DNA of 64,000 bases from Terriglobia bacterium (GTDB lineage: Bacteria; Acidobacteriota; Terriglobia; JAIQFV01), in the NCBI GenBank assembly GCA_020073085.1, contig JAIQFV010000006.1, positions 62,001-126,000 of the forward strand, written 5' to 3'. The position numbers and the translations under genes are program-made. Under the pieces are notes generated by a model, which did not search any database, was not told the DNA's origin, and worked only from the letters and a program-made list of their open reading frames with translations. Below, in pieces: positions 1 through 64,000 of this stretch (within the stretch, counting starts at the first letter, position 1; each line of letters starts with the position of its first letter).

Positions 1-1
1 T

Positions 2-271
2 GTCAAGGGGCTGGCCGACGGGCGCGTCTTCACGGGGCGTGAGGCCAAAGAAAACAAGCTGATCGACGAGGTAGGCGATTTGCAGGATGCCATCGACGCC
101 GCCGCTCAGTTGGCCAAGATCAAAGGGGAGCCGAAGATTATCCGGGCGACCAAACCGAAACAGTCGCTGTACGATGTTTTGTTCGGGGACGCCTCTTCGC
201 TGGTCCCCGGGCCGCTTCAGCATCTGTCTAAAGAAGCACCTCTGCAGTACCTGTGGCGCCCCGGATCCTAA
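2..271 (+). CDS. sppA: Signal peptide peptidase SppA-type S49 protease, C-terminal fragment
   Basis: The frame is open from the window edge and encodes the last ~89 residues of an S49-family serine protease. The run GLADGRVFTGREA followed by LIDEVG is the conserved C-terminal segment of SppA-type peptidases, which degrade cleaved signal peptides at the inner membrane. The catalytic Ser and Lys lie upstream of the window and cannot be checked. The protein ends after a short tail rich in Pro and Leu. A GC-rich hairpin (arms 293-298 and 303-308) follows the stop but has no T tract. The family call rests on this C-terminal signature only. Confidence 0.75.
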   Translation, partial: VKGLADGRVFTGREAKENKLIDEVGDLQDAIDAAAQLAKIKGEPKIIRATKPKQSLYDVLFGDASSLVPGPLQHLSKEAPLQYLWRPGS

Positions 272-446
272 AGGTCGCATGCCCGGGGCCGTCGGACCTG
301 CGGGTCCGCACCGCGGGGATAACCATTTAGCCCCCGGTCGCGGGGCCGGGGCCGTGCTCGTTAACGTGCTGGCATGACAGCGCGGGGGAGGTTTATTCAA
401 AATGAATCCGGAATCATCTCCAACAGGAAACCGCCAGGGAGGAACA

Positions 447-773
447 ATGACGAAAGCGGATTTGGTGGAAGAAGTTTCCCGTATCACCGAGGTGAAAAGG
501 AAAGAATCAGAGGTCATTGTCGAGACCATTTTTGACTCCATCATGGGAGCGTTGCGCAGCAAAGACAAAGTCGAGATTCGAGGCTTTGGAAGTTTTCGGA
601 CCCGCCAGCGGCGCGGCCGCACGGGACGCAATCCGAAGACCGGTGAAAAAGTGGAAGTGCCGCCCAAGACCATTCCGTTTTTCAAGCCCAGCAAGGACTT
701 GAAGGATCTGGTAAATCAGGAGACGTCCGAGGCAACCCGGGCCGCCACGCCTGCGGGAGATGTGGCGCTTTAA
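447..773 (+). CDS. HU/IHF family DNA-binding protein
   Basis: This is a small basic histone-like protein of the bacterial HU/IHF family, which bends and compacts DNA as a dimer. It begins MTKADLVEEVS, has the helical N-terminal half, and carries the beta-arm signature GFGSFRTRQRRGRTGRNPKTG followed by the KTIPFFKPSK end. Length is 108 residues from the ATG at 447, which has the ribosome site GGGAGG just upstream; an in-frame ATG at 402 would add 15 uncharacteristic residues. The ~15-residue tail rich in Thr and Ala exceeds a minimal HU. HU and IHF subunits cannot be told apart by eye. The HIT gene follows after 26 bases, so the two may be co-transcribed. Confidence 0.93.
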   Translation: MTKADLVEEVSRITEVKRKESEVIVETIFDSIMGALRSKDKVEIRGFGSFRTRQRRGRTGRNPKTGEKVEVPPKTIPFFKPSKDLKDLVNQETSEATRAATPAGDVAL

Positions 774-799
774 TCCGGCCCCAAGGTGACCCCACCCGA

Positions 800-1315
800 A
801 TGGATCATCTCTACACTCCCTGGCGCTACCAATTCATTCGTGCAATTAAAGCCGGCGCCGAATGCATATTTTGCCTCGCGGCATCGACCGGCGAGGGGAC
901 CCGTGGGGAGCAACAAGCCAGGGACCGGCAACGGCTGGTGCTTTATCGAGGCAGCCAGTCTTTCATCATCCTCAATCGCTATCCCTACACCAACGGTCAC
1001 TTGATGATCGCCCCATTCGCTCATCTCGCGGACCTGGCGTCCTGCCCCGTGCCTTTGCTCGCCGAACTCATGGAATTGGCCCAGCGAGCGGAGATCGCGC
1101 TCCGCGACACTTACCACCCGGATGGGTTCAATATCGGCCTCAATCTTGGGAAAAGCGCGGGGGCGGGGGTGGAAGGACATCTGCACCTGCATGTGGTCCC
1201 CCGCTGGGTGGGGGATGCCAATTTCGTGTCTGTCATTGGAGAGACGCGCTTGCTCCCGGAAGAGCTCGAAACCACTTATGACAAGTTGTTCCCGCTCCTT
1301 GCCCGGCCAACCTGA
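800..1315 (+). CDS. HIT family hydrolase (Ap4A-type nucleotide hydrolase/transferase)
   Basis: A 171-residue protein of the histidine triad superfamily. It has the Cys pair CIFC near residues 22-25, typical of the zinc-containing HIT branch, the strand FIILNRYPYTNGHLMIAP, and the catalytic triad HLHLHVVP around residues 127-134, where the middle His is the expected nucleophile. HIT proteins of this size usually cleave or phosphorolyse dinucleoside polyphosphates such as Ap4A; the exact substrate cannot be read here. It lies directly downstream of the HU gene on the same strand. The ATG at 800 gives the N-terminus MDHLYTPWRY, which is characteristic of this subgroup. Confidence 0.92.
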   Translation: MDHLYTPWRYQFIRAIKAGAECIFCLAASTGEGTRGEQQARDRQRLVLYRGSQSFIILNRYPYTNGHLMIAPFAHLADLASCPVPLLAELMELAQRAEIALRDTYHPDGFNIGLNLGKSAGAGVEGHLHLHVVPRWVGDANFVSVIGETRLLPEELETTYDKLFPLLARPT

Positions 1316-1346
1316 CCTGCCTGCGTCTCATCGCACTCCGCCGTTC

Positions 1347-1565
1347 TCAGTCCAGCGCCACCCCAATGAATTGCTCCAGATAATGGAACGCCGTTTCCGC
1401 CGCGGCCCCATTCAACGCCTGGGTTTGACCATCGGCCAGCCGCAGGACGAGGTTGGCGTCCCTCGCTTCGATCTTCGGGCGATACTCCACCCGGACCACG
1501 TTCGCCAGATTGATGAGAACCGAATCGGAGGGTCGGTTTACTCGAATGAAAGGTTTCTGCTGCAT
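1347..1565 (-). CDS. Small conserved-looking protein, function unknown
   Basis: A 72-residue protein that I do not recognise. I chose the ATG at 1565 because AGGGGA lies nine bases upstream; a longer frame to 1673 adds a Ser/Arg-rich stretch that does not look coding. The protein reads MQQKPFIRVNRPSDSVLINL and continues with alternating hydrophobic and charged residues suggesting a small beta-rich fold (strand NLANVVRVEY, strand ANLVLRLADG) and a C-terminal helix. No membrane segment or cysteine is present. It is convergent with the HIT gene, with 31 bases between the stops. No function is proposed. Confidence 0.6.
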   Translation of the reverse strand: MQQKPFIRVNRPSDSVLINLANVVRVEYRPKIEARDANLVLRLADGQTQALNGAAAETAFHYLEQFIGVALD

Positions 1566-2179
1566 ATGCGTTGTTCCCCTTCGCTGTAATCTGTTTTGTT
1601 CTCGCCTCGAACCATTGATTCTCCATCGCGATGATGTCGCCGATTCGTCACAAAAACTTGAAGACAGCTGCATTTAACTATAAGTACATAATCCCCTGCA
1701 ATTGTGACGGGAAGGTATAATTGTGGCCTGTTGTGCCAGGGGGCAAATCCTTCCCGGTGGAGAGTCACCTCACGAGGTAAACGGTTCGCAATATCCTCGG
1801 TACGCCTCCGGAACCGGCCTCATTTCCCTCCCCTCGGGCAGAGTCAAGGTCTGAGCCTTTCCCCTCTCGACCCTTCCTCGAACGGGGCAGCCGTCCTTCC
1901 GGACGACAAAACCCCGGCTTGCGGGCATTCAGAACCGGCCGATACGGCCCCTTAGGCAGTCCCCCCCTCATCGCGCCGGGGCCCAAAGTTACTCTCCGGA
2001 TTGAGAAACTATTGAAACAATTTAGACATAGTCTTAACTCGCCAATTGTCGCGGAAGGGTGCGTCTGTGGTCCCTCCGCAGAGCGGTTCTGAATAGTAAA
2101 GTTCGAATTTGAGGTCCTGAGTAGAGAAGGCAAACATCACGTTTTTTTCGACGGTTGCGGTATTTCCCGGGAGGCGGGC
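1566..2179. other. Intergenic region, 614 bp
   Basis: This lies between a minus-strand small gene and the first receiver-PilZ gene, so it should hold divergent promoters. I could not fix a convincing -35/-10 pair. Open frames on both strands here have compositions unlike the neighbouring genes and no ribosome sites. I see no RNA gene or repeat. Confidence 0.5.
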
Positions 2180-2872
2180 ATGGACAAAAAAAGACTGTTG
2201 GTTGTTGATGGAGAATCCCGGATGGGGGACTTGATTGACAAGACTTTCTCCCCTCACTTCGATGTGTTGATGGCTCGGTCGGGGAATGAGGCGATCCGTC
2301 GAGCCGTCCTTGACCATCCCAGTTGTCTTCTGTTGGATGTGTCCATGCCGCAGATGAGCAGTTTTATGCTCTGCGAGATTCTGAAATCCATCACCCAGAC
2401 CAAGCGAATCCCCATTGTGTTGATGGGGGCCAAGCCTCGGGCAGCGGTGTGGGGAATGGCCAAGGAAATGGGTGCCCTGGATTACATCGAGCCGCCGTTT
2501 TCAGCGGAGAAAATTTCCAAGTCTATCGAGCTTGCGCTGGAAGCGGCCTCGTCGGAGCGTCGAAGGGCCCCGCGCGTCAGCATGAAGGTTCCCATCGTGA
2601 TCCGCAGTAAGGACTCCCTCGACCACCAGTATGAAGTGCGAGCAGAGACCGTCGACGTCAGCCGGACCGGGGCGTTGATGCGGCTGCCCGTTCGAATCCC
2701 GGTGGGCGAGCAGGTGGAGTTCTTCCAGCTCGACGCCGCCCGGCCGGGCCGGATGATTCCCTGTGCGCGGGCACGGGTCGTGTGGAATGATGACGACGAA
2801 GTCATCGGCCCCAACTGTCATGGCTTTGAATTCGTGGGGCCGTCGGCAGCAAGCTGGGCTCGAAAGCAATGA
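2180..2872 (+). CDS. Response-regulator receiver plus PilZ domain protein (copy 1)
   Basis: A 230-residue two-domain protein. Residues 1-120 form a CheY-like receiver: a VVDGE start, phospho-acceptor D53 in LLLDVSMP, and the final alpha/beta units. The usual KP(F/L) motif is EPPF here, so the conserved lysine is replaced by proline. Residues ~128-225 form a PilZ domain with an arginine cluster (RRRAPR) and the DVSRTG motif, the two sites that contact c-di-GMP in active PilZ domains. The pair suggests a cytoplasmic sensor linking phosphorylation-like input to c-di-GMP. A paralogue with the same layout follows after 210 bases. No histidine kinase is nearby. Confidence 0.88.
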   Translation: MDKKRLLVVDGESRMGDLIDKTFSPHFDVLMARSGNEAIRRAVLDHPSCLLLDVSMPQMSSFMLCEILKSITQTKRIPIVLMGAKPRAAVWGMAKEMGALDYIEPPFSAEKISKSIELALEAASSERRRAPRVSMKVPIVIRSKDSLDHQYEVRAETVDVSRTGALMRLPVRIPVGEQVEFFQLDAARPGRMIPCARARVVWNDDDEVIGPNCHGFEFVGPSAASWARKQ

Positions 2873-3082
2873 TGGATCTCCATCCGGCCAGTTGGGTGGC
2901 GGCCGGGGACAAGGCTTCATCCGGCTTTTGACGAGAAACGGGCTCAGCTCCGTTTTCCTCTCTTGAAACACTCAATGGGCCCCCGAAGGTACGCTGTCAG
3001 GCGAGGTTCGATCATCGGGTCGTTGTTCGAATGACGGAGCTCAAGCCTGACCACCCGGGAAAATCACCTTAAAGGAACGGGT

Positions 3083-3781
3083 ATGACAAGGAAACGGTTA
3101 TTGGTTGTGGGGGGGGAACCGCAGGTGAACGACTGGCTCGCCAGGGCCTTTGCCACGGAATTCGAAATCCTGACGGCACAAACGGGAGTGGAAGCCATCA
3201 ACAAGGCTGTTCTGCAGCGGCCCACGTGTATCCTGGTGGATGCCAAGATGCCGAGAATGGGCGAACACCTGCTCTCCAAGGTCTTCAAGATGATCGAACA
3301 AACGCGGTCGATCCCCATTGTCATGGTCTGCGAAAATCCGGATCCTGAATTCCGGAAGATGTTTCAAGAGATGGGGGTGGTGGCCTGTATTGAAAAGCCT
3401 CTCTCGCTGGAGCAGGTGGCCAGCGTCATCGATCGGGCCCTGCGAACGCCCTCGGTGGAGCGGCGGCGCAGCCCGCGGGTAAAGGCAAAAATCCCGGTGG
3501 TCATCCGCGTTGGGGACGCTGAGGAGCACGAGGCGGAAATTGCGACGGAGCTGGAAGATGTCAGCCGCCTCGGGGCGCTGGTGTCCTTGCCCATACGGAT
3601 CGATGCGCGGGAGCGGATCGAGATCCGCCGGCCGGATATGACGCCGGACGACGATGCCTGGCTCACGACTTCGGCGCGGGTCGTGTGGAGCGACGAAGAG
3701 GAGAGTGACGGCCTCTACTGGCATGGGTTGGAATTCCTCAATCCTTCAACCCAATGGATCATTCGACAGTACGTTCAATAG
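3083..3781 (+). CDS. Response-regulator receiver plus PilZ domain protein (copy 2)
   Basis: A 232-residue paralogue of the upstream gene with the same order of domains. The receiver starts VVGGEP, so the first acidic metal-binding residue (D10 in copy 1) is glycine, while D53 in ILVDAKMP and the lysine of EKPL are kept. The PilZ part has RRRSPR and DVSRLG. Each copy has therefore lost a different conserved receiver residue. If phosphorylation still occurs it may be weak, or the receivers may serve as dimerisation modules. The start has AAGGAACGG ahead of the ATG. A strong hairpin with a T-rich tail follows the gene. Confidence 0.88.
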   Translation: MTRKRLLVVGGEPQVNDWLARAFATEFEILTAQTGVEAINKAVLQRPTCILVDAKMPRMGEHLLSKVFKMIEQTRSIPIVMVCENPDPEFRKMFQEMGVVACIEKPLSLEQVASVIDRALRTPSVERRRSPRVKAKIPVVIRVGDAEEHEAEIATELEDVSRLGALVSLPIRIDARERIEIRRPDMTPDDDAWLTTSARVVWSDEEESDGLYWHGLEFLNPSTQWIIRQYVQ

Positions 3782-3844
3782 GAATTGAATTGAAAGGGTG
3801 ATGACGCCGCGGCGCGCCTGTCACCCGGACCAGGTTGGGGTAGC

Positions 3845-3888
3845 CCCGGGGATCCGCCATTAGTTCGGGTGGATCCCCGGGTTATTTT
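3845..3888 (+). terminator. Rho-independent terminator candidate
   Basis: An 11-bp perfect inverted repeat (arms 3845-3855 and 3871-3881, sequence CCCGGGGATCC and its complement) with a 15-base loop is followed directly by TTATTTTT. It lies 64 bases after the second receiver-PilZ gene and points in its direction. Confidence 0.7.
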
Positions 3889-4028
3889 TCAGCTTCTGCA
3901 GGCATGCCCCCGTTGTCTGCTGGCATTCATGGTGCGCGCGATGGCATAACCTAGGCCCGTAAGGCAGCCAGATAGTGGCCCCACCTGTCGAAGATCCGCC
4001 GGGGCGGGCCCCGCACGCTCTTTACGCA

Positions 4029-4182
4029 GCGAGGATGCGGTTGAGCTGAGAAGGGGCATCAGGTCCCAGGCCCGCAGGGCCGAAAGACTGTAGCCCCGCG
4101 CCTCTTTCGTGTGGCGAGGATGCGGTTGAGCTGAGAAGGGGCATCAGATCCCAGGCCCGCAGGGCCGAAAGATTGTAGCCCC
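4029..4182. repeat. Two-copy 69-bp direct repeat
   Basis: The 69-base segment 4029-4097 recurs at 4114-4182 with only two mismatches, separated by 16 bases (period 85). Both copies start GCGAGGATGCGG and end TGTAGCCCC. Short CTGTAGCCCC and GTGGCCCC runs nearby suggest further decay products. No reading frame runs consistently through both copies with a ribosome site. It looks like a recent local duplication in non-coding DNA. Confidence 0.85.
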
Positions 4183-4189
4183 ACCTGAT

Positions 4190-4220
4190 GCTCCGTCCCG
4201 CGCTCTTTGCGGGACGGAGC
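4190..4220. repeat. Perfect 12-bp intergenic hairpin
   Basis: Arms 4190-4201 (GCTCCGTCCCGC) and 4209-4220 pair perfectly around a 7-base loop. No T tract follows. It stands just after the 69-bp repeat pair and may belong to the same intergenic repeat family. The rest of the 3782-4433 spacer shows no gene. Confidence 0.7.
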
Positions 4221-4433
4221 GAGGGTGGGGGACCGGACCCCTAATGATGATCTAAGCCCCGCTTGCGGGGCGCAAGATATTGTCCGAACCCTGCAATCAC
4301 TTCGAGTTTCAACATTTCCTTTTCCCCCATGATTGCTGACCCCCGTTTTCATCCCCCACTATCATCTTGAACTGAACTTCATCAAGTTCTACACTTCCCA
4401 TGACCCGCCGAACTTCACACCGGGAGAAAACCC

Positions 4434-4775
4434 ATGGGAACAGCAAAGGTGATGTTTCACAAGTGCATCCAGGATTCCGTGGATTATGGAAGTGACGACG
4501 AACATATGGTGTCGGCCGTTTTTTTCGATCTTGAAACCAATGGACAGGTTCACCCCGACCTGAGCGTGGAAATCCGACAGATGGTCGGGGGTGGCCCGAT
4601 GGACGTGGGGGATCCCAAGGGATACGCCGGGCCCATCAATCGTACCGCTTTCCGCCAGGCGGTCGAAGCCTACTTCCGGGAGCTGATCGGCCCGGAGGGT
4701 TCAGAGGACGCGCAAGGCGGAAGGTTGCAGAACAACATCTTCCTTGAAGATAAGGTTGTCGAAATCGAGGTGTGA
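4434..4775 (+). CDS. Conserved-looking acidic protein, function unknown
   Basis: A 113-residue soluble acidic protein beginning MGTAKVMFHKCIQDS. It has one Cys, a segment rich in Gly and Asp (MVGGGPMDVGDPKGYAGP) and a C-terminal helix-strand unit ending in EDKVVEIEV. There is no signal peptide or membrane segment. The ribosome site is CGGGAG, spaced about nine bases from the ATG. Codon use resembles the flanking genes, and the 3' end is followed by a GC-rich hairpin, so I take it as a real single gene. I do not recognise the family. Confidence 0.7.
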   Translation: MGTAKVMFHKCIQDSVDYGSDDEHMVSAVFFDLETNGQVHPDLSVEIRQMVGGGPMDVGDPKGYAGPINRTAFRQAVEAYFRELIGPEGSEDAQGGRLQNNIFLEDKVVEIEV

Positions 4776-4828
4776 GACACTGACGCCCCCCTGCATAGCA
4801 GGAGCACAGCCCATAAGCTGCTCTGGTA

Positions 4829-4959
4829 GCCCCGCCACGTTTTAGTGGCGGGGGCCTTTGCAAGTGGCCTGGTAAAAATACCGCCGCCGTGTCACCCATT
4901 ATTGGTGGCGGATTGCGCCGGGGGCTTTTCCGAGCGGTCTGGTATAAATCCCGCCGCGA
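4829..4959. repeat. GC-rich hairpin and imperfect tandem repeat downstream of the 4434 gene
   Basis: A 9-bp stem (arms 4830-4838 and 4845-4853) pairs CCCCGCCAC with its complement. It begins with CTCTGGTAGCC, the same word that opens the hairpin at 22153. After it, a ~39-base segment near 4852-4890 (GGGGCCTTTGCAAGTGGCC...) recurs imperfectly near 4921-4959. The hairpin may end transcription, but it lacks a clear T run. Confidence 0.5.
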
Positions 4960-5037
4960 CGACCGCGCCTCCGGCTCCTGCCTTTACAATATTGACGTTC
5001 TAGCGATATTCTACGGGAGCGCCTGAACGTCGCTTGT

Positions 5038-5114
5038 GCGCGTGTAGCTCAGCTGGATAGAGCAGCGGTTTCCTAAACCGTTGGTCGGCGGTTCAAGTCC
5101 GTCCACGCGCACCA
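5038..5114 (+). tRNA. tRNA-Arg (anticodon CCT)
   Basis: The cloverleaf folds fully: a 7-bp acceptor stem (5038-5044 with 5104-5110), a D stem GCTC/GAGC, an anticodon stem 5065-5069 with 5077-5081 (one G-U pair), the loop TTCCTAA giving anticodon CCT at 5072-5074, and a T arm with GGTTCAAGTCC. The 3' CCA is encoded at 5112-5114 after discriminator A. It reads AGG codons. tRNA 3' ends are common integration sites, and the RecQ/DprA pair starts about 320 bases downstream. Confidence 0.96.
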
Positions 5115-5170
5115 AAGCCTCGAAGCGAGACAAAAATCCAAAGGCCAAACGCCAAGTTCCAAGTAGGGGC

Positions 5171-5232
5171 CAAACTCCAAATCTCAAATCTGACTCAGAC
5201 CCGTTGGGAATTCATCGACGGCGGAGCAGACC
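5171..5232. repeat. Degenerate direct repeat, left copy flanking the RecQ/DprA pair
   Basis: The 62-base segment starting CAAACTCCAAATCTCAAATC matches 8569-8630 at about 50 of 62 positions without gaps. The left copy lies 56 bases after the tRNA-Arg gene; the right copy begins five bases after the DprA stop. The rest of the 5115-5433 spacer shows no gene. The CAAATCTCAAAT wording resembles a low-complexity intergenic repeat also hinted at near 11790. Confidence 0.65.
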
Positions 5233-5433
5233 ACAATACACTCAGTCCTGCTCTTCTAGGCCCGAGCACTTTCTTCGGTCCGGCCGGGGGTGCTGCCGTG
5301 GGTCGGTATCCTGTTTGCAAGTTGAGTCATCTGCGGTAGACTTTAGCTCCCCCGAAGGCTGCGTTCCATCTTATTGGTCGACCTAGGAACTTCCTCTTTC
5401 CCCCGAATCAACTTCCCCCCCGAGCAAACGACA

Positions 5434-7506
5434 ATGACCTTTGACACTACACGAGCCCTTGAACTCCTGCGCCTGGGGACTCAGAATCCGGGCGCACAAT
5501 TTCACGATGGGCAAGCCGAGGCGATCCGACATGTGGTGGAAAATCGAGGACGTCTCCTGGTGGTTCAAAAGACCGGATGGGGAAAGAGCTCGGTTTACTT
5601 CATTGCGGGGAAACTTCTCCGTACCTCTGGGGGCGGCCCGGCCCTTTTGATTTCACCCCTGCTTGCATTGATGCGAAACCAGATTGAAGGGGCGCGCCGG
5701 ATGGGGGTGCGCGCAGAAACCATCCATTCCGACAACCAGGAGGAGTGGGAGGGGGTAGTGACCCGTCTCCGGCGTGATGAAGTGGATACCCTGTTGATCT
5801 CCCCAGAACGGCTGGCCAATTCAGAGTTCGTCGCCGATGTGCTTTCGATTTTGGCCGGGCGATTGTCGCTTCTGGTGATTGACGAAGCGCACTGCATTTC
5901 GGATTGGGGGCATGACTTTCGACCGCATTACCGCCTCATCCAGCGCATCGTGATGAATCTGCCGCGAAACCTGCGCCTGCTGGCGACGACAGCGACCGCG
6001 AACAACCGGGTGATTGAGGATCTGCGGGCGACCCTGGGTCCCGACCTCGTCGTCATGCGCGGCCCTCTGAACCGACCCTCCCTGTTCCTGCAAACGATCC
6101 GAATTCCTTCCTCCGCTGAACGGATGGCTTGGATCAGCGAAAATTTGGGGCGTCTCCCCGGCAGCGGCATTGTCTACACCCTGACGATCCGCGACGCCGA
6201 GCGCCTTACCGAGTGGCTGCAACAGGAGGGCTTCGAGGCAGAGTGTTACACCTCACGGGCGGGAGAGCGCCGACAGGAAATCGAGCAGGCGTTGCTCCAT
6301 AATCGCGTCAAGGTCTTGATCGCGACGACCGCGCTGGGCATGGGGTTCGACAAACCGGATTTGGGATTTGTGGTTCACTACCAGGCGCCCGCATCGGTCG
6401 TGGCCTACTATCAGCAGGTGGGACGGGCGGGGCGGGCGATCTCGTGCGCCTACGGAATTCTTTTGAGCGGCGAAGAAGAAACAGAGATCACGAATTACTT
6501 TATCGAGACTGCGTTTCCTACTCCGGAAGAAGTACGGGCGCTCCTGGAACTGTTGCAGAGGTGTCCCCGGGGGCTATCGGTTCCGGAGATGATGGGTGGG
6601 GTCAATATCGGCAAGACGCGAATTGAAAAGACGCTGCAACTCCTCTCGCTGGAATCCCCGGCACCGATTGTCAAGGAGGGAACGAAATGGATTCTCACAA
6701 CAGCTGACCTCTGCACGGAATTCTGGGAACGCGCCCGGCGGCTCACCCACCTTCGTCACAAGGAGCAGCGGCAGATGCAGGAATATGTTGACCTGAAAGG
6801 GGGTCACATGGAGTTTCTGATTCGGTCGTTGGATGGCCAACCCGGCCCGATTACGTTCCCCGCCGTGGAACCGCTCCCGACCACACCATCCATTGCCGTT
6901 GTCGATCGGGCAATCGCGTTCCTCCGCGGGCGTGATATCATGATCGAGCCGCGCGTCATGTGGCCTTCGGGCGGAATGCCCCGCATGGATGTGAGAGGGA
7001 AAATCCCTCCGGAGCTGCGGCTGGAGGTCGGGCGGTGTTTGTGCCTGTGGGGCGATCCTGGCTGGGGGATATGGGTGCGGCGCGGCAAGTATGAGGACGG
7101 ACGCTACTCCGACGAGTTGGTCCGCGGTCTGGTCGAAATGATTGAGCGCTGGCAGCCGGATCCCCTTCCGACGTGGATAACCAGCGTGCCATCGAAGCGA
7201 CATCCAGCGTTGGTCGCCGACCTGGGGGTTCGACTCGCGACGGCGTTGAAGATTCCGTTTGTTCCGGTAATCGTCAGTGCGAAAGCACATCCGCCTCAGA
7301 AAAGCATGCTGAATATGACCCAGCAGGCTTTGAATCTGGACGGGGTATTCGAAGTGGTTACGGAAGCGGTTCAGGGCGGCCCGGTTTTCCTGCTGGATGA
7401 CATGGTAGATTCCCGATGGACGCTTACCGTGGTCGGATATCTTCTGAGGGTGCAGGGGAGCGGGCCGGTGTATCCCGTGGCGCTGGCACTCACTTCAAAA
7501 TCATGA
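5434..7506 (+). CDS. RecQ-family DNA helicase fused to a ComF-like phosphoribosyltransferase domain
   Basis: A 690-residue protein. Residues 1-350 hold the SF2 RecQ core: Walker A TGWGKS (K51), DEAH at 150-153 followed by the RecQ aromatic loop CISDWGHDFRP, motif III ATTAT, and motif VI QQVGRAGR near 327-334. Residues ~380-450 look like a winged helix. The RecQ zinc site and HRDC are not evident. Residues ~560-690 resemble ComFC/PRTase proteins: VPSKRHP, then LNMTQQALNLDGVF, then the PRPP-loop-like VFLLDDMVDSRWT (D655, D656). The next gene (DprA family) overlaps by four bases (ATGA), so the two should be translated together. The ATG at 5434 was preferred over a TTG at 5374; neither has a strong ribosome site. 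Nucleic-acid role inferred; defence role hypothetical. Confidence 0.9.
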   Translation: MTFDTTRALELLRLGTQNPGAQFHDGQAEAIRHVVENRGRLLVVQKTGWGKSSVYFIAGKLLRTSGGGPALLISPLLALMRNQIEGARRMGVRAETIHSDNQEEWEGVVTRLRRDEVDTLLISPERLANSEFVADVLSILAGRLSLLVIDEAHCISDWGHDFRPHYRLIQRIVMNLPRNLRLLATTATANNRVIEDLRATLGPDLVVMRGPLNRPSLFLQTIRIPSSAERMAWISENLGRLPGSGIVYTLTIRDAERLTEWLQQEGFEAECYTSRAGERRQEIEQALLHNRVKVLIATTALGMGFDKPDLGFVVHYQAPASVVAYYQQVGRAGRAISCAYGILLSGEEETEITNYFIETAFPTPEEVRALLELLQRCPRGLSVPEMMGGVNIGKTRIEKTLQLLSLESPAPIVKEGTKWILTTADLCTEFWERARRLTHLRHKEQRQMQEYVDLKGGHMEFLIRSLDGQPGPITFPAVEPLPTTPSIAVVDRAIAFLRGRDIMIEPRVMWPSGGMPRMDVRGKIPPELRLEVGRCLCLWGDPGWGIWVRRGKYEDGRYSDELVRGLVEMIERWQPDPLPTWITSVPSKRHPALVADLGVRLATALKIPFVPVIVSAKAHPPQKSMLNMTQQALNLDGVFEVVTEAVQGGPVFLLDDMVDSRWTLTVVGYLLRVQGSGPVYPVALALTSKS

Positions 7507-8564
7507 CCTCCAATGTTTCGGAAAATACACGCGCCATTCTGCTCCTGACGGCACCCTTGATCGTGCGCACCTCCAGCGAAGGCCCGCCGTCAACCCTGAC
7601 GTTGTCGGAATTCAACAGGCTGGCAAACCGGCTGGAAGAGATGGACGCCGAGCCTGCGGATTTGATCGGCTCGAATCAAGGAGAATGGCTGGCGAAGTTG
7701 GCGCCGCTCTTCGCACCGCAACGGCTCGAAGGCCTGCTGGCGCGCGGTTTTCAAATGAGCCAGGCCATCGACCAGTGGGGCGCGCGGGGAATCTGGGTGA
7801 AGAGCCGCGTCGATCCCAACTATCCGCAGCGGCTTCGGTCGAAACTTGAGGATCTTGCGCCCGCGGTGATTTATGGTTGTGGACGGGAGGAGCGGTTGGG
7901 GACCCGCGGACTGGCGATCGTGGGATCCCGGAGTGCTGATGAAGAAGGATTGGCGTTCGCTGAGGCGGTCGGCCGGCTGGCGGCGAAGTCGGGAGTAGCG
8001 GTCGTGTCGGGCGGAGCGCGGGGCGTCGATCGCGCGGCCATGAAAGGCGCACTGGAAGCCGGCGGAACGGTTGTCGGTGTGCTGTCAGACCAGCTCCTGC
8101 GGATGGCCGTGGCGCCGGACTGCCGCGACCCGATTCGCGAAGGCCGCCTGATCTTGATGTCCCTGGTCGATCCTTCCGCCGGGTTTAACGTCGGCAACGC
8201 CATGCAGCGCAATAAGATGATTTATGCGCTGGCCGATGCCGCGCTTGTGATCAGCGCCGATTCCGGGAAGGGCGGGACCTGGAGCGGCGCTAAAGAGCAA
8301 ATGGAGCGCTTCCACAGCTGCGCGGTCTACGTTCGAGTTCATCCCAATGCGCCGGAAGGGAACAAAGAACTTCAAAAACATGGGGCGCTCCCATGGCCGC
8401 AGCCGGAAACCGTCGAGGAGTTGAAGAAGGTGATGGACGAGGCCCCACCTGCTGCCAAACCGTCGTCCCGCAACTTGAGACTCCCCCTTTTCCCCGCCGA
8501 AGAGGACGTTGCCGCCGTGGACAGGAAATCCCAGAAGACATCCGTTCGTCCTAAGAGACGATGA
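7503..8564 (+). CDS. DprA-family (Rossmann-fold) DNA-processing protein
   Basis: A 353-residue protein with the DprA/Smf Rossmann core: LAIVGSRSADEEG, VVSGGARGVDRAAM (S169-D176), and NAMQRNKMIYALADAALVISAD (R236-N237-K238), the conserved nucleotide- or DNA-binding signatures. The first ~100 residues are an additional helical domain and the tail (~310-353) is basic and Pro-rich. DprA normally loads RecA onto incoming single strands during transformation; stand-alone DprA-like proteins paired with PRTase proteins form the ShosTA defence system. Its ATG overlaps the RecQ-PRTase stop. No other competence gene is seen in this window, which favours a role outside ordinary housekeeping transformation. 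Confidence 0.9.
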   Translation: MTSNVSENTRAILLLTAPLIVRTSSEGPPSTLTLSEFNRLANRLEEMDAEPADLIGSNQGEWLAKLAPLFAPQRLEGLLARGFQMSQAIDQWGARGIWVKSRVDPNYPQRLRSKLEDLAPAVIYGCGREERLGTRGLAIVGSRSADEEGLAFAEAVGRLAAKSGVAVVSGGARGVDRAAMKGALEAGGTVVGVLSDQLLRMAVAPDCRDPIREGRLILMSLVDPSAGFNVGNAMQRNKMIYALADAALVISADSGKGGTWSGAKEQMERFHSCAVYVRVHPNAPEGNKELQKHGALPWPQPETVEELKKVMDEAPPAAKPSSRNLRLPLFPAEEDVAAVDRKSQKTSVRPKRR

Positions 8565-8568
8565 GAAC

Positions 8569-8630
8569 CAAGATCCAAATCTCAAATCTTACTCAAGGCC
8601 GTTAGGATCTCAACGACGGAGGAGGAGCCC
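8569..8630. repeat. Degenerate direct repeat, right copy flanking the RecQ/DprA pair
   Basis: This is the partner of 5171-5232 and starts five bases after the DprA stop codon. It shares CCAAATCTCAAATCT, ACTCA, CCGTT and CGACGG blocks in the same order and spacing. A weaker match of the form CTCT(T)CTAGG extends past the end. Confidence 0.65.
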
Positions 8631-8652
8631 TCTAGGCTCAACGAGGAGCACC

Positions 8653-9165
8653 GTGAAGCTGGAGACCGATTTAACAACGATTGAGGAATTGGCTGTCCGA
8701 CGGGATGATGAGAACTGGCGCTTCAGGTCTTTTTTGAAAAGCGGCCGGATCCCATCCCGGGCGGTCGACTCCGTGACGCATGAAATCAATCAAGAGGTGT
8801 CGTCTCTCATCGACTGTACACAGTGTGCCCACTGCTGCAAGGTAATGCGACCGACCCTGAGCGCCAAAGATGTTCGTGTTCTCGCCAAGGGGCTCTGCAA
8901 GTCGGTTGAGCAAGTCTATGCAGAGTTGCTGGTCCAGGGGGATGAACCCGGAGAGGTTCAATTCAATCAACTGCCTTGTCCCCTTTTGAAGGACAACCGG
9001 TGCAGCGTTTACGATCATCGGCCCGAAGCGTGCCGGTCGTTTCCGCATCTTCACAAGAACCGTGTCACCTCCCGCCTGTGGGGCATCATCATGAATTACT
9101 CCCTTTGCCCCATCGTTTTTAATGTCTACGAACAGCTCAAACAAAGATTGAATTGGCGGGGGTGA
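8653..9165 (+). CDS. YkgJ-family cysteine cluster protein
   Basis: A 170-residue protein with the YkgJ-type metal-binding pattern: CTQCAHCCK early in the chain, then CPLLKDNRCSVYDHRPEACRSFP. Members are annotated as zinc- or iron-chelating proteins and their exact role is unsettled. I chose the GTG at 8653, which has GAGGAG upstream. A longer frame to 8509 would run through the direct repeat and the end of dprA and is unlikely. It is on the same strand as the RecQ/DprA pair but lies outside the repeat bracket, so probably does not belong to that module. Confidence 0.85.
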   Translation: MKLETDLTTIEELAVRRDDENWRFRSFLKSGRIPSRAVDSVTHEINQEVSSLIDCTQCAHCCKVMRPTLSAKDVRVLAKGLCKSVEQVYAELLVQGDEPGEVQFNQLPCPLLKDNRCSVYDHRPEACRSFPHLHKNRVTSRLWGIIMNYSLCPIVFNVYEQLKQRLNWRG

Positions 9166-9179
9166 TTGGGGAGCCTCCT

Positions 9180-10733
9180 TTAATTCCAGTGCTTCGAGTG
9201 CCACCAGATCTTCTGCAGATCGAATTGGGCGCCGCGGCAGAGATAGATCGGGGTGTTTTCCTCACCCATCCCGAAGCGTTGATAGTGATCGAAGGCCTGC
9301 CACGACGCGCAATTGTCCTGGACATCATCACGGCTCCATTGCACAACAATGAGATTCTTGTAATGCTCTGTGGGGGGCCCCCAGTACCAGTGATTCTGGT
9401 GGCGGGAGTAAGCCCGGGGCAGTCCATACTGGGGACCGAACAGGTTAATTGCTCCGGCCTCGCCATAATTGCCGGTAAAGATGCCGGTCTGGGCGCGTTC
9501 ATCCGGCGGCAGCGAGTTGTAAATCCCGGCGACCTCACGGGTCATCTCCGGCCAGCCGAACTGGTCGCCCATGGGCTGCGGCAGAAGACCCTCGTGGTGC
9601 ACCTCCGCCTTGCGCGGCTTGAACCCAATCGCCTCCTGATACGCCAGGTACCGCTCTGGCGAGAGCATCCAGGTCGCCAGCGGGATCGTGGGGACGGTCC
9701 CGAGAAGAATGACGACAACCACCACGACCCTGACCCATGCCGCTCGGGCCACCCGCCACCGCTCTAAGGCAATCGCGCCCCCGGCGAAGAGCATGGGATA
9801 GATGGGGAAGAGGTAGTAGTCTTTGGCGTGCGCGATCTCCATGCTCACGAAGAACACGAGGAAGGTCAGGCCGAGCACCCGCCAGCGTGCCTCCTTGAGG
9901 AACGAGATCAGACCAAGGAGCCATAACGGAAAGAGGATGGGGTGCATGGCGATGATCTGTTGCCCGGTGAATGCCAGCGGGCCCAGGACAACGTTTTTTC
10001 CCTCGCGGCGTACGTTTTCGAGATCTTCCAGCGTGGGAAAATGATGCCGAACCTGCCAGATCACATTGGGCAGGAACAACGCCACGGCGATGGCGCCTGC
10101 GATCCAGATCCAGGGCTTGAGGAATTCGCGGCGATGCCGCGTCAGGAAAAGAGCGACAATGACGGCGAATCCAAAAAAGAGGGTCGAATGCTTGTTCTCA
10201 AGGCCGAGACCGGCGAGGACGCCGAACCCCACCCATAGCCGCGAGTCGCCGGTGCGGAGGATGCGAGCGACGATGAGAGCGCAACCCATCCAGAAGAGCG
10301 GTTCGAAAGCGTTCATGGTCAAGAGGTTGTCCATCACCAGCACACCGGGGCAGAGCAAAACGGCCAGCCCCGTCAGCAACTGGGCGTAACGTCGGGCCCC
10401 CAACTCGCGTGCGATCAAAGTGGAGAGAGCCACAAGCACGGTGCCCGCCAGGGCCGGTAGAATGCGCAAGGCTGCCAGCGAACCGCCCAACCACAGCGCC
10501 ATCTTTGCATACAGCGCAATCAGCGGCGCGCAATCCACGTAGCCCCAGTCAATGTGTCGCGCCAGGTCCAGGTAGTAAAGCTCATCGCGGAAGTAGCCGT
10601 AATGCCTGACGCTGGTGAAAAGATGGAGCAGGAGCTTGGCCGCGCACAGGGCGATCACAAGGCCAGTGGCGAGGCGGGGAAGTGACTCGAATGCTTCGGT
10701 GAAATGGGGTTGAGGGGCGGCATCGTCGACCAT
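9180..10733 (-). CDS. Membrane glycosyltransferase, GT39/ArnT-like (dolichyl-phosphate-mannose-type)
   Basis: A protein of about 517 residues with roughly ten hydrophobic segments and the hallmark YGYFRDELYYLDLARH in the first periplasmic loop, where the Asp-Glu pair is the expected catalytic/metal site of GT-C enzymes of the PMT/ArnT type. These use polyprenyl-phosphate sugars to glycosylate proteins or lipids at the outer face of the inner membrane. A soluble C-terminal domain (~170 residues) with Trp/Tyr-rich stretches follows. The start is uncertain: ATG 10733 gives a short cytosolic lead before the first membrane helix, while an upstream GTG at 10820 is also open. It is convergent with the YkgJ gene, 14 bases apart. 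Acceptor unknown. Confidence 0.85.
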   Translation of the reverse strand: MVDDAAPQPHFTEAFESLPRLATGLVIALCAAKLLLHLFTSVRHYGYFRDELYYLDLARHIDWGYVDCAPLIALYAKMALWLGGSLAALRILPALAGTVLVALSTLIARELGARRYAQLLTGLAVLLCPGVLVMDNLLTMNAFEPLFWMGCALIVARILRTGDSRLWVGFGVLAGLGLENKHSTLFFGFAVIVALFLTRHRREFLKPWIWIAGAIAVALFLPNVIWQVRHHFPTLEDLENVRREGKNVVLGPLAFTGQQIIAMHPILFPLWLLGLISFLKEARWRVLGLTFLVFFVSMEIAHAKDYYLFPIYPMLFAGGAIALERWRVARAAWVRVVVVVVILLGTVPTIPLATWMLSPERYLAYQEAIGFKPRKAEVHHEGLLPQPMGDQFGWPEMTREVAGIYNSLPPDERAQTGIFTGNYGEAGAINLFGPQYGLPRAYSRHQNHWYWGPPTEHYKNLIVVQWSRDDVQDNCASWQAFDHYQRFGMGEENTPIYLCRGAQFDLQKIWWHSKHWN

Positions 10734-11012
10734 AGAGGGAATCTTGACTCCCACATTGAATCGAGTCAAAGAAATTTGAAATTGATTTCTGCCCTCCGGG
10801 TCCGGCGGCATGAATATCACAAATTGAACTATTCCTGCACAGACTTGCCCAGTTAAAATTGGGGAGGCGACGGGATGGCAGAGTCTTTCGCGGCCGCGAG
10901 TTGGAACAGATAGTTATGCACTGAGGGGCGGGCCTTGGAGATCGACGCTCAAATGCACACTTCGATGAGTCGGAGGCCGTACCACCTGACACGATAATCT
11001 GTGGAGGGAATC

Positions 11013-11684
11013 ATGACGAGAAAGACCTGCATTCAGGGTGGTGCCCTGTTTGCCCTTATGGTTGCTTGTGCCTCTGAAATCTTTGCTCAGGGTAGTCCGG
11101 AGGAACCCCAGCAGGCCATCCGCATTCTTCATCGTGTATCGGAAACCTATCGAACTCTGAAGAGCTATGAATTGTACGGCATGATCCGAATGCAGATCGA
11201 AGGAATCCCGGACACCTACCTCCGGCCAATCATGGTGACTCGTGCGGGGACGACAAAGAAGCCGACCGGCGGTTTGACCCCGGCAGCGCGGGCGGCGCTT
11301 CGATCCGGCCCAGGCGCATGGGAGAACGGAGCAGGCATCGAAGTCAAGGGACCCTCCCTGGCCACCTTTCCCTCAATGGATTTTTCTCTCGAACGCCTGG
11401 ATGAACATGTGAAGACCGCCAAACTCCTGCGCGAGGAGACGCTCATGGTGGGAGTTCAGGATGTTGCCTGTTATGTGATTGAGATCAGGTTTGAACCCAG
11501 TTCGCCTGCCAAGGATGGCAAGGAGGAACCTCAGGTGGTCTGGATTGACAAGGACCGTTCCCTGGTCGTCCGTTTCGTTCAAACCGGAGAAATTGCTCTC
11601 CTAAAAAGGGGGACGCCCAAGCCAGTCCGGTTTCAATGGACGTTGACCTTCAACACCATCAAGCTGAATGAAGCACTCAAGTAG
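11013..11684 (+). CDS. Secreted protein, function unknown (possibly LolA-like fold)
   Basis: A 223-residue exported protein. The N-terminus has a clear signal peptide (basic MTRKTC, hydrophobic core, cleavage after IFAQ). The mature part begins with a helix (AIRILHRVSETYRTLKSYEL) followed by many predicted strands, and includes VACYVIEIRF and PQVVWIDKDRSLVVRF. The pattern YRTLKSYE, then strands, then VWIDK resembles LolA/LolB-like periplasmic beta-sheet proteins, but I see no decisive motif. GGAGGGA precedes the ATG; an upstream GTG at 11001 overlaps that site and is rejected. It stands alone on the plus strand. Confidence 0.7.
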   Translation: MTRKTCIQGGALFALMVACASEIFAQGSPEEPQQAIRILHRVSETYRTLKSYELYGMIRMQIEGIPDTYLRPIMVTRAGTTKKPTGGLTPAARAALRSGPGAWENGAGIEVKGPSLATFPSMDFSLERLDEHVKTAKLLREETLMVGVQDVACYVIEIRFEPSSPAKDGKEEPQVVWIDKDRSLVVRFVQTGEIALLKRGTPKPVRFQWTLTFNTIKLNEALK

Positions 11685-11866
11685 GGCTACCTTGAGCGCT
11701 GTGGCAGGTCATCAACCCCCGCGATCATTCCATGACTGAGAAAGATCCCCGCGCCGACGCCTCTGGGGAGGCGAGGGATCAAACTCCGACCTCCAAATTT
11801 CAAATGAAAACTAATATCCAAAAGGCAATAGGACCATGACGGATTCCAGGTGCAGACAGCCGTCCG

Positions 11867-12421
11867 TCAGACCTGTTCAGACAGGGCTGTGTCCGACAGC
11901 CAATCACGGACGAAGTTTCGGACCTTGGCCCCTTCAAAGCGGCGACGGATCGCATCCATTACGGTCAGTCGAAGATGCGACGGTGACCCCGAGAAACCCA
12001 CCCAGTAGGGCACATGAAAATCCAGCGGAACCAATTCGGCCGCGATGTCCAGGTTTCTAATCTTGAAAAATCCCCGGCTGAAAACCAGACGGCGAACCCG
12101 CTCCACTACGGTCACGCCGGCCTGATCCGGATCGAGCCCACGGGGCGGGCAATTCCGGGTGTCGAGGGTGATCAGGCTGCCCCGATCCGGCACTGAGTCA
12201 AAGGAGTAAAGATCAAAGCTCCCTTCGACCGCATCCAGCCCGAGAAACCTCGCCTCCGTCCGCGAGCGGTTCGTGATGTGCACCCGGAACAGGCGGAAGG
12301 GAATGTAGATGTCCGCGACGGTGTGGACCCTTCCGAAGCGCAGGCTCGTCAATGGGCCGGAGAAGTGTGTAATGGCGTCTTCACGCGAGACGTTGGGTTT
12401 GAGAGTGTGGATTGTGGTCAT
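11867..12421 (-). CDS. Protein of unknown function
   Basis: A 184-residue soluble protein from the ATG at 12421 (MTTIHTLKPNVSREDAITHF). It has a beta-rich middle section (VHTVADIYIPFRLFRVHITN) and a helical C-terminus (LTVMDAIRRRFEGAKVRNFVRDWLS). There is no signal peptide, membrane segment or metal motif. The frame stays open upstream to 12580, but that part contains an unusual Cys/Val run and lacks a ribosome site. The composition and downstream neighbourhood support a real gene; I do not recognise the family. Confidence 0.6.
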   Translation of the reverse strand: MTTIHTLKPNVSREDAITHFSGPLTSLRFGRVHTVADIYIPFRLFRVHITNRSRTEARFLGLDAVEGSFDLYSFDSVPDRGSLITLDTRNCPPRGLDPDQAGVTVVERVRRLVFSRGFFKIRNLDIAAELVPLDFHVPYWVGFSGSPSHLRLTVMDAIRRRFEGAKVRNFVRDWLSDTALSEQV

Positions 12422-12541
12422 GGAATGTCGCAGAGGGCCTTTTAGAAACTTTGCGCCTCTTGCGGTTAGATTCTGATTCAACCCAACCTCAAGATCACCA
12501 CATCTATTCGACAGACGACCCTGCATCGGCTTACCAAGGAG

Positions 12542-12653
12542 ACAACAAGTAACGACTGAAGTCGTTACGACAACAAGCAACGACTGAAGTCGTTACGACA
12601 ACAAGCAACGTCTGAAGTCGTTACGATAACAAGCAACGACTGAAGTCGTTACT
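12542..12653. repeat. Four-unit 28-bp tandem array of a palindromic element
   Basis: Four consecutive units of 28 bases (ACAACAAGCAACGACTGAAG plus TCGTTACG) differ by one to three bases each. Every unit contains AACGACT-GA-AGTCGTT, a 7-bp inverted repeat that reaches 9 bp in the first unit; unit three carries one substitution in an arm. The array ends three bases before the stop codon of the minus-strand symporter gene, so it lies in that mRNA's 3' region. There are no spacers, so it is not a CRISPR. Confidence 0.9.
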
Positions 12654-12655
12654 AC

Positions 12656-14368
12656 TTACCGGAAATAAATCCACAAGCCGATCACGGTTCCTGCGAGCAG
12701 GATGCTGAAGGCGATGTTGATGGCGTGCTCGCGCGCGGTTTCCGCCGCCGGCTTGTATTGCGGCTCGCGCTGAATGTTGTCGACGATGGAGGTATCGATT
12801 TTTTCTCGGACCGTCGCGAACGTCAATCCCCCCAGTTTGCTGCGCTCCGGTGGGCGTGTGGCGAGGCTCACCCCCACCAGCACGACTGAGCAAACGACAA
12901 ACATCAGGATGGCGTAATGCAGGAAATTGATCTCGACAATCCATCGGATAACAGGAGATGCAAAGTAGTGGCCGGCGTGGGCGCTCTCGATGATTTCAAG
13001 GATGAATCGGACGGCGCCGAGCACGAACCCGGTAAGCAGGGAGAAGATGGCCCCCGTCCCGTTCAAGCGGGGCCACAGAACGCCGAGGATGAAACACGCG
13101 GCGATCGGCGGACTGATGTAAGCCTGTACACTCTGTAGATAAATGTAGAGCTGGCTGCTGATGAGATGGATGAAGGGGACCCAGAGAAGCCCGAGGACGA
13201 CCATGATGCCGGTGGCCACGCGGCCGAAGTTCACCAGCCGCGCTTCACTGGCGTCGGGACGGAGCTTCTTGTAAAAGTCCAAGGTCACCAGGGTTGACGC
13301 GGAGTTGAAGACGGAACTCATGGCGCCCATCAGCGCCGCCAGCAGGGCCGCAATCATCAGGCCGATCAGTCCTTCCGGCAGGAGATTGATAATCAGGGTG
13401 GGGTAAGCGATGTCTCCATTGAGCACTTCGCCGCCCGGACCGATCCGGAAAAGATTTTTGAACAGGGCGAATGCCATGATTCCGGGAAGCACGAGAATAA
13501 AGACCGGCAGGATCTTCAGGAAGCCGGCAAAAATAGTGCCGGCCTTGGCATGCCCTTCGTCTCGGGCCGACAACACGCGCTGAACGATCGACTGGTCGGT
13601 GCACCAGTACCAGATCCCGAGGATGGGCGCGCCCAGAAAGATCCCCGTCCAGGGGAAGGCGGAGTGAGTGATGGGTTTGATCATGTGAAAATAATCCGCG
13701 GGAACAGCGGCGCGGAGGCCGGCGAACCCCCCGACTCGATCCAGGCCAATGAAAGTGAGGACCACAGCACCGGCAATCAGGATGAGGGTCTGTACCAGGT
13801 CCGTGTAAATTACAGCCGCGAGTCCTCCCGCGACCGTGTACACGCCGGTGGCAATGACCAGAATCACCGCGGCGGTCAGCGGACTCCATCCCACGACGCG
13901 TTCCAGCACCACCGCCGCCGCGTAAAGATGCACGGAAATCTTTGTGAAGACATAAGCGATGATGGAGATGCTGGCGAGGTAAACCGCACATTGCCGGCTG
14001 AACCTCCGCTCCAGGAATTCCGGCATCGTGAAAACGTTCGATCGAAGATAGAACGGGACGAAGACCCAGCCGAGAATCAGCAGGATCATGCAGGCCAGCC
14101 ATTCGAAATGGCCGACGGCCAAACCTGAAGTTGCCCCCGAGCCGGCCAGTCCAATGAAGTGCTCGGTGGAAATATTGGAGACGAACAGGGAGGCGCCGAT
14201 CGCGAACCATCCCACATTGCGGCTGGCCAGGAAGTAGTCGGTCGAGGTTTTCTTCCGCCGCGAGAAGTAATAGGCAATGGCAAAGATGATCGCGAAATAG
14301 ACCGCGATGATCGCAATATCGACGGGGGCCAACGCCCGGTGCGTCACTTCTCCAGCAGATGGGTTCAT
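12656..14368 (-). CDS. Sodium:solute symporter (SSS family, SGLT-like)
   Basis: A 570-residue membrane protein with about 14 hydrophobic segments. The segment SNISTEHFIGLAGSGATSGL after TM2 and WYWCTDQSIVQRVLSARD after TM6/7 are signatures of the SGLT-like branch of the SSS family, which couples Na+ entry to uptake of sugars, inositol or similar solutes. GGAG stands seven bases before the ATG. It is encoded next to, and on the same strand as, the TonB receptor gene, with a terminator between them, so it is a separate unit that could still take up sugars released by the nearby glycosidases. Substrate not readable from sequence. Confidence 0.92.
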   Translation of the reverse strand: MNPSAGEVTHRALAPVDIAIIAVYFAIIFAIAYYFSRRKKTSTDYFLASRNVGWFAIGASLFVSNISTEHFIGLAGSGATSGLAVGHFEWLACMILLILGWVFVPFYLRSNVFTMPEFLERRFSRQCAVYLASISIIAYVFTKISVHLYAAAVVLERVVGWSPLTAAVILVIATGVYTVAGGLAAVIYTDLVQTLILIAGAVVLTFIGLDRVGGFAGLRAAVPADYFHMIKPITHSAFPWTGIFLGAPILGIWYWCTDQSIVQRVLSARDEGHAKAGTIFAGFLKILPVFILVLPGIMAFALFKNLFRIGPGGEVLNGDIAYPTLIINLLPEGLIGLMIAALLAALMGAMSSVFNSASTLVTLDFYKKLRPDASEARLVNFGRVATGIMVVLGLLWVPFIHLISSQLYIYLQSVQAYISPPIAACFILGVLWPRLNGTGAIFSLLTGFVLGAVRFILEIIESAHAGHYFASPVIRWIVEINFLHYAILMFVVCSVVLVGVSLATRPPERSKLGGLTFATVREKIDTSIVDNIQREPQYKPAAETAREHAINIAFSILLAGTVIGLWIYFR

Positions 14369-14528
14369 GTCATTCTCCGGATGCGGGTTTGGAAGACCGA
14401 TCCAGTCTTGTGATCTTTTGCTGAACGCGTGGGACTATATCAGGTTTCCGGCATGGAGGGTATATGAGGGAGACGCTTAAAAAGGTCGGGTTATCGCGAG
14501 TCAATTGGACTTGAGCAGATCATCACGG

Positions 14529-14568
14529 CAAAAGAAAAGGGCAGGGGAATGGAGATATCCCCCTGCCC
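14529..14568 (-). terminator. Rho-independent terminator of the TonB receptor gene
   Basis: On the minus strand the arms GGGCAGGGG/CCCCTGCCC (14560-14568 and 14539-14547) form a 9-bp GC stem with a 12-base loop and are followed by TTTTCTTTT. It starts ten bases after the stop codon of the receptor gene. Confidence 0.88.
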
Positions 14569-14577
14569 TAGAGATCC

Positions 14578-17500
14578 TTAGAACGAGAAGCGAATGGCAA
14601 ATTCAATCTGGCGTTCGGAGCTCAGCCGAGTGTCGAGAATCTGGCCTCTTTGACCAACATTGGTGATATCGCCATTGGGCTGCGCAAATTGGGGAGTGTT
14701 GGTGAAGTTATAGAACTGCGCGCGGAACTGGGTCACATAGCGCTCCTTGAACTTGAAGTTCTTGAAGATGGAAAGGTCCAGGTTGCTGGTTCCCGGTCCC
14801 GTCAAGAGGTTTCGTGCGACGTTCCCCGCCCGAAGTCTAATGTTCGTAACTTGGTTGGTGGGCGGTATCTGAAATGCACTGACATCAAAGTACTGACCCG
14901 TGGTGAACTGATTGTTCGGCTCGCGAATCTGATCGGGATGAGTATTCGGAGTTCCCTGTGCAGTCAGGTCAAACGGCAGACCACTCTGGAAGGTGAGAAT
15001 GCCGTTGAGTTGCCAGCCGCCGAGGAGGGCTTCGACAGCGCCCGACCAGTCGTGACCATACGTTTTTCCGCGGCCAAAGGGGAGTTCGTACAGCGTGCTG
15101 AAGGTAAAGCGTTGCCGCACATCCAGGCTCGAGTTGCCGCGCTCCAGGCGAAGGTTATTGAAATCAACCGCGTTGCCGTTCCCCTGGTCAAAAGCACCGG
15201 GGGAGTCGTCAATGGCATGAGCCCACGTGTACGCCATGGTGAACTGCCAGCCTGCGGTGAAGCGATGCTCAAGCCGGGTTTGTAAGGCATGGTAGATGGA
15301 ATTGCCAATCGTGTCCTGAACGTTCACGTTTCCCCCCAGGCTCGGGAAATTGCTCGTTCCGGGAGGAGCATTGTAAAACTGCCGATTAAAGTTGTAATAG
15401 GTGGTTAGCCGAGTCCCCTTGGTCCCGACATAGCCCACGGACAGCGCCGTATTAGCGCCCAATTCTCGCTGGATTTGCAGGTTCCACTCCTGAACATAGG
15501 AATTCCGATTGCTCGGCAGCGCTTCGAACACGGTCACGTTCTGGGGATTGTTCAGATTGACGTTGTTCACATTGCCTTGAGGCAAGGGTCCGGTGGCAAG
15601 ACGCGAATCATTGCTGTTCAAGGGCGCCTGGCCGGAGAGTGTCATGCGGAATCCGTTGTTGTATGAGAAGGAAGAGAATCCGCTGAAGGGTGGATTCTGC
15701 GCCAACTGGTTGTCGATACCCCCTCGGTCCACGAAATAGAAGATGCCGTAGCCGCCCCGCAGTACCGTCTTGCCATGCCCTGTGAGGTCGTAGGCAAAGC
15801 CGAAGCGGGGAGCAAAGTTGTTTTTATCGGTGGGAACGAAGCTCCGGGAGGCGCCTCCCTGGCCTGCCAGCAAAAGCTTCCCCGTCGTGATGTCAAAATT
15901 CGCTTGGCGGTCGGCGACCTCCACCGGCCAGGTATACAGGTCATAGCGCAGTCCAAGGTTCAAGGTGAGTCGGTGGCTGACCTTCCAATCGTCCTGGACG
16001 AAATAGCCGGTCTCCCAGTTTCGGGTTCCCACCATGCCGAAGGGCGGGCCGATGTCATATTGCTGCACGAAGCCCGCCAGAAGGTCTGACACTTCGTAAT
16101 GAGTTGGGCTCGAACCCCCGCCATCTCCGAAGAGGACAAAGAACCCCTTGCCGCGGTTCGGGCGAAAGAGGTTTACTTGACGACGGATAATACTGGCGCC
16201 AAACTTCAAGTTATGGGCGCCCTTGACCCAGGACAGGGTGTCGGAATATTGAAAGCTATTCTGTGGAACCAGAAAAGGTCCGAAATCCCCCGTGAATTCG
16301 ATCTGATTGTTGAACCCTCCGATCAGGGCTCCTCCCCCCAGCAGGGGGCTGGTGTTGGCATTGGGGATGCCCAGGTTCGCGGAGATCTGCTGGTCCTGGA
16401 ATGGAGGAGTGAAACCATACCGCGTGCGAATATACCCGAACCGGAATTCGTTGACCAGCGAGTTAGAGAAGGTATGCGTTTCGTTGAGGGCGAGACCACG
16501 GGGGTTACTAGGGTTCGTTCCAGAGCCGAAACCCGCGGGCAGCGCCGGCAATCGAGAACTCGTCACCGAACTGTCCTGTCCGAAACTAAAGCGGCCAAAC
16601 ATGCTGTCCCGTGTTCCCAAAATCCAATCGACACGGGCGTCAAAATCGTTGAAATGTTGAGTCTGATTGCGCGTGACCAGAAAATTCTGGAGGACGCCGG
16701 GAGCATTCGGCAGGGGGTAAGCATTCAAATACTTCTGCGCGACAGGGTTAATCCGGTTCGGGGGAATGATATTCCCGGAGAAACAGCCACTCTGCTGCCT
16801 CGGATCATTAGAGACGCACGGCCCCGACAGCAGTGGGTCCTTGATAAGAATCGGGTTGGGCCCCGATAGCAATTCCGAGAAATCCCCATTTCTCATCTTG
16901 GGAGTGGGTACCGTGGCCCGATCCAGTCCCAGGGGGAACAACTGGCGGAGTCCCTGATAATCGAAGAAGAAGAACACCTTGTCTTTGATGATGGGGCCGC
17001 CAATCGTGCCCCCGAATTGATTTCGGCGGAACTCGCTTTTGCAGTCCTTGCCGGGAGGGCAAGTCGCCCGGATGAAGGTTCGAGTCGCATCCAAATTATC
17101 ATTACGCAGAAATTCAAAGACGGTCCCATGCAGGGAGTTGGTTCCCGATTTGATGGAGGTGCTCACCACACCCCCACCCGCACGACCGAACTCTGCGGGC
17201 GCAATGCTGGTGTCGACTCGAAACTCCTCGATGGCCTCCGCAGGAGGGAAGAAGATGATCGTGTTGACAAGCGATTCGTTGTTGTCAATGCCGTCCAGGA
17301 TGAAGTTGTTGGCCTGCGGCCGTAAGCCGTTCACCGAAAGCGATGCACCGCCGACATTGCTGAAGCGGAAAGTCTCTGAGTTGCCACGACCCCCTGAGGC
17401 ATCGCCGTCTATTACGCCACGGGTGACTCCAGGAACCAAGGTGGCCAACTGCGTAAAGTTGCGGCCGTTGAGTGGGAGCTCAGTGACTTGTCGCCCCACC

Positions 17501-17913
17501 ACCACATCGCTGATAGTGGAACTGGCACTCTCTACCAGGGGCACGTCCGCCGTCACCTCGACGCTGGTGGTGATGTCGCCGGGTTGAAGTTGAAAGTTCA
17601 CAGGGGCAATCTGGGAAACCTGGAGCGTGATTTCCTGAGTCACCGCCTTGAAGCCCTGCATTTTGACTTCGACTTTGTAATGTCCGGGAGGCAGAGCAGG
17701 GACTGAGTAATCTCCCGCCCCACCGCTTTCCACCGTCACGGAGCGTCCTGTACCCAAGCTGGTGACGGTTATAGTCGCCCCGTTCACAACCGCGCCCTGG
17801 GCATCCGTGATAGTTCCTTGAAGGCGGGCGGTGTCAGTCTGAGCCAGGCTGATGGTTGTGTAACTCAACAAAAACATAAACGCCAGTAATCCTATTAACG
17901 TGCGTCGGTTCAT
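14578..17913 (-). CDS. TonB-dependent receptor, Oar-like with carboxypeptidase-regulatory-like N-terminal domain
   Basis: An 1111-residue outer-membrane protein. It has a signal peptide ending near SLAQ, a beta-sandwich CarboxypepD_reg-like domain (GTITDAQGAVVNGATITVT to YKVEVKMQGF), a plug domain with ELPLNGRNFTQLATLVPGVT, and a ~850-residue barrel ending in IEFAIRFSF with terminal Phe. Many such receptors occur in Acidobacteria. Here the divergent neighbours across ~1 kb are MalQ, a sugar MFS transporter, GH13 and GH31, so import of alpha-gluco-oligosaccharides is plausible though not shown. AGGAGG precedes the ATG. No SusD partner is present. Confidence 0.93.
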   Translation of the reverse strand: MNRRTLIGLLAFMFLLSYTTISLAQTDTARLQGTITDAQGAVVNGATITVTSLGTGRSVTVESGGAGDYSVPALPPGHYKVEVKMQGFKAVTQEITLQVSQIAPVNFQLQPGDITTSVEVTADVPLVESASSTISDVVVGRQVTELPLNGRNFTQLATLVPGVTRGVIDGDASGGRGNSETFRFSNVGGASLSVNGLRPQANNFILDGIDNNESLVNTIIFFPPAEAIEEFRVDTSIAPAEFGRAGGGVVSTSIKSGTNSLHGTVFEFLRNDNLDATRTFIRATCPPGKDCKSEFRRNQFGGTIGGPIIKDKVFFFFDYQGLRQLFPLGLDRATVPTPKMRNGDFSELLSGPNPILIKDPLLSGPCVSNDPRQQSGCFSGNIIPPNRINPVAQKYLNAYPLPNAPGVLQNFLVTRNQTQHFNDFDARVDWILGTRDSMFGRFSFGQDSSVTSSRLPALPAGFGSGTNPSNPRGLALNETHTFSNSLVNEFRFGYIRTRYGFTPPFQDQQISANLGIPNANTSPLLGGGALIGGFNNQIEFTGDFGPFLVPQNSFQYSDTLSWVKGAHNLKFGASIIRRQVNLFRPNRGKGFFVLFGDGGGSSPTHYEVSDLLAGFVQQYDIGPPFGMVGTRNWETGYFVQDDWKVSHRLTLNLGLRYDLYTWPVEVADRQANFDITTGKLLLAGQGGASRSFVPTDKNNFAPRFGFAYDLTGHGKTVLRGGYGIFYFVDRGGIDNQLAQNPPFSGFSSFSYNNGFRMTLSGQAPLNSNDSRLATGPLPQGNVNNVNLNNPQNVTVFEALPSNRNSYVQEWNLQIQRELGANTALSVGYVGTKGTRLTTYYNFNRQFYNAPPGTSNFPSLGGNVNVQDTIGNSIYHALQTRLEHRFTAGWQFTMAYTWAHAIDDSPGAFDQGNGNAVDFNNLRLERGNSSLDVRQRFTFSTLYELPFGRGKTYGHDWSGAVEALLGGWQLNGILTFQSGLPFDLTAQGTPNTHPDQIREPNNQFTTGQYFDVSAFQIPPTNQVTNIRLRAGNVARNLLTGPGTSNLDLSIFKNFKFKERYVTQFRAQFYNFTNTPQFAQPNGDITNVGQRGQILDTRLSSERQIEFAIRFSF

Positions 17914-18902
17914 GGGACACCTCCTGAAGTTTGTGTCTACCCCTCAATGATTCTTGAATCTTCGGGATGAACATCAGCGAACAGTGACGCAAGAGCCAAT
18001 CGAGTTACTTGCCGATAATTCCGAATGAAAAGACCCCGATCGTCATGGCCGCGTTTGGTTCTTGTAAATAGTCAGCGAGGTGGAATCAATGCCGACCAGA
18101 CTAAAGATCAGGGTCAAGTGAATAGGGATTCCAGTTGCAGGGTGGAGAACCATAATTTTATGAATTCGATTCAGCAACTTTAATGCCCGTCGGATCGCCG
18201 ACTCTTGTGTGCTCAGAAGGAAGCGCGATCGTGCAGGCGAAGACTTCGCAAGAGACCATCCTTCATCGCATTGGCCGCCAAAGTTGAACACAGCACGAAT
18301 CCATACTGGGAGGGAATCTCCCTCCTTCTTAGGATTCGAGACTCAACTTACGAGACAGATCATGCAATGCATGACAAAAATCTGTCACGGAACACACCGC
18401 TGCTGGTTATGCTAAAGTGCCTTCACTTTTCCTGCCAATGTTCGGGCACAATCGAAAGATGCATGTAATTCCAAGGAAACAAATGAGGAAAATTGTTTTT
18501 TGCGCTCAGGCAAGCATTGGAAATGGGGGGTGGATTTCCCACAAAATACAAGAATCCATGAAACATATTCCATTTTTGGAATTCTTCTCGCGCCGGGAGA
18601 ATTCAAGGGGAGGGATTAGCCGTTCTCGCGCCCTTAACAGGACCGTCTGGTCCCCCATCGAATCCCGGAATTTCTGTTCCTTCTTTTAGGAATAACGATG
18701 GACCCCCGGCAAAGAGGCAAGTACTTCCTCTGGATCCTTGGATTAATCGGTTCGATCGGACGAGGCGGCCCGCCAGGGGATCGTTCCATCGCATGTAGAG
18801 GTTTTTTTCTTTTCTTATTCCCATCCGAATCTGTTTGAAATGCCGATCGAAGGTGGCGGGTATGACCTTGCGAGGAAATGGAAAACCTCTTAGAATCGGC
18901 CC
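17914..18902. other. Divergent intergenic region, 989 bp
   Basis: It separates the minus-strand TonB receptor from the plus-strand malQ and should carry both promoters and any sugar-responsive operator. The middle is AT-richer than the flanking genes. Short frames (for example 18043-18291 minus) lack ribosome sites and family features. I cannot assign a specific operator. Confidence 0.5.
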
Positions 18903-20432
18903 GTGAAATTAGCCCGATCAAGCGGCATTCTGCTGCATCCCACCTCTCTCCCCGGACGGTTTGGTATCGGCGATTTTGGTCCGGCTGCATACCGTTTCGC
19001 GGATTTTCTGGCAGGATCCAGTCAACATGTTTGGCAGATGTTGCCCCTGGGACCCACTGGTTATGGGGATTCCCCTTATCAATGTTTTTCTGCCTTTGCG
19101 GGGAACCCCCTCCTGATCAGCCTGGAGAAGCTTGTGGAGATGGGAATTCTGTCGTCGAAGGATTTGGAGGGCGCACCGCAGTTTCCGGCCCACGAGGTGG
19201 ATTATGGGAGGGTGATCGATTTTAAGGTCGGGCTGCTCAAGAAGGCCTATCACAATTTCAAGAGCGAGGCATCCGAGAGTGGGCGAGGTGATCTCGAAGC
19301 TTTTTCTCGAATCAATGCCTGGTGGCTTGATGACTACAGCCTGTTCATGGCAGTCAAGGAGGCTCACGCCGCGGCCGTATGGACGCGATGGGATGCACCC
19401 ATCGCCATGCGTCATCCCGAAGCGGTCGAGCGATGGAACAGAGAACTTGCAGACAAGGTTGAGGCCCGAAAATTCTGGCAGTATTTGTTTTTCACTCAAT
19501 GGGATGCTCTGAAGCGATATTGCCACGATCGCGGAATTCGAATCATGGGCGACATTCCCATCTTCGTGGCCCACGACAGTGCCGACGTTTGGGGTCACCG
19601 GAAGCTCTTCTCTCTCGATGACCACGGCAACCCTCACATCGTGGCCGGTGTCCCGCCGGATTATTTCAGCGCGACCGGTCAGTTGTGGGGAAATCCCTTG
19701 TATCGATGGAATGTTATCGCCCGCACCGGATACAAATGGTGGGTCGACCGCTTCCGTGCTATTCTTTCGCTTGTCGATATCATCCGACTCGATCATTTCC
19801 GGGGCTTCGAAGCCTACTGGGAAATTCCCGCAGCTGAAACGACCGCCATTCATGGGCGATGGGTCAAAGGACCCGGCGCGAAGCTTTTTAAAGCGCTTCA
19901 GAAAGCGCTCGGAGAATTGCCGATTGTGGCCGAGAATTTGGGAGTCATTACCCCTGAGGTGGAACAGCTCCGGAACCAGTTTGGGTTTCCCGGGATGGCT
20001 GTCCTTCAATTTGCCTTTGGCACAGATCCGCAGGCGCCGGGCTTTCGGCCTCACAACTATCCTCGCAACTGCGTGGTGTACACAGGGACCCACGACAACG
20101 ACACGACGATGGGGTGGTGGACCAGCGCAGGGACCACCGACAGCACACGCAGTTCGGAAGACATCAGGAGGGAACGAGACTTCACCCTCAAATTTCTCGG
20201 AACCGACGGAGCGGAAATGAATTGGGTTTTCATTCGCCGGGTGTTGGCTTCCGTCGCGGACCTCGCCATGATCCCTCTTCAAGATGTCCTGGGGCTGGGA
20301 AGTGAAGCCCGGATGAACCTCCCTTCGAGACCCCATGGAAACTGGCGCTGGCGCTTTACTTCAGACATGTTGACCGATCAGATTCGCGAGCGATTGAAGG
20401 AATTGACGGTGATCTACGACCGGGGGAATTAG
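18903..20432 (+). CDS. malQ: 4-alpha-glucanotransferase (amylomaltase, GH77)
   Basis: A 509-residue GH77 enzyme that moves alpha-1,4-glucan segments between maltodextrins. Family signatures are present: RSSGILLHPTSLPG at the start, the SPYQCFSAFAGNP segment, nucleophile D297 in IRLDHFRGFEAYW, acid/base E344 in IVAENLGVI, and D398 in TGTHDND. Length is normal. There is no signal peptide, so it acts in the cytoplasm on imported dextrins. The start is a GTG at 18903 with a weak ribosome site. It heads the alpha-glucan genes on the plus strand. Confidence 0.96.
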   Translation: MKLARSSGILLHPTSLPGRFGIGDFGPAAYRFADFLAGSSQHVWQMLPLGPTGYGDSPYQCFSAFAGNPLLISLEKLVEMGILSSKDLEGAPQFPAHEVDYGRVIDFKVGLLKKAYHNFKSEASESGRGDLEAFSRINAWWLDDYSLFMAVKEAHAAAVWTRWDAPIAMRHPEAVERWNRELADKVEARKFWQYLFFTQWDALKRYCHDRGIRIMGDIPIFVAHDSADVWGHRKLFSLDDHGNPHIVAGVPPDYFSATGQLWGNPLYRWNVIARTGYKWWVDRFRAILSLVDIIRLDHFRGFEAYWEIPAAETTAIHGRWVKGPGAKLFKALQKALGELPIVAENLGVITPEVEQLRNQFGFPGMAVLQFAFGTDPQAPGFRPHNYPRNCVVYTGTHDNDTTMGWWTSAGTTDSTRSSEDIRRERDFTLKFLGTDGAEMNWVFIRRVLASVADLAMIPLQDVLGLGSEARMNLPSRPHGNWRWRFTSDMLTDQIRERLKELTVIYDRGN

Positions 20433-20703
20433 GGGGCAGGTGTTAGGTGTCAGGGAATAGGTGATAGGTAGTAGGTGGTAGGGGAGGGAAGTCAGAGGTC
20501 GGAAGTCGGAGGTCGGAAGTCAGAGGCCAGAGGGCAGAAGCCGGAGGCCATAAACAGGAGGGCGGGTCAATGGTCATTTGTTCGGGAAGCGCGGAGATTG
20601 GAAGGCGTTTTTCTTCTGACTTCCGGCCTCTGACCTCTGACTTCATTCGGTAGTCTCATTTCCCCTGACACCCGACACCTGACACCCGACACCCGGCACC
20701 TGA
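20433..20703. repeat. Long imperfect inverted repeat of low-complexity G-rich / C-rich arms
   Basis: The left side (20434-20526) is built of G-rich words such as GGTGTCAGGG and GGAAGTCAGAGGTC repeated several times. The right side (20613-20703) carries the complementary words CTTCTGACTTCCGGCCTCTGACC and CCCCTGACACCCGACACC. Transcribed, the spacer could fold into a very long imperfect hairpin between malQ and the sugar transporter gene. There is no coding sequence. Confidence 0.75.
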
Positions 20704-20728
20704 AACCTTCTTGAGAAGGGAACTTATT

Positions 20729-22075
20729 TTGCAGAAGCCTCATTTACAATTTTGGCAAGTCTGGAACATGAGTTTCGGCTTTCTGGGCATCCAGTTTGGA
20801 TGGGGGCTGCAGATGGCCAACATGAGCGCCATCTATGAATATCTGGGTGCCAAGGCGGATCAGATTCCCATCCTCTGGCTGGCGGCGCCGCTGACGGGCC
20901 TGATTGTCCAGCCGATCATCGGCAACATGAGCGACCGCACCTGGGGACGGTTGGGTCGGCGGCGGCCCTACTTCCTGACGGGAGCGATTCTCAGTTCCCT
21001 GGCCCTGATTCTGATGCCAAACTCCTCGGCACTTTGGATGGCCGCAGGGCTGCTCTGGATCCTGGATGCCTCCATTAACATCAGCATGGAACCCTTTCGT
21101 GCCTTTGTCGCCGACCTCCTTCCGGAAGAGCAGCGGACCAGCGGATTCGCCATGCAGAGCCTCTTCATCGGGCTGGGAGCGGTGGTGGCCTCGGCGCTGC
21201 CGTGGGTGATGAGCAGGGTGTTCGCGGTTCAAAGCAACGTCTCCGCTGGGAACGCCATCCCGCTCACGGTGAGACTTTCATTTTACATTGGAGCCGCCGC
21301 ATTTTTTGGGGCTGTCCTTTGGACCATCACAACGACCAAGGAGTATCCCCCCGAGGATCTGGCTGTGTTCCAAGCCAGGAAGGCAGAAAAACGCGGACTT
21401 GCGGCAAATGCGAGTGAAATTCTGAGCTCGATCTCGGGCATGCCGACGACAATGCGTCAACTGGCATGGGTGCAGATCTGCACCTGGCTGGGCCTGTTTT
21501 GCATGTGGCTCTATTTTCCTGTCGCGGTGGCTCGCAACGTTTTTGGCGCCGCGAGCGAAACCGCGCCCATTTACACCCGGGGGGTCGAATGGGCCGGCAT
21601 TTGTTTCGCGGTGTACTCCGCGGTCTGCTTCGGCTTTTCGTTTCTTTTGCCCACCCTTGCCGGGAAGATTGGGCGCAAAATGACACACACCCTTTGCCTT
21701 TGTTGTGGCGGGGCCGGGCTGCTTTCGGTTTCCTTCATCCACAATCAATATCTCTTGCTTTTCTCCATGCTGGGAGTGGGCATCGCCTGGGCGAGCATTC
21801 TGGCCATGCCCTATGCGATCCTGGCGGGGTCGCTGCCTGCCGAAAAGATGGGTGTCTATATGGGCATCTTCAACTTCTTCATTGTGATCCCGGAGATCAT
21901 TGCCTCGCTCGGCCTGGGCTGGATCATGAGCCACCTCCTCAACAATAATCGACTGCTGGCAGTGGTGGCGGGGGGCGTGTTTCTGGTGGTGGCGGCTGTG
22001 CTGATGCAGCGGGTGAGAGATGTTACCGCAGAGCAGGAGAGGACAGCCACGCTGGCTGTTAAGGCCGTCGGCTGA
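20729..22075 (+). CDS. MFS sugar transporter (SLC45/GPH-like, maltose-type)
   Basis: A 448-residue, 12-TM transporter. It carries the cytoplasmic loop signature GNMSDRTWGRLGRRRPYFL after TM2 and the DASINISMEPFRAFVADLLP segment in TM4 region, both typical of the maltose/sucrose branch of the MFS (SLC45/GPH-like). It probably brings maltose or maltodextrins across the inner membrane to MalQ. The TTG at 20729 is preceded by AAGGGA at seven bases; a TTG six codons earlier is also open. It lies between malQ and the GH13 gene on the same strand. Confidence 0.9.
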   Translation: MQKPHLQFWQVWNMSFGFLGIQFGWGLQMANMSAIYEYLGAKADQIPILWLAAPLTGLIVQPIIGNMSDRTWGRLGRRRPYFLTGAILSSLALILMPNSSALWMAAGLLWILDASINISMEPFRAFVADLLPEEQRTSGFAMQSLFIGLGAVVASALPWVMSRVFAVQSNVSAGNAIPLTVRLSFYIGAAAFFGAVLWTITTTKEYPPEDLAVFQARKAEKRGLAANASEILSSISGMPTTMRQLAWVQICTWLGLFCMWLYFPVAVARNVFGAASETAPIYTRGVEWAGICFAVYSAVCFGFSFLLPTLAGKIGRKMTHTLCLCCGGAGLLSVSFIHNQYLLLFSMLGVGIAWASILAMPYAILAGSLPAEKMGVYMGIFNFFIVIPEIIASLGLGWIMSHLLNNNRLLAVVAGGVFLVVAAVLMQRVRDVTAEQERTATLAVKAVG

Positions 22076-22152
22076 ATCAAACTCGTAAGATCGATGATGA
22101 TCAGATGTAGTGACACTCGTCGTCCCAATTAATTAATGTTGAGTTGCCCAAG

Positions 22153-22252
22153 CTCTGGTAGCCGTGATCCCGTTTTTGGGGATCGCGGGATTTTTCCGTG
22201 CCGATCACAAAAGCCCGTGATCCGCGGAAAGGCGAGCGGATCACGGCTACCA
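22153..22252. repeat. Intergenic inverted repeat with perfect 15-bp outer stem
   Basis: Arms 22156-22170 (TGGTAGCCGTGATCC) and 22238-22252 pair perfectly; the ~67-base interior contains a second, partly complementary GATCGCGGGA / TCCGCGGA layer. It starts CTCTGGTAGCC like the element at 4822. It lies between the MFS transporter and GH13 genes. Confidence 0.8.
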
Positions 22253-22351
22253 AAGCAAGCCACCTCATGAGATGCTGTCATCCGTCACTATGAGCTCTCA
22301 TCTTCAGGAATTCTCTCCTGCATCAATTATCAACTGCGAAGAGGCCCTAAC

Positions 22352-24274
22352 ATGAAACGCCAGATCCCCTCTCAGAGGTGGGCTCTCCTCTTACTGTTTC
22401 TTGCCCTTTTGATTGCGGTGGGCCAAAGCATTGCCGCCAGCCCTCAACCGGTGGGGGGGCCGGAAGTCCTCAAGGTGGAACCTCCCAACTGGTGGACCGG
22501 CCATTCGATCAATCCGGTGCGGGTGCTGATCCGTGGACAAAATTTGGCCGGGGCCAAGGTCGAAGGCTCAACGGCGGGGATTCAGATCAGTGCAACGAGG
22601 GTCAATGACGCAGGCACCTACGTTTTCGTCGATGTCCTGATTGATGCGAAGGCAGCCCCGGGTTCGTATCCATTGAAGGTTGTCACGGGACAGGGATCTG
22701 CTCTGGCTCCCTTTGAAGTTCTAGCCCGGCTGTCGCGTAACGGGCGCTTCCAGGGCTTTTCACCCGATGACGTGATCTATTTGATTATGCCGGACCGCTT
22801 TTCCGATGGCGATCCGTCCAATGATGATCCGGCTGTTTCCCGCGGTCTGCTCAATCGCCAGAAGCCTCGTTACTATCATGGCGGCGATCTTCAGGGGATC
22901 ATCAACCACCTCCCCTATCTCAAGGACCTCGGCGTGACCGCTCTATGGATGAATCCAATTTACGATAACGTCAACCATCTTAATGAACGCGAAAAATATG
23001 ATAACGAGCCGATCACCGATTATCACGGCTATGGTGCGGTCGATTTTTACGGGGTAGAAGAGCATTTCGGCGACATGACCAAACTGCGCGAACTGGTCGA
23101 GGCCGCGCACCGGCTCGGGATTAAGGTCATTCAGGACCAAGTGGCGAACCACACGGGGCCTTATCATCCCTGGGTCAAAGATTCTCCGACACCCACCTGG
23201 TACAATGGGACGGAAGCCCATCACCTCAACGAAACCTGGCAGACTTGGACCCTGGCAGATCTTCACGCCACGCCCCCGGTCCAGGATTCAATCCTGAGAG
23301 GCTGGTTCGTTGATATCCTGCCGGACTTGAACCAAGACGATCCCGAGACCTCACGTTACCTCATCCAAAATACCCTGTGGTGGCTGGGGATGACAGGATT
23401 CGATGGGATTCGCCAGGATACGCTTCCGTATGTCCCGCGCCGCTTCTGGCGTGATTGGATGGCGGCGATTAAACGGGAATACCCCCGAGTGAAGGTCGTC
23501 GGTGAAATGTGGGATGGGGACGCCTCCCTGGTTTCCTTTTTCCAGGGGGGGAAAGCGCGCTTCGACGGAGTGGACTCCGGGGTAGATGGACTCTTTGACT
23601 TCCCTTTGTACTACCCCCTCCGCCGGGCCTTCGCCGAAGGCAAACCTCTTCGGGATCTCGCGGCTGTCCTGGCCCGCGATTACCTTTACACCAATCCCGA
23701 TATGCTGGTCACCTTCCTCGGACTGCACGATGTGGCCCGATTCATGAACGAACCCGGGGCCAATGTTGAGGGGATGAATCTGGCCTTCACATTTCTCATG
23801 ACCGCGCGCGGGATTCCCATGATCTACTACGGCGACGAAATCGGAATGCACGGGGGAAACGATCCCGACAACCGTCGCGACTTTCCGGGCGGATGGCCGG
23901 GCGACCCGCATAATGCATTCGAGACCGCGGGCCGTACGCCCGACGAGCAGGCGGTCTTTGACCACCTCCGGCGATTGACGCACTTGCGCTCGGAAATCGA
24001 GCCTCTGCGGCGCGGAAGGATGGTCAATCTGGCAGGGAGCGAACAAACGTGGGCTTACGCACGAATGACCGAGAAGGCCGCTGCCATTGTGATCTTCAAC
24101 AATGATGCCAAGCCGGCGACGGTTGAGTTTCCTATTTATCCCACCGGCCTTGCGAACGGAACTGCCCTTGAAGACCGGCTGGGCAGGAATCCCGATGTAA
24201 AGGTGGAGGGCGGGATGATGAAATTGAATCTCCCTCCGAGATCAGCGGGTATCTACACAGTCAAGCCCCAATGA
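22352..24274 (+). CDS. Exported GH13 alpha-glucan hydrolase (neopullulanase/cyclomaltodextrinase-like)
   Basis: A 640-residue protein with a signal peptide (cleavage near IAAS), an N-terminal beta domain starting EVLKVEPPNWWTGH typical of cyclomaltodextrinase/SusA-like enzymes, the GH13 barrel and a C-terminal beta domain. The four conserved regions are visible: DQVANH (D262), GFDGIRQD (nucleophile D356), VVGEMWD (acid/base E385) and LGLHD (D460). It should cleave alpha-1,4 (perhaps alpha-1,6) links of starch, pullulan or cyclodextrins in the periplasm or at the cell surface. It is followed by a GH31 gene, forming a natural pair for oligosaccharide breakdown. Confidence 0.94.
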   Translation: MKRQIPSQRWALLLLFLALLIAVGQSIAASPQPVGGPEVLKVEPPNWWTGHSINPVRVLIRGQNLAGAKVEGSTAGIQISATRVNDAGTYVFVDVLIDAKAAPGSYPLKVVTGQGSALAPFEVLARLSRNGRFQGFSPDDVIYLIMPDRFSDGDPSNDDPAVSRGLLNRQKPRYYHGGDLQGIINHLPYLKDLGVTALWMNPIYDNVNHLNEREKYDNEPITDYHGYGAVDFYGVEEHFGDMTKLRELVEAAHRLGIKVIQDQVANHTGPYHPWVKDSPTPTWYNGTEAHHLNETWQTWTLADLHATPPVQDSILRGWFVDILPDLNQDDPETSRYLIQNTLWWLGMTGFDGIRQDTLPYVPRRFWRDWMAAIKREYPRVKVVGEMWDGDASLVSFFQGGKARFDGVDSGVDGLFDFPLYYPLRRAFAEGKPLRDLAAVLARDYLYTNPDMLVTFLGLHDVARFMNEPGANVEGMNLAFTFLMTARGIPMIYYGDEIGMHGGNDPDNRRDFPGGWPGDPHNAFETAGRTPDEQAVFDHLRRLTHLRSEIEPLRRGRMVNLAGSEQTWAYARMTEKAAAIVIFNNDAKPATVEFPIYPTGLANGTALEDRLGRNPDVKVEGGMMKLNLPPRSAGIYTVKPQ

Positions 24275-24329
24275 TGTCTGGGAAATCGGTTGTGGCCACA
24301 GAGACATGGTGACAGGGAGGCAGGCAAGC

Positions 24330-26912
24330 ATGATGAATCGAATTCGGCGTTTCTGTCGGGCGAGGATTTTCATCGCCGTACGTGACTGGCCTGTGACACG
24401 CTTAAATCCCCAGCAGCGAGAAAGGGAGCACCGAAGATCGCGAAGCTTCCGGCAGGTCGGTCAGACCCTGTCCCTCCTCCTGCTCTTGACCGTCCCGGCG
24501 CTGGCCCAGTGGCAGTCCGTTGGAAATTTCAAATCCGTCAAGCGCGAAGCCGACCGCATCACCCTCGACTGCCAGAATGCTGAAGTGCAGATCACCTCTC
24601 TGGCCGCGGATTTGATCCGGGTGCGCATGACGCCGGGCCATGTGTTTGGCCGGGACGAGAGCTGGGCGGTTGTGAAAAGTGACTGGCCCCGGGTTCCGAT
24701 CGAGATTACAGAAGGCCGCGACAGGATTCGCCTCGCCACGGCGGAGATATCAGTCGAAGTGACCAAGGCAGCCTGCCGCATCACCTTTCGCGACAAGAGC
24801 GGGACCCTCATCAATCAGGATGATCCCGGGAAAGGCATGGGCTGGGAGGGGAAGGAGGTCCGCGCCTGGAAGGTAATGCCGGCGGATGAGTATTATTATG
24901 GTCTGGGCGAAAAGGCCGGGTCGTTGGAACACAACCATCAGGCCTTTGTCAATTGGAACACCGACGCATACGGGTACCGTTGGGGAACGGATCCCATCTA
25001 TCAAACGATCCCATTCCTGCTCGCCCTTCGCGAGGGGCGAAGCTACGGAATTTTTTTTGACAACACCTACCGTTCCACCTTTGACCTCGGAAAATCGCGG
25101 CGTGACCAGTACGCGTTTGGAGCCGAGGGGGGCGAACTCAATTATTACTTTTTTTATGGTCCCCATCCGAAGAAGGTCATCGAAAGATACACCGATCTCA
25201 TTGGCCGGATGCCGCTGCCGCCGCGATGGGCGCTGGGGTATCAGCAAAGCCGCTATAGCTATGAGCCGGAAAGCCGTGTCCGGGAGATCGTCAATAACTT
25301 TCGCCAACGGGGCATTCCTTGCGATGTCATTTACCTGGACATTGATTACATGGACGGCTATCGCATCTTTACGGTCGATCCGAAGAAGTTTCCGCATTTC
25401 CGTGAAATGATTTCCGAATTTGCAGACCTTGGCATCAAAGTCGTCACCATCATTGATCCCGGAGTCAAACAGGAGCCGGGCTATTGGGTGTACGACGAAG
25501 GGGTGAAAGGAAGCCACTTCGTCACCATGCCCGATGGAAAGTTTTTTGCCGGCAATGTGTGGCCCGGCCAGTGCGTGTTTCCCGATTTCACCCGTGGCGC
25601 CACGCGGACGTGGTGGGGAGGGCTTTACAAAGGGCTTGTGGATGCGGGGGTCAAGGGGTTCTGGAATGACATGAATGAGCCGGCGGTTTTTGCCAAGACC
25701 GACGATCAGACGGCTCGAACGATGCCCTTGGACGCGGTCCACGATGACAACGGCCAGAACTCCAGCCATCGCAAGTCACACAATGTTTATGGAATGTTGA
25801 TGGCTCGCGCGACGTTTGAGGGAGTCCAAGCCCTGCGGCCCGACGAAAGGCCGTTCGTGTTGACGCGCGCGTCCTTTGCGGGTGGCCAGCGCTATGCCGC
25901 GACGTGGACCGGAGATAACAGCAGCGATTGGGGGCATCTTCATTTGTGGCTTCCCATGACCTTGAACCTGGGATTGTCGGGCCAACCCTTCGCCGGTCCC
26001 GATATTGGAGGCTTTGCGGGAAATCCCTCCGCCGAGTTGTACACCCGCTTTATGGAGGCGGGCGCATTCAGTCCGTTTATGCGGGAACACTCAGACAAGG
26101 GGACCCGCGACCGGGAGCCATGGTCCTACGGCCCCGAATATGAGGCGATCAATCGCCGCTACATCCAGACCCGTTACCGGCTCATGCCCTACATTTATTC
26201 GGCGTTCGAAGAGGCCGCGCGGACCGGCCTGCCGGTGATGCGGCCGCTCTTTCTGGAATTTCCATACGACCCCAAAACCTACCGCATGGACACAGAGTAC
26301 TTTTTTGGCCCGGACTTGATTGTGGCGCCGGTCCTCAATGAGGGTGAGAGACGCCGTTCGATTTATCTTCCGGCCGGGGACTGGTTCAACTTCTGGACTG
26401 GAGAAAAACTGACCGGGCCGGCGGATATCAAGCTGGAAGCCCCCCTCGACCTGTTGCCCGTCTTTGCCCGCGGGGGCGCTATCATCCCGGTCCAGCAGGA
26501 ATTGCAGTATACCGATGAGGCCCCGATCGATCCGCTGACGCTGGAAATTTTTCCGGACGCCGATTCCAACGGATCGCTCTATGAAGATGATGGATCGAGT
26601 TATGAGTATCAACAGGGGAAGACAGCGCGCACCCATTACCATTGCCGGTCCACGACGGAGCAAATCGTTCTCGAGATTGGGAACCGGCAAGGGGGCTATG
26701 TGCCGGCCCGGAGGTCCTATCAGCTGAAGTTCAACGCCATGGACGGCGCCCCGAAAAAGATTCAATTGGCCGGACGTGATCTTCCCCGGGTCAGAAACCT
26801 CGGGGAGCTTCGCCAGCGGGAGAGCGGCTGGACCTATGACAGCGTGATGAAAACCGTCTGGGTCAAGTTTCCTGATGACCCATCAGCCAGGACCGTGGTC
26901 CTGGTGAAGTGA
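24330..26912 (+). CDS. Exported GH31 family alpha-glucosidase
   Basis: An ~860-residue glycoside hydrolase of family 31. The nucleophile is D447 in FWNDMNEPAVF and the acid/base D529 in TWTGDNSSDW; the YYGLGEKAGSLE and CDVIYLDIDYMDGY segments are also family hallmarks. A C-terminal beta-sandwich and a DUF5110-like end follow. A hydrophobic segment (LSLLLLLTVPALAQ) about 60 residues in looks like a signal peptide, so the N-terminus is long. The ATG at 24330 has GGGAGG nine bases upstream; a later GTG in the Arg-rich lead would give a normal signal. It would release glucose from maltooligosaccharides made by the GH13 enzyme. Confidence 0.93.
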   Translation: MMNRIRRFCRARIFIAVRDWPVTRLNPQQREREHRRSRSFRQVGQTLSLLLLLTVPALAQWQSVGNFKSVKREADRITLDCQNAEVQITSLAADLIRVRMTPGHVFGRDESWAVVKSDWPRVPIEITEGRDRIRLATAEISVEVTKAACRITFRDKSGTLINQDDPGKGMGWEGKEVRAWKVMPADEYYYGLGEKAGSLEHNHQAFVNWNTDAYGYRWGTDPIYQTIPFLLALREGRSYGIFFDNTYRSTFDLGKSRRDQYAFGAEGGELNYYFFYGPHPKKVIERYTDLIGRMPLPPRWALGYQQSRYSYEPESRVREIVNNFRQRGIPCDVIYLDIDYMDGYRIFTVDPKKFPHFREMISEFADLGIKVVTIIDPGVKQEPGYWVYDEGVKGSHFVTMPDGKFFAGNVWPGQCVFPDFTRGATRTWWGGLYKGLVDAGVKGFWNDMNEPAVFAKTDDQTARTMPLDAVHDDNGQNSSHRKSHNVYGMLMARATFEGVQALRPDERPFVLTRASFAGGQRYAATWTGDNSSDWGHLHLWLPMTLNLGLSGQPFAGPDIGGFAGNPSAELYTRFMEAGAFSPFMREHSDKGTRDREPWSYGPEYEAINRRYIQTRYRLMPYIYSAFEEAARTGLPVMRPLFLEFPYDPKTYRMDTEYFFGPDLIVAPVLNEGERRRSIYLPAGDWFNFWTGEKLTGPADIKLEAPLDLLPVFARGGAIIPVQQELQYTDEAPIDPLTLEIFPDADSNGSLYEDDGSSYEYQQGKTARTHYHCRSTTEQIVLEIGNRQGGYVPARRSYQLKFNAMDGAPKKIQLAGRDLPRVRNLGELRQRESGWTYDSVMKTVWVKFPDDPSARTVVLVK

Positions 26913-27470
26913 TTCCGTGAGTACATTTTCCTTGGGCCTTAGAAGTTTATCCTTTCAAAGTATCCGCACTTGGGTAAATTTCCGGCGACCGAGGGTCCAA
27001 TCCTCATACCCTTGGCGGTCTTTGCGGTTGATTGTCGCGCACACACTTTTTCGAAATCCCCCGAAAACTGAATTCCCTGATCCAAACCACTAACTCAGGA
27101 ATGAATTCCTCCCCATGATCTTGACCGGTTCGGTTGATGTCGGTTTAGCGTCTTTGCCGGCGTGGGCCGTTCGCGACGAGGTCCTGGCGCGAAGGCTCAT
27201 CCAAATGAAGATCAAGGATTATCAGCTGCGCCGCTTTGTTGCAGTGGTTTCACTCCGCCAGTGTCTGTCTTCTGCGGCCAGGGTCTTTGTTTCGTTCATT
27301 CTGGCCCAGAAGCTGAGGCTCCAGGAGATGGCTGCGGGAGTCCCCCCTCCCAGGTAGATCGTTGCCTTTTGAAGTGGCGCCGGATGACTCTCAGGGGGGC
27401 ATGCGGCGCTCCTTCCGAATGCGGATTTTGGATTTCGGAATGCGGGTTTGTGAAAGAAATTTTTACCCTC
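26913..27470. other. Intergenic region, 558 bp
   Basis: This is the spacer between the GH31 gene and the respiratory operon promoter. It holds phrases such as CTTGGCGGTCTTTGCGGTTG that recur as intergenic debris elsewhere in the window (for example near 43000). An open frame at 27115-27357 has no ribosome site and no family features. I see no gene. Confidence 0.5.
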
Positions 27471-27499
27471 TTGACATAGGTTTTGGCGTGAACTATATT
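27471..27499 (+). promoter_or_regulatory. Sigma-70-type promoter of the bc-complex-1 operon
   Basis: TTGACA (27471-27476) and TATATT (27494-27499) are separated by exactly 17 bases, a near-consensus housekeeping promoter. It points to the Rieske gene, leaving a leader of about 345 bases. The leader has no obvious known riboswitch or gene. Confidence 0.75.
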
Positions 27500-27851
27500 T
27501 TCCGTTTCATTCACTACGAATTTATAAGCTGAGTAAGAGCCATTCTTGAGTAGCATCGCTCGGACCCATACAAGCTCAGGGCTTCAGGTTACACAAAACT
27601 ATTCACCATTCTTGAATCTCTTATATCAGCCCGATCACCAATCTTCCCGCTTTTAATCCGGTGCTGAGGAATGCTGCCGACAACCGAGAGTCAATGTGTG
27701 AAGAGAGTTGTCGGAAGGGATGGGTCGGGGGGTGCCGGTGCGGGTGCGACGGCCCACGGAGGCGTCGCTGAGTGCCTCGATCCGACCACCCCGCAGTGAT
27801 GAGTTTGTCCCTGAATTGTCTGGCCGCATGCCAGACGGAGTGAAGAGTGCT

Positions 27852-28448
27852 ATGGCAGAATCAACGGACGCGACTGTCCTCGGTCAGAATTCGAAGCCGG
27901 AAGTGAAGCCGGCCCCTGGAAAACCCGTCGCTAAGCCGACCAAGGCCGAGGCTGGCGGGGGGGAAGACGAGATCCTCGGAAAGCGGCGCCGCATCATCTG
28001 GGCGTGCATCGTCGGCTATCTGGGTGTCAGCTTTTTGATGTTCCTGCGTTTTTTCTTCCCTCGCGCCCTGTTTGAGCCCAGCACCATCTTCAAGGTCGGT
28101 TACCCCTCGGACTTCGCCATCGGGGTCGATACCAAGTTCCAGAAAGCCTACCGGATTGCCGTGGTGAAGGAGCCGGAGCGGTTGTTTGTCATCTTTTTGA
28201 AATGCACGCATCTCGGCTGTACGCCTGATTGGAAGCCTGCGGAAGATAAATTCAAGTGCCCGTGTCACGGGAGCGGCTACACCAGCGAAGGAGTCAACTT
28301 CGAAGGCCCTGCGCCTCGCCCGATGGACCGCGCCCGGGTGGAGCTGGATGCGGAGGGGCAGATCGTGGTGGATACCGGAAAACTGTATTCCTGGTTCAAG
28401 GGCCAACCCTCTCAATTCAATGACCCGGGGGCTTTTCTCGCAGTTTGA
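27852..28448 (+). CDS. Rieske [2Fe-2S] protein of bc complex 1
   Basis: A 198-residue protein. A Pro/Lys-rich cytoplasmic lead is followed by one membrane helix (IIWACIVGYLGVSFLMFLRF) and a Rieske domain whose cluster ligands are CTHLGC and CPCHGS. It passes electrons from quinol at cytochrome b to the c-type heme subunits. The ATG at 27852 is the likely start; the frame is open upstream to 27708 but reads as Arg/Pro-rich leader. It is followed in order by the two cytochrome b parts and the octaheme cytochrome. Confidence 0.92.
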   Translation: MAESTDATVLGQNSKPEVKPAPGKPVAKPTKAEAGGGEDEILGKRRRIIWACIVGYLGVSFLMFLRFFFPRALFEPSTIFKVGYPSDFAIGVDTKFQKAYRIAVVKEPERLFVIFLKCTHLGCTPDWKPAEDKFKCPCHGSGYTSEGVNFEGPAPRPMDRARVELDAEGQIVVDTGKLYSWFKGQPSQFNDPGAFLAV

Positions 28449-28511
28449 TTTCAGCGCGCGGAAATCCCCATTATGTCTGGGTCTTGAAATCCAATTTCGG
28501 TGGAGTGATTG

Positions 28512-29450
28512 ATGGCAGAGGAAAACGGAAACGGCAAAGGTCAAAAGAGACTGACTGCAGTCCTGGAGAAGGTCAAGGGAGATACCAAGGCCCTCCAGGA
28601 AAAGGCCGCCGAAGAGATCAAAAGTTACAAGGAATATGACCGGACTCAAGTCTACAAGTCCGTCTTCCGGGTCAAGCATGACGACACGCCCCGCGGCCGC
28701 GCCCTGGGGATTCTGACCAACGTTTTTCTCCACCTCCATCCCGCCAAGATCAACCGTGATGCCGTACGTTACAGTTATACCTGGGGAATGGGAGGCATCT
28801 CCTTCTACCTTTTCATTGTGCTGACCTTCACCGGGGTGCTGCTGATGTTTTATTATCACCCCACCAAGGGTCAGGCCTTCCGAGACATTCTTTATTTGGA
28901 AGCTGATGTTCCCTTCGGAAACCTCTTGCGCAATATGCACCGCTGGGCGGCGCATTTGATGGTGATTACGGTTTGGCTCCACATGTTCCGCGTCTTCCTC
29001 ACCGGGTCGTACAAGAAACCGCGTGAGTTTAACTGGGTGGTGGGGGTAGTGCTCATGTTGCTCACCCTGCTGCTTTCGTTTACGGGATACCTCTTGCCGG
29101 ACGACCAATTGGGGTTTTGGGCCGTCACCGTGGGGACGAACATGGCCCGCGCCACTCCCCTTCTCGGAAATGAAGGACCGTTCGGCCCGCAATTGGGCAT
29201 GAACCCCTTCAATGACGTTCGATTTGCCCTGTTGGGGGGATCGATCGTGGATGCCAACGCGTTGCTGCGGTCCTACATCTGGCATTGCATCGGGATTCCC
29301 ATCCTCATCTCGATTTTCATGGCCGTGCATTTCTGGCGCGTTCGAAAGGACGGCGGCATCTCCGGACCGGCACCGGTCATGCTGGAGTCCGAGATCAAGG
29401 AACTGAAAAGGGGCGCCGTGTCTGCGCCGCTCAAGGCGGGAGGACATTAA
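28512..29450 (+). CDS. Cytochrome b, N-terminal part (b6-like), bc complex 1
   Basis: A 312-residue protein. After a charged lead of ~75 residues come four membrane helices. Heme ligands are the His pairs in [20 protein letters not shown] and in SYIWHCIGI...AVHFWRVRK. The loop [23 protein letters not shown] is the usual Qo-side cytochrome b segment, with DDQ instead of the more common WDQ. The protein corresponds to a b6-type half; the C-terminal half is the next gene, whose ATG overlaps this stop (TAATG). GGTGGAG stands ahead of the ATG. Confidence 0.93.
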
Positions 29451-30385
29451 TGGATTGGCATCAGATCTGGGAGATCGCGTCGACACCGGACAATGTTCCG
29501 ATTGTGGCGCTCCTGTTTCTCGTTCCTTTTTACACCTGGTATGCCTTCCGCCAGGCGCGCGCCAACGATCGCCTGATCGGGGCATTGGAAACGGACCCCC
29601 AGATGGCCAAGACCCATCATCGAAAGACATTCCCTTTCAAACAGGAATGGCCGCGAGAGGTGCACGTCTGGCCCTTTTTGTTGCGCATCGAGTTCTTGGC
29701 AGCCATCATTGTGACGGTCATCTTGATGATTTGGTCCATCACCCTGAATGCCCCGTTGGAGGAGCCGGCGAATCCCAACCTCACGATGAACCCGGCCAAG
29801 GCCCCGTGGTATTTTCTCGGTTTGCAGGAGATGCTGGTTTACTTTGATCCGTGGATGGCGGGGGTTGTCCTCCCCAGCCTGATCCTGGTGGGGTTGGCGG
29901 CAATTCCCTTTATGGACGAAAATCCCCTCGGCGCCGGCTACTACACCCTCAAACAACGCAAGTGGTCCATCGGCGCCTTCTGTTTCGGTTTTTTGGTTCT
30001 GTGGCTGACCATGATTTTCATTGGGACGTTTATCCGCGGGCCGGGATGGATGTGGTTCTGGCCGGGACAAACCTGGGACCACAGCCGGGTCGTCTTTGAG
30101 GTGAACCGGGACTTGCCGGATCTTTTCTTGATTACAAGCGCCTGGGGAAAGGGAATATTCGGCGCCATTGTAGTGGCCGTCTACTATGGGCTCGCAGGCT
30201 GGCTGGTCCACAAGGTCATTACGCTGAACGATTTCAATCGGAAGATTTTCAAACGGATGAGTGTCTTGCAGTACCTGACGTTGCAGTTCTTTCTGATCAC
30301 CATGTTGCTGCTCCCGTTGAAGATCTTCATCCGTCACGCATTTCGTATCAAATACATATGGATCACACCATGGTTCAATATCTGA
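29450..30385 (+). CDS. Cytochrome b, C-terminal part (subunit IV-like, extended), bc complex 1
   Basis: A 311-residue membrane protein corresponding to subunit IV of b6f or the C-terminal half of cytochrome b. It holds [16 protein letters not shown], the Qo-site segment (PEWY equivalent is APWY), and FIRGPGWMWFWPG. Compared with the bc-complex-2 version (232 residues) it has an N-terminal membrane helix and a C-terminal extension with two further helices. It overlaps cytochrome b by one base, so translation should be coupled. Confidence 0.92.
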   Translation: MDWHQIWEIASTPDNVPIVALLFLVPFYTWYAFRQARANDRLIGALETDPQMAKTHHRKTFPFKQEWPREVHVWPFLLRIEFLAAIIVTVILMIWSITLNAPLEEPANPNLTMNPAKAPWYFLGLQEMLVYFDPWMAGVVLPSLILVGLAAIPFMDENPLGAGYYTLKQRKWSIGAFCFGFLVLWLTMIFIGTFIRGPGWMWFWPGQTWDHSRVVFEVNRDLPDLFLITSAWGKGIFGAIVVAVYYGLAGWLVHKVITLNDFNRKIFKRMSVLQYLTLQFFLITMLLLPLKIFIRHAFRIKYIWITPWFNI

Positions 30386-30421
30386 ATCTGCTCTGCAGCA
30401 GCAGCGTGAAGGAGGGTCCGG

Positions 30422-33400
30422 GTGCCTGAGACACCGACGGCTCCGCTCGAAGAGCAAGATCCGGTTACGAGCAACTCCTACAGCGTCATCTATCTTGTTG
30501 CCTCGGTTCTTCTGATCCTGACCCTGTTCTGGGCGCTCTACGACGAAGTGTATGGATTGCGTCCCTGGAAGGGTTATCAAAAGAGATTTGTGTCGCTCTA
30601 CCTGGCCCATCTGAAGAAGTTGAAGCCCGGGGAGAAGGTGGCCGAAGAAGAGATCAAGAAGACGGAAGGTTACCAGGAACTGGACCGCGCCTATAAAGCC
30701 GCTGAATTGGAGGCGGCGCCCCGCGTCAAAGAGATCGACCGTCAAGTGGGGATGATCGATGCCCGGGCGACGGCCTTGACCGACACCTTTCAGACGGCGC
30801 GGAGTGAGGTAAGTGCGAAGATTTACGAAATTGAACACACGGCCGCTGGCTCCAAGCCTTCGTTGGAGAAGGACCTCGAGGAGATTAAGAGAGGCCCCTT
30901 CAAAATAGAGTTGCCGTTGCTCGATGGTTCGGAAAACAGGGAAAAGGCCAGCTATAAATTTGAAGACCTGGAGAAGGAGTTCGACCGCCTGAAGGGAATG
31001 AAGGCCGACCTGCTGGCGCAGCGCCTGGAGACCCTGAAACAAGCGAGTGATCTCCACAAGAAACGGGACCAGTACCTTGAAGACCGCATGATCGGATTGA
31101 CGGAACAGCAGGTAAATTCCTTGATCTCGAAGATGGAGGATTTCAAGGTCGAAATCAAGCAGATTAATGTGCCCGAATACGGCATTGTGGATCGGTGCGA
31201 ATCGTGTCACGTGGGGATCCGCGAGCCGCTGGTGCTGGAAGCCAAGGACATGGGTGGGGAGAAGGCCTTCACGTCGCATCCCGATAAGGAACTTCTCAAG
31301 ATTCACGATCCCGACCGCTTCGGTTGCACCCCCTGCCACAACGGAAACGGGCGCGCCACCGTCAGCGCAGAGCGGGGCCATGGTCAGTATGAGCACTGGT
31401 TGTGGCCGATGTATGCCACCAAGAACGCGGACTCCGGATGCGTCCAATGCCATCTCAATGATATTGTCCTCGACCACGCCGACACGCTGAATTACGGCCG
31501 GGAGATGTATTGGGAGCGCGGGTGCATGGGTTGCCACCGCTATGAGGGTTACGACAAGGAGCCGGAACAGCTGCTGGCCGTAAACCAAAATCTCCGCTCG
31601 CTGGAGGGCCAAAAGAAGGAGGATCAGAAGCAGATCGCCGCCCTGGAAAAGGAATCTGAAGACGCGGCCACCAACGAAGAGGCGCGGCAGCTCCTGGCGA
31701 AGTCCCAGGAGATCCCCATGAAGATCAGCCTGCTCGACGCCCAGATGGAACAGCTTGACATGCAATCCAAGAGTCTGCTGCGTGAGCAGAAGAAGATCGG
31801 CCCGAACCTCAAGGATGTCCGGCTCAAGTTGAAAAAAGAATGGATTCCCGTTTGGCTGGAGCAGCCGACGGCGTTTCGTCCCACCACTAAGATGCCCAAT
31901 TTCCGTCTGACACAGGAGCAGCGCGAAGCCATCGCCGCTTTTATCTGGCAGTCGGGAACGGGCACGGCTCCGCCCGCCCAGCCGCCGGGAGATGTGCAAA
32001 ATGGCAAAGAGCTTTTCGAGACCCGAGGCTGCCTGGCCTGTCATTCGATGGGGGAGGGCAGTGAGAAGACCGGCGGGACCTTTGCGGCCAATCTGAGCCG
32101 CGTCGGTGAAAAGGCAAACTACGATTACCTGGTGCGCTGGGTTCACAACCCGCGGGAACGCACCTTGCCTTACTGCCCTTACGAGAAAAAGGACATCACG
32201 GCCGCCGATTACGCCAAGCATGGTCTGCCGTACGTCTTTGATCCGGACCACTCCAAGTGCCCCAACGACGGGCATGAGCTCCAGGTGCAACAAACCACCG
32301 TCATGCCGAGTTTGCGGCTGTCGTGGAAGGAGGCGCAGGACATTGCTTCTTACCTCGTGACCCAGCGGCATCCCAATGCTTCGTACCCTGCGGCGCCTTT
32401 CATGGATGATCCCGGGCTGAAGGTCAAGGGGATGCAATACGTCAAGTTCTATGGGTGCGCCAGCTGCCACGAGATCGCGGGCCTCGAGGAGGAGGGACGC
32501 ATCGGGACGGAGTTGACGAAAGAGGGCAGCAAGCCGATCGACAACTTTGACTTCGCGCTTCAAACCCGCAAGGCGAGGAACGAAGACTGGTACACCGGGA
32601 AGGGCTTCATCGAGCACAAGCTGCAACAACCGGAAGTTTTCGATACCGGGATGGTCAAAGCGCCGCTGGAAAAACTGCGGATGCCTAATCCGCACCTGGA
32701 TGATCAACAGCGATCGGCCATCACGACATTTCTGATCGGCAGCGTGGATTCCCCGTGGCCCAACGATATCTTCTACAATCCTGCCGGGCAGGCCAAAGAC
32801 ATCCAGGACGGTTGGTGGATTGTCAGAAAGTACAACTGCATGGGCTGTCATCAAGTCCGTCTGGGACAGCGGTCCGTGCTCATGGATCTGCCGCGGTACC
32901 AGAACCCGGATTGGCGGGAACAATTGCCTCCGCGGCTGGTGGGCGAAGGGGCACGGGTCACCCCCCAGTGGCTGGAACAATTCCTGGCGAATCCGGCGCT
33001 CAATATGACGGACACAGACCGCAACGGCGTCCGGCCTTATCTCAAGGCCCGCATGCCGACCTTTTTCTTTTCACCCGACGAAATCCGGAAACTGGTGCGC
33101 TTCTTCATGGCATTGTCAACTCAGGCGGAGCCTTATATTCCGCAGAAGCTCGAGGCCTTGTCCCCTCAGGAAACACAGATGGCGAGAGAACTCTTCACTT
33201 CAAAAGCAGCCCCCTGCCTGAAGTGCCATGCCACGGGCGAACCGACACATGACAAGGCCGCCACCGCTCCTAATTTCCTCCTGGCAAAGGACCGATTGAA
33301 GCCGAACTGGACCGGGCGATGGATTGCAGATCCAGCGGTGATCAGTCCGGGCACATCCATGCCCTCGAACCTCTTTAAGGTGCAGGAGGGGCGGTACGTC

Positions 33401-33520
33401 TTTTCAGGACCCCTGCCGGACATTTTCAAGGGGTACGACAAGGACCAGATTGCGTTGCTGGTCCGCTATATGTTCGAATTAACTCCGGAGGAGCAACGAC
33501 AGCTCTTGTCGCGGCGCTGA
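30422..33520 (+). CDS. Membrane-anchored octaheme c-type cytochrome with coiled-coil insertions, bc complex 1
   Basis: A 1032-residue protein with one N-terminal membrane helix (residues ~22-42) and eight CxxCH sites starting at C259, C302, C340, C368, C537, C679, C806 and C932. Residues ~45-255 and ~375-470 are rich in Glu, Lys and Leu in heptad-like order, so they are likely coiled coils. Later parts resemble repeated mono-heme cytochrome c domains (WLEQPTAFRPTTKMPNF type). It presumably takes electrons from the Rieske protein. GGAGGG precedes the GTG at 30422. A homologous octaheme protein of 708 residues without the coiled coils is at 51711. Confidence 0.92.
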   Translation: MPETPTAPLEEQDPVTSNSYSVIYLVASVLLILTLFWALYDEVYGLRPWKGYQKRFVSLYLAHLKKLKPGEKVAEEEIKKTEGYQELDRAYKAAELEAAPRVKEIDRQVGMIDARATALTDTFQTARSEVSAKIYEIEHTAAGSKPSLEKDLEEIKRGPFKIELPLLDGSENREKASYKFEDLEKEFDRLKGMKADLLAQRLETLKQASDLHKKRDQYLEDRMIGLTEQQVNSLISKMEDFKVEIKQINVPEYGIVDRCESCHVGIREPLVLEAKDMGGEKAFTSHPDKELLKIHDPDRFGCTPCHNGNGRATVSAERGHGQYEHWLWPMYATKNADSGCVQCHLNDIVLDHADTLNYGREMYWERGCMGCHRYEGYDKEPEQLLAVNQNLRSLEGQKKEDQKQIAALEKESEDAATNEEARQLLAKSQEIPMKISLLDAQMEQLDMQSKSLLREQKKIGPNLKDVRLKLKKEWIPVWLEQPTAFRPTTKMPNFRLTQEQREAIAAFIWQSGTGTAPPAQPPGDVQNGKELFETRGCLACHSMGEGSEKTGGTFAANLSRVGEKANYDYLVRWVHNPRERTLPYCPYEKKDITAADYAKHGLPYVFDPDHSKCPNDGHELQVQQTTVMPSLRLSWKEAQDIASYLVTQRHPNASYPAAPFMDDPGLKVKGMQYVKFYGCASCHEIAGLEEEGRIGTELTKEGSKPIDNFDFALQTRKARNEDWYTGKGFIEHKLQQPEVFDTGMVKAPLEKLRMPNPHLDDQQRSAITTFLIGSVDSPWPNDIFYNPAGQAKDIQDGWWIVRKYNCMGCHQVRLGQRSVLMDLPRYQNPDWREQLPPRLVGEGARVTPQWLEQFLANPALNMTDTDRNGVRPYLKARMPTFFFSPDEIRKLVRFFMALSTQAEPYIPQKLEALSPQETQMARELFTSKAAPCLKCHATGEPTHDKAATAPNFLLAKDRLKPNWTGRWIADPAVISPGTSMPSNLFKVQEGRYVFSGPLPDIFKGYDKDQIALLVRYMFELTPEEQRQLLSRR

Positions 33521-33550
33521 AGGGCTTTCCATTGAATGGAAATCAGCGCC
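33513..33550. repeat. Hairpin overlapping the end of the octaheme cytochrome gene
   Basis: GGCGCTGA (33513-33520, containing the stop codon) pairs with 33543-33550, and TTTCCATT pairs with AATGGAAA inside it, leaving a 5-base bulge. No T run follows, so it may be a processing or mRNA-stability element rather than a terminator. Confidence 0.55.
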
Positions 33551-33667
33551 GATAAGTCCTTCCGTAGCTGTGAACTAGAAGTTTGGAATAGATTCATTTG
33601 GCCCAGTCGAACTAGTGATGATAAGAATTTAACTTTTAACTAAACCTTCAACCACCAAGGGAAAGCC

Positions 33668-34453
33668 ATGACCAAAATCAAAATTGTCTCATTCCTAACC
33701 GTCGTTGTCCTGATCCTGACGATGTTTGTTTCGGGTTGCGGCAAGAAGTCTGAACCCACTGAACAAGCCGCCGCCCCCGCGCAGAAAGCGCCAACGGCGA
33801 TCGACCAAGCCACGGTCGGAAGCATCATCGGCAAGATCGCCTACAGCGGTGCGAAACCCAGTCCAAAAGTGATTCACATGGACACGGAAGCGGCCTGCGT
33901 GTCGGCGAATACCGGTCCCGTGTACACCCAGGAACTGGAAGTGAATTCCAACAACACCTTGAAGGACGTGTTTGTGTCGGTGACCGGGGGGCTGGACAAT
34001 TACGCCTTCGCGGTCCCCACCACGCCCGCCACGCTCGATCAGAGGGGCTGCACTTATCATCCCCACGTTTTGGGGGTGATGGCTGGGCAGGCCCTCCAGG
34101 TCCTGAACAGTGACAACACCACGCATAACATCCATCCCATGCCGAAGGAGAATCCGGAGTGGAATACCTCCATGCCGCCTAAGGCACAGCCGCTGGACAA
34201 GAAGTTCAATCGGCCCGAGACGATGATTCCAGTGAAGTGTAATGTGCATCCGTGGATGAAGGCCTACATTGGGGTCGTGAAGAATCCTTTCTTCAGCGTG
34301 ACGGGAGACGACGGAAGTTTTGAGATTAAGGGCTTACCCCCGGGGGACTATACCGTCTCGGCGTGGCAGGAGAAGCTTGGAACTCAGACGATGAAGGTCA
34401 CGGTCGGGCCGAAAGAAACCAAGACCGTGGATTTTTCATTCAAGGGCGAGTAG
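33668..34453 (+). CDS. Cupredoxin-like lipoprotein with carboxypeptidase-regulatory-like tail
   Basis: A 261-residue lipoprotein: a signal peptide ending VSGC, a linker rich in Ala and Pro, then a cupredoxin-like domain. Likely copper ligands are His in NTTHNIH and the C-x2-H-x2-M motif in VKCNVHPWM, the short ligand loop also seen in amicyanin. A small beta domain (GSFEIKGLPPGDYTVSAWQ) ends the protein. It could carry electrons between the bc complex and the oxidase encoded downstream. A paralogue with the same layout is at 57821 beside bc complex 2. Copper binding is inferred from residues only. Confidence 0.8.
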   Translation: MTKIKIVSFLTVVVLILTMFVSGCGKKSEPTEQAAAPAQKAPTAIDQATVGSIIGKIAYSGAKPSPKVIHMDTEAACVSANTGPVYTQELEVNSNNTLKDVFVSVTGGLDNYAFAVPTTPATLDQRGCTYHPHVLGVMAGQALQVLNSDNTTHNIHPMPKENPEWNTSMPPKAQPLDKKFNRPETMIPVKCNVHPWMKAYIGVVKNPFFSVTGDDGSFEIKGLPPGDYTVSAWQEKLGTQTMKVTVGPKETKTVDFSFKGE

Positions 34454-34540
34454 GCCGGAGATCAATAGCGGTAAACAGGCGAACCCGCTTCGGCGGGATC
34501 GCTCGAGGATGAGACCGTAGCCGTAAACAAAGGGGTGGCA

Positions 34541-35479
34541 TTGAAGAGTGCGTCGAAGCCGGAAGCGGCCAGCCGTCTCGGGGTGGGGCTGCATCGATTT
34601 CTTGTCTTTCTGTCGTTGGCAACCTTACTCCTGATTGTGGCAGGAGCCCTGGTGACCAGCAACGATGCCGGGCTCTCCGTCCCAGACTGGCCGACGTCCT
34701 TCGGGAGCTTTCGCATGCCCCCCATGGTGGGCGGGGTATTGTACGAACATGGTCACCGCATGATTGCCGCAAGTGTGGGCCTGCTGACCATCATTCTGAC
34801 GGTCTGGGTGCTGTGGAAGGAGCAACGCCGCTGGATCCGAAGGCTGGGAGTGATTGCGCTGCTGGCGGTGATTGTCCAGGGCGTCTTCGGGGGGATCACG
34901 GTGCGTTATTTCCTGCCCCCACCCGTCTCGACGCTTCATGCTTGTTTGGCTCAACTGTTTTTCGCTTTGATTGTCAGTTTGGCTGTTTTCACATCGCCAG
35001 GCTGGATCGAGGCCCGGGCGGGGCTCGAGGAACCCGAGGGGTTCTCTTTGCGGGCCCTCTCGGTGGCAACCGTCGGCATGATCCTGCTCCAGTTGTTTCT
35101 GGGGGCGGCTTTTCGGCATCACTGGTTTAGCCTCGTTCCGCATATGATCGGGGCCGGCCTGGTTTCCGTGATGGCGGCGTGGACGATCGTCACTGTGTTT
35201 CGCCGGCATGGCGAAGAGCGTTTTCTGACGCGTCCTGCCTGGGTGGCTGGCGTGCTGCTTGTGGCGCAACTCGTCTTGGGGCCAAGCGCCTATTTTCTGC
35301 TGTCCTCGAGTGCGGAGGCGCCGCAGCCCACCGGGCCGATGGTCGAAGTCACGGTGGCGCATGTCGCCGTGGGAGCTTTAACCTTGGCTGCCCTTCTGGT
35401 CTTGACGTTGCGCGTGTTCCGGGTGGTCTTGCCGCAGCGGCGACCGGTTGATGCGGCGGCTTTAGTGCGCAGTACATAA
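34541..35479 (+). CDS. ctaA: Heme A synthase (COX15/CtaA)
   Basis: A 312-residue membrane protein with eight helices. The conserved ligand histidines are visible: YEHGHRMIAAS, STLHACLAQ, VPHMIGAG and VAHVAVGA, one per helix pair. It converts heme O to heme A for the aa3-type oxidase encoded just downstream. AGGGG stands five bases before a TTG at 34541; a GTG two codons earlier is too close to that site. It is followed by ctaB. Confidence 0.92.
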   Translation: MKSASKPEAASRLGVGLHRFLVFLSLATLLLIVAGALVTSNDAGLSVPDWPTSFGSFRMPPMVGGVLYEHGHRMIAASVGLLTIILTVWVLWKEQRRWIRRLGVIALLAVIVQGVFGGITVRYFLPPPVSTLHACLAQLFFALIVSLAVFTSPGWIEARAGLEEPEGFSLRALSVATVGMILLQLFLGAAFRHHWFSLVPHMIGAGLVSVMAAWTIVTVFRRHGEERFLTRPAWVAGVLLVAQLVLGPSAYFLLSSSAEAPQPTGPMVEVTVAHVAVGALTLAALLVLTLRVFRVVLPQRRPVDAAALVRST

Positions 35480-35690
35480 CCATGGAGTCGTTCCAGTTCG
35501 TTTGAACCCCTTCTCCTCGATAGGTATCGCGTTGGCCTGCACAGGATGCAGGGATGGGAACCGGGAACAACTTGAAGAATTCGGTTTACTCGAATCCTAT
35601 CGCTGTGGGGTTCGGGATCAAGGACGGCATCCCCTTGGCGCCGGTGTTTCGATTTTTTAGATTTGGATCAATAGATTTCAGGAGAGCTCA

Positions 35691-36629
35691 TTGAGTACAC
35701 CATCGATTGTTCTCGACAAGAAGCAACCCTTGCGGAGCCCGCTGCTCAAAATGGGCCGGTCCCGCAGCATCCTTCAAACGCTGACGGACTATTCTGAACT
35801 CACCAAGCCGAACATTACCTTCCTGGTGGTCCTGAGCAGCGCGGCAGGTTTCTGTCTGGGGACCGCCGGGCCGCTGAACTATCTGCGGCTCTTTCATCTG
35901 ATGGCGGCCGTCGCGCTCCTTTCGAGCGGCATCGGCGCGCTGAATCAATATATGGAGCGGGACCTGGACGGACGGATGCGCCGGACCGAACAGCGTCCCC
36001 TCCCCACCGGGAAGATCTCGCCGTTGCCCGCTTTGTTGTTTGGGATGGGAATCACCGTGGCGGCCGAGGCGTACCTGGCTTTCGTCTTGAATCCACTGTC
36101 GGCACTGCTCGGGTTTCTCACGCTTACCACTTACCTTCTGGTTTACACACCCCTGAAGACGCGAACCCCCTGGTGCACCTTTCTGGGTGCGTTTCCCGGG
36201 GCGATGCCTCCTCTGGTCGGGTGGGTCGCCATCCGGGGGTCGATTTCCCTGGAGGCATGGGTTCTCTTCGGGATAGTTTTCCTGTGGCAGTTTCCGCACT
36301 TCCATTCCATTGCCATGATGTACCGGGAGGATTACGCCCGGGCCGGGATCCGCATGCTTCCCGTGGTCGAACCCGACGGCAAGGCCACGGGAAGGCAAAT
36401 TGTTGGTTACACGCTGGCGCTGGTTCCGCTCAGCGTGATGCCGGCTTTTCTAAAGATCTCCGGGACGGTTTATCTGGCGGGCGCGATCCTTCTCGGTTTG
36501 GGGTTTCTCTACTATGCAATCCGCTGCGCTCAGGATAAGACCAAGGTGCGGGCACGTTTTCTTTTGCAGGCTTCAGTATTCTACCTGCCCCTCTTATTTG
36601 GTCTGATGGTGCTGAATCAGATGGGGTAG
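35691..36629 (+). CDS. ctaB: Protoheme IX farnesyltransferase (heme O synthase)
   Basis: A 312-residue UbiA-family membrane prenyltransferase. The first Asp-rich motif is in ALNQYMERDLDGRMRRTEQRPLP and the second region is YREDYARAGIRMLPVV, both characteristic of CtaB/COX10. It adds farnesyl to heme B, giving heme O for CtaA. The start is a TTG with AGGAGAG five bases upstream. The gene lies 211 bases after ctaA and 80 before ctaC. Confidence 0.95.
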   Translation: MSTPSIVLDKKQPLRSPLLKMGRSRSILQTLTDYSELTKPNITFLVVLSSAAGFCLGTAGPLNYLRLFHLMAAVALLSSGIGALNQYMERDLDGRMRRTEQRPLPTGKISPLPALLFGMGITVAAEAYLAFVLNPLSALLGFLTLTTYLLVYTPLKTRTPWCTFLGAFPGAMPPLVGWVAIRGSISLEAWVLFGIVFLWQFPHFHSIAMMYREDYARAGIRMLPVVEPDGKATGRQIVGYTLALVPLSVMPAFLKISGTVYLAGAILLGLGFLYYAIRCAQDKTKVRARFLLQASVFYLPLLFGLMVLNQMG

Positions 36630-36709
36630 CGGTCTCGTGCCGCTGGGGAATCGGTGGTCGCGGGTCCGATTGACCGGCGGGCTTTCTTGATCAAGGGGAG
36701 GATGTGAAC

Positions 36710-37504
36710 ATGGGTTTGGCGATTGCACTGGTGCTTGTGCTGTTATGCGTGGTGAGCGTGATCATGTTTTCGGGGCATTACTGGTGGTTTCCTCCGCTCA
36801 TCTCCACCTACACGGGCTATGACAAGCAATTCATGCTGACGCTGATTATTGTGGCCGTGGTCTTCATCCTGGCGCAGCTCGCGCTGGGGTACTTTGTGTG
36901 GAAATACCGCGACCGCGCGGGCCGGAAGGCTCGCTACGTGGAAGGCAACAACACGATGGAAGTCCTGTGGACCAGTATCACCTTCGTGATTTTCATCGGG
37001 CTGGGAATTCTGGGGCAGAGGGTGTGGGCGCAATTCCATTTTGCCGAGGCGCCGGCCAACGCCATGGAAGTCGAAGTGACCGGGCAACAGTTCCAATGGA
37101 ACATCCGTTACCCCGGACCTGACGGACAATTCGGCCGTACGGAGGCGAAATACGTGGATGAATCCGGGTTGAACTTCGTGGGGGTCGATCCCCATGACCC
37201 GGCCGGGAAGGACGACATTACCAGCATCAATCGCCTGGTGATCCCGGTCAATCAGCCGGTCAAGGTCCTGCTCCATTCGAAGGACGTGACGCATAGTTTC
37301 TTCGTCCCCTGGCTGCGGATCAAACAGGATGCCGTCCCCGGGATGACCATCGCCATTCATTTCACCGCCACCAAAACCGGTGAGTATGAAATCCCCTGCG
37401 CCGAACTGTGTGGCCTGGGACATTACAAAATGCGCGGAATTCTCGATGTAAAGACACCCGACGAATTCCAGCAGTGGTTGAAGAAACAAGCAAGCCAGGA
37501 ATGA
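36710..37504 (+). CDS. ctaC: Cytochrome c oxidase subunit II (CuA)
   Basis: A 264-residue subunit II with two N-terminal membrane helices and a periplasmic cupredoxin domain. All CuA ligands are present: H195 in DVTHSFFVP and C230, C234, H238, M241 in CAELCGLGHYKM, plus the bridging Glu between the cysteines. There is no C-terminal cytochrome c domain, so the electron donor is a separate protein. GGGGAGG is eight bases before the ATG at 36710; the GTG at 36704 is too close to it. Confidence 0.95.
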   Translation: MGLAIALVLVLLCVVSVIMFSGHYWWFPPLISTYTGYDKQFMLTLIIVAVVFILAQLALGYFVWKYRDRAGRKARYVEGNNTMEVLWTSITFVIFIGLGILGQRVWAQFHFAEAPANAMEVEVTGQQFQWNIRYPGPDGQFGRTEAKYVDESGLNFVGVDPHDPAGKDDITSINRLVIPVNQPVKVLLHSKDVTHSFFVPWLRIKQDAVPGMTIAIHFTATKTGEYEIPCAELCGLGHYKMRGILDVKTPDEFQQWLKKQASQE

Positions 37505-37618
37505 ACCTCGATCGGGCAAGGCGGTCCGCTGCGGCGGATCGACCGGGCCGTAGGATTCAGATGGGCAGGGCGAGCAGACTGATCGCCCTGTGGGAGCCAA
37601 ACAACAGGGAGAAGACTC

Positions 37619-39394
37619 ATGGGAGAACCGACACACGCGGTTCATGTGCATCACGCGCCGAAAGGATTTATCCGGAAGTACATCTTCAGCACCGATCACA
37701 AGGTGATCGGAATCCAGTACTTCTTTCTCGCTCTGTTTTCCGTGATCGTGGGGATGTTGCTGTCGGTGCTCTTTCGGCTGCATCTCGCCTGGCCCAACGC
37801 CAATTGGGACCTTCTCGGTAAGCTGTTTCCGACCGGCATGGCGGGGGGGTTGATGACCCCCGAGTTTTACCTTTCGCTCGTGACGATGCACGGGACCTTG
37901 ATGGTCTTCTTCGTCCTGACCACCGCGCCGCAGGGTGGGTTTGGAAATTATTTTCTCCCCATTCAGATTGGGGCCGACGACATGGCCTTCCCGGTCCTCA
38001 ACATGCTCTCGTTCTGGATCACCTTCGTCGCGCTCGTGGTGATGATGATGGCGTTGTTTGCAACCGGCGGGGCTCCGCTGTCGGGATGGACCGCGTACCC
38101 GCCACTCAGTGCGCTCGGTAAGATCTCGGGTCCGGGCGAAGGGCTGGGGCAAACGCTGTGGGTCATCAGTCTCGCCATCTTCTGCGTCGGCTCACTGCTC
38201 GGGGCTTTGAACTTCATTACCACTACGCTGAATCTGCGGGCCAAAGGAATGACGTTATTGCGGATGCCCCTGACCGTGTGGGCCTGGTTCACCACGTCGA
38301 TTCTGGCGCTTTTGGCGTTTCCGGTGCTGCTGGCCGGCGGCATCCTCCTTGTTTTGGATCGGGTGGGGGGAACAAGCTTCTTCATTCCGGCAGGCTTGGT
38401 CGTCAACGAGCAGCTCGTCAATCACAGTGGCGGCTCACCTCTCCTCTGGCAGCATCTGTTCTGGTTTTTTGGACACCCCGAGGTCTACATCGCCATTTTG
38501 CCCGGGATGGGGGTGGCTTCGCAGTTGCTGTCCACGTTTTCCCGCAAACCGGTGTTCGGGTACAAGGCCATGTTTTCCGCCATGCTTGCCATCGGATTCC
38601 TGGGGTTCTTCGTCTGGGGCCACCACATGTTTATCAGCGGCATGAGCCCCTACTCGGCGGTGGCATTCTCGCTGCTGACCCTGGCGATCGGAGTCCCCTC
38701 CGCCATCAAGACCTTTAACTGGCTCGGCACCCTCTGGCAGGGCAAGATTCAATTCACCTCGGCGATGTTGTTTGCCATCGGCTTTGTCTCCCTGTTTGTG
38801 ACAGGCGGCGTGAGCGGGATCTTCCTGGGTCAAACCAGCCTCGACCTCTACCTGCACGATACCTATTTCGTGGTCGGTCACTTCCACATGATCATGGGGG
38901 TGGCGGCGCTCTTTGGGATCTTTGGCGCCACTTACTATTGGTTCCCAAAAATGTTTGGACGCATGTTGAACGAACCGCTCGGAAAGATCCACTTCTGGTT
39001 CACATTTATCGGGGTCAATGCGATCTTCTTTCCGATGCATATCATGGGAATCGCCGGGCACCCGCGACGCTATTCCGACGCCAGCAATTTCAATTACCTC
39101 TCTTCGATGCACCCGTTGCATCAATTTATCACCGTGGCTGCTATCGTCACCGCGGCGGCCCAGATGTTTTTCCTTCTGAATTTCTTTTGGAGCCTGTGGA
39201 AAGGAAAGAAGGCGGAGATGAACCCGTGGAATGCCACCACACTGGAGTGGACGGTCCCGTCCCCACCGCCGCATGATAATTTCGGAGGAAAAATCCCGGT
39301 GGTCTATCACGGGGCATATGAATATAGCGTCCCGGGGGCGAAACAGGATTTCATCATGCAGGATTCTCCGGAAAAAGTTGTCGGAGCGCCTTAG
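37619..39394 (+). CDS. ctaD: Cytochrome c oxidase subunit I (aa3-type)
   Basis: A 591-residue heme-copper oxidase catalytic subunit. It carries TMHGTLMVFF (low-spin heme His), the WFFGHPEVYIAILPG motif with CuB His, the Glu of the A1 subfamily and the cross-linked Tyr, HHMFISGM (two CuB His) and VVGHFHMIMG (heme a3 and heme a ligands). It reduces oxygen to water and pumps protons. The N-terminal ~35 residues are His-rich (THAVHVHHAP). It follows ctaC, with 114 bases between. Confidence 0.96.
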   Translation: MGEPTHAVHVHHAPKGFIRKYIFSTDHKVIGIQYFFLALFSVIVGMLLSVLFRLHLAWPNANWDLLGKLFPTGMAGGLMTPEFYLSLVTMHGTLMVFFVLTTAPQGGFGNYFLPIQIGADDMAFPVLNMLSFWITFVALVVMMMALFATGGAPLSGWTAYPPLSALGKISGPGEGLGQTLWVISLAIFCVGSLLGALNFITTTLNLRAKGMTLLRMPLTVWAWFTTSILALLAFPVLLAGGILLVLDRVGGTSFFIPAGLVVNEQLVNHSGGSPLLWQHLFWFFGHPEVYIAILPGMGVASQLLSTFSRKPVFGYKAMFSAMLAIGFLGFFVWGHHMFISGMSPYSAVAFSLLTLAIGVPSAIKTFNWLGTLWQGKIQFTSAMLFAIGFVSLFVTGGVSGIFLGQTSLDLYLHDTYFVVGHFHMIMGVAALFGIFGATYYWFPKMFGRMLNEPLGKIHFWFTFIGVNAIFFPMHIMGIAGHPRRYSDASNFNYLSSMHPLHQFITVAAIVTAAAQMFFLLNFFWSLWKGKKAEMNPWNATTLEWTVPSPPPHDNFGGKIPVVYHGAYEYSVPGAKQDFIMQDSPEKVVGAP

Positions 39395-39520
39395 CCGATG
39401 GCCACCTCAGGGCGCGGTCTTTGCCGGTTTGAACTGCGGGAACGCGGGAGATGATTCTTTTAAAGGGCGGACGGACCCCAATGCCGCTTATCTAAGAGAT
39501 TGAGATGGAGATTGACCCGC

Positions 39521-39586
39521 TTCCCCGCCGCGGCGGGGGAAATCTTCAATAGCCCAGGGTTGTCCGCCCCGGCGGACTACCCTGGG
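39521..39586. repeat. Two adjacent GC palindromes downstream of ctaD
   Basis: A perfect 16-base palindrome CCCCGCCGCGGCGGGG (39523-39538) is followed by a 16-bp stem with one mismatch (arms 39553-39568 and 39571-39586; CCCAGGGTTGTCCGCC). Both share the CCGCC/GGCGG core with the element at 41847. They lie between ctaD and ctaE. Confidence 0.85.
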
Positions 39587-39607
39587 TAGGGATCGCCCAA
39601 AGAGAAG

Positions 39608-39630
39608 AAGGAACCCTGAAGGGGTTCCTT
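39608..39630 (+). promoter_or_regulatory. Hairpin just ahead of the ctaE ribosome site
   Basis: A perfect 9-bp stem (AAGGAACCC, 39608-39616, with 39622-39630) around a 5-base loop ends 12 bases before the ribosome site AGGAG of the next gene. A third copy of AAGGAACC follows and could pair alternatively, which would allow a two-state leader. Function is inferred. Confidence 0.45.
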
Positions 39631-39654
39631 AAGGAACCTTTAGGAGTTACAAAC

Positions 39655-40311
39655 GTGCCGACAGCAACCTTGCCTGAAGTAGAGTTTCGTCCTCGACGAA
39701 CCGGGGGCGGCGGCTCCGAGATCATAGGCGGTGGAGGGGATGATTTTCAGCGGCGTGGAAGGCCCCACGTGCCGGCGAACAGCTACCGGCTCGGGCTGTG
39801 GTTTGGCCTTGGGGCCATTCTCATGCTGTTTGTCGCATTTACCAGCGCGTACATCTACCGGCAGGGTCTGTCCTTTGATTGGCAGCCGCTCAGCCCGCTG
39901 CCGATCTTATGGTTCAATACCGGAGTCCTGGTACTCAGCAGCGCCACTTTTGAATTGGGGCGCCGTGCGCTTAAGCAGGACCTCACCGGCTCCTTCCTGC
40001 GCTGGCTGACGGTGACAACGATCTTCGGGATCACGTTTCTGACGGGCCAGTACCTGGCATGGAGACAGCTGGCGGCGAGGGGAATTTTCCTGGGGACTAA
40101 TCCGCACAGCTCTTTTTTCTATGTGCTGACGGGCACGCATGCCTTGCACCTGCTGGGTGGTGTCCTGGGTCTGGGCTACGTCATGATGGGTGCATGGCGT
40201 CAGAAATATACGTCCAGGGAGTGCGCCGCGGTTGACGTCACGGCGGTGTACTGGCATTTCATGGATGGCCTTTGGATTTATCTCTTCCTGTTACTTTTCC
40301 TGTGGAGGTAG
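39655..40311 (+). CDS. ctaE: Cytochrome c oxidase subunit III (first copy)
   Basis: A 218-residue protein with a Gly/Arg-rich cytosolic lead and five membrane helices. FYVLTGTHALHLLGGVLGLGY and AVYWHFMDGLWIYLFLLLF are the subunit III signatures. The start is GTG with AGGAG upstream. It is followed within three bases by a second subunit III gene that is only distantly similar, so the oxidase may use two forms or the two may share the usual seven-helix task. Confidence 0.92.
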   Translation: MPTATLPEVEFRPRRTGGGGSEIIGGGGDDFQRRGRPHVPANSYRLGLWFGLGAILMLFVAFTSAYIYRQGLSFDWQPLSPLPILWFNTGVLVLSSATFELGRRALKQDLTGSFLRWLTVTTIFGITFLTGQYLAWRQLAARGIFLGTNPHSSFFYVLTGTHALHLLGGVLGLGYVMMGAWRQKYTSRECAAVDVTAVYWHFMDGLWIYLFLLLFLWR

Positions 40312-40314
40312 CGA

Positions 40315-40953
40315 ATGAGTGATGCTGAAGCGAGGGTGGAAGCGCTGGGCGCAGACGCGTGGGGAGGCGGTTCGTTTCCCTACGCGGTCGGGTCGAAAAA
40401 ATTCGGAATGTGGCTGTTCATCATTTCCGACGCGTTGACCTTCTCAGCGCTATTGATTGCTTACGGGTACGTGCGTTTGGCGGACAAGAATTGGCCGGAG
40501 CCCTTTGAATTTTACCCCAGCCTGGTAACTGCCACCGTCATGACCCTGTGTCTGCTTTCGAGCAGTCTGACGATGGTCATGGCCGTGGCCGCCCGGAAGC
40601 GGGAGGACCGCGCGGCGAGTGTGAAATGGATTTGGGCGACGATCGCCGGCGGGCTGGCTTTTCTAGTTTTGCACGCCAACGAGTGGCTGAAGCTCATCGG
40701 AGAAGGAATGCGCCCGTTCTCCAATCCCTGGGGGTCGCCGCTGTTCGGCGCCTCTTTCTTTACCCTCACCGGACTTCACATGTTCCATGTGCTCACGGGT
40801 GTCGGTTTTCTCGGCGTGGTTGCCGTGGCCACCGGACGGGGGAAGTTCACCTCCGAGGACGTTGAGATGAGCGGATTGTACTGGCACTTCGTCGATTTGG
40901 TCTGGATGTTTATCTTTCCGCTGGTTTATGTGATGTCGATCCATCATGGATGA
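40315..40953 (+). CDS. Cytochrome c oxidase subunit III (second copy)
   Basis: A 212-residue subunit III with five hydrophobic segments. FGASFFTLTGLHMFHVLTGVGFL and GLYWHFVDLVWMFIFPLVYV mark the family. It lies three bases after the first copy. Tandem ctaE-like genes are known from several oxidase operons. Confidence 0.92.
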   Translation: MSDAEARVEALGADAWGGGSFPYAVGSKKFGMWLFIISDALTFSALLIAYGYVRLADKNWPEPFEFYPSLVTATVMTLCLLSSSLTMVMAVAARKREDRAASVKWIWATIAGGLAFLVLHANEWLKLIGEGMRPFSNPWGSPLFGASFFTLTGLHMFHVLTGVGFLGVVAVATGRGKFTSEDVEMSGLYWHFVDLVWMFIFPLVYVMSIHHG

Positions 40954-41017
40954 GCAGGGAACGATTTAGCGCGGCTGAATTGGGGCCGTTGGATCCCATT
41001 CAAGGAGAATCGAGTCT

Positions 41018-41338
41018 ATGAGCCACCCCGCAACTGCGGAACATGCCGAACCCGCTTCAAAGCTGTTCATCTGGGTTTGGATTTGGTTACTGCTGCTGAC
41101 GGCAGTGGAAGTCGTCCTGGGATACGAGCAGTACCCGGTCAAGCTGATGTTGACGATGCTGATGTCGCTTTCGGTGATCAAAGCGGCCCTGATCATGGCT
41201 TACTTCATGCACTTGCGGTTCGAAAAAATGAAGCTGGCCTTGACCCTGGTGCCGGCTCTCGTCGTCATCCTTTGCCTGTTTTCAATCTTCTTCTTCCCCG
41301 ACAGCCTCCGGCTGATGAATCTCGGCTGGGGGAGATAG
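41018..41338 (+). CDS. ctaF: Cytochrome c oxidase subunit IV (CtaF-like)
   Basis: A 106-residue small membrane protein with three helices, positioned after the subunit III genes. The middle helix contains SVIKAALIMAYFMHLRFEKMK, the hallmark of the prokaryotic COX4 family, which stabilises CuB in subunit I. AAGGAG precedes the ATG. Confidence 0.9.
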   Translation: MSHPATAEHAEPASKLFIWVWIWLLLLTAVEVVLGYEQYPVKLMLTMLMSLSVIKAALIMAYFMHLRFEKMKLALTLVPALVVILCLFSIFFFPDSLRLMNLGWGR

Positions 41339-41406
41339 ATCTTGCGCCTCACCCGGTGCGGTGCCAGAACAAGGGATCGGGCACAAGTTCTCCCTGGAGG
41401 TTCGCA

Positions 41407-41784
41407 GTGAAGCATTTTAGATCGGCAAGAAGATTTCTCGTTGTGATCATCGGATTGTGGCTTTTGCTTTCGGCGGCGGCGCTGTATGGCCAGGGCTGCG
41501 CGATGTGCTACACTTCGATGGCCAATTCGACCGAGGCGAAGCGGGCGGAAAAAACGCTGAATGCCGCCATCCTGATCCTGCTGCTCCCGGCGGCAACACT
41601 ATTTGTCGGGATTTTTCTTGTGGCCTACAAGTATCGCAATGCCTTCAACTCTGATGCCGGATCGGAGACACCGGCTCTTTCCCTTGAGAGCTATCCGTTA
41701 TTGGCTCCCCCGATTGACCTCTTGCAGTCTGACCGAGAGACCTCCCTCAATGATGACACCACGGTGTGCAAGCGGGTCGCTTAA
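41407..41784 (+). CDS. Small membrane protein with a CAMC motif, oxidase operon, function unknown
   Basis: A 125-residue protein from the GTG at 41407, which has GGAGG seven bases upstream. It has an N-terminal hydrophobic signal/anchor, then the motif GQGCAMCYTSM right after the predicted membrane exit, then a second helix (LILLLPAATLFVGIFLVAY) and a polar cytosolic tail. The Cys pair would face the periplasm and could bind copper or heme or act in thiol exchange. Its position between ctaF and the ABC ATPase suggests an oxidase assembly role. I do not recognise a named family. Confidence 0.7.
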   Translation: MKHFRSARRFLVVIIGLWLLLSAAALYGQGCAMCYTSMANSTEAKRAEKTLNAAILILLLPAATLFVGIFLVAYKYRNAFNSDAGSETPALSLESYPLLAPPIDLLQSDRETSLNDDTTVCKRVA

Positions 41785-41833
41785 TACGAACGTCGCGATT
41801 GGAGTTCCATGGGGTAATTGTGGAATTTTTGCG

Positions 41834-41870
41834 GTAGGGGCGCATAGTCCGCCGCGGCGGACGCCCCTAC
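41834..41870. repeat. Nested GC palindrome upstream of the ABC ATPase
   Basis: The perfect palindrome GTCCGCCGCGGCGGAC (41847-41862) sits inside outer arms GTAGGGGCG (41834-41842) and CGCCCCTAC (41862-41870). It shares its core with the two elements after ctaD. Confidence 0.85.
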
Positions 41871-41978
41871 GCTGAATCATGCGCGATTTTGTAACATTTT
41901 TAATGGTGTTTGTTTTAGTTGCGCAAGCCCTGATTCCGGGCCCCGTTTCCGGATTCCTTCCAGCGTCGTACAATTCCC

Positions 41979-42914
41979 ATGACTGAAAAGCCCGTTGTCG
42001 AAGTGAAGAAGCTGACCTGCCGTTATGGGAAGCGTATGGCGCTGAGCGGGGTCACCTTCACGGTTGAACGCGGTGAAATCTTTGGACTGCTTGGACCGAA
42101 TGGAAGCGGAAAGACGACCTTGTTCAGATTTCTTTCGACGCTCATCCCGGTCGCTGAACCCGGGGTAGTCCGGCTTTTCGATCGGGATTTGGCTGGATGT
42201 GCAAAGGCTGTGCGTCCCCTCCTGGGGGTGGTCTTCCAATCCAACAGTCTCGATTTGGAATTGACCGTCGCCGAAAATCTTCGTCATCAAGGGTTCTTGT
42301 ACGGGCTGCATGGAGGACTTTTGAACGGGCGAATTGCGGAGCTGCTGCAACAGTTCGGAGTGAATGACCGGAGCGGGGAACTGGCGGGAAAGCTTTCAGG
42401 AGGGCTTCGTCGCCGCGTGGAGATTGCCAAGGCCCTTCTGCACCGTCCGGGCTTGCTGCTGCTCGACGAGCCGAGCGCCGGGCTTGATCCGTCGGCCCGG
42501 GCTGAGTTGTGGCGGTATTTGCTCCAGTTGCGGGACCAGAATCAGACAACGATCATTGTGACCACGCATATTCTCGAAGAGGCCGAGTATTGCAATCGCT
42601 TGGGAATCTTGGATGAAGGCGCGTTGGTGACTATCGGTTCCCCCGGGGCCCTGAAAGCATCGATCCAGGGTGACGTGGTCACCGTGTCCAGCGGGAATGC
42701 GGAACGATTGCGAGCCTTGATCGTCGAACAGTTTGGGGGCGAACCCCGCGTCTTCGGGACAACCTTGCGCCTTGAACGCCCTAATGGACACGAGTTCATC
42801 CCACAACTCGTGAAGGCCTTTCCTGACCTCATTGATTCGATATCCCTGGGACATCCCACGTTAGAAGACGTTTTCATTTCCCGAACAGGTCATCATTTCC
42901 GGGATGAGATATGA
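41979..42914 (+). CDS. ABC transporter ATP-binding protein (ABC-2 exporter type), oxidase operon
   Basis: A 311-residue ATPase with Walker A GPNGSGKTT, signature LSGGLRRRVEIAKALL, Walker B LLLLDEPSAGLDP and the switch His in TTHILEEAEYCNRLG. The C-terminal ~80 residues form the extra domain common in ABC-2 drug/CcmA-like ATPases. No permease gene follows; the next gene is a GNAT. A lone ABC-2 permease followed by SCO and DUF420 genes occurs at 62148 and is the likely partner, now 19 kb away. Substrate unknown; the context points to oxidase maturation. Confidence 0.92.
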   Translation: MTEKPVVEVKKLTCRYGKRMALSGVTFTVERGEIFGLLGPNGSGKTTLFRFLSTLIPVAEPGVVRLFDRDLAGCAKAVRPLLGVVFQSNSLDLELTVAENLRHQGFLYGLHGGLLNGRIAELLQQFGVNDRSGELAGKLSGGLRRRVEIAKALLHRPGLLLLDEPSAGLDPSARAELWRYLLQLRDQNQTTIIVTTHILEEAEYCNRLGILDEGALVTIGSPGALKASIQGDVVTVSSGNAERLRALIVEQFGGEPRVFGTTLRLERPNGHEFIPQLVKAFPDLIDSISLGHPTLEDVFISRTGHHFRDEI

Positions 42915-43022
42915 ATAATTTGTTGGTGCATACACCGCTGAGACGCAGAGGGTTCTAGGCGGGGACGGCGGTCTCCGCGCCTTGGCGGTGGACAAAGTGA
43001 TTCGAAATTATGAGAGGCGATC

Positions 43023-43631
43023 ATGGGGAAAAAATCAATAGAACCTCGGAAGGCACCGCTCAAAGCCTTGGTGGTTCGCCCCCTGACTCCAAGTCGCTGG
43101 AAGGATCTTGAGTTGCTCTTCGGGCAGCGTGGGGCGTGCGGCGGGTGCTGGTGCATGTGGTGGCGGCTGAAACGATCACAATTCGTCGCCCAAAAGGGGG
43201 AAGGGAATCGGCGGGCCTTCAGGCGAATCGTGGAATTGGGTGAAATCCCCGGTCTTCTGGCTTATCTCGACAATGAACCCATCGGCTGGTGCGCCCTTTC
43301 GCCTCGCGAGAAACTTCCGGTTCTGGAGCGCTCGCGCATCCTCCAGCCTGTGGATGATCAACCCGCGTGGTCGGTGGTCTGCTTTTTTGTATCCAAACCT
43401 TTCCGACGACAGGGGATTACGACCGAATTGCTGAAGGCTGCCGTGGACTATGCCCGGAAGCGCGGGGCCAGAATTGTCGAAGGATATCCAGTGGAGACCC
43501 GAAAAGGGCGCCTTCCGGATCCCTTCGTTTATACAGGGCTGCCCTCGGCATTTAAGAAAGCCGGGTTTGTCGAGGCCCTGCGGCGGTCACCAACCCGTCC
43601 CATCATGCGATACGTGATCGACAAAGGTTGA
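43023..43631 (+). CDS. GNAT-family N-acetyltransferase
   Basis: A 202-residue protein. An N-terminal motif GACGGCWCMWWR is typical of a GNAT subgroup; the acetyl-CoA site is in VVCFFVSKPFRRQGITTELLKAAVDYA (Q/RxxGxx-type) and the last strands include PFVYTGLPSAFKKAGFVE. The substrate is unknown. It sits between the ABC ATPase and the lipid gene fusion, with ~100 bases of intergenic debris before it (CGCTGAGACGCAGAGGG type). Confidence 0.88.
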   Translation: MGKKSIEPRKAPLKALVVRPLTPSRWKDLELLFGQRGACGGCWCMWWRLKRSQFVAQKGEGNRRAFRRIVELGEIPGLLAYLDNEPIGWCALSPREKLPVLERSRILQPVDDQPAWSVVCFFVSKPFRRQGITTELLKAAVDYARKRGARIVEGYPVETRKGRLPDPFVYTGLPSAFKKAGFVEALRRSPTRPIMRYVIDKG

Positions 43632-44049
43632 GATCGGCTGATAAAGCCGATCCCCCCGCTCATCACCCCCGGGTGGGAGCGCCCATCCCGCACATTTTGA
43701 AACCATTTCGTACGAATTCTACGATCCCTCGTCATTGCTGGACTCGCCACATTAATCTGCCTTTACGCGGTATTCCAGACTGCTTTTCCGGAACCGGTTG
43801 GAACAAGGCATTTTATTTCGATGGGTATTTTGTTGTAGAATACGGGCTTGTCCGGGAATGTGGTTTTATCTAATGCATTCCCTGGGGTGGCTGGACTCCA
43901 TAGCCTGCAGATCCACGAGCTCATTAATTCTCTGGGCCTCACACATCCCGAACGGTCCTCAAGGCCCCCTTGCGTGCGGGCGGGCGAGGACCCGGCATTC
44001 CATTGAACACTAATTTCCGGTTGTAGTATGGATATCGAGGAGAAGTAGC
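43632..44049. other. Intergenic region, 418 bp
   Basis: No gene, strong hairpin or repeat is seen. It should carry the promoter of the following long gene; its ribosome site GAGGAGAAG is visible just before 44050. Confidence 0.45.
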
Positions 44050-47000
44050 GTGTCGATACCGATGCGAGGTTATGGCGACCTTCTGAGGAATCGCGGATTC
44101 ACTTCGCTGCTGGCGGCGCAGGCCCTGGGCGTTTTCAATGACAGCGCCTTCAAGACCACGCTGACCCTCTACATCATCTCGAAAACCATCTCGACGACGC
44201 GGGTGAGTTTGATTCTCACCACGTGCGGAATTCTCTTCGTCCTGCCGTATCTCCTTTTTTCTTCTTATGCGGGGCAGTTATCAGATCTGTGGAGCAAGCG
44301 CCGCATGATCATCACCATGAAGCTGAGCGAAACGGCGGTGATGATCTTTGGAACGCTGGCGATGTTTTCCGGAAACATCCTGGCCATGTTCATGATGCTG
44401 TTTCTCATGGGGACGGTCAGTGCCTTTGTTTCCCCGGCGCGCGAGGGCATCCTGCCGGAAATGCTGCCGGATGAAAGTCTGTCCCGTGCCAACGGCCTCC
44501 TCCAGCTCACCATTTACTCGATGTTATTTGTGGGGCCACTGACCGCCGGGGTCCTGCTGCCATTCTTCCCGGAGCGGCCCTACATCACGGCGGCTTTCCT
44601 GGTGGGCGTAGCGCTGGCCGGATTTGCCTTCAGTTTGCGAATAGACCGTGTTCCCCCGAGCGGCTACCGGGAGAGATTTCGGTGGAACATCGCGGGCGAG
44701 TTCTGGCGCGCCTTGACTGAAATCCGATCGACACGGGCTTTGCTTCTGACGGTCCTGGGAATCGCTTATTTCTGGTTGTTAGGCGCCGCCTACACGCTCG
44801 GCGTGATGATCTACGGCCGGGGTCAGCTGCACCTGGGAAACCACTCGCTCAGTGTCCTGAATGGATGCATTTGCCTGAGCATTGGCGCCGGCGCCATCCT
44901 GGCCGGAATTCTTTCCAAGGATAAAGTAGAGCAGGGACTCGTCCCGATCGGTTCCATCGGCATGGCCATTTTCGGGCTCGATTTGTTTGTAGCCCGGCAC
45001 TCTTATTGGCACACCCTGGTGGGCGTATGTCTGTTAGGAGTGTTCGGAGGGGTCTACCTGGTCCCGCTCAAGGCGTTTCTCCAACAGCGTGCCGGCGCGC
45101 AGTCCAAGGGTCGTGCCATTGCCGCTTCGTATGTTCTGGCTTACGCCGGGGTCTTCCTCGGGTGGGCCATGTTGGGGCTGCTTTCAGGTCCTTTGAAGCT
45201 TGGGCCCAACCAGGTCATGCTCGTGATGGCTGCGGCCTCCGTCGGGGTCACGGTCTATGTATTGACGCTGCTCCCGGATTTCATGATCCGGCTGGTCCTG
45301 TGGCTGCTCACCAACACCCTGTATCGAATCCAGGTTCGCGGCGCTGAGAACCTGCCGAAGCGCGGGCCCGCCGTCCTCGTCTGCAACCATATCTCTTTCG
45401 TCGATCCTTACTTAATTGCGGCCTGTACTCAGCGTTTCATTCGATTCATGATTTACCGGCGCTTTTACAATATTCCGGGCATCCACTGGTTCACGAAACT
45501 GATGGGCGCCATTCCCATTTCGGAGAAGGATCCGCCCCGGCTGATGGTGAAGTCCCTCCAAGAGGCGCAGCAGCGACTGCGGCAGGGCCGTCTCGTTTGT
45601 CTGTTTGCCGAGGGGGCGACGACGCGCACCGGGAATTTGCTGCGCTTCCGCCGCGGGTTTGAGCACATCATGCACGGGATGTCCGTGCCCATCATCCCAA
45701 TCCACATCGACCGCGTGTGGGGCAGCCCGTTCAGCTACGACCGGGGTCGCATCTTCTTCAGGATGCCGAAGCGTTTTCCTTATCCGGTGACGGTCAGTTT
45801 TGGGGCCCCCCTTCCTCCCGAGTCCAAGGTGTTTGAGGTGCGCCAGGCGGTCATGGGGTTGAGCGCCGAGGCCTTCGCTCAACGAGCGGCCACGCAGCGT
45901 CCGTTGCAGGAGCTATTGATCGACTCCGCCCGCCGTCACTGGCGCCGTTTTGCCATGGCGGATTCCTTCGGACGGGAAATCAATTTCGGGAAGGTCCTGG
46001 TGGGGGCGATGGTTTTTCGCCGGGTGATCCGCGAACGGTGTCCGGATGAAAAAATGATTGGGGTCCTGCTTCCGCCCTCGGTGCCGACCGCATTATTGAA
46101 CCTGGGCATCAGTCTGGAAGGCCGGATCCCGGTGAACTTGAATTATACGAGCTCCCAAGACTCGATTTCCGTCGCCATTGAGCGCTGCCACATCAAAACC
46201 ATTTTCACCTCCGAGAAACTGCTGGAGCGCTTCAACATGGAAAAGCGCCCCGGCATGGTGATGCTGGAAGAGGTTGCCGAAACGATCACTAAGGGAACCA
46301 AGCTGCTTCACCTGATAGCAGCGCGCCTCCTGCCCCGCTTCGTGTTGCACCGGTGGCTGGTACCGAAGGATGTGAAACTGGATTCCCTGGCCACCGTGAT
46401 CTTCTCGAGCGGCAGCACCGGCAGGCCTAAAGGGGTCATGCTCAGCCATCGCAACATTGTGGCCAACCTCGAGGGCATCCAACAGGCCATCAGCGTGGAT
46501 GGGCGGGACCGACTGCTGGGCATTCTTCCGTTCTTCCATGTGTTCGGCTATACCGTCTCTTTGTGGCTGCCGGCACTCTCGGGCTTTGGGGTGATCTACC
46601 ATGCCAATCCGTTGGAGGCGAAGACCATTGGTGAATTGTGCAAGAAGTACGGCGTTACGATCATGATCGCGACACCGACCTTTTGTTGGGAATACGTGCG
46701 ACGATGCCCTTCTGATGTGTTCAAGACCATGCGACTGGCCATTGTGGGCGCCGAAAAAATGAAGCCCGAACTCGCCCGGGCGTTCAAGGAGAAATTCGGC
46801 GTGGAGCTGTACGAAGGATACGGATGCACCGAGCTTTCGCCCGTCGTGGCCGTGGGGACTGCCGGTTACACGAGTCGCGAGGAACGGCAGATCGGCTACA
46901 AGCCGGGGACGATCGGACATCCCATCCCCGGGGTTGCTGTGCGCATCGTGAATCCGGAGACGCTGGAAGATCTGGGCCCGGGCGTCGAAGGTATGCTGAT

Positions 47001-47487
47001 GGTGAAGAGCCCCAGCGTGATGCTGGGATATCTTGACGACCCGGAACTGACGCGTGAGGTGATTCGCGAGGATGGGTGGTACATTACCGGTGACATTGCC
47101 CGTATGGATTACGACGGATTTGTGACCATCACGGATCGTCTCTCCCGGTTTTCAAAAATCGGGGGCGAAATGGTCCCGCACATTCAAGTCGAAGATGCCC
47201 TTCAGAAAGCCTTGGGGACTCATGAGCCCAAGGTCGCTGTCACCTCTGTCCCCGATGAGTACAAGGGCGAAAAACTGGTGGTTCTTCACACCGACATCGA
47301 AATGCCGGTTGAGGAGCTGCTGAAACGACTGCGTGATCAGAATCTGCCACGATTGTGGGCCCCCCGGCGTGAGAATTTTTTCCGCGTCGAAGCCCTCCCC
47401 GTGCTCGGTAGCGGGAAGCTCGATCTGCACCACCTCAGGGAATTGGCCAGGAAACTCTCCCTCCCCATCACAACCCCTCAAAGTTAG
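44050..47487 (+). CDS. MFS flippase-acyltransferase-acyl-ACP/CoA ligase fusion (Aas/LplT-like)
   Basis: An 1145-residue three-domain protein. Residues ~1-410 form a 12-TM MFS domain resembling the lysophospholipid flippase LplT. Residues ~430-620 are a PlsC-type acyltransferase with NHISFVD (H447) and FAEGATTRTG. Residues ~640-1140 are an AMP-forming ligase with FSSGSTGRPKGVMLSHRN (near 785) and YEGYGCTELSP. In gamma-proteobacteria LplT and Aas (the last two domains) re-acylate lysophosphatidylethanolamine; here all three are one chain. The start is GTG with GGAG upstream. It is convergent with the gtrA gene. Confidence 0.93.
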   Translation: MSIPMRGYGDLLRNRGFTSLLAAQALGVFNDSAFKTTLTLYIISKTISTTRVSLILTTCGILFVLPYLLFSSYAGQLSDLWSKRRMIITMKLSETAVMIFGTLAMFSGNILAMFMMLFLMGTVSAFVSPAREGILPEMLPDESLSRANGLLQLTIYSMLFVGPLTAGVLLPFFPERPYITAAFLVGVALAGFAFSLRIDRVPPSGYRERFRWNIAGEFWRALTEIRSTRALLLTVLGIAYFWLLGAAYTLGVMIYGRGQLHLGNHSLSVLNGCICLSIGAGAILAGILSKDKVEQGLVPIGSIGMAIFGLDLFVARHSYWHTLVGVCLLGVFGGVYLVPLKAFLQQRAGAQSKGRAIAASYVLAYAGVFLGWAMLGLLSGPLKLGPNQVMLVMAAASVGVTVYVLTLLPDFMIRLVLWLLTNTLYRIQVRGAENLPKRGPAVLVCNHISFVDPYLIAACTQRFIRFMIYRRFYNIPGIHWFTKLMGAIPISEKDPPRLMVKSLQEAQQRLRQGRLVCLFAEGATTRTGNLLRFRRGFEHIMHGMSVPIIPIHIDRVWGSPFSYDRGRIFFRMPKRFPYPVTVSFGAPLPPESKVFEVRQAVMGLSAEAFAQRAATQRPLQELLIDSARRHWRRFAMADSFGREINFGKVLVGAMVFRRVIRERCPDEKMIGVLLPPSVPTALLNLGISLEGRIPVNLNYTSSQDSISVAIERCHIKTIFTSEKLLERFNMEKRPGMVMLEEVAETITKGTKLLHLIAARLLPRFVLHRWLVPKDVKLDSLATVIFSSGSTGRPKGVMLSHRNIVANLEGIQQAISVDGRDRLLGILPFFHVFGYTVSLWLPALSGFGVIYHANPLEAKTIGELCKKYGVTIMIATPTFCWEYVRRCPSDVFKTMRLAIVGAEKMKPELARAFKEKFGVELYEGYGCTELSPVVAVGTAGYTSREERQIGYKPGTIGHPIPGVAVRIVNPETLEDLGPGVEGMLMVKSPSVMLGYLDDPELTREVIREDGWYITGDIARMDYDGFVTITDRLSRFSKIGGEMVPHIQVEDALQKALGTHEPKVAVTSVPDEYKGEKLVVLHTDIEMPVEELLKRLRDQNLPRLWAPRRENFFRVEALPVLGSGKLDLHHLRELARKLSLPITTPQS

Positions 47488-47562
47488 CGATTGGCATTTT
47501 CAAAGGGAATTTGGACGCCGGCAAACACGGACGGCACGGAGCAGCAATCGCCAAGATCCGTT

Positions 47563-48051
47563 TCAGGCATCACCTTGCCGGTGCGTTCCATCTTCGGGAG
47601 GCTGTTGACGGCGCGGCGTCCACAGGGCGGGTTGAAAAACGAGCTGATCGCTGACGATGAAATTGAGGATCGAACAGGAGGCAATGGAGATCATGTTGCC
47701 GATGAGGTAGGGAAGGTGAACCCATCCCACGAACACCCGCATGAAGAGCAGGTTTCCGAGAATCGATATGGCGCCGGTCGTGAAGTTGAAACGGAGAAGC
47801 CTCGAAAAAACGGCGCCGCGGCTCAATCGGGTCCGCTCCACCCACGTCCAGCGCTCATGCCAGATGAAGTTATGCAGGACAGCGGTCTCCACCGCGAGCG
47901 CCGTCGCCACGAGGTAATTCAGTTTCAGACCGCTATCAAAAATGACGAGCGCCACCAGTTGCACGACGATGCCCATGGCGCCGACGGCATTGAATTTCAA
48001 CCAATGGCGTACCGTCCCACGCCATCCCCCCACCCCGTTTTCCGGCGTCAC
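47563..48051 (-). CDS. GtrA-family membrane protein
   Basis: A 162-residue protein with four membrane helices: KFNAVGAMGIVVQLVALVIF, YLVATALAVETAVLHNFIWHERWTW (with the typical NF-W-R/W motif), a third and NFIVSDQLVF. GtrA-like proteins are thought to move polyprenyl-linked sugars across the membrane for cell-surface glycans. The GTG at 48051 overlaps the TGA of the preceding CDP-alcohol transferase (GTGA), so the two form a pair. The frame upstream of 48051 is a shadow of that gene. Confidence 0.85.
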   Translation of the reverse strand: MTPENGVGGWRGTVRHWLKFNAVGAMGIVVQLVALVIFDSGLKLNYLVATALAVETAVLHNFIWHERWTWVERTRLSRGAVFSRLLRFNFTTGAISILGNLLFMRVFVGWVHLPYLIGNMISIASCSILNFIVSDQLVFQPALWTPRRQQPPEDGTHRQGDA

Positions 48052-48728
48052 CGGAGCGGCTCCGCACGGTAGAGTGTTCGGGTGTTCCGAATGACCCCCG
48101 CAATCATCATGACCACGATTCCGAAGATACCCACGACCCCTCCCACATCGAACAAGGGATAGCGCCGGCCCAGGACGGTGGCCATGGGGTGATACAACAA
48201 AACGACATTGCCAATGGCCAGAAGAATTCTGAGCTCGGTGGGACCAAATTTCCAGTGGGAGAGATGAAATACCCCGACCGTATAGGCGGCGAGGTACACC
48301 TCGATTGAAATCCCGTAGAATGCAATCAACAGCCCCATGGCGACCTTCCAATGCATGTAACCTGAAAGGGCGAGTCCGGTCAGCAGGAAAAACGCCCCGA
48401 AGGTGTCAACGACATGGTCGACGTAAAACCCGTAACGGGGACGTTGCTGGTTTCGGACACGCGCCAGGGTGCCATCCAGACTGTCCCCGAACCAGTTGAC
48501 GGCGAGCCAGAAGATCGCCAGCAGCAACGCGTAACGGTTCCATCGCGCCAGCCAGTAGGAAATTCCCGTCAATAACATTCCAAGGGAGCCCAGGACCGTC
48601 AGGTGGTCGGAGTTGACCCATCGCGGCATGCGGTGGGCCATCCAGACGAGGCATTTCTTTTCCAGGGCGGCGACAAAACTGAGTTGGGCCCGGGTCGCAT
48701 CGCTGAAAGCGGGTTTTTCTTTGTCCAC
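48048..48728 (-). CDS. CDP-alcohol phosphatidyltransferase family protein
   Basis: A 226-residue enzyme with ~6 membrane helices and the full family motif DG-x2-AR-x9-G-x3-D-x3-D at D85, G86, A89, R90, G100, D104 and D108. It joins a CDP-linked lipid or alcohol to a hydroxyl acceptor (phospholipid or similar). The acceptor cannot be read from sequence. The start is GTG 48728 with AAGGACC upstream. It is co-transcribed with the GtrA gene, next to the phospholipid re-acylation fusion. Confidence 0.9.
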   Translation of the reverse strand: MDKEKPAFSDATRAQLSFVAALEKKCLVWMAHRMPRWVNSDHLTVLGSLGMLLTGISYWLARWNRYALLLAIFWLAVNWFGDSLDGTLARVRNQQRPRYGFYVDHVVDTFGAFFLLTGLALSGYMHWKVAMGLLIAFYGISIEVYLAAYTVGVFHLSHWKFGPTELRILLAIGNVVLLYHPMATVLGRRYPLFDVGGVVGIFGIVVMMIAGVIRNTRTLYRAEPLR

Positions 48729-48844
48729 GATCGGAAGGTCCTTTTGAATCCGAGGTAGGAGTGATATTCGAAACGACCTTATTCGAGTTGCAGGGAGAAA
48801 TCAAGAAGAGAAGCAGGAAACCTCCTTACCCCTTCGCCGGTCCT

Positions 48845-49813
48845 CTAGTTTCTGAGAAATCTGTTTTTCACCAGGAATTCCATCAGGGCCGCATTGAAAC
48901 GCTCCGGCGCTTCGAGCATGATGAAGTGTCCGACCCCATCCCACGCCTGATAATCCAAGTTGGGAATAAGCGATCGCATGAAGTGTTCGTTGTCTGGAGG
49001 GATGTAAGACGATTTGGAATAGATCCCCAAAACCGGAACGGAGATCGAATCCTGCCGCCAGATTTTGGGATCGGCCATCTGCTCTTGAGAGCTGACCAGC
49101 ACGTTTTGCGGTGTGGTCAGTATCTTCGTCATGATTTCCTCGCGAAGCGAGGCGGGGGTCTGGGGCGTGAACAGAATCTCGAACGTCTGCCGCACGTGTT
49201 CCTTGTAGTTGGGGCCGCGCATGGGAGCCACCATCTTTTCCAGAAATTCCTTGGGATCGAATGGCCGAAGCGGCATATCCACAATGACCAGCGCCTTCGT
49301 CATCTTCGGGTACATTCGATAAAACTCCCGCGCCACCAGTCCTCCCATGCTGTTTCCCACGAGGATGGCTCGCCGCACGCCCGCGTCACGAAGCACCGCT
49401 CGAACCGAACTCGCGAATAAATTCTGGGTGTAGGCGATGAGCGGTTTGTCGCTCCGGCCGTGACCGGGAAGGTCGATCAGAATGACCCGCGTCTTCCCTT
49501 CAAAGGCCGGCACCTGGAAGCGCCAGAAACTTACATTGCCACCCCAGGGATGGATGAAGACCAGTGCTTCGCGCCCCGTACCATAACTCTCGTAATGCAC
49601 GGCGATGCCCGCGAAAGTTGCGAAATGCGAGGCTTCATCGGTTATTGAATCCTTTGAGTTCTCTTTCGCCTTGGGTGCTTCATTCTGGACGCCCATGTTC
49701 TGGTCGGCCCGGACCACTCCCCCGGCCGAGATCATCAGGAGCAGGAGACCGCACAGTATATGACGGCCGAACAGGCCAAACGCACGACTGCTCATCCCTT
49801 GGAGTTTGTACAT
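48845..49813 (-). CDS. Exported alpha/beta hydrolase
   Basis: A 322-residue protein with an N-terminal hydrophobic signal (GLLLLMISAGGVVRA) and an alpha/beta hydrolase fold: oxyanion segment VFIHPWGG, DLPGHGRSD, the nucleophile elbow GNSMGG (S155) and the terminal His in GVGHFIML. Substrate unknown; related enzymes include esterases and haloperoxidase-like hydrolases. The ATG at 49813 has GAGG seven bases upstream. It is the last gene of the minus-strand respiratory cluster but may be a passenger. Confidence 0.88.
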   Translation of the reverse strand: MYKLQGMSSRAFGLFGRHILCGLLLLMISAGGVVRADQNMGVQNEAPKAKENSKDSITDEASHFATFAGIAVHYESYGTGREALVFIHPWGGNVSFWRFQVPAFEGKTRVILIDLPGHGRSDKPLIAYTQNLFASSVRAVLRDAGVRRAILVGNSMGGLVAREFYRMYPKMTKALVIVDMPLRPFDPKEFLEKMVAPMRGPNYKEHVRQTFEILFTPQTPASLREEIMTKILTTPQNVLVSSQEQMADPKIWRQDSISVPVLGIYSKSSYIPPDNEHFMRSLIPNLDYQAWDGVGHFIMLEAPERFNAALMEFLVKNRFLRN

Positions 49814-49832
49814 TGGCAAACCTCGAACCGTT

Positions 49833-51185
49833 TCATTCCACTTGCTGCAGATTCAGCGCAATTCTCACCCCGTTGACCAGCACGATACTCTGGTCGATCA
49901 ATTCCTGATTGGTAATTTCCGCGTTCACAAATCGTCGAAGGGCCCTGAGCGGAGCCACAAACTCCGCAGCCTCGGACGAATGCACCGTCTTGGAGGTGAG
50001 GTCATTGAGAACCGTCACATCGAGGCCTGCAAAGTCAGCGTCCTCCGGGATCTTGTCGAGGATGGGTTTGAGTTGGGGGGCCAGGAACAAATCAAAACTC
50101 CGCGCCGCGCGCTTATAGATAGAGGTGCCCTCCATGTCGAAACTGGCGGGATTGCGAAGGGTCAGCTGAAGGAAGATCTTCTTTTGGAACACCACAAAAG
50201 AAGGCGGCGCGTATTCGACAAAATGAAATTTCGCCAGCCCATCCTTCGCCATCGCGTCGATCTGAGATTGGAATTTGGTCTGAAGTGCATCCACATCGGC
50301 CTGGGTTGGCGTTGCAGTGGAGGCGGGAACTGGATCAGTTCGCCCTCCCCCGGCCGGGCTTCCCAGGGTCAGTGTCCGGTAAACCCCTGCCTCGTCCCCG
50401 GTCTTGTCGCTCCCGCGAGAATCCTTGGAAGGAGCAATGAGCCCTTGGGCGGAAGCGAGAAGGGAGGGATTGACGGTGGTGTGATCACGAGTTTCCAGGT
50501 CAATCGAATCTCTCTGCCCCAGGGCGAGCACAAATTCCTTCCCATTGAGGTAAGTCTCAGACCGGGCCAGCGCCTCTTGCTTCAAGGTGCTCTCCTTGAG
50601 GACGGAGTAGCCAAGCGCGTCGGACCTCTCCATGACCAGAACAAAATTCTCCCTGCCCTCATACTCATATCCTTGGGCCCGTCGGCGGACATGGTAGGAG
50701 ATCTCAAAACCAAAATGGTTGAACCCGTCCTGATTGGAAAAATAGGTTGGGAGGACTTGAAGAATGGGGGAGATGATTTCATCGAACACCCGATTCGCAC
50801 GCTGGTTTGAGGTGAGGAGGTCGGCGCTGTAGGACGCGTTGTAGTTTCCAGTGACCTTCAATACGGCCCGGCCGTGAAAATTTACAAATTCCAACCCACG
50901 CTGGTCTGCCCCGACCTGCTCTTTGGGATCAAGTCCGGCATAGCGGTTCAGGGAGAATTCAAAGGGGAATTGAATCCTTCCGACGGCTCGTTTCATTTCG
51001 AGAAGTGACTTCATGTAAGTCTTCTCGAGAGCCTTGAGCTGAGGGTCCTTGATCTCTTCGGGACTCACCTGGCCATAAATGAACTGAGGGATAAACAAGA
51101 GGCACACCAGCACCCACATTGGACAAAGGTACTTCTGCCCGATTGACCCCGCAGTTCTTTTTGATTGCCCCCAAAATCCCCTCAT
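49833..51185 (-). CDS. Secreted protein of unknown function in the bc-complex-2 cluster
   Basis: A 450-residue exported protein with a signal peptide (cleavage near FIYGQ). The mature chain has no cysteine motif. It contains beta-rich parts (VNFHGRAVLKVTGNY, FGFEISYHVRRR), a central disordered linker (Ser/Thr/Pro/Gly-rich, near residues 270-300) and a C-terminal half that seems to repeat the theme (FDLFLAPQLKPILDKIP versus FDEIISPILQVLPTYF). It lies 7 bases after the monoheme cytochrome gene, so co-expression is likely. GAGGAG precedes the ATG. I recognise no family. Confidence 0.7.
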   Translation of the reverse strand: MRGFWGQSKRTAGSIGQKYLCPMWVLVCLLFIPQFIYGQVSPEEIKDPQLKALEKTYMKSLLEMKRAVGRIQFPFEFSLNRYAGLDPKEQVGADQRGLEFVNFHGRAVLKVTGNYNASYSADLLTSNQRANRVFDEIISPILQVLPTYFSNQDGFNHFGFEISYHVRRRAQGYEYEGRENFVLVMERSDALGYSVLKESTLKQEALARSETYLNGKEFVLALGQRDSIDLETRDHTTVNPSLLASAQGLIAPSKDSRGSDKTGDEAGVYRTLTLGSPAGGGRTDPVPASTATPTQADVDALQTKFQSQIDAMAKDGLAKFHFVEYAPPSFVVFQKKIFLQLTLRNPASFDMEGTSIYKRAARSFDLFLAPQLKPILDKIPEDADFAGLDVTVLNDLTSKTVHSSEAAEFVAPLRALRRFVNAEITNQELIDQSIVLVNGVRIALNLQQVE

Positions 51186-51192
51186 CTTCTCC

Positions 51193-51714
51193 TCACTTGG
51201 TTGAACCTTCCTCCTTGGAGGTTTGTTTGACTGAGTACTGGGAGGCCGGCCGGGCCGGAGGATGATAAGGAGGCTGCGCCACTGCGCGGATGTAGGCGAT
51301 GACGCCGTGAATTTCCTCTTGTGAGAGCGTTCGCCCCCAGGGGGGCATCATGGCGGATCTTCCCATGGCACTGCCCCCCAGCGTGATGATGTTCCGGAGG
51401 AATTCATCACTCAAGGGGTTCAGGATGGAGCCATCATTGATAAGTGAAGGGGTCGGGCTCACATTCGAGCGGTTTGAGGGGCCTGCCGGTGTCGTCTCGG
51501 CATGGCACCAGACGCATCTTTCATAGAATACACGTTTGCCCTGGGACTGTTCGAAACTCAGCGGGATGAGGTGATCCGGGTTTGTCCAGTCTCGCTCCAC
51601 ATCGTAAGCATTGATCGTGGGGTCAGTCGGGGAAGCGGAATTCTTTCCCCGGCAGGAACACTGGATCGCAAGAGCCGCAATGGCAAGTAGAACCAGCATC
51701 CCTTTCCACTTCAT
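51193..51714 (-). CDS. Monoheme cytochrome c lipoprotein
   Basis: A 173-residue protein with a lipoprotein-like signal (LAIQCSC) and one CVWCH heme site at C67-H71. The axial Met is likely in the SAMMPPWGR segment, typical of class I cytochrome c with MPP(W/F). It probably shuttles electrons from bc complex 2. Its ATG overlaps the octaheme gene stop by four bases; GGAGG lies upstream. Confidence 0.9.
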   Translation of the reverse strand: MKWKGMLVLLAIAALAIQCSCRGKNSASPTDPTINAYDVERDWTNPDHLIPLSFEQSQGKRVFYERCVWCHAETTPAGPSNRSNVSPTPSLINDGSILNPLSDEFLRNIITLGGSAMGRSAMMPPWGRTLSQEEIHGVIAYIRAVAQPPYHPPARPASQYSVKQTSKEEGSTK

Positions 51715-53837
51715 CGGCTGCCTCCGGGCGCGCCGCCTGTTCCGCGAGGGCCTTTAGTTTGGGGATTCTGCCTGAGGGTTGTCAAGTAGGCCGTCAGCGC
51801 CGTTATTTCCTCATCCGTGAAATCACGCCGGGGTTCGATAGCATCGGGAACAAGGGCCTGGGGATTTTTCAACCACGCGCTGATCCAGGCGGCATTCATC
51901 CAGTTCCCCACATTGTTGAGATTCGGTCCTACATATCCCCCGGACGCTCCGATGGTATGGCAAGATTGACATTGATATTTCACTTCATACAGCTGTTTGC
52001 CCAGATTTACCTTCTCGGGGGTAAATTCCTTGGAATTCACGCCGTCCGGATTCACTGAGGGGCTCTGGGTAACCATTCCGAGATAATCTGCCAGGATCGC
52101 AGCCTCTTCCTCAGTCATGCCGAACTGGGGCATCCGGAAGGTGAGCGCGGGGCGTAAGGTTTGCGGATTTTTCAGGAAAGCGATGAGCCAGGGTCGCTGC
52201 GCGCGGCTGCCTTCAAACGTAAGATCCGGCGCCAGGGTGCCGCCGAATCCGTTGAAGCGATGGCACACATAGCATTTGTAGCGTTCGTAGACCTCGCCGA
52301 ATTTTCCGGCCGGGCGGAACTTTGCTTGGGGAGTCGGCACCACCAACTGGGCATATGCGGCCGTGGCCGGCTGGCCCGTCATGCTCAGCAACGCTGAGGT
52401 CAGGGCCTCCAGATCCTCGGGCTTGAGATGATATTGGGGCATGCGCGCCGCTGGATTTACAGAAACGGGATCGGCAATCTTTGTCCGGATATAGGCAACA
52501 AGCGTGTGGGGAATCTTTGCCTCGCCAAACAGCAATTGCGAAACCGTCTTGCTGCCCAGTTGGGAGAGGTCCGGACCGAAATCGGATTGCGGCTTCACCC
52601 CCTTGATGACGTGGCAACTGGCACAACCCTTTTCCACGAAAATCCGTTGTCCCAATTGAATCTCATCGGGGCGGGGGGGACCCAGTGACGGAAGGTTGCT
52701 CAACAGGTCCGGATCGGTCAGGTTCGATTGAATGTACCGGGTGACTTTGAAGAGATCTTCGTCGGTCCACTGGTATCGCGGCATCAGCGCATGAGGCAAG
52801 TATCCGCCCGGATTCCGCAGCCAGGCGGCCAGCCAGTCGCCGTTGACCTTGCTCCCGACCTTGGAGAGCTCGGGTCCAATGTCTCCGCCGATGAGTTTGG
52901 TCTCTCCGGCGCGCGTGACCGCCAGGGAGTGGCAGGTAACACAGAACATCTGACGGAAGCGCACTTCTCCCTGTTGCACGAGGTCGGGCTTCTTTTCCCA
53001 GGCCGCGATGACACGGGCATCAAATTTGTAGGGCTCGAGGGCCCGGCTCTTGAGCGAACTGAGATAACCCGAGAGGGCCCTGAGTTCCTGCTCGTTCAGC
53101 CGGAATTGGGGCATTCGGGGTTCTTCCTCATTTTCGTAGCCATTCACGACCACGTTGCCGTTGCTGTCCGTAATGGTGCGCGGTTCCTTGAGCCACTTGT
53201 AAATCCACTCCCGGCTGACCTTGTTGCCCACGTCGGTCAAGTCGGGGCCGATCATCGGCGGGCGCTCAATTCCTTGCAGACGATGACACCCCACGCAGTT
53301 GAGGTCCTCCAGGAGTTCGCGACCTCGATTAAGCTTTGGCGTGTCTGCAAGCTCGCCCCGATGGCAAACCCCGCATGAGGCCTGGATATAAGCCACGGGC
53401 AGAAGGGGTTGTTCCCACGCCAGGGTGGTTTGATGAGCTTCCTTCATTTCAGTGGCGAGGCCCTGCCCGCGATGACACACGACGCATCCCCACTCCTTCG
53501 CCCGGTGCGGGATCGTCGGATGACCCCGGAAAGGTTCGGGCACTGAGCTATCGACCAGGCTGGGTTGCGTGATGCCGAGGTGGCAAGTGGAGCAACGGTC
53601 CACTACATTCAGGTTTGGAATCCAGATCTGGTCGATCCCGGAATGAAAATCAGCCAGAAGCCTCTTCGTATCCGGACGAGTCTGGGCGAAGCGCACAAAC
53701 TCCTTCTTGTATCGCTTCCATTGCTGGAGCAGATCCTTCAGGGGAGAGATGGCCAGGACCAGCAAAAAGACCACGCTTGTAATCGCAAACGCCAAACGAA
53801 GGCCCTTTGACGGTCTTCCCATTTCTTCGTAATTCAT
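51711..53837 (-). CDS. Membrane-anchored octaheme c-type cytochrome, bc complex 2
   Basis: A 708-residue protein with an N-terminal membrane helix (residues ~14-35) and eight CxxCH sites: CSTCH (C82), CVVCH, CGVCH, CVGCH, CVTCH, CASCH, CYVCH and CQSCH. The first four are spaced as in the 30422 protein and the last four are in repeated class I cytochrome domains with MPQ(F/Y) axial-Met motifs. It lacks the coiled coils of the first complex. The ATG at 53837 follows the cytochrome b stop directly, with GGAG upstream. It should accept electrons from the Rieske/cytochrome b core. Confidence 0.93.
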   Translation of the reverse strand: MNYEEMGRPSKGLRLAFAITSVVFLLVLAISPLKDLLQQWKRYKKEFVRFAQTRPDTKRLLADFHSGIDQIWIPNLNVVDRCSTCHLGITQPSLVDSSVPEPFRGHPTIPHRAKEWGCVVCHRGQGLATEMKEAHQTTLAWEQPLLPVAYIQASCGVCHRGELADTPKLNRGRELLEDLNCVGCHRLQGIERPPMIGPDLTDVGNKVSREWIYKWLKEPRTITDSNGNVVVNGYENEEEPRMPQFRLNEQELRALSGYLSSLKSRALEPYKFDARVIAAWEKKPDLVQQGEVRFRQMFCVTCHSLAVTRAGETKLIGGDIGPELSKVGSKVNGDWLAAWLRNPGGYLPHALMPRYQWTDEDLFKVTRYIQSNLTDPDLLSNLPSLGPPRPDEIQLGQRIFVEKGCASCHVIKGVKPQSDFGPDLSQLGSKTVSQLLFGEAKIPHTLVAYIRTKIADPVSVNPAARMPQYHLKPEDLEALTSALLSMTGQPATAAYAQLVVPTPQAKFRPAGKFGEVYERYKCYVCHRFNGFGGTLAPDLTFEGSRAQRPWLIAFLKNPQTLRPALTFRMPQFGMTEEEAAILADYLGMVTQSPSVNPDGVNSKEFTPEKVNLGKQLYEVKYQCQSCHTIGASGGYVGPNLNNVGNWMNAAWISAWLKNPQALVPDAIEPRRDFTDEEITALTAYLTTLRQNPQTKGPRGTGGAPGGSR

Positions 53838-53838
53838 G

Positions 53839-54537
53839 CTATCTCCATGGCCAGACCCACGACCAACCGGGCCCACGGAAGAAGGTGCCGACCATAGTCA
53901 GGATGATGGCGACCGTGATGAACCAGGTCATCACCCACCAGGAAAGCGGCCGAGAACTTAAGAACTCCAGGAAGCGTCCACGTCCTGTCGCAGGAACGTA
54001 GGCGGTTAGAACAAGAGCGGAGATGACCACCGTCGGGATGATGACAGTCCACGCATGGTAAATCCCAAAAAAAACAAGCAGGACGACGACGCTGGCCAGG
54101 AGCAGGTTAAGGCGCTTTCGAGGGTGATTCGCCCAAAGCGGCTCACCCTGGATATTGACATTGAAATAAGGGATCACCACGAGAGCAACAACCACCAGTC
54201 CCGGGATGAGGACGCCGGCGACGATGGGGGGAAAGTAATGCAGCAACTCCTGCAATCCCAGGAAGTACCAGGGGGCCTTGGCGGGGTTCGGAGTCAACAG
54301 GGGGTTTGCCAGTTGCTCGAGGGGGGCATCCCAGAGAAGCGCGATCACCACCAGGACGATCGTCAGGATTTCGAAGGCAATCGCTTCTCGCAGGATGAGC
54401 TGGGGATACGACATCAGCTGCCGTCCGACCTCACCCTTCACCTTGGCCGAAGTTTTCTTCGTGATGAAGACAATACGGCGCGGTTCCTTCTGGGCGTCGG
54501 AACCAAAGCCGGCTTCGTATTTATTCTTCTCGCTCAT
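53839..54537 (-). CDS. Cytochrome b, C-terminal part (subunit IV-like), bc complex 2
   Basis: A 232-residue membrane protein with [16 protein letters not shown] (Qo-site segment) and [14 protein letters not shown] at the end. It is about the size of a b6f subunit IV plus a polar 45-residue lead. The gene overlaps the N-terminal cytochrome b gene by 17 bases. GAGGACC precedes the ATG. Confidence 0.93.
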
Positions 54538-55273
54538 GGTCCTCTTTTACGGTCAGGCCGCCATCCTTTTGAACCCGCCAGAGATGGATGGCAATCAACA
54601 TCACGGCGGCGAGGGGCAGGATCACCACGTGAAGCACATAGAAACGCAAAAGGGCGTTCTCGCCAATTTGATGACCTCCGAGCAACAGGAAACGTATCGG
54701 CTGTCCCAAGAAGGGCACATAAGAAATGATGTTAGTCCCCACGGTAATGGCCCAGAAAGCCAACTGATCCCACGGCAACAGGTACCCGGTGTAGCTTAGA
54801 AAGAGAGTGATCAAGAGGAGCCCCACACCCACCACCCAGTTGAATTGGTGGGGTGGCTTATAACCGCCGCGGTAGAAAACATGGAACATGTGCCAGAAAA
54901 CAGCAATTACCATCGCCTCGGCACCGAACCGGTGGAGATTGCGCAGGAACACGCCGTTGGAGACGACAAAACGGAGATCTTTCATGTCGCGATACGCCAG
55001 GGGCACGGCCGGATGGTAATAGAGCATCAACAGGATTCCGGTGACGGAGAGGAGCAGGAACAGAAAGAACGAAAAGGATCCAAGGTAGTAGGTCGCTCGG
55101 ACACGCATGGACTTGTCGCGGACTTTAACCGGCAGGATATGCAGGAAGAGGCTGCCGAAGACGGCCAGGCTGCGGGTGCGATTCGTGCGGGCCGGGCCGC
55201 GTCGGAAAATAGATTTCCAGACACGAGTGCTCCTCAACTGATCGAGTGCGCGCTGCGCCGAAATCGTGATCAT
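54521..55273 (-). CDS. Cytochrome b, N-terminal part (b6-like), bc complex 2
   Basis: A 250-residue protein with four membrane helices. Heme ligands are the His pairs in [21 protein letters not shown] and in [26 protein letters not shown]; the Qo loop reads [20 protein letters not shown], the canonical form. GAGGAAACC precedes the ATG. It is homologous to the 28512 protein but shorter at the N-terminus. Confidence 0.95.
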
Positions 55274-55281
55274 CGGTTTCC

Positions 55282-55791
55282 TCAGGCTTTCAAAACCTGC
55301 GTCTGCTGGACCGTCTCCAGCGTGTCCACGAGCAGATCGCCATCGGGAGTCAATCGGATGGCGAAATGGTTCAGGGGGCGAGGCGCGGGTCCTGCCTCGA
55401 CCGACCCGTCGCGTTTGAATTTACTCCCGTGACAGGGGCAGGCGATCATATTGAGTTCCGGTTTCCACTGCGTGATGCAGCCGAGGTGAGTGCAAACAGC
55501 TGACTCCGCGTAAAAGCCCTCCGGCGTTCTGACGATATACACTTGTTGGTCGGGCAGATAGGTGACTGAATTCACCAGATAGTCATCCGGCGGACCGATT
55601 CGAAAGCTCGTGGGAGGTTCAAACAAAACGTTGGGGGACAGGTACCGTGTGGTCACCACGATCGATCCGATCCCTGCGACCCCCAGCGCCATTGCCGTAA
55701 TTTCACTGAGAAAATTACGCCGGGTGGGCCCGGATACTTCTTCCGGCGGGTTCGGGACCTGCGCTCCGGTTGAATCCTTGGATTGGGTCAC
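55282..55791 (-). CDS. Rieske [2Fe-2S] protein of bc complex 2
   Basis: A 169-residue Rieske protein. The N-terminus has [21 protein letters not shown], a Tat-like signal anchor; cluster ligands are CTHLGC and CPCHGS. It starts with GTG overlapping the stop of the preceding flavoprotein gene (GTGA), with GAGGTG upstream. Confidence 0.95.
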
Positions 55792-57734
55792 GGCTGGGAC
55801 ACCTCAAGTTCGATGATATCGGGATCGTGCTCGAACACCTCAAAGGCTTCCATGGTGATGGTCTGAACAGGGCACCGTTCCGCACACAGACCGCACCGGA
55901 TACAAATGGTTTCATCTTTCATCATCATGGAGCCTTCGGAAGCCGGGAGATCCGTAGCGTTCAAATGCTGCAAGGTTCCTTCAAGTGACGGGGCTTCGGC
56001 GATGAGTCGTGCCTGGGTCTCGCCTGAAACTGCCAACTGGCTGAGCGGAACAAGCGTCAGGCAGTTCTCAGGGCACACATCCACGCAGCCGCCGCACAGA
56101 ATGCACTCGGTTCCCTTTACTTCATTCCCTTCAAAGATGGTGTTGATCCAGCACTGGAGGCATCGCGACGCCTCCTGCTTCGCTTGCTCTTCGGTATAAC
56201 CGCTCTCGACTTCCGTGATGCCCGTTCTCCGCTCCAGGGGGATCGTGGGGACGGGTAGACGGGAATACTCATCGTAGTTGCCGGCCATCTGGTGATGGTC
56301 GAGCACGGTGATTTGCACATACTTGGGTTTGGGCTTCCACTTCTCACCCTGCAGGTATCGGTCGATCTGTTCCGCGGCTTTCTTGCCGTCGGCGACGGCG
56401 CTGATAATCAAGCGTGGGCCGAAAGCGATGTCTCCGGCGGTAAAGATCCCCGGGGCGGTGGTCATCAGCGTCTCGGGATCAAACTTGATCGTCCCCTGGC
56501 GTGTCGTCTCGATCCTGTCCTCGGGGCGGAGAAAGGAAAGGTCCGAGGCCTGTCCGATGGCAAGGATGACGGTGTCACAGGAAATGATGCTTTCGGTTCC
56601 TTCCTCGAAAGTCGGGCTAAAACGATGCTGGGAGTCGAAGACCGAAGTGCAGTGGACCGTCTCAAGGCCGGTCACCTTGCCGTTCTGGCCCGTAAATCGC
56701 TTGGGCCCACGCGAAGGATGAATGGTCAGCCCCTCGCGCTCGGCCTCCTCGATCTCCTCTTCGAAGGCCGGCATCTCCTTGCGGGATTCAAGGCACACCA
56801 TGTGGACCTCGAGGGCGCCCAGACGCAAAGCCGTCCGGGTAACGTCGGTCAACTCTTTCATGGCGACCTGCATCTCGCTGTCGCTCAAGCTGTCGGGCAG
56901 GAGTGATGACGTGAGGGTCTCCAGGGTTTGCTGCTGTTGCTGGCGCAGGGCAGACCGGGCGACATCGATGGCAACGTTGCCGCCCCCGATCACCGCCACC
57001 CGTTTGCCGATCGAAAACCGGTACCCGAGGTTGACATTCAGGAGGAAATCGACGCCTTTGATAACACCGTCCAGCTCGTGACCGGGGATCGGCAAGTCCC
57101 GGCTGCGATGCAGGCCGATGGCAAGCAGAACGGCTTTGAATCCCTCCGCGCGAAGATCCTGCAGCGAAAAATCGCCGAGCCGCGAGTTCAACCGGAGCTC
57201 GGGCCCGAGGTCAAGGATTTCCCGGATCTGCGCCTGCACTACGTCTCTCGGCAAGCGGTATTCGGGGATCCCCAGGTGAAGCATCCCCCCGGGAACAGAT
57301 GACGCCTCAAAAATCGTGACCGCATATCCGAGTAACGCCAGGTCGTGAGCTGCGGAGAGGCCGGCGGGACCCGACCCGATCACCGCGACGCGCTCCGAAT
57401 GAGTGACCTTGGGTTTGTCGGGAAACACATCGATGGGATTGCGCGATTCCGGGCCATAACGTTCGGTAACGAACCTCTTCAATGCGCGGATCGATATGGG
57501 AGAATCGAGCGCCCCCCGACGGCAGGCGGTTTCACAAGGATGGCCGCATACCCGGCCGCAGATCGACGCCAGGGGGTTGGGGCTGCGGGCGTAGCGGTAG
57601 GCCTCCTCGTACTTCCCCTGCGCTATCAAAGCCACGTAGCGGCCTGCCTGCGTATGAACCGGACAGGCCTGCATACAAGGGAAGTTCGATTCCAGCCAGT
57701 CCAGATCGACCAGTTTGGAACGGGATTCTCCCAC
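55788..57734 (-). CDS. GltD-like FAD/NAD(P) oxidoreductase with ferredoxin domain, linked to bc complex 2
   Basis: A 648-residue iron-sulfur flavoprotein. The N-terminal Cys-rich domain (CMQACPVHTQAG, then ICGRVCGHPCETACRRG) is like the small subunit of glutamate synthase. Two dinucleotide sites follow: VIGSGPAGLSAAHDLA for FAD and VIGGGNVAIDVARSAL for NAD(P)H. The C-terminus has two 4Fe-4S motifs, CILCGGCVDVCPENC and CIRCGLCAERCP. No GltB is near. It overlaps the Rieske gene by four bases, so it belongs to the bc operon and probably links quinone/cytochrome b electrons with NAD(P)H or ferredoxin. Comparable bc-NAD(P) oxidoreductase clusters are known in anammox planctomycetes. Confidence 0.92.
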   Translation of the reverse strand: MGESRSKLVDLDWLESNFPCMQACPVHTQAGRYVALIAQGKYEEAYRYARSPNPLASICGRVCGHPCETACRRGALDSPISIRALKRFVTERYGPESRNPIDVFPDKPKVTHSERVAVIGSGPAGLSAAHDLALLGYAVTIFEASSVPGGMLHLGIPEYRLPRDVVQAQIREILDLGPELRLNSRLGDFSLQDLRAEGFKAVLLAIGLHRSRDLPIPGHELDGVIKGVDFLLNVNLGYRFSIGKRVAVIGGGNVAIDVARSALRQQQQQTLETLTSSLLPDSLSDSEMQVAMKELTDVTRTALRLGALEVHMVCLESRKEMPAFEEEIEEAEREGLTIHPSRGPKRFTGQNGKVTGLETVHCTSVFDSQHRFSPTFEEGTESIISCDTVILAIGQASDLSFLRPEDRIETTRQGTIKFDPETLMTTAPGIFTAGDIAFGPRLIISAVADGKKAAEQIDRYLQGEKWKPKPKYVQITVLDHHQMAGNYDEYSRLPVPTIPLERRTGITEVESGYTEEQAKQEASRCLQCWINTIFEGNEVKGTECILCGGCVDVCPENCLTLVPLSQLAVSGETQARLIAEAPSLEGTLQHLNATDLPASEGSMMMKDETICIRCGLCAERCPVQTITMEAFEVFEHDPDIIELEVSQP

Positions 57735-57820
57735 GCGAACAATTCTCCTGGATCAAGATCTTCGGAGCACGTTATCAAACTTTGCCTTTCGGGCTCCTGC
57801 CCTCGAGGCCGCGAACTGCA

Positions 57821-58447
57821 TCAACGATGTACCGTCAGGTTGACGGTGACGGCGCCGCTGGTGACCGTGACCGCCTGCGTCGTTGGCTTGCCCTCTTCAC
57901 TCCAGGTCTTCAAAGTGTAATTGCCGGCGGGAACATCCTTGATTTCAAATTCGCCCTCCTTGCCCGTCACGGCAAAGTACGGGGTGGGAACCACCACTAC
58001 ATATCCCGACATCTCCGGATGGACGTTGCAAAGCAGCGGGGCCGCTCCCAGATCATTAAACGTGAATGTTTTTTTTACTCCCTGCGGCCAGGTCCCCAGG
58101 TTGAACGCCAGTTTCTTGTTCCCTCCGACCGAAGGCCAGTACACGTTGTGGCCCACGGAATCGCTATTGAGAAAATCAACAGGCGTTCCTTTGAGCACCA
58201 CGACCACGTGCGGGACGAACGTCATCTTCTTCTGATCGATCACCACATGGGCGGTGGGTGCAGGGAAGGTTTTTCCGGGAATCTCATCGACGTACACCGC
58301 GATGGAAGCCGCCGAGCGCATCCCCTGGGCGGTCACTTTGCCCTGGATGTTTCCAGCGAAATTCGGCGCGGTCACGCTAAGCAAAAACACAAACAGGTAC
58401 ACGACGGACCAAATCCCCGGGGCTATCCGGTCTCTAAGGCATTTCAT
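57821..58447 (-). CDS. Exported cupredoxin-like protein with carboxypeptidase-regulatory-like tail
   Basis: A 208-residue exported protein. After the signal (ending near PNFAG) comes a short beta domain, then a cupredoxin-like region with candidate copper ligands His in SVGHNVYW and the C-x2-H-x2-M motif in LLCNVHPEM, as in amicyanin. The end (GEFEIKDVPAGNYTLKTW) is a small beta domain shared with the 33668 lipoprotein. The ATG at 58447 has GGAG six bases upstream. Its position between the cytochrome-porin gene and the flavoprotein/bc genes suits a periplasmic electron carrier, as rusticyanin is in Acidithiobacillus. Confidence 0.82.
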   Translation of the reverse strand: MKCLRDRIAPGIWSVVYLFVFLLSVTAPNFAGNIQGKVTAQGMRSAASIAVYVDEIPGKTFPAPTAHVVIDQKKMTFVPHVVVVLKGTPVDFLNSDSVGHNVYWPSVGGNKKLAFNLGTWPQGVKKTFTFNDLGAAPLLCNVHPEMSGYVVVVPTPYFAVTGKEGEFEIKDVPAGNYTLKTWSEEGKPTTQAVTVTSGAVTVNLTVHR

Positions 58448-58515
58448 GATGGGCTCCAATGGTTGACTTCATGGGTTGAGCATCCTGTACGGAAACAATA
58501 ACTGCTGGAAGCGGA

Positions 58516-59952
58516 TCAGAAGGAATAGTCGATTCCCGCGACCGCTCCATTTGCGCGGAAAAACTGGCCGGCGTCACCCAAAGGTGTTTTCCAGCGGTGC
58601 TGGTACTCGAATACCATTTTGAGATTCGCGCGGATCAAGAACTGAACGCCGGGTGAAAAACGATTACGGGTGTCGTGCACGGACAACCCGTTCAAAGCAT
58701 CGGTCGGCGAATTCACTGCATCGTACCGCATGATCCCGATGAGCCACGGATAGAACCAGTACTGCGCCTGGACAAACCCGCCGCTGAATGTCACGGGGGC
58801 ACCGCGGTCGAGAGTAAAGGTGTCGGTGTTGGGGATCAGGTTGGAATCGTGGCCATACATTCCCAAACCATATAACTCGAAGTTCTGATGCTTGAAACGG
58901 AAGTCTCCTCCGACGCGATAGAAAGGCTCATGGATCGTTCCAAAATCCGGAAAGAGCGAACGATCGACATTCAAGGCATTCCGTCCATAGTAGTAGAAGG
59001 CCCCGATGCGAAGGGAGGTGTGATCATGGGGTCCGGTGGGACCGGAGGCTTGAACCTCCTTGCGGGTGCTGTGATCCCGGTCAAAGTTGAACTTCTGCGA
59101 AACTCGGACGTAAACATCCTTGGTATTGCGGGCGGCGGTTGAATCGTTCGATCCATTGAGAAACGAAACCGACCACGAAAAATTCCCGTCGTGAGGATAG
59201 CCGCCCAATTCGATTCCGCGCTGCGTGGCCGCGAACACGAAAGGGTTATCGGTGGAGCCTTGGACGCCGGCAACACTCGCCTGGTCATAAATGTCGTAAT
59301 CCGTCGGATTGATCGTCCGGGCCTGGGTGAAGGGCAGGTCCAGTTCGAATTGACCAAAACGGATGTTAAGCGAATCCTTGGGCAGGTGAAAAAGTCGTCC
59401 GATATCGTTGGCCTTCAAGTAACCGTCCCCCAGGCCGCCGTCGGCTCCGGAACCCCCCGCCGAAATGTCGTCGTCGATCCAGAAGGAAAGACTGGGTCCG
59501 AGGCTGCCCGCGGCAATAATCGTAAAGGTATTCGGTGTAAATAAGTCCGTCCGGGGGAGGAAACCCAGCGATAACGGCTGCTTGCTGTTGTAGCTGGCAA
59601 AACCGGAATAACGGAATCCGATGGGAATGCTTCCCGGCAGTTCACCCGGATAAATCGCCTTGGGAAATGCCTGGCGTTGCGCCGCTGCCCCCAACAGGAC
59701 GGGAGGCTCCTTCACAAAGGTGTCATCATCTTTGGGAAACTTAAAACCGTTCTTCTTGAAGGCCTCGCCGAAGTCGTTCAACTCTGGATAATTGTTGTGG
59801 CAGGTGGCACAGGATGTTTGATACTTGCGTGCAAACGCCGGGATGGCGTACGCGTTGGGAACCGGCCTCAAGAACAGATAAAATAAAGAAGTTCCCACCA
59901 CGACGAAGGCCCCCGTCAAAAGACCGGTACCTAGCTTTCGATAACGAGACAT
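58516..59952 (-). CDS. Outer-membrane cytochrome-porin fusion, Cyc2-like architecture
   Basis: A 478-residue protein with a signal peptide (residues ~1-36), the segment IPAFARKYQTSCATCH with a single heme site C48-C51-H52, then PELNDFGEAFKKNGF, then ~400 residues of alternating strands ending in AGIDYSF with terminal Phe, as outer-membrane barrels do. This is the layout of Cyc2, the monoheme porin that oxidises Fe(II) in Acidithiobacillus and Zetaproteobacteria; the AFAR...CxxCH...FG..F...G wording is shared. Related cytochrome-porins without proven iron activity exist, so substrate is open. AAAGGAGGAG precedes the ATG. It heads the minus-strand electron-transfer genes. Confidence 0.85.
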   Translation of the reverse strand: MSRYRKLGTGLLTGAFVVVGTSLFYLFLRPVPNAYAIPAFARKYQTSCATCHNNYPELNDFGEAFKKNGFKFPKDDDTFVKEPPVLLGAAAQRQAFPKAIYPGELPGSIPIGFRYSGFASYNSKQPLSLGFLPRTDLFTPNTFTIIAAGSLGPSLSFWIDDDISAGGSGADGGLGDGYLKANDIGRLFHLPKDSLNIRFGQFELDLPFTQARTINPTDYDIYDQASVAGVQGSTDNPFVFAATQRGIELGGYPHDGNFSWSVSFLNGSNDSTAARNTKDVYVRVSQKFNFDRDHSTRKEVQASGPTGPHDHTSLRIGAFYYYGRNALNVDRSLFPDFGTIHEPFYRVGGDFRFKHQNFELYGLGMYGHDSNLIPNTDTFTLDRGAPVTFSGGFVQAQYWFYPWLIGIMRYDAVNSPTDALNGLSVHDTRNRFSPGVQFLIRANLKMVFEYQHRWKTPLGDAGQFFRANGAVAGIDYSF

Positions 59953-60101
59953 AAAAACTCCTCCTTTGTATCGATCGAGGATTAAGGGTCTGATCGAACC
60001 TTGCTCGAGAGACATCGCTTTACCAAAGGCGACGGCTGGCTACATTACTGCGATGTAACAGGATTTCTGAGGAACCGTAGTATGAAAGAAGGAATGAAAA
60101 C

Positions 60102-60518
60102 TCAGGCGATCGGGGGGGCTCGATCCGCCCTTGAAGCGAAAATCTGAAACGCTGGCGGGCAAGGCAAAGAAGGAATGCCGGTGACAAGAGAGTCTGAGGC
60201 CGGATCCGGGGAAACAGAGCCGGAAGGGGAGGCGTTCTCAAAACTTGACCACACGCAGGCCGCGCAATAGATCCCATCAGGACCCTGAAGCCGATGGCCA
60301 ATCTCAGCCACGCGAGGAAGGGGTTGGGCAGGATTTGCCAGGGACTCCATCGAGAGTCGACACACGTGAAAATCGTCCGAGGCTGAGAGGACGGGAAACA
60401 ACAGAAGAGCGATTGTAGCCAGGGCGAGAATGACACTCCCACGCCTTCTGCGAGAGGGGCTGGAGGTCACCCTGTCTCTGGCTGGCCGGCTCCCTTTCAA
60501 TCCCGCCTCGAAATGCAT
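60102..60518 (-). CDS. Small exported protein, function unknown (DUF2946-like pattern)
   Basis: About 138 residues. A basic Arg-rich lead is followed by a hydrophobic signal (VILALATIALLLFPVLSAS), then HVCRL, and YCAACVWSS further on. A short exported protein with a C-x2-C pair recalls DUF2946-type proteins found near metal and cytochrome genes. The ATG at 60518 lacks a good ribosome site; other starts are a GTG at 60470 and an ATG at 60605 that would overlap the next gene. The frame looks real mainly because of its signal peptide and position. Confidence 0.5.
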   Translation of the reverse strand: MHFEAGLKGSRPARDRVTSSPSRRRRGSVILALATIALLLFPVLSASDDFHVCRLSMESLANPAQPLPRVAEIGHRLQGPDGIYCAACVWSSFENASPSGSVSPDPASDSLVTGIPSLPCPPAFQIFASRADRAPPIA

Positions 60519-60559
60519 AGTCGCGCGTCTAAAGTCAGGCAATGAGTTCTTCCATCCGA

Positions 60560-60928
60560 TCAAGTCTCTTCTGTTTCCAATCGTTTGATGGTTGTGGTGA
60601 GCCATTCCCGCAGGACTTGCTCGAGGCGGTCTTTATCACGACTCTCCTGAAGTGACGCAATCGTATCTCCCGCGTCGTTCAATGGAATATGGTGGCAGGG
60701 CAACTCCCTTCCCGCGCGATCGGCCGGGACGAAATCCATGAGAAAACAGTGGTAACACGGCTCGCGCTCTTCTTCCTCGCGGCCGAAATTCAAGCAGGTG
60801 ACTGAATCACGCAGATAAAGAGGTTCCACTCGTGGCGTACGGACGGACCGTCCATAACCGCCGTCCTGCAAAACGTTCAGTTCAAGTTTGAGTTTATCAA
60901 CAATTTCAAGGCGTCGGAACTCATTCAT
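60560..60928 (-). CDS. Small Cys/His protein, PCHHIPL family (copy 1)
   Basis: A 122-residue soluble protein from the ATG at 60928 (GGGGA upstream). It contains CLNFGREEEEREPCYHC, then ELPCHHIPLNDAGDTIASL and a charged C-terminal helix (DKDRLEQVLREWL). The Cys and His spacing suggests a metal site. The neighbour at 61053 shares the PCHHIPL region and the helix, so the family is real. There is no signal peptide. I do not recognise it. It precedes the cytochrome-porin cluster on the same strand and may regulate or mature it. Confidence 0.72.
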   Translation of the reverse strand: MNEFRRLEIVDKLKLELNVLQDGGYGRSVRTPRVEPLYLRDSVTCLNFGREEEEREPCYHCFLMDFVPADRAGRELPCHHIPLNDAGDTIASLQESRDKDRLEQVLREWLTTTIKRLETEET

Positions 60929-61052
60929 GGCCGTTTCCCCGGAAACCCGGTCCCCCACTCGCTCCATGCATGGAGCGCTGGTCCAAACTTAATTTGCAGA
61001 GAGTTTTGCCAAGGCATCTGACCTGATTGTACCGAGAAACCGAAGAGATGTC

Positions 61053-61400
61053 TCAAATAAATTCACCCAGCCACCGCTCCATGTGTTCCTTCATCGGTTG
61101 GATCTCATACAATAAAGCGGTCCACAACGCGGATTCCCAAACCAGGGTTTTCTTGTTTGTGGGAAGTTCCTTGATCCACTCCAGGACTTTCTCTTGAAGG
61201 CGATCTCTGTCCCCCTTCTCCCTGATTGAGGCGATGGTTTCGCATGAACTATCCAGAGGGATATGGTGACAGGGAACTTTCTTAGCCTTGTGCTGGTCCG
61301 GGATGATTGGCCACAAAGAGCATCGGTCGCGTGTGCAAGCCCGGGCACGATCCTCACATCCCAAACTGGGAAAGGCTCTGACTGGGTTGGATTGATTCAT
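61053..61400 (-). CDS. Small Cys/His protein, PCHHIPL family (copy 2)
   Basis: A 115-residue soluble protein starting at the ATG 61400 with GGAGG seven bases upstream. It has LGCEDRARACTRDRC, then KVPCHHIPLDSSCETIASI and GDRDRLQEKVLEWIKEL, aligning with copy 1 over ~45 residues. The C-terminal helix-rich end (KEHMERWLGEFI) is unique. It is the first gene of the minus-strand run. Confidence 0.72.
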   Translation of the reverse strand: MNQSNPVRAFPSLGCEDRARACTRDRCSLWPIIPDQHKAKKVPCHHIPLDSSCETIASIREKGDRDRLQEKVLEWIKELPTNKKTLVWESALWTALLYEIQPMKEHMERWLGEFI

Positions 61401-61776
61401 CTCGTCCCTCCGCCAAACCAACGAATTCCATCATCCACCAAGTTTACGCAGGATATCTTAACCTTGACGGAACAAGCAATCCCTTTTCCATGATGGAATG
61501 AAACTCGACCGATCAGCGAGGCATGCGACCCAGTTTAACCTGAAAACAGAGAGAAATGGATGCTTCTTTAACTTTGCCATTATTTTCAAGGCATTAGAGG
61601 AGAGTCGATAATTCGCCCCAGGTTCATATCTTTCAAATTTCAGGTCCTCCAACCTAAGAACATGCGCTATAATCGAGCGTCATAGAATTCGACCACCGAA
61701 GGACCGTAACGTTCCGAATGTAACAGAACTGTTGCGCTGCAACGCCGGGCGCAAATCCAAAAGGCGGGAGACTCTT
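61401..61776. other. Divergent intergenic region, 376 bp
   Basis: It separates the first gene of the minus-strand cluster from the plus-strand small membrane protein gene and should hold both promoters. I find no near-consensus pair, no repeat and no RNA gene. It is AT-richer than the surroundings. Confidence 0.45.
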
Positions 61777-62001
61777 GTGCCGATGCTGATCAATTTGTTG
61801 CTTGGACTGGCGGCAGTTGCTGGCATTATTTGGGACATTTCGACCGGCCAAATCGGTTCCATGGATGGCAACTTCCTGGCCGTGGTTTGCCTGCTCCTGG
61901 CGATGATCTTCTTGGGCGGTTTCTTCTCCAGCGTTCGTGATGGAGACCTCAAGCAAATCTTGAAACGGAATCGGGACAAGGCTACTGACGGGACAGGATA
62001 A
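61777..62001 (+). CDS. Small two-helix membrane protein
   Basis: A 74-residue protein from the GTG at 61777, which has GGGAG six bases upstream. Two membrane helices (INLLLGLAAVAGIIWDI and FLAVVCLLLAMIFLGGFF) are separated by a short loop with DGN; the tail is basic (LKQILKRNRDK). No motif is recognised. It lies 146 bases before the ABC-2 permease gene and may be part of that operon. Confidence 0.65.
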   Translation: MPMLINLLLGLAAVAGIIWDISTGQIGSMDGNFLAVVCLLLAMIFLGGFFSSVRDGDLKQILKRNRDKATDGTG

Positions 62002-62147
62002 TTGTCAAACCTTTTTTGCGGTTGTTGAAGATGTAGGTTCTTTGAACGTGGTCCACGCCGTCACCCACTTCGATTGAGATAGGGCTCAAAATCCAACCAT
62101 GGAGAAGTGCGGAGCCAAGGAATTCTATAGAAGATGCGAAAACGATT

Positions 62148-63017
62148 ATGACCTCGACGACCGCCCCGCCCCACATTGCCGGTGACTCTGACAAGGAAGA
62201 GTCGCAGGAATTTCCCCAGGGCGACCGATTCATCCTCCCGCTGGTTTCGCTCTCGTGGCGCGAACTGATCCGATTCTACCGGCAGAAACATCGAATCTTG
62301 GGCGCTTTGGGGACTCCCCTGGTGTTTTGGTTGTTGATCGGAACGGGACTGGGGGCATCCTTTCATCCGCCGGATTCGGTCATGTCCCGGGGGGCGACGG
62401 CCATCGAATATCTCTATCCCGGAACGCTGGTCTTGATTCTGCTGTTTACTTCGATATTCTCCACGATTTCGGTCATTGAAGATCGTCGTGAAGGGTTTCT
62501 TCAGTCGGTGCTGGTGGCGCCGGCCTCAACGGCCGCCATTGTACTTGGAAAGATTCTGGGGGGCACCGTCGTCGCGCTCTTGCAGGGGATTTTGTTCCTG
62601 TCCCTTGCCCCCTGGGTTGGGATCAAGGTCACGATAATTTCGGGGCTCGTCCTGGTGGCGCTGGTCTTCGTGATTTCATTCGGTTTGACGGCCTTAGGGT
62701 TGACCATGGCCTGGCGGATGCAATCCACTCAGGGGTTTCACGCCCTCATGAATCTGGTGCTGATCCCGTTGTGGTTATTGTCGGGGGCTTTTTTCCCCGC
62801 TGCCGGAGCCCCCCGCATCTTGAAATGGACCCTGAGATTGAATCCGATTTCCTATGCGGTGTCCTCATTGCGTCGAGGCCTCTATTGGAATACGGGGACT
62901 CCACTGGATGAACCCTCCATGGCCCTTTCCGTCATGGTGGTAAGCCTGTTCGCCCTCGTCCTTTTTGTCGCTGCAATCCGGATTGCGTCCGCAGAAACCG
63001 TGGGAGACCTGAAATGA
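62148..63017 (+). CDS. ABC-2 type transporter permease
   Basis: A 289-residue membrane protein with six helices. The segment ISVIEDRREGFLQSVLVAPAS and the later LWLLSGAFFPAAGAP are typical of ABC-2 exporter permeases. No ATPase gene lies beside it; the unpaired ABC ATPase at 41979 in the oxidase operon is the natural partner. The next gene, SCO, overlaps by four bases (ATGA). Confidence 0.92.
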   Translation: MTSTTAPPHIAGDSDKEESQEFPQGDRFILPLVSLSWRELIRFYRQKHRILGALGTPLVFWLLIGTGLGASFHPPDSVMSRGATAIEYLYPGTLVLILLFTSIFSTISVIEDRREGFLQSVLVAPASTAAIVLGKILGGTVVALLQGILFLSLAPWVGIKVTIISGLVLVALVFVISFGLTALGLTMAWRMQSTQGFHALMNLVLIPLWLLSGAFFPAAGAPRILKWTLRLNPISYAVSSLRRGLYWNTGTPLDEPSMALSVMVVSLFALVLFVAAIRIASAETVGDLK

Positions 63018-63661
63018 GTATCGAGTTGTCGGGCGTTCGAAAGACCTTGATGGTGCTGGCGCTCGCGCTGGGCATTGGGATTCTAGGACTTGCTGTTTTT
63101 TCGTGGAGAGCTGCGGGGATCAGAGCGAATCCGGACCTTCCTGATTACGGCGCTGTTCCCCCCTTCTCTTTGACCGACCGAACTGAGCGGCCGGTGCGAC
63201 TTTCTGATTTGCAGGGGAAAGTGTGGGTAGTCGATTTCATCTTCACCACCTGCCCCGGTCCGTGTCCGGTCATGACAAGCCAGATGAAACGGTTGCAGGA
63301 CGAGTTGAAGGGGAGGCGTCAGGTGCAGCTCGTTTCGATTACCGTGGATCCGGAGACCGACACCCCGGCGGTCCTGTCGAGATACGCCGCCGCGGTTGGG
63401 GGGGATCCCGAGCGGTGGTACTTTCTAACAGGCCCTAAGAACGAGATTCGCGATCTGGCGAACCAGGGCCTCCATCTCGCCGTCGCTGAGAATCCGGATG
63501 CGGCAACGAATCCTGGCCAGGGAGCGATCATTCACAGCACCCGCTTTGTGCTGGTCGATGGCCGGGCACACATCCGTGGATATTTCGACAGCACCGACGA
63601 GCAGTCGCTCCGGGATCTGGTCCGGGGGATTGACCGGCTGCTGGGAGAAAAGTCCAATTGA
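63014..63661 (+). CDS. SCO1/SenC family copper chaperone
   Basis: A 215-residue membrane-anchored thioredoxin-fold protein. One N-terminal helix is followed by FIFTTCPGPCPVM with the copper ligands C80 and C84, the VSITVDPETDTP segment and the ligand His in IIHSTRFVLVD. SCO proteins deliver copper to the CuA site of oxidase subunit II, here probably the ctaC product at 36710. It overlaps both neighbours (ATGA upstream, TTGA downstream). Confidence 0.95.
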   Translation: MSIELSGVRKTLMVLALALGIGILGLAVFSWRAAGIRANPDLPDYGAVPPFSLTDRTERPVRLSDLQGKVWVVDFIFTTCPGPCPVMTSQMKRLQDELKGRRQVQLVSITVDPETDTPAVLSRYAAAVGGDPERWYFLTGPKNEIRDLANQGLHLAVAENPDAATNPGQGAIIHSTRFVLVDGRAHIRGYFDSTDEQSLRDLVRGIDRLLGEKSN

Positions 63662-64000
63662 TTTCCATCACTGAACTGCCGGCCCTTAATGCCACCTTAA
63701 ACGGAATCAGTGCGGCCCTTCTGGCGGGCGGGTTCCTCTCGATCCTGAATCGAAAGATCCTCCTCCATAAGATTTTCATGGTATCGGCCTTTTTCACGTC
63801 GACTGCGTTTTTGGTTTCCTATCTGACTTATCATGTTCACGTCGGTTCGGTGCATTTCAGGTATTTTGGTTGGATACGGCCGGTATACTTCAGTATCCTT
63901 CTCACTCACACGGTCCTGGCCGCCCTCATCGTTCCCCTGGTGCTGGTGACGCTGTCCCGTGCCCTGCGGGGGAAATATGAGAAACATAAAAAGATAGCGC
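63658..64000 (+). CDS. DUF420 (YozB/CtaM-like) membrane protein, partial
   Basis: A frame starting with TTG at 63658, overlapping the SCO stop, and running off the window edge after ~114 residues. It reads ITELPALNATLNGISAALL, then helices with KIFMVSAFFTSTAFLVSYLTYH and WIRPVYFSILLTHTVLA, the DUF420 pattern. CtaM/YozB members are needed to make active heme-A oxidases in Firmicutes. GGGAG lies 12 bases upstream. It completes an ABC permease-SCO-DUF420 unit for oxidase assembly. It has no ATG and no stop in the window. Confidence 0.88.
   Translation, partial: MISITELPALNATLNGISAALLAGGFLSILNRKILLHKIFMVSAFFTSTAFLVSYLTYHVHVGSVHFRYFGWIRPVYFSILLTHTVLAALIVPLVLVTLSRALRGKYEKHKKIA

Follow-up and report, generated by a model that had tools for sequence, protein, structure and literature searches.

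What is encoded by a two-gene unit that joins a RecQ-type helicase to a phosphoribosyltransferase (PRTase)-like domain and couples it to a protein of the DprA family? The question arises from a locus in a 64,000-nucleotide stretch of a Terriglobia bacterium contig (here called the window; all positions are counted from its first letter, and all features of the locus lie on its forward strand). The first gene (5434..7506) encodes a protein of 690 aa and the second (7503..8564) a protein of 353 aa, and the two overlap by a start/stop ATGA (7503..7506). For reasons given below, we refer to these genes as psyrT (rqlH-like, the predicted toxin) and psyrA (rqlI-like, the predicted antitoxin). A first-pass annotation had read the pair as either a helicase-carrying relative of the ShosTA defence system or a compact DNA-processing module.

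We located the RecQ motifs that this annotation had reported in the 690-aa chain, namely the Walker A motif TGWGKS (residues 47-52, 5572..5589), the Walker B motif DEAH (residues 150-153, 5881..5892) and QQVGRAGR (residues 327-334); Pfam assigned DEAD and Helicase_C domains to the same protein. The 353-aa product matched DNA_processg_A (PF02481, E 1.8e-33), in agreement with its earlier placement in the DprA family, and is a DprA/SLOG-family protein. The PRTase domain (residues 487-690, 6892..7503) was less evident from the single sequence, whose Pfam match to a PRTase family was weak and below the cut-off (E 0.0074). A profile built from 47 relatives matched PRPP synthetases at E about 1.5e-5, and PurF and HGPRT as well, and PF00156 was matched in 29 members of this set. 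The AlphaFold2 model of the full-length protein (pLDDT 91.1, pTM 0.87) had RecQ folds as its best PDB matches. Since the best 50 Foldseek matches listed for the full chain were all RecQ folds, the PRTase domain was modelled apart from the helicase. The resulting model (pLDDT 95.7) matched the folds of APRT, PurF, ShosT and Helicobacter pylori ComF (HpComF), with TM-scores by query length of 0.55 for ShosT (8zvd; 8zvc and 8zvb were also matched) and 0.51 for HpComF (7p0h). Structure prediction, which had been proposed as the test of PRTase similarity, thus returned the expected fold, and we regard the predicted PRTase identity of the C-terminal domain as firm on the combined basis of the 47-relative profile, the PF00156 matches and the modelled fold. 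The usual PRPP-loop motif of PRTases is DD..TG.T. The loop of the window PsyrT departs from it and reads DDxVDSxWT, within the motif LLDDMVDSRWT (residues 653-663, 7390..7422; LLDDMVDS at 653-660). Walker A K51, Walker B D150 and the PRPP-loop residues D655-D656 are all intact.

When both proteins were compared with the PADLOC models, the PsyrT model covered the 690-aa protein almost from end to end (E 1.9e-258, residues 1-689 on model positions 1-686 of 689), and the PsyrA model matched the 353-aa protein with E 1.9e-110 and 367.7 bits, the alignment stopping at position 325 of 398. The same PsyrA model was matched by 66 of 66 PsyrA homologues. A pair of this kind, with proteins of 698 and 401 aa, is found in E. 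coli between gntU and yhgN, and the window PsyrT and PsyrA are 47% and 38% identical to it, respectively. The published length of RqlH, 698 aa, equals that of the first E. coli protein, and the published 400 aa of RqlI compares with 401 aa at this locus. RqlH residues K49, D148 and D663 align to the Walker A lysine, the DEAH aspartate and the second aspartate of the PRPP loop, and are conserved in the window protein as K51, D150 and D656. The genotoxicity of E. coli RqlH stems from its PRTase domain, and RqlI binds the protein and limits its action; most of the toxicity is lost in the D663A and DIVD663EVME mutants, while the helicase mutants K49A and D148A remain harmful (PMC4670107). PsyrT and PsyrA of Pseudomonas syringae are orthologues of RqlH and RqlI (PMC4670107), and shosTA, syrTA and rqlHI have been classed together as toxin-antitoxin systems with DprA-type antitoxins (PMC9122126). 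Judged from sequence, the two-gene unit is very probably a PsyrTA (RqlH-RqlI) toxin-antitoxin module and a candidate phage defence system, for which a mechanism based on PRTase release can be proposed. The likeness extends to both proteins, the gene order, the overlap, the helicase motifs, the PRPP-loop residues and a patchy horizontal spread. As PsyrTA has already been described, the unit is an additional copy of a known system and not a new one.

Could the unit nevertheless be a ShosTA member that has a helicase in addition? The two systems share the combination of a PRTase toxin with a DprA-like antitoxin; the window PsyrA does match the ShosA model (E 1.4e-23), and the PRTase fold matches ShosT. 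However, the ShosA match reaches 81.6 bits against 367.7 bits for the PsyrA model, no ShosT model appeared among the matches of the PRTase domain, and the PsyrT model covers the whole length of the chain. ShosT itself is without a RecQ helicase, according to the description of the system as DprA plus PRTase (PMC9122126). Membership in ShosTA fails on the PADLOC scores and on the RecQ core of the chain, and we give it next to no probability; ShosTA is kin to the window pair but a separate system. The kinship proposed in the first-pass annotation is therefore upheld, but the novelty and the DNA-uptake role are not, since PADLOC names the unit PsyrTA. A further likeness was found in DpdF of the Dpd 7-deazapurine-DNA system, a helicase whose C-terminal part resembles the window PRTase region at about 66 bits; this score is far below that of PsyrT, and other Dpd genes were not seen beside the window pair.

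The distribution of the pair bears on two other explanations. Among 396 genomes of the phylum, full-length PsyrT was found in the window genome and 11 others, with 1 further copy cut at a contig end (13/396); five additional matches were RecQ-only. The pair was absent from both other genomes of the same family that were examined, and the suspicion that it might be a universal housekeeping locus of the phylum does not hold. Within the phylum, psyrA followed psyrT in 11 of 11 genomes. A scan of contigs across genomes gave 80 loci, spread over many phyla and including an archaeon. At 68 of them PsyrT is full-length and followed by 900 bp or more; psyrA lay directly downstream in 60 of these, and the same ATGA overlap was present in 19. 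In the tree, the window protein falls in a supported clade of 25 rows that carries 13 phylum labels. We take this to reflect horizontal spread, bearing in mind that metagenome bins may contain stray contigs. Phage records contained no PsyrT, their matches being partial RecQ helicases over about half of the protein. An E. coli chromosome (L039) and Yersinia nurmii (L058) encode identical PsyrT proteins, which points to recent transfer. On pSymB of Sinorhizobium meliloti, psyrT is intact and the neighbouring psyrA frame (L037, 8076-8882) is short (268 aa) and unannotated, suggesting that the antitoxin is damaged.

The first of these explanations is a DNA-uptake module, in which the helicase-PRTase chain would replace ComFA and ComFC and the second gene would be the competence DprA. 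ComFA, ComFC and DprA are likewise a helicase, a PRTase-like protein and a DprA-type protein acting together, the domain parallels have also been noted by others (PMC4670107, PMC5512222), and HpComF is among the fold matches of the PRTase domain. However, the competence proteins are separate polypeptides with a helicase of another family and belong to the competence machinery of the host, whereas the helicase of the window is RecQ-type. The genome also carries a separate, distinct DprA homologue elsewhere (C10, 33% identical). Close relatives are without the pair and few genomes of the phylum carry it, which is at odds with the lineage-wide housekeeping conservation expected of competence ComF and DprA. 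We consider an uptake role extremely improbable. The second explanation is that the unit serves the host, as a helicase for DNA repair and its accessory regulator, and is neither toxin nor defence. The RecQ helicase core would fit such a role, and rqlH occurs without rqlI in many Gram-positive bacteria, for which other roles were proposed (PMC4670107). Against this stand the tight pairing seen in 60 of the 68 relatives, the horizontal spread, the relatives found within restriction and BREX loci, and the conservation of the PRPP-loop aspartate needed for RqlH toxicity, so that we regard a repair function as very unlikely.

As for genomic context, one PsyrT relative on an E. coli plasmid sits within a type I restriction-modification operon, one in Acinetobacter lies between the BREX genes pglX and pglZ, and another adjoins an ABC three-component system. 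In the neighbourhoods scanned, PADLOC placed type I restriction-modification and HerA genes near such relatives; we offer these as examples and claim no enrichment. The window differs from these cases, as no defence island is visible around its pair: a scan of sampled neighbouring genes gave no defence-system match except a generic one to alpha-amylase, and the neighbours sampled look like ordinary metabolic or housekeeping genes. Upstream, two adjacent genes (2180-2872 and 3083-3781) are of similar make-up; the first encodes a response-regulator receiver with a PilZ domain, and the second looks like its paralogue.

Two further differences from the described systems concern regions outside the motifs discussed above. 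PsyrT proteins close to that of the window lack the four cysteines that others carry between helicase and PRTase, and this absence of the zinc motif is a trait of the whole clade, its E. coli member included. The window PsyrA, in turn, lacks the C-terminal helix-turn-helix reported for RqlI: its tail comprises 59 aa after G294 and holds no such domain. We scored helix-turn-helix tails by length, as a regular expression undercounted them. The tail lengths of PsyrA are bimodal, and 24 of 66 relatives, counted from the listed lengths, are as short as the window protein. By this comparison of sequences, the helix-turn-helix is not a defining feature of PsyrA, a third of the relatives being without it. 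One may speculate that the zinc-less clade, with its short-PsyrA members, represents a PsyrTA subtype with a mechanism of its own, where the sensing of DNA would have shifted from the helix-turn-helix of the antitoxin and the zinc module of the toxin to another surface; we think this unlikely. A PsyrT clade that crosses phyla without the RecQ zinc motif, together with a dispensable antitoxin helix-turn-helix, narrows the range of places where PsyrT-PsyrA regulation may reside.

How might the module of the window act? In the PsyrT/RqlH proteins of known relatives, DNA stress, SOS induction and filamentation arise from the PRTase domain, on which the helicase domain acts as a further restraint. 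ShosT has been described as having both PRTase and pyrophosphatase activity and as upsetting purine metabolism, with ShosA binding DNA and T7 Gp0.7 serving as a trigger (review, PMC12593503). By extension to the window copy, PsyrT would act on DNA, where the helicase would bring the PRTase effector. Phage infection or DNA damage might disturb a PsyrA-PsyrT-DNA complex and free the PRTase, which could then consume PRPP or unbalance purine nucleotides, as reported for the related ShosT, and growth of the infected cell would be stopped. A DprA-PRTase pair gives phage defence (PMC9122126), and in one study PsyrTA in its native host gave no phage protection and caused a growth defect when expressed (PMC12409345).

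The site of the pair, beside a tRNA and within direct repeats, had also been said to fit a mobile cassette. The pair is indeed flanked by two direct repeats of 63 nt each (5170..5232 and 8568..8630), which are identical at 50 of 63 positions (79%). In a same-genus genome (G001) the site is empty and holds a single copy of the repeat, 69% identical to the right window copy and 63% to the left. From the tRNA-Arg (CCT) gene at 5038..5114, which lies outside the module and serves as a landmark, to the downstream CxxCxxCC gene, the distance is 141 bp in this relative and 3,539 bp in the window. The simplest reading of this sequence comparison is an insertion of roughly 3.4 kb in the window lineage; less simply, the relative may have lost the cassette by recombination between the repeats. 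With a GC content of 60.2%, the cassette differs little from the sequence on either side (58.4% and 57.4%), so base composition gives no mark of foreign origin. The inserted cassette, its repeats and the empty site thus agree with the earlier description. Integration targeted to the tRNA was rejected, because the 3' end of the tRNA is not duplicated, the cassette holds no integrase gene, and this tRNA occupies the same position in the relative whose site is empty. The outcome for the locus is one candidate new system fewer, and one more PsyrTA cassette that has clean boundaries and a relative in which the site is empty.

We also rejected the idea that the flanking repeats are generic dispersed repeats, as the whole 63-nt unit was found solely as these two copies; elsewhere, matches at 75-80% are confined to its A-rich first part, and one 15-mer has one more exact copy. 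The region upstream of the tRNA holds repeats of its own. A short hairpin-like GC element (GTAGCCCCGCCACGTTTTAGTGGCGGGG) at 4820-4861 belongs to a dispersed intergenic repeat, and the stretch that contains it recurs more than 30 times in the window genome and the same-genus relative, with 82-100% identity. Positions 4008-4177 hold a tandem duplication of 85 nt (86% identical), and a 43-nt unit related to it lies at 3945-3987.
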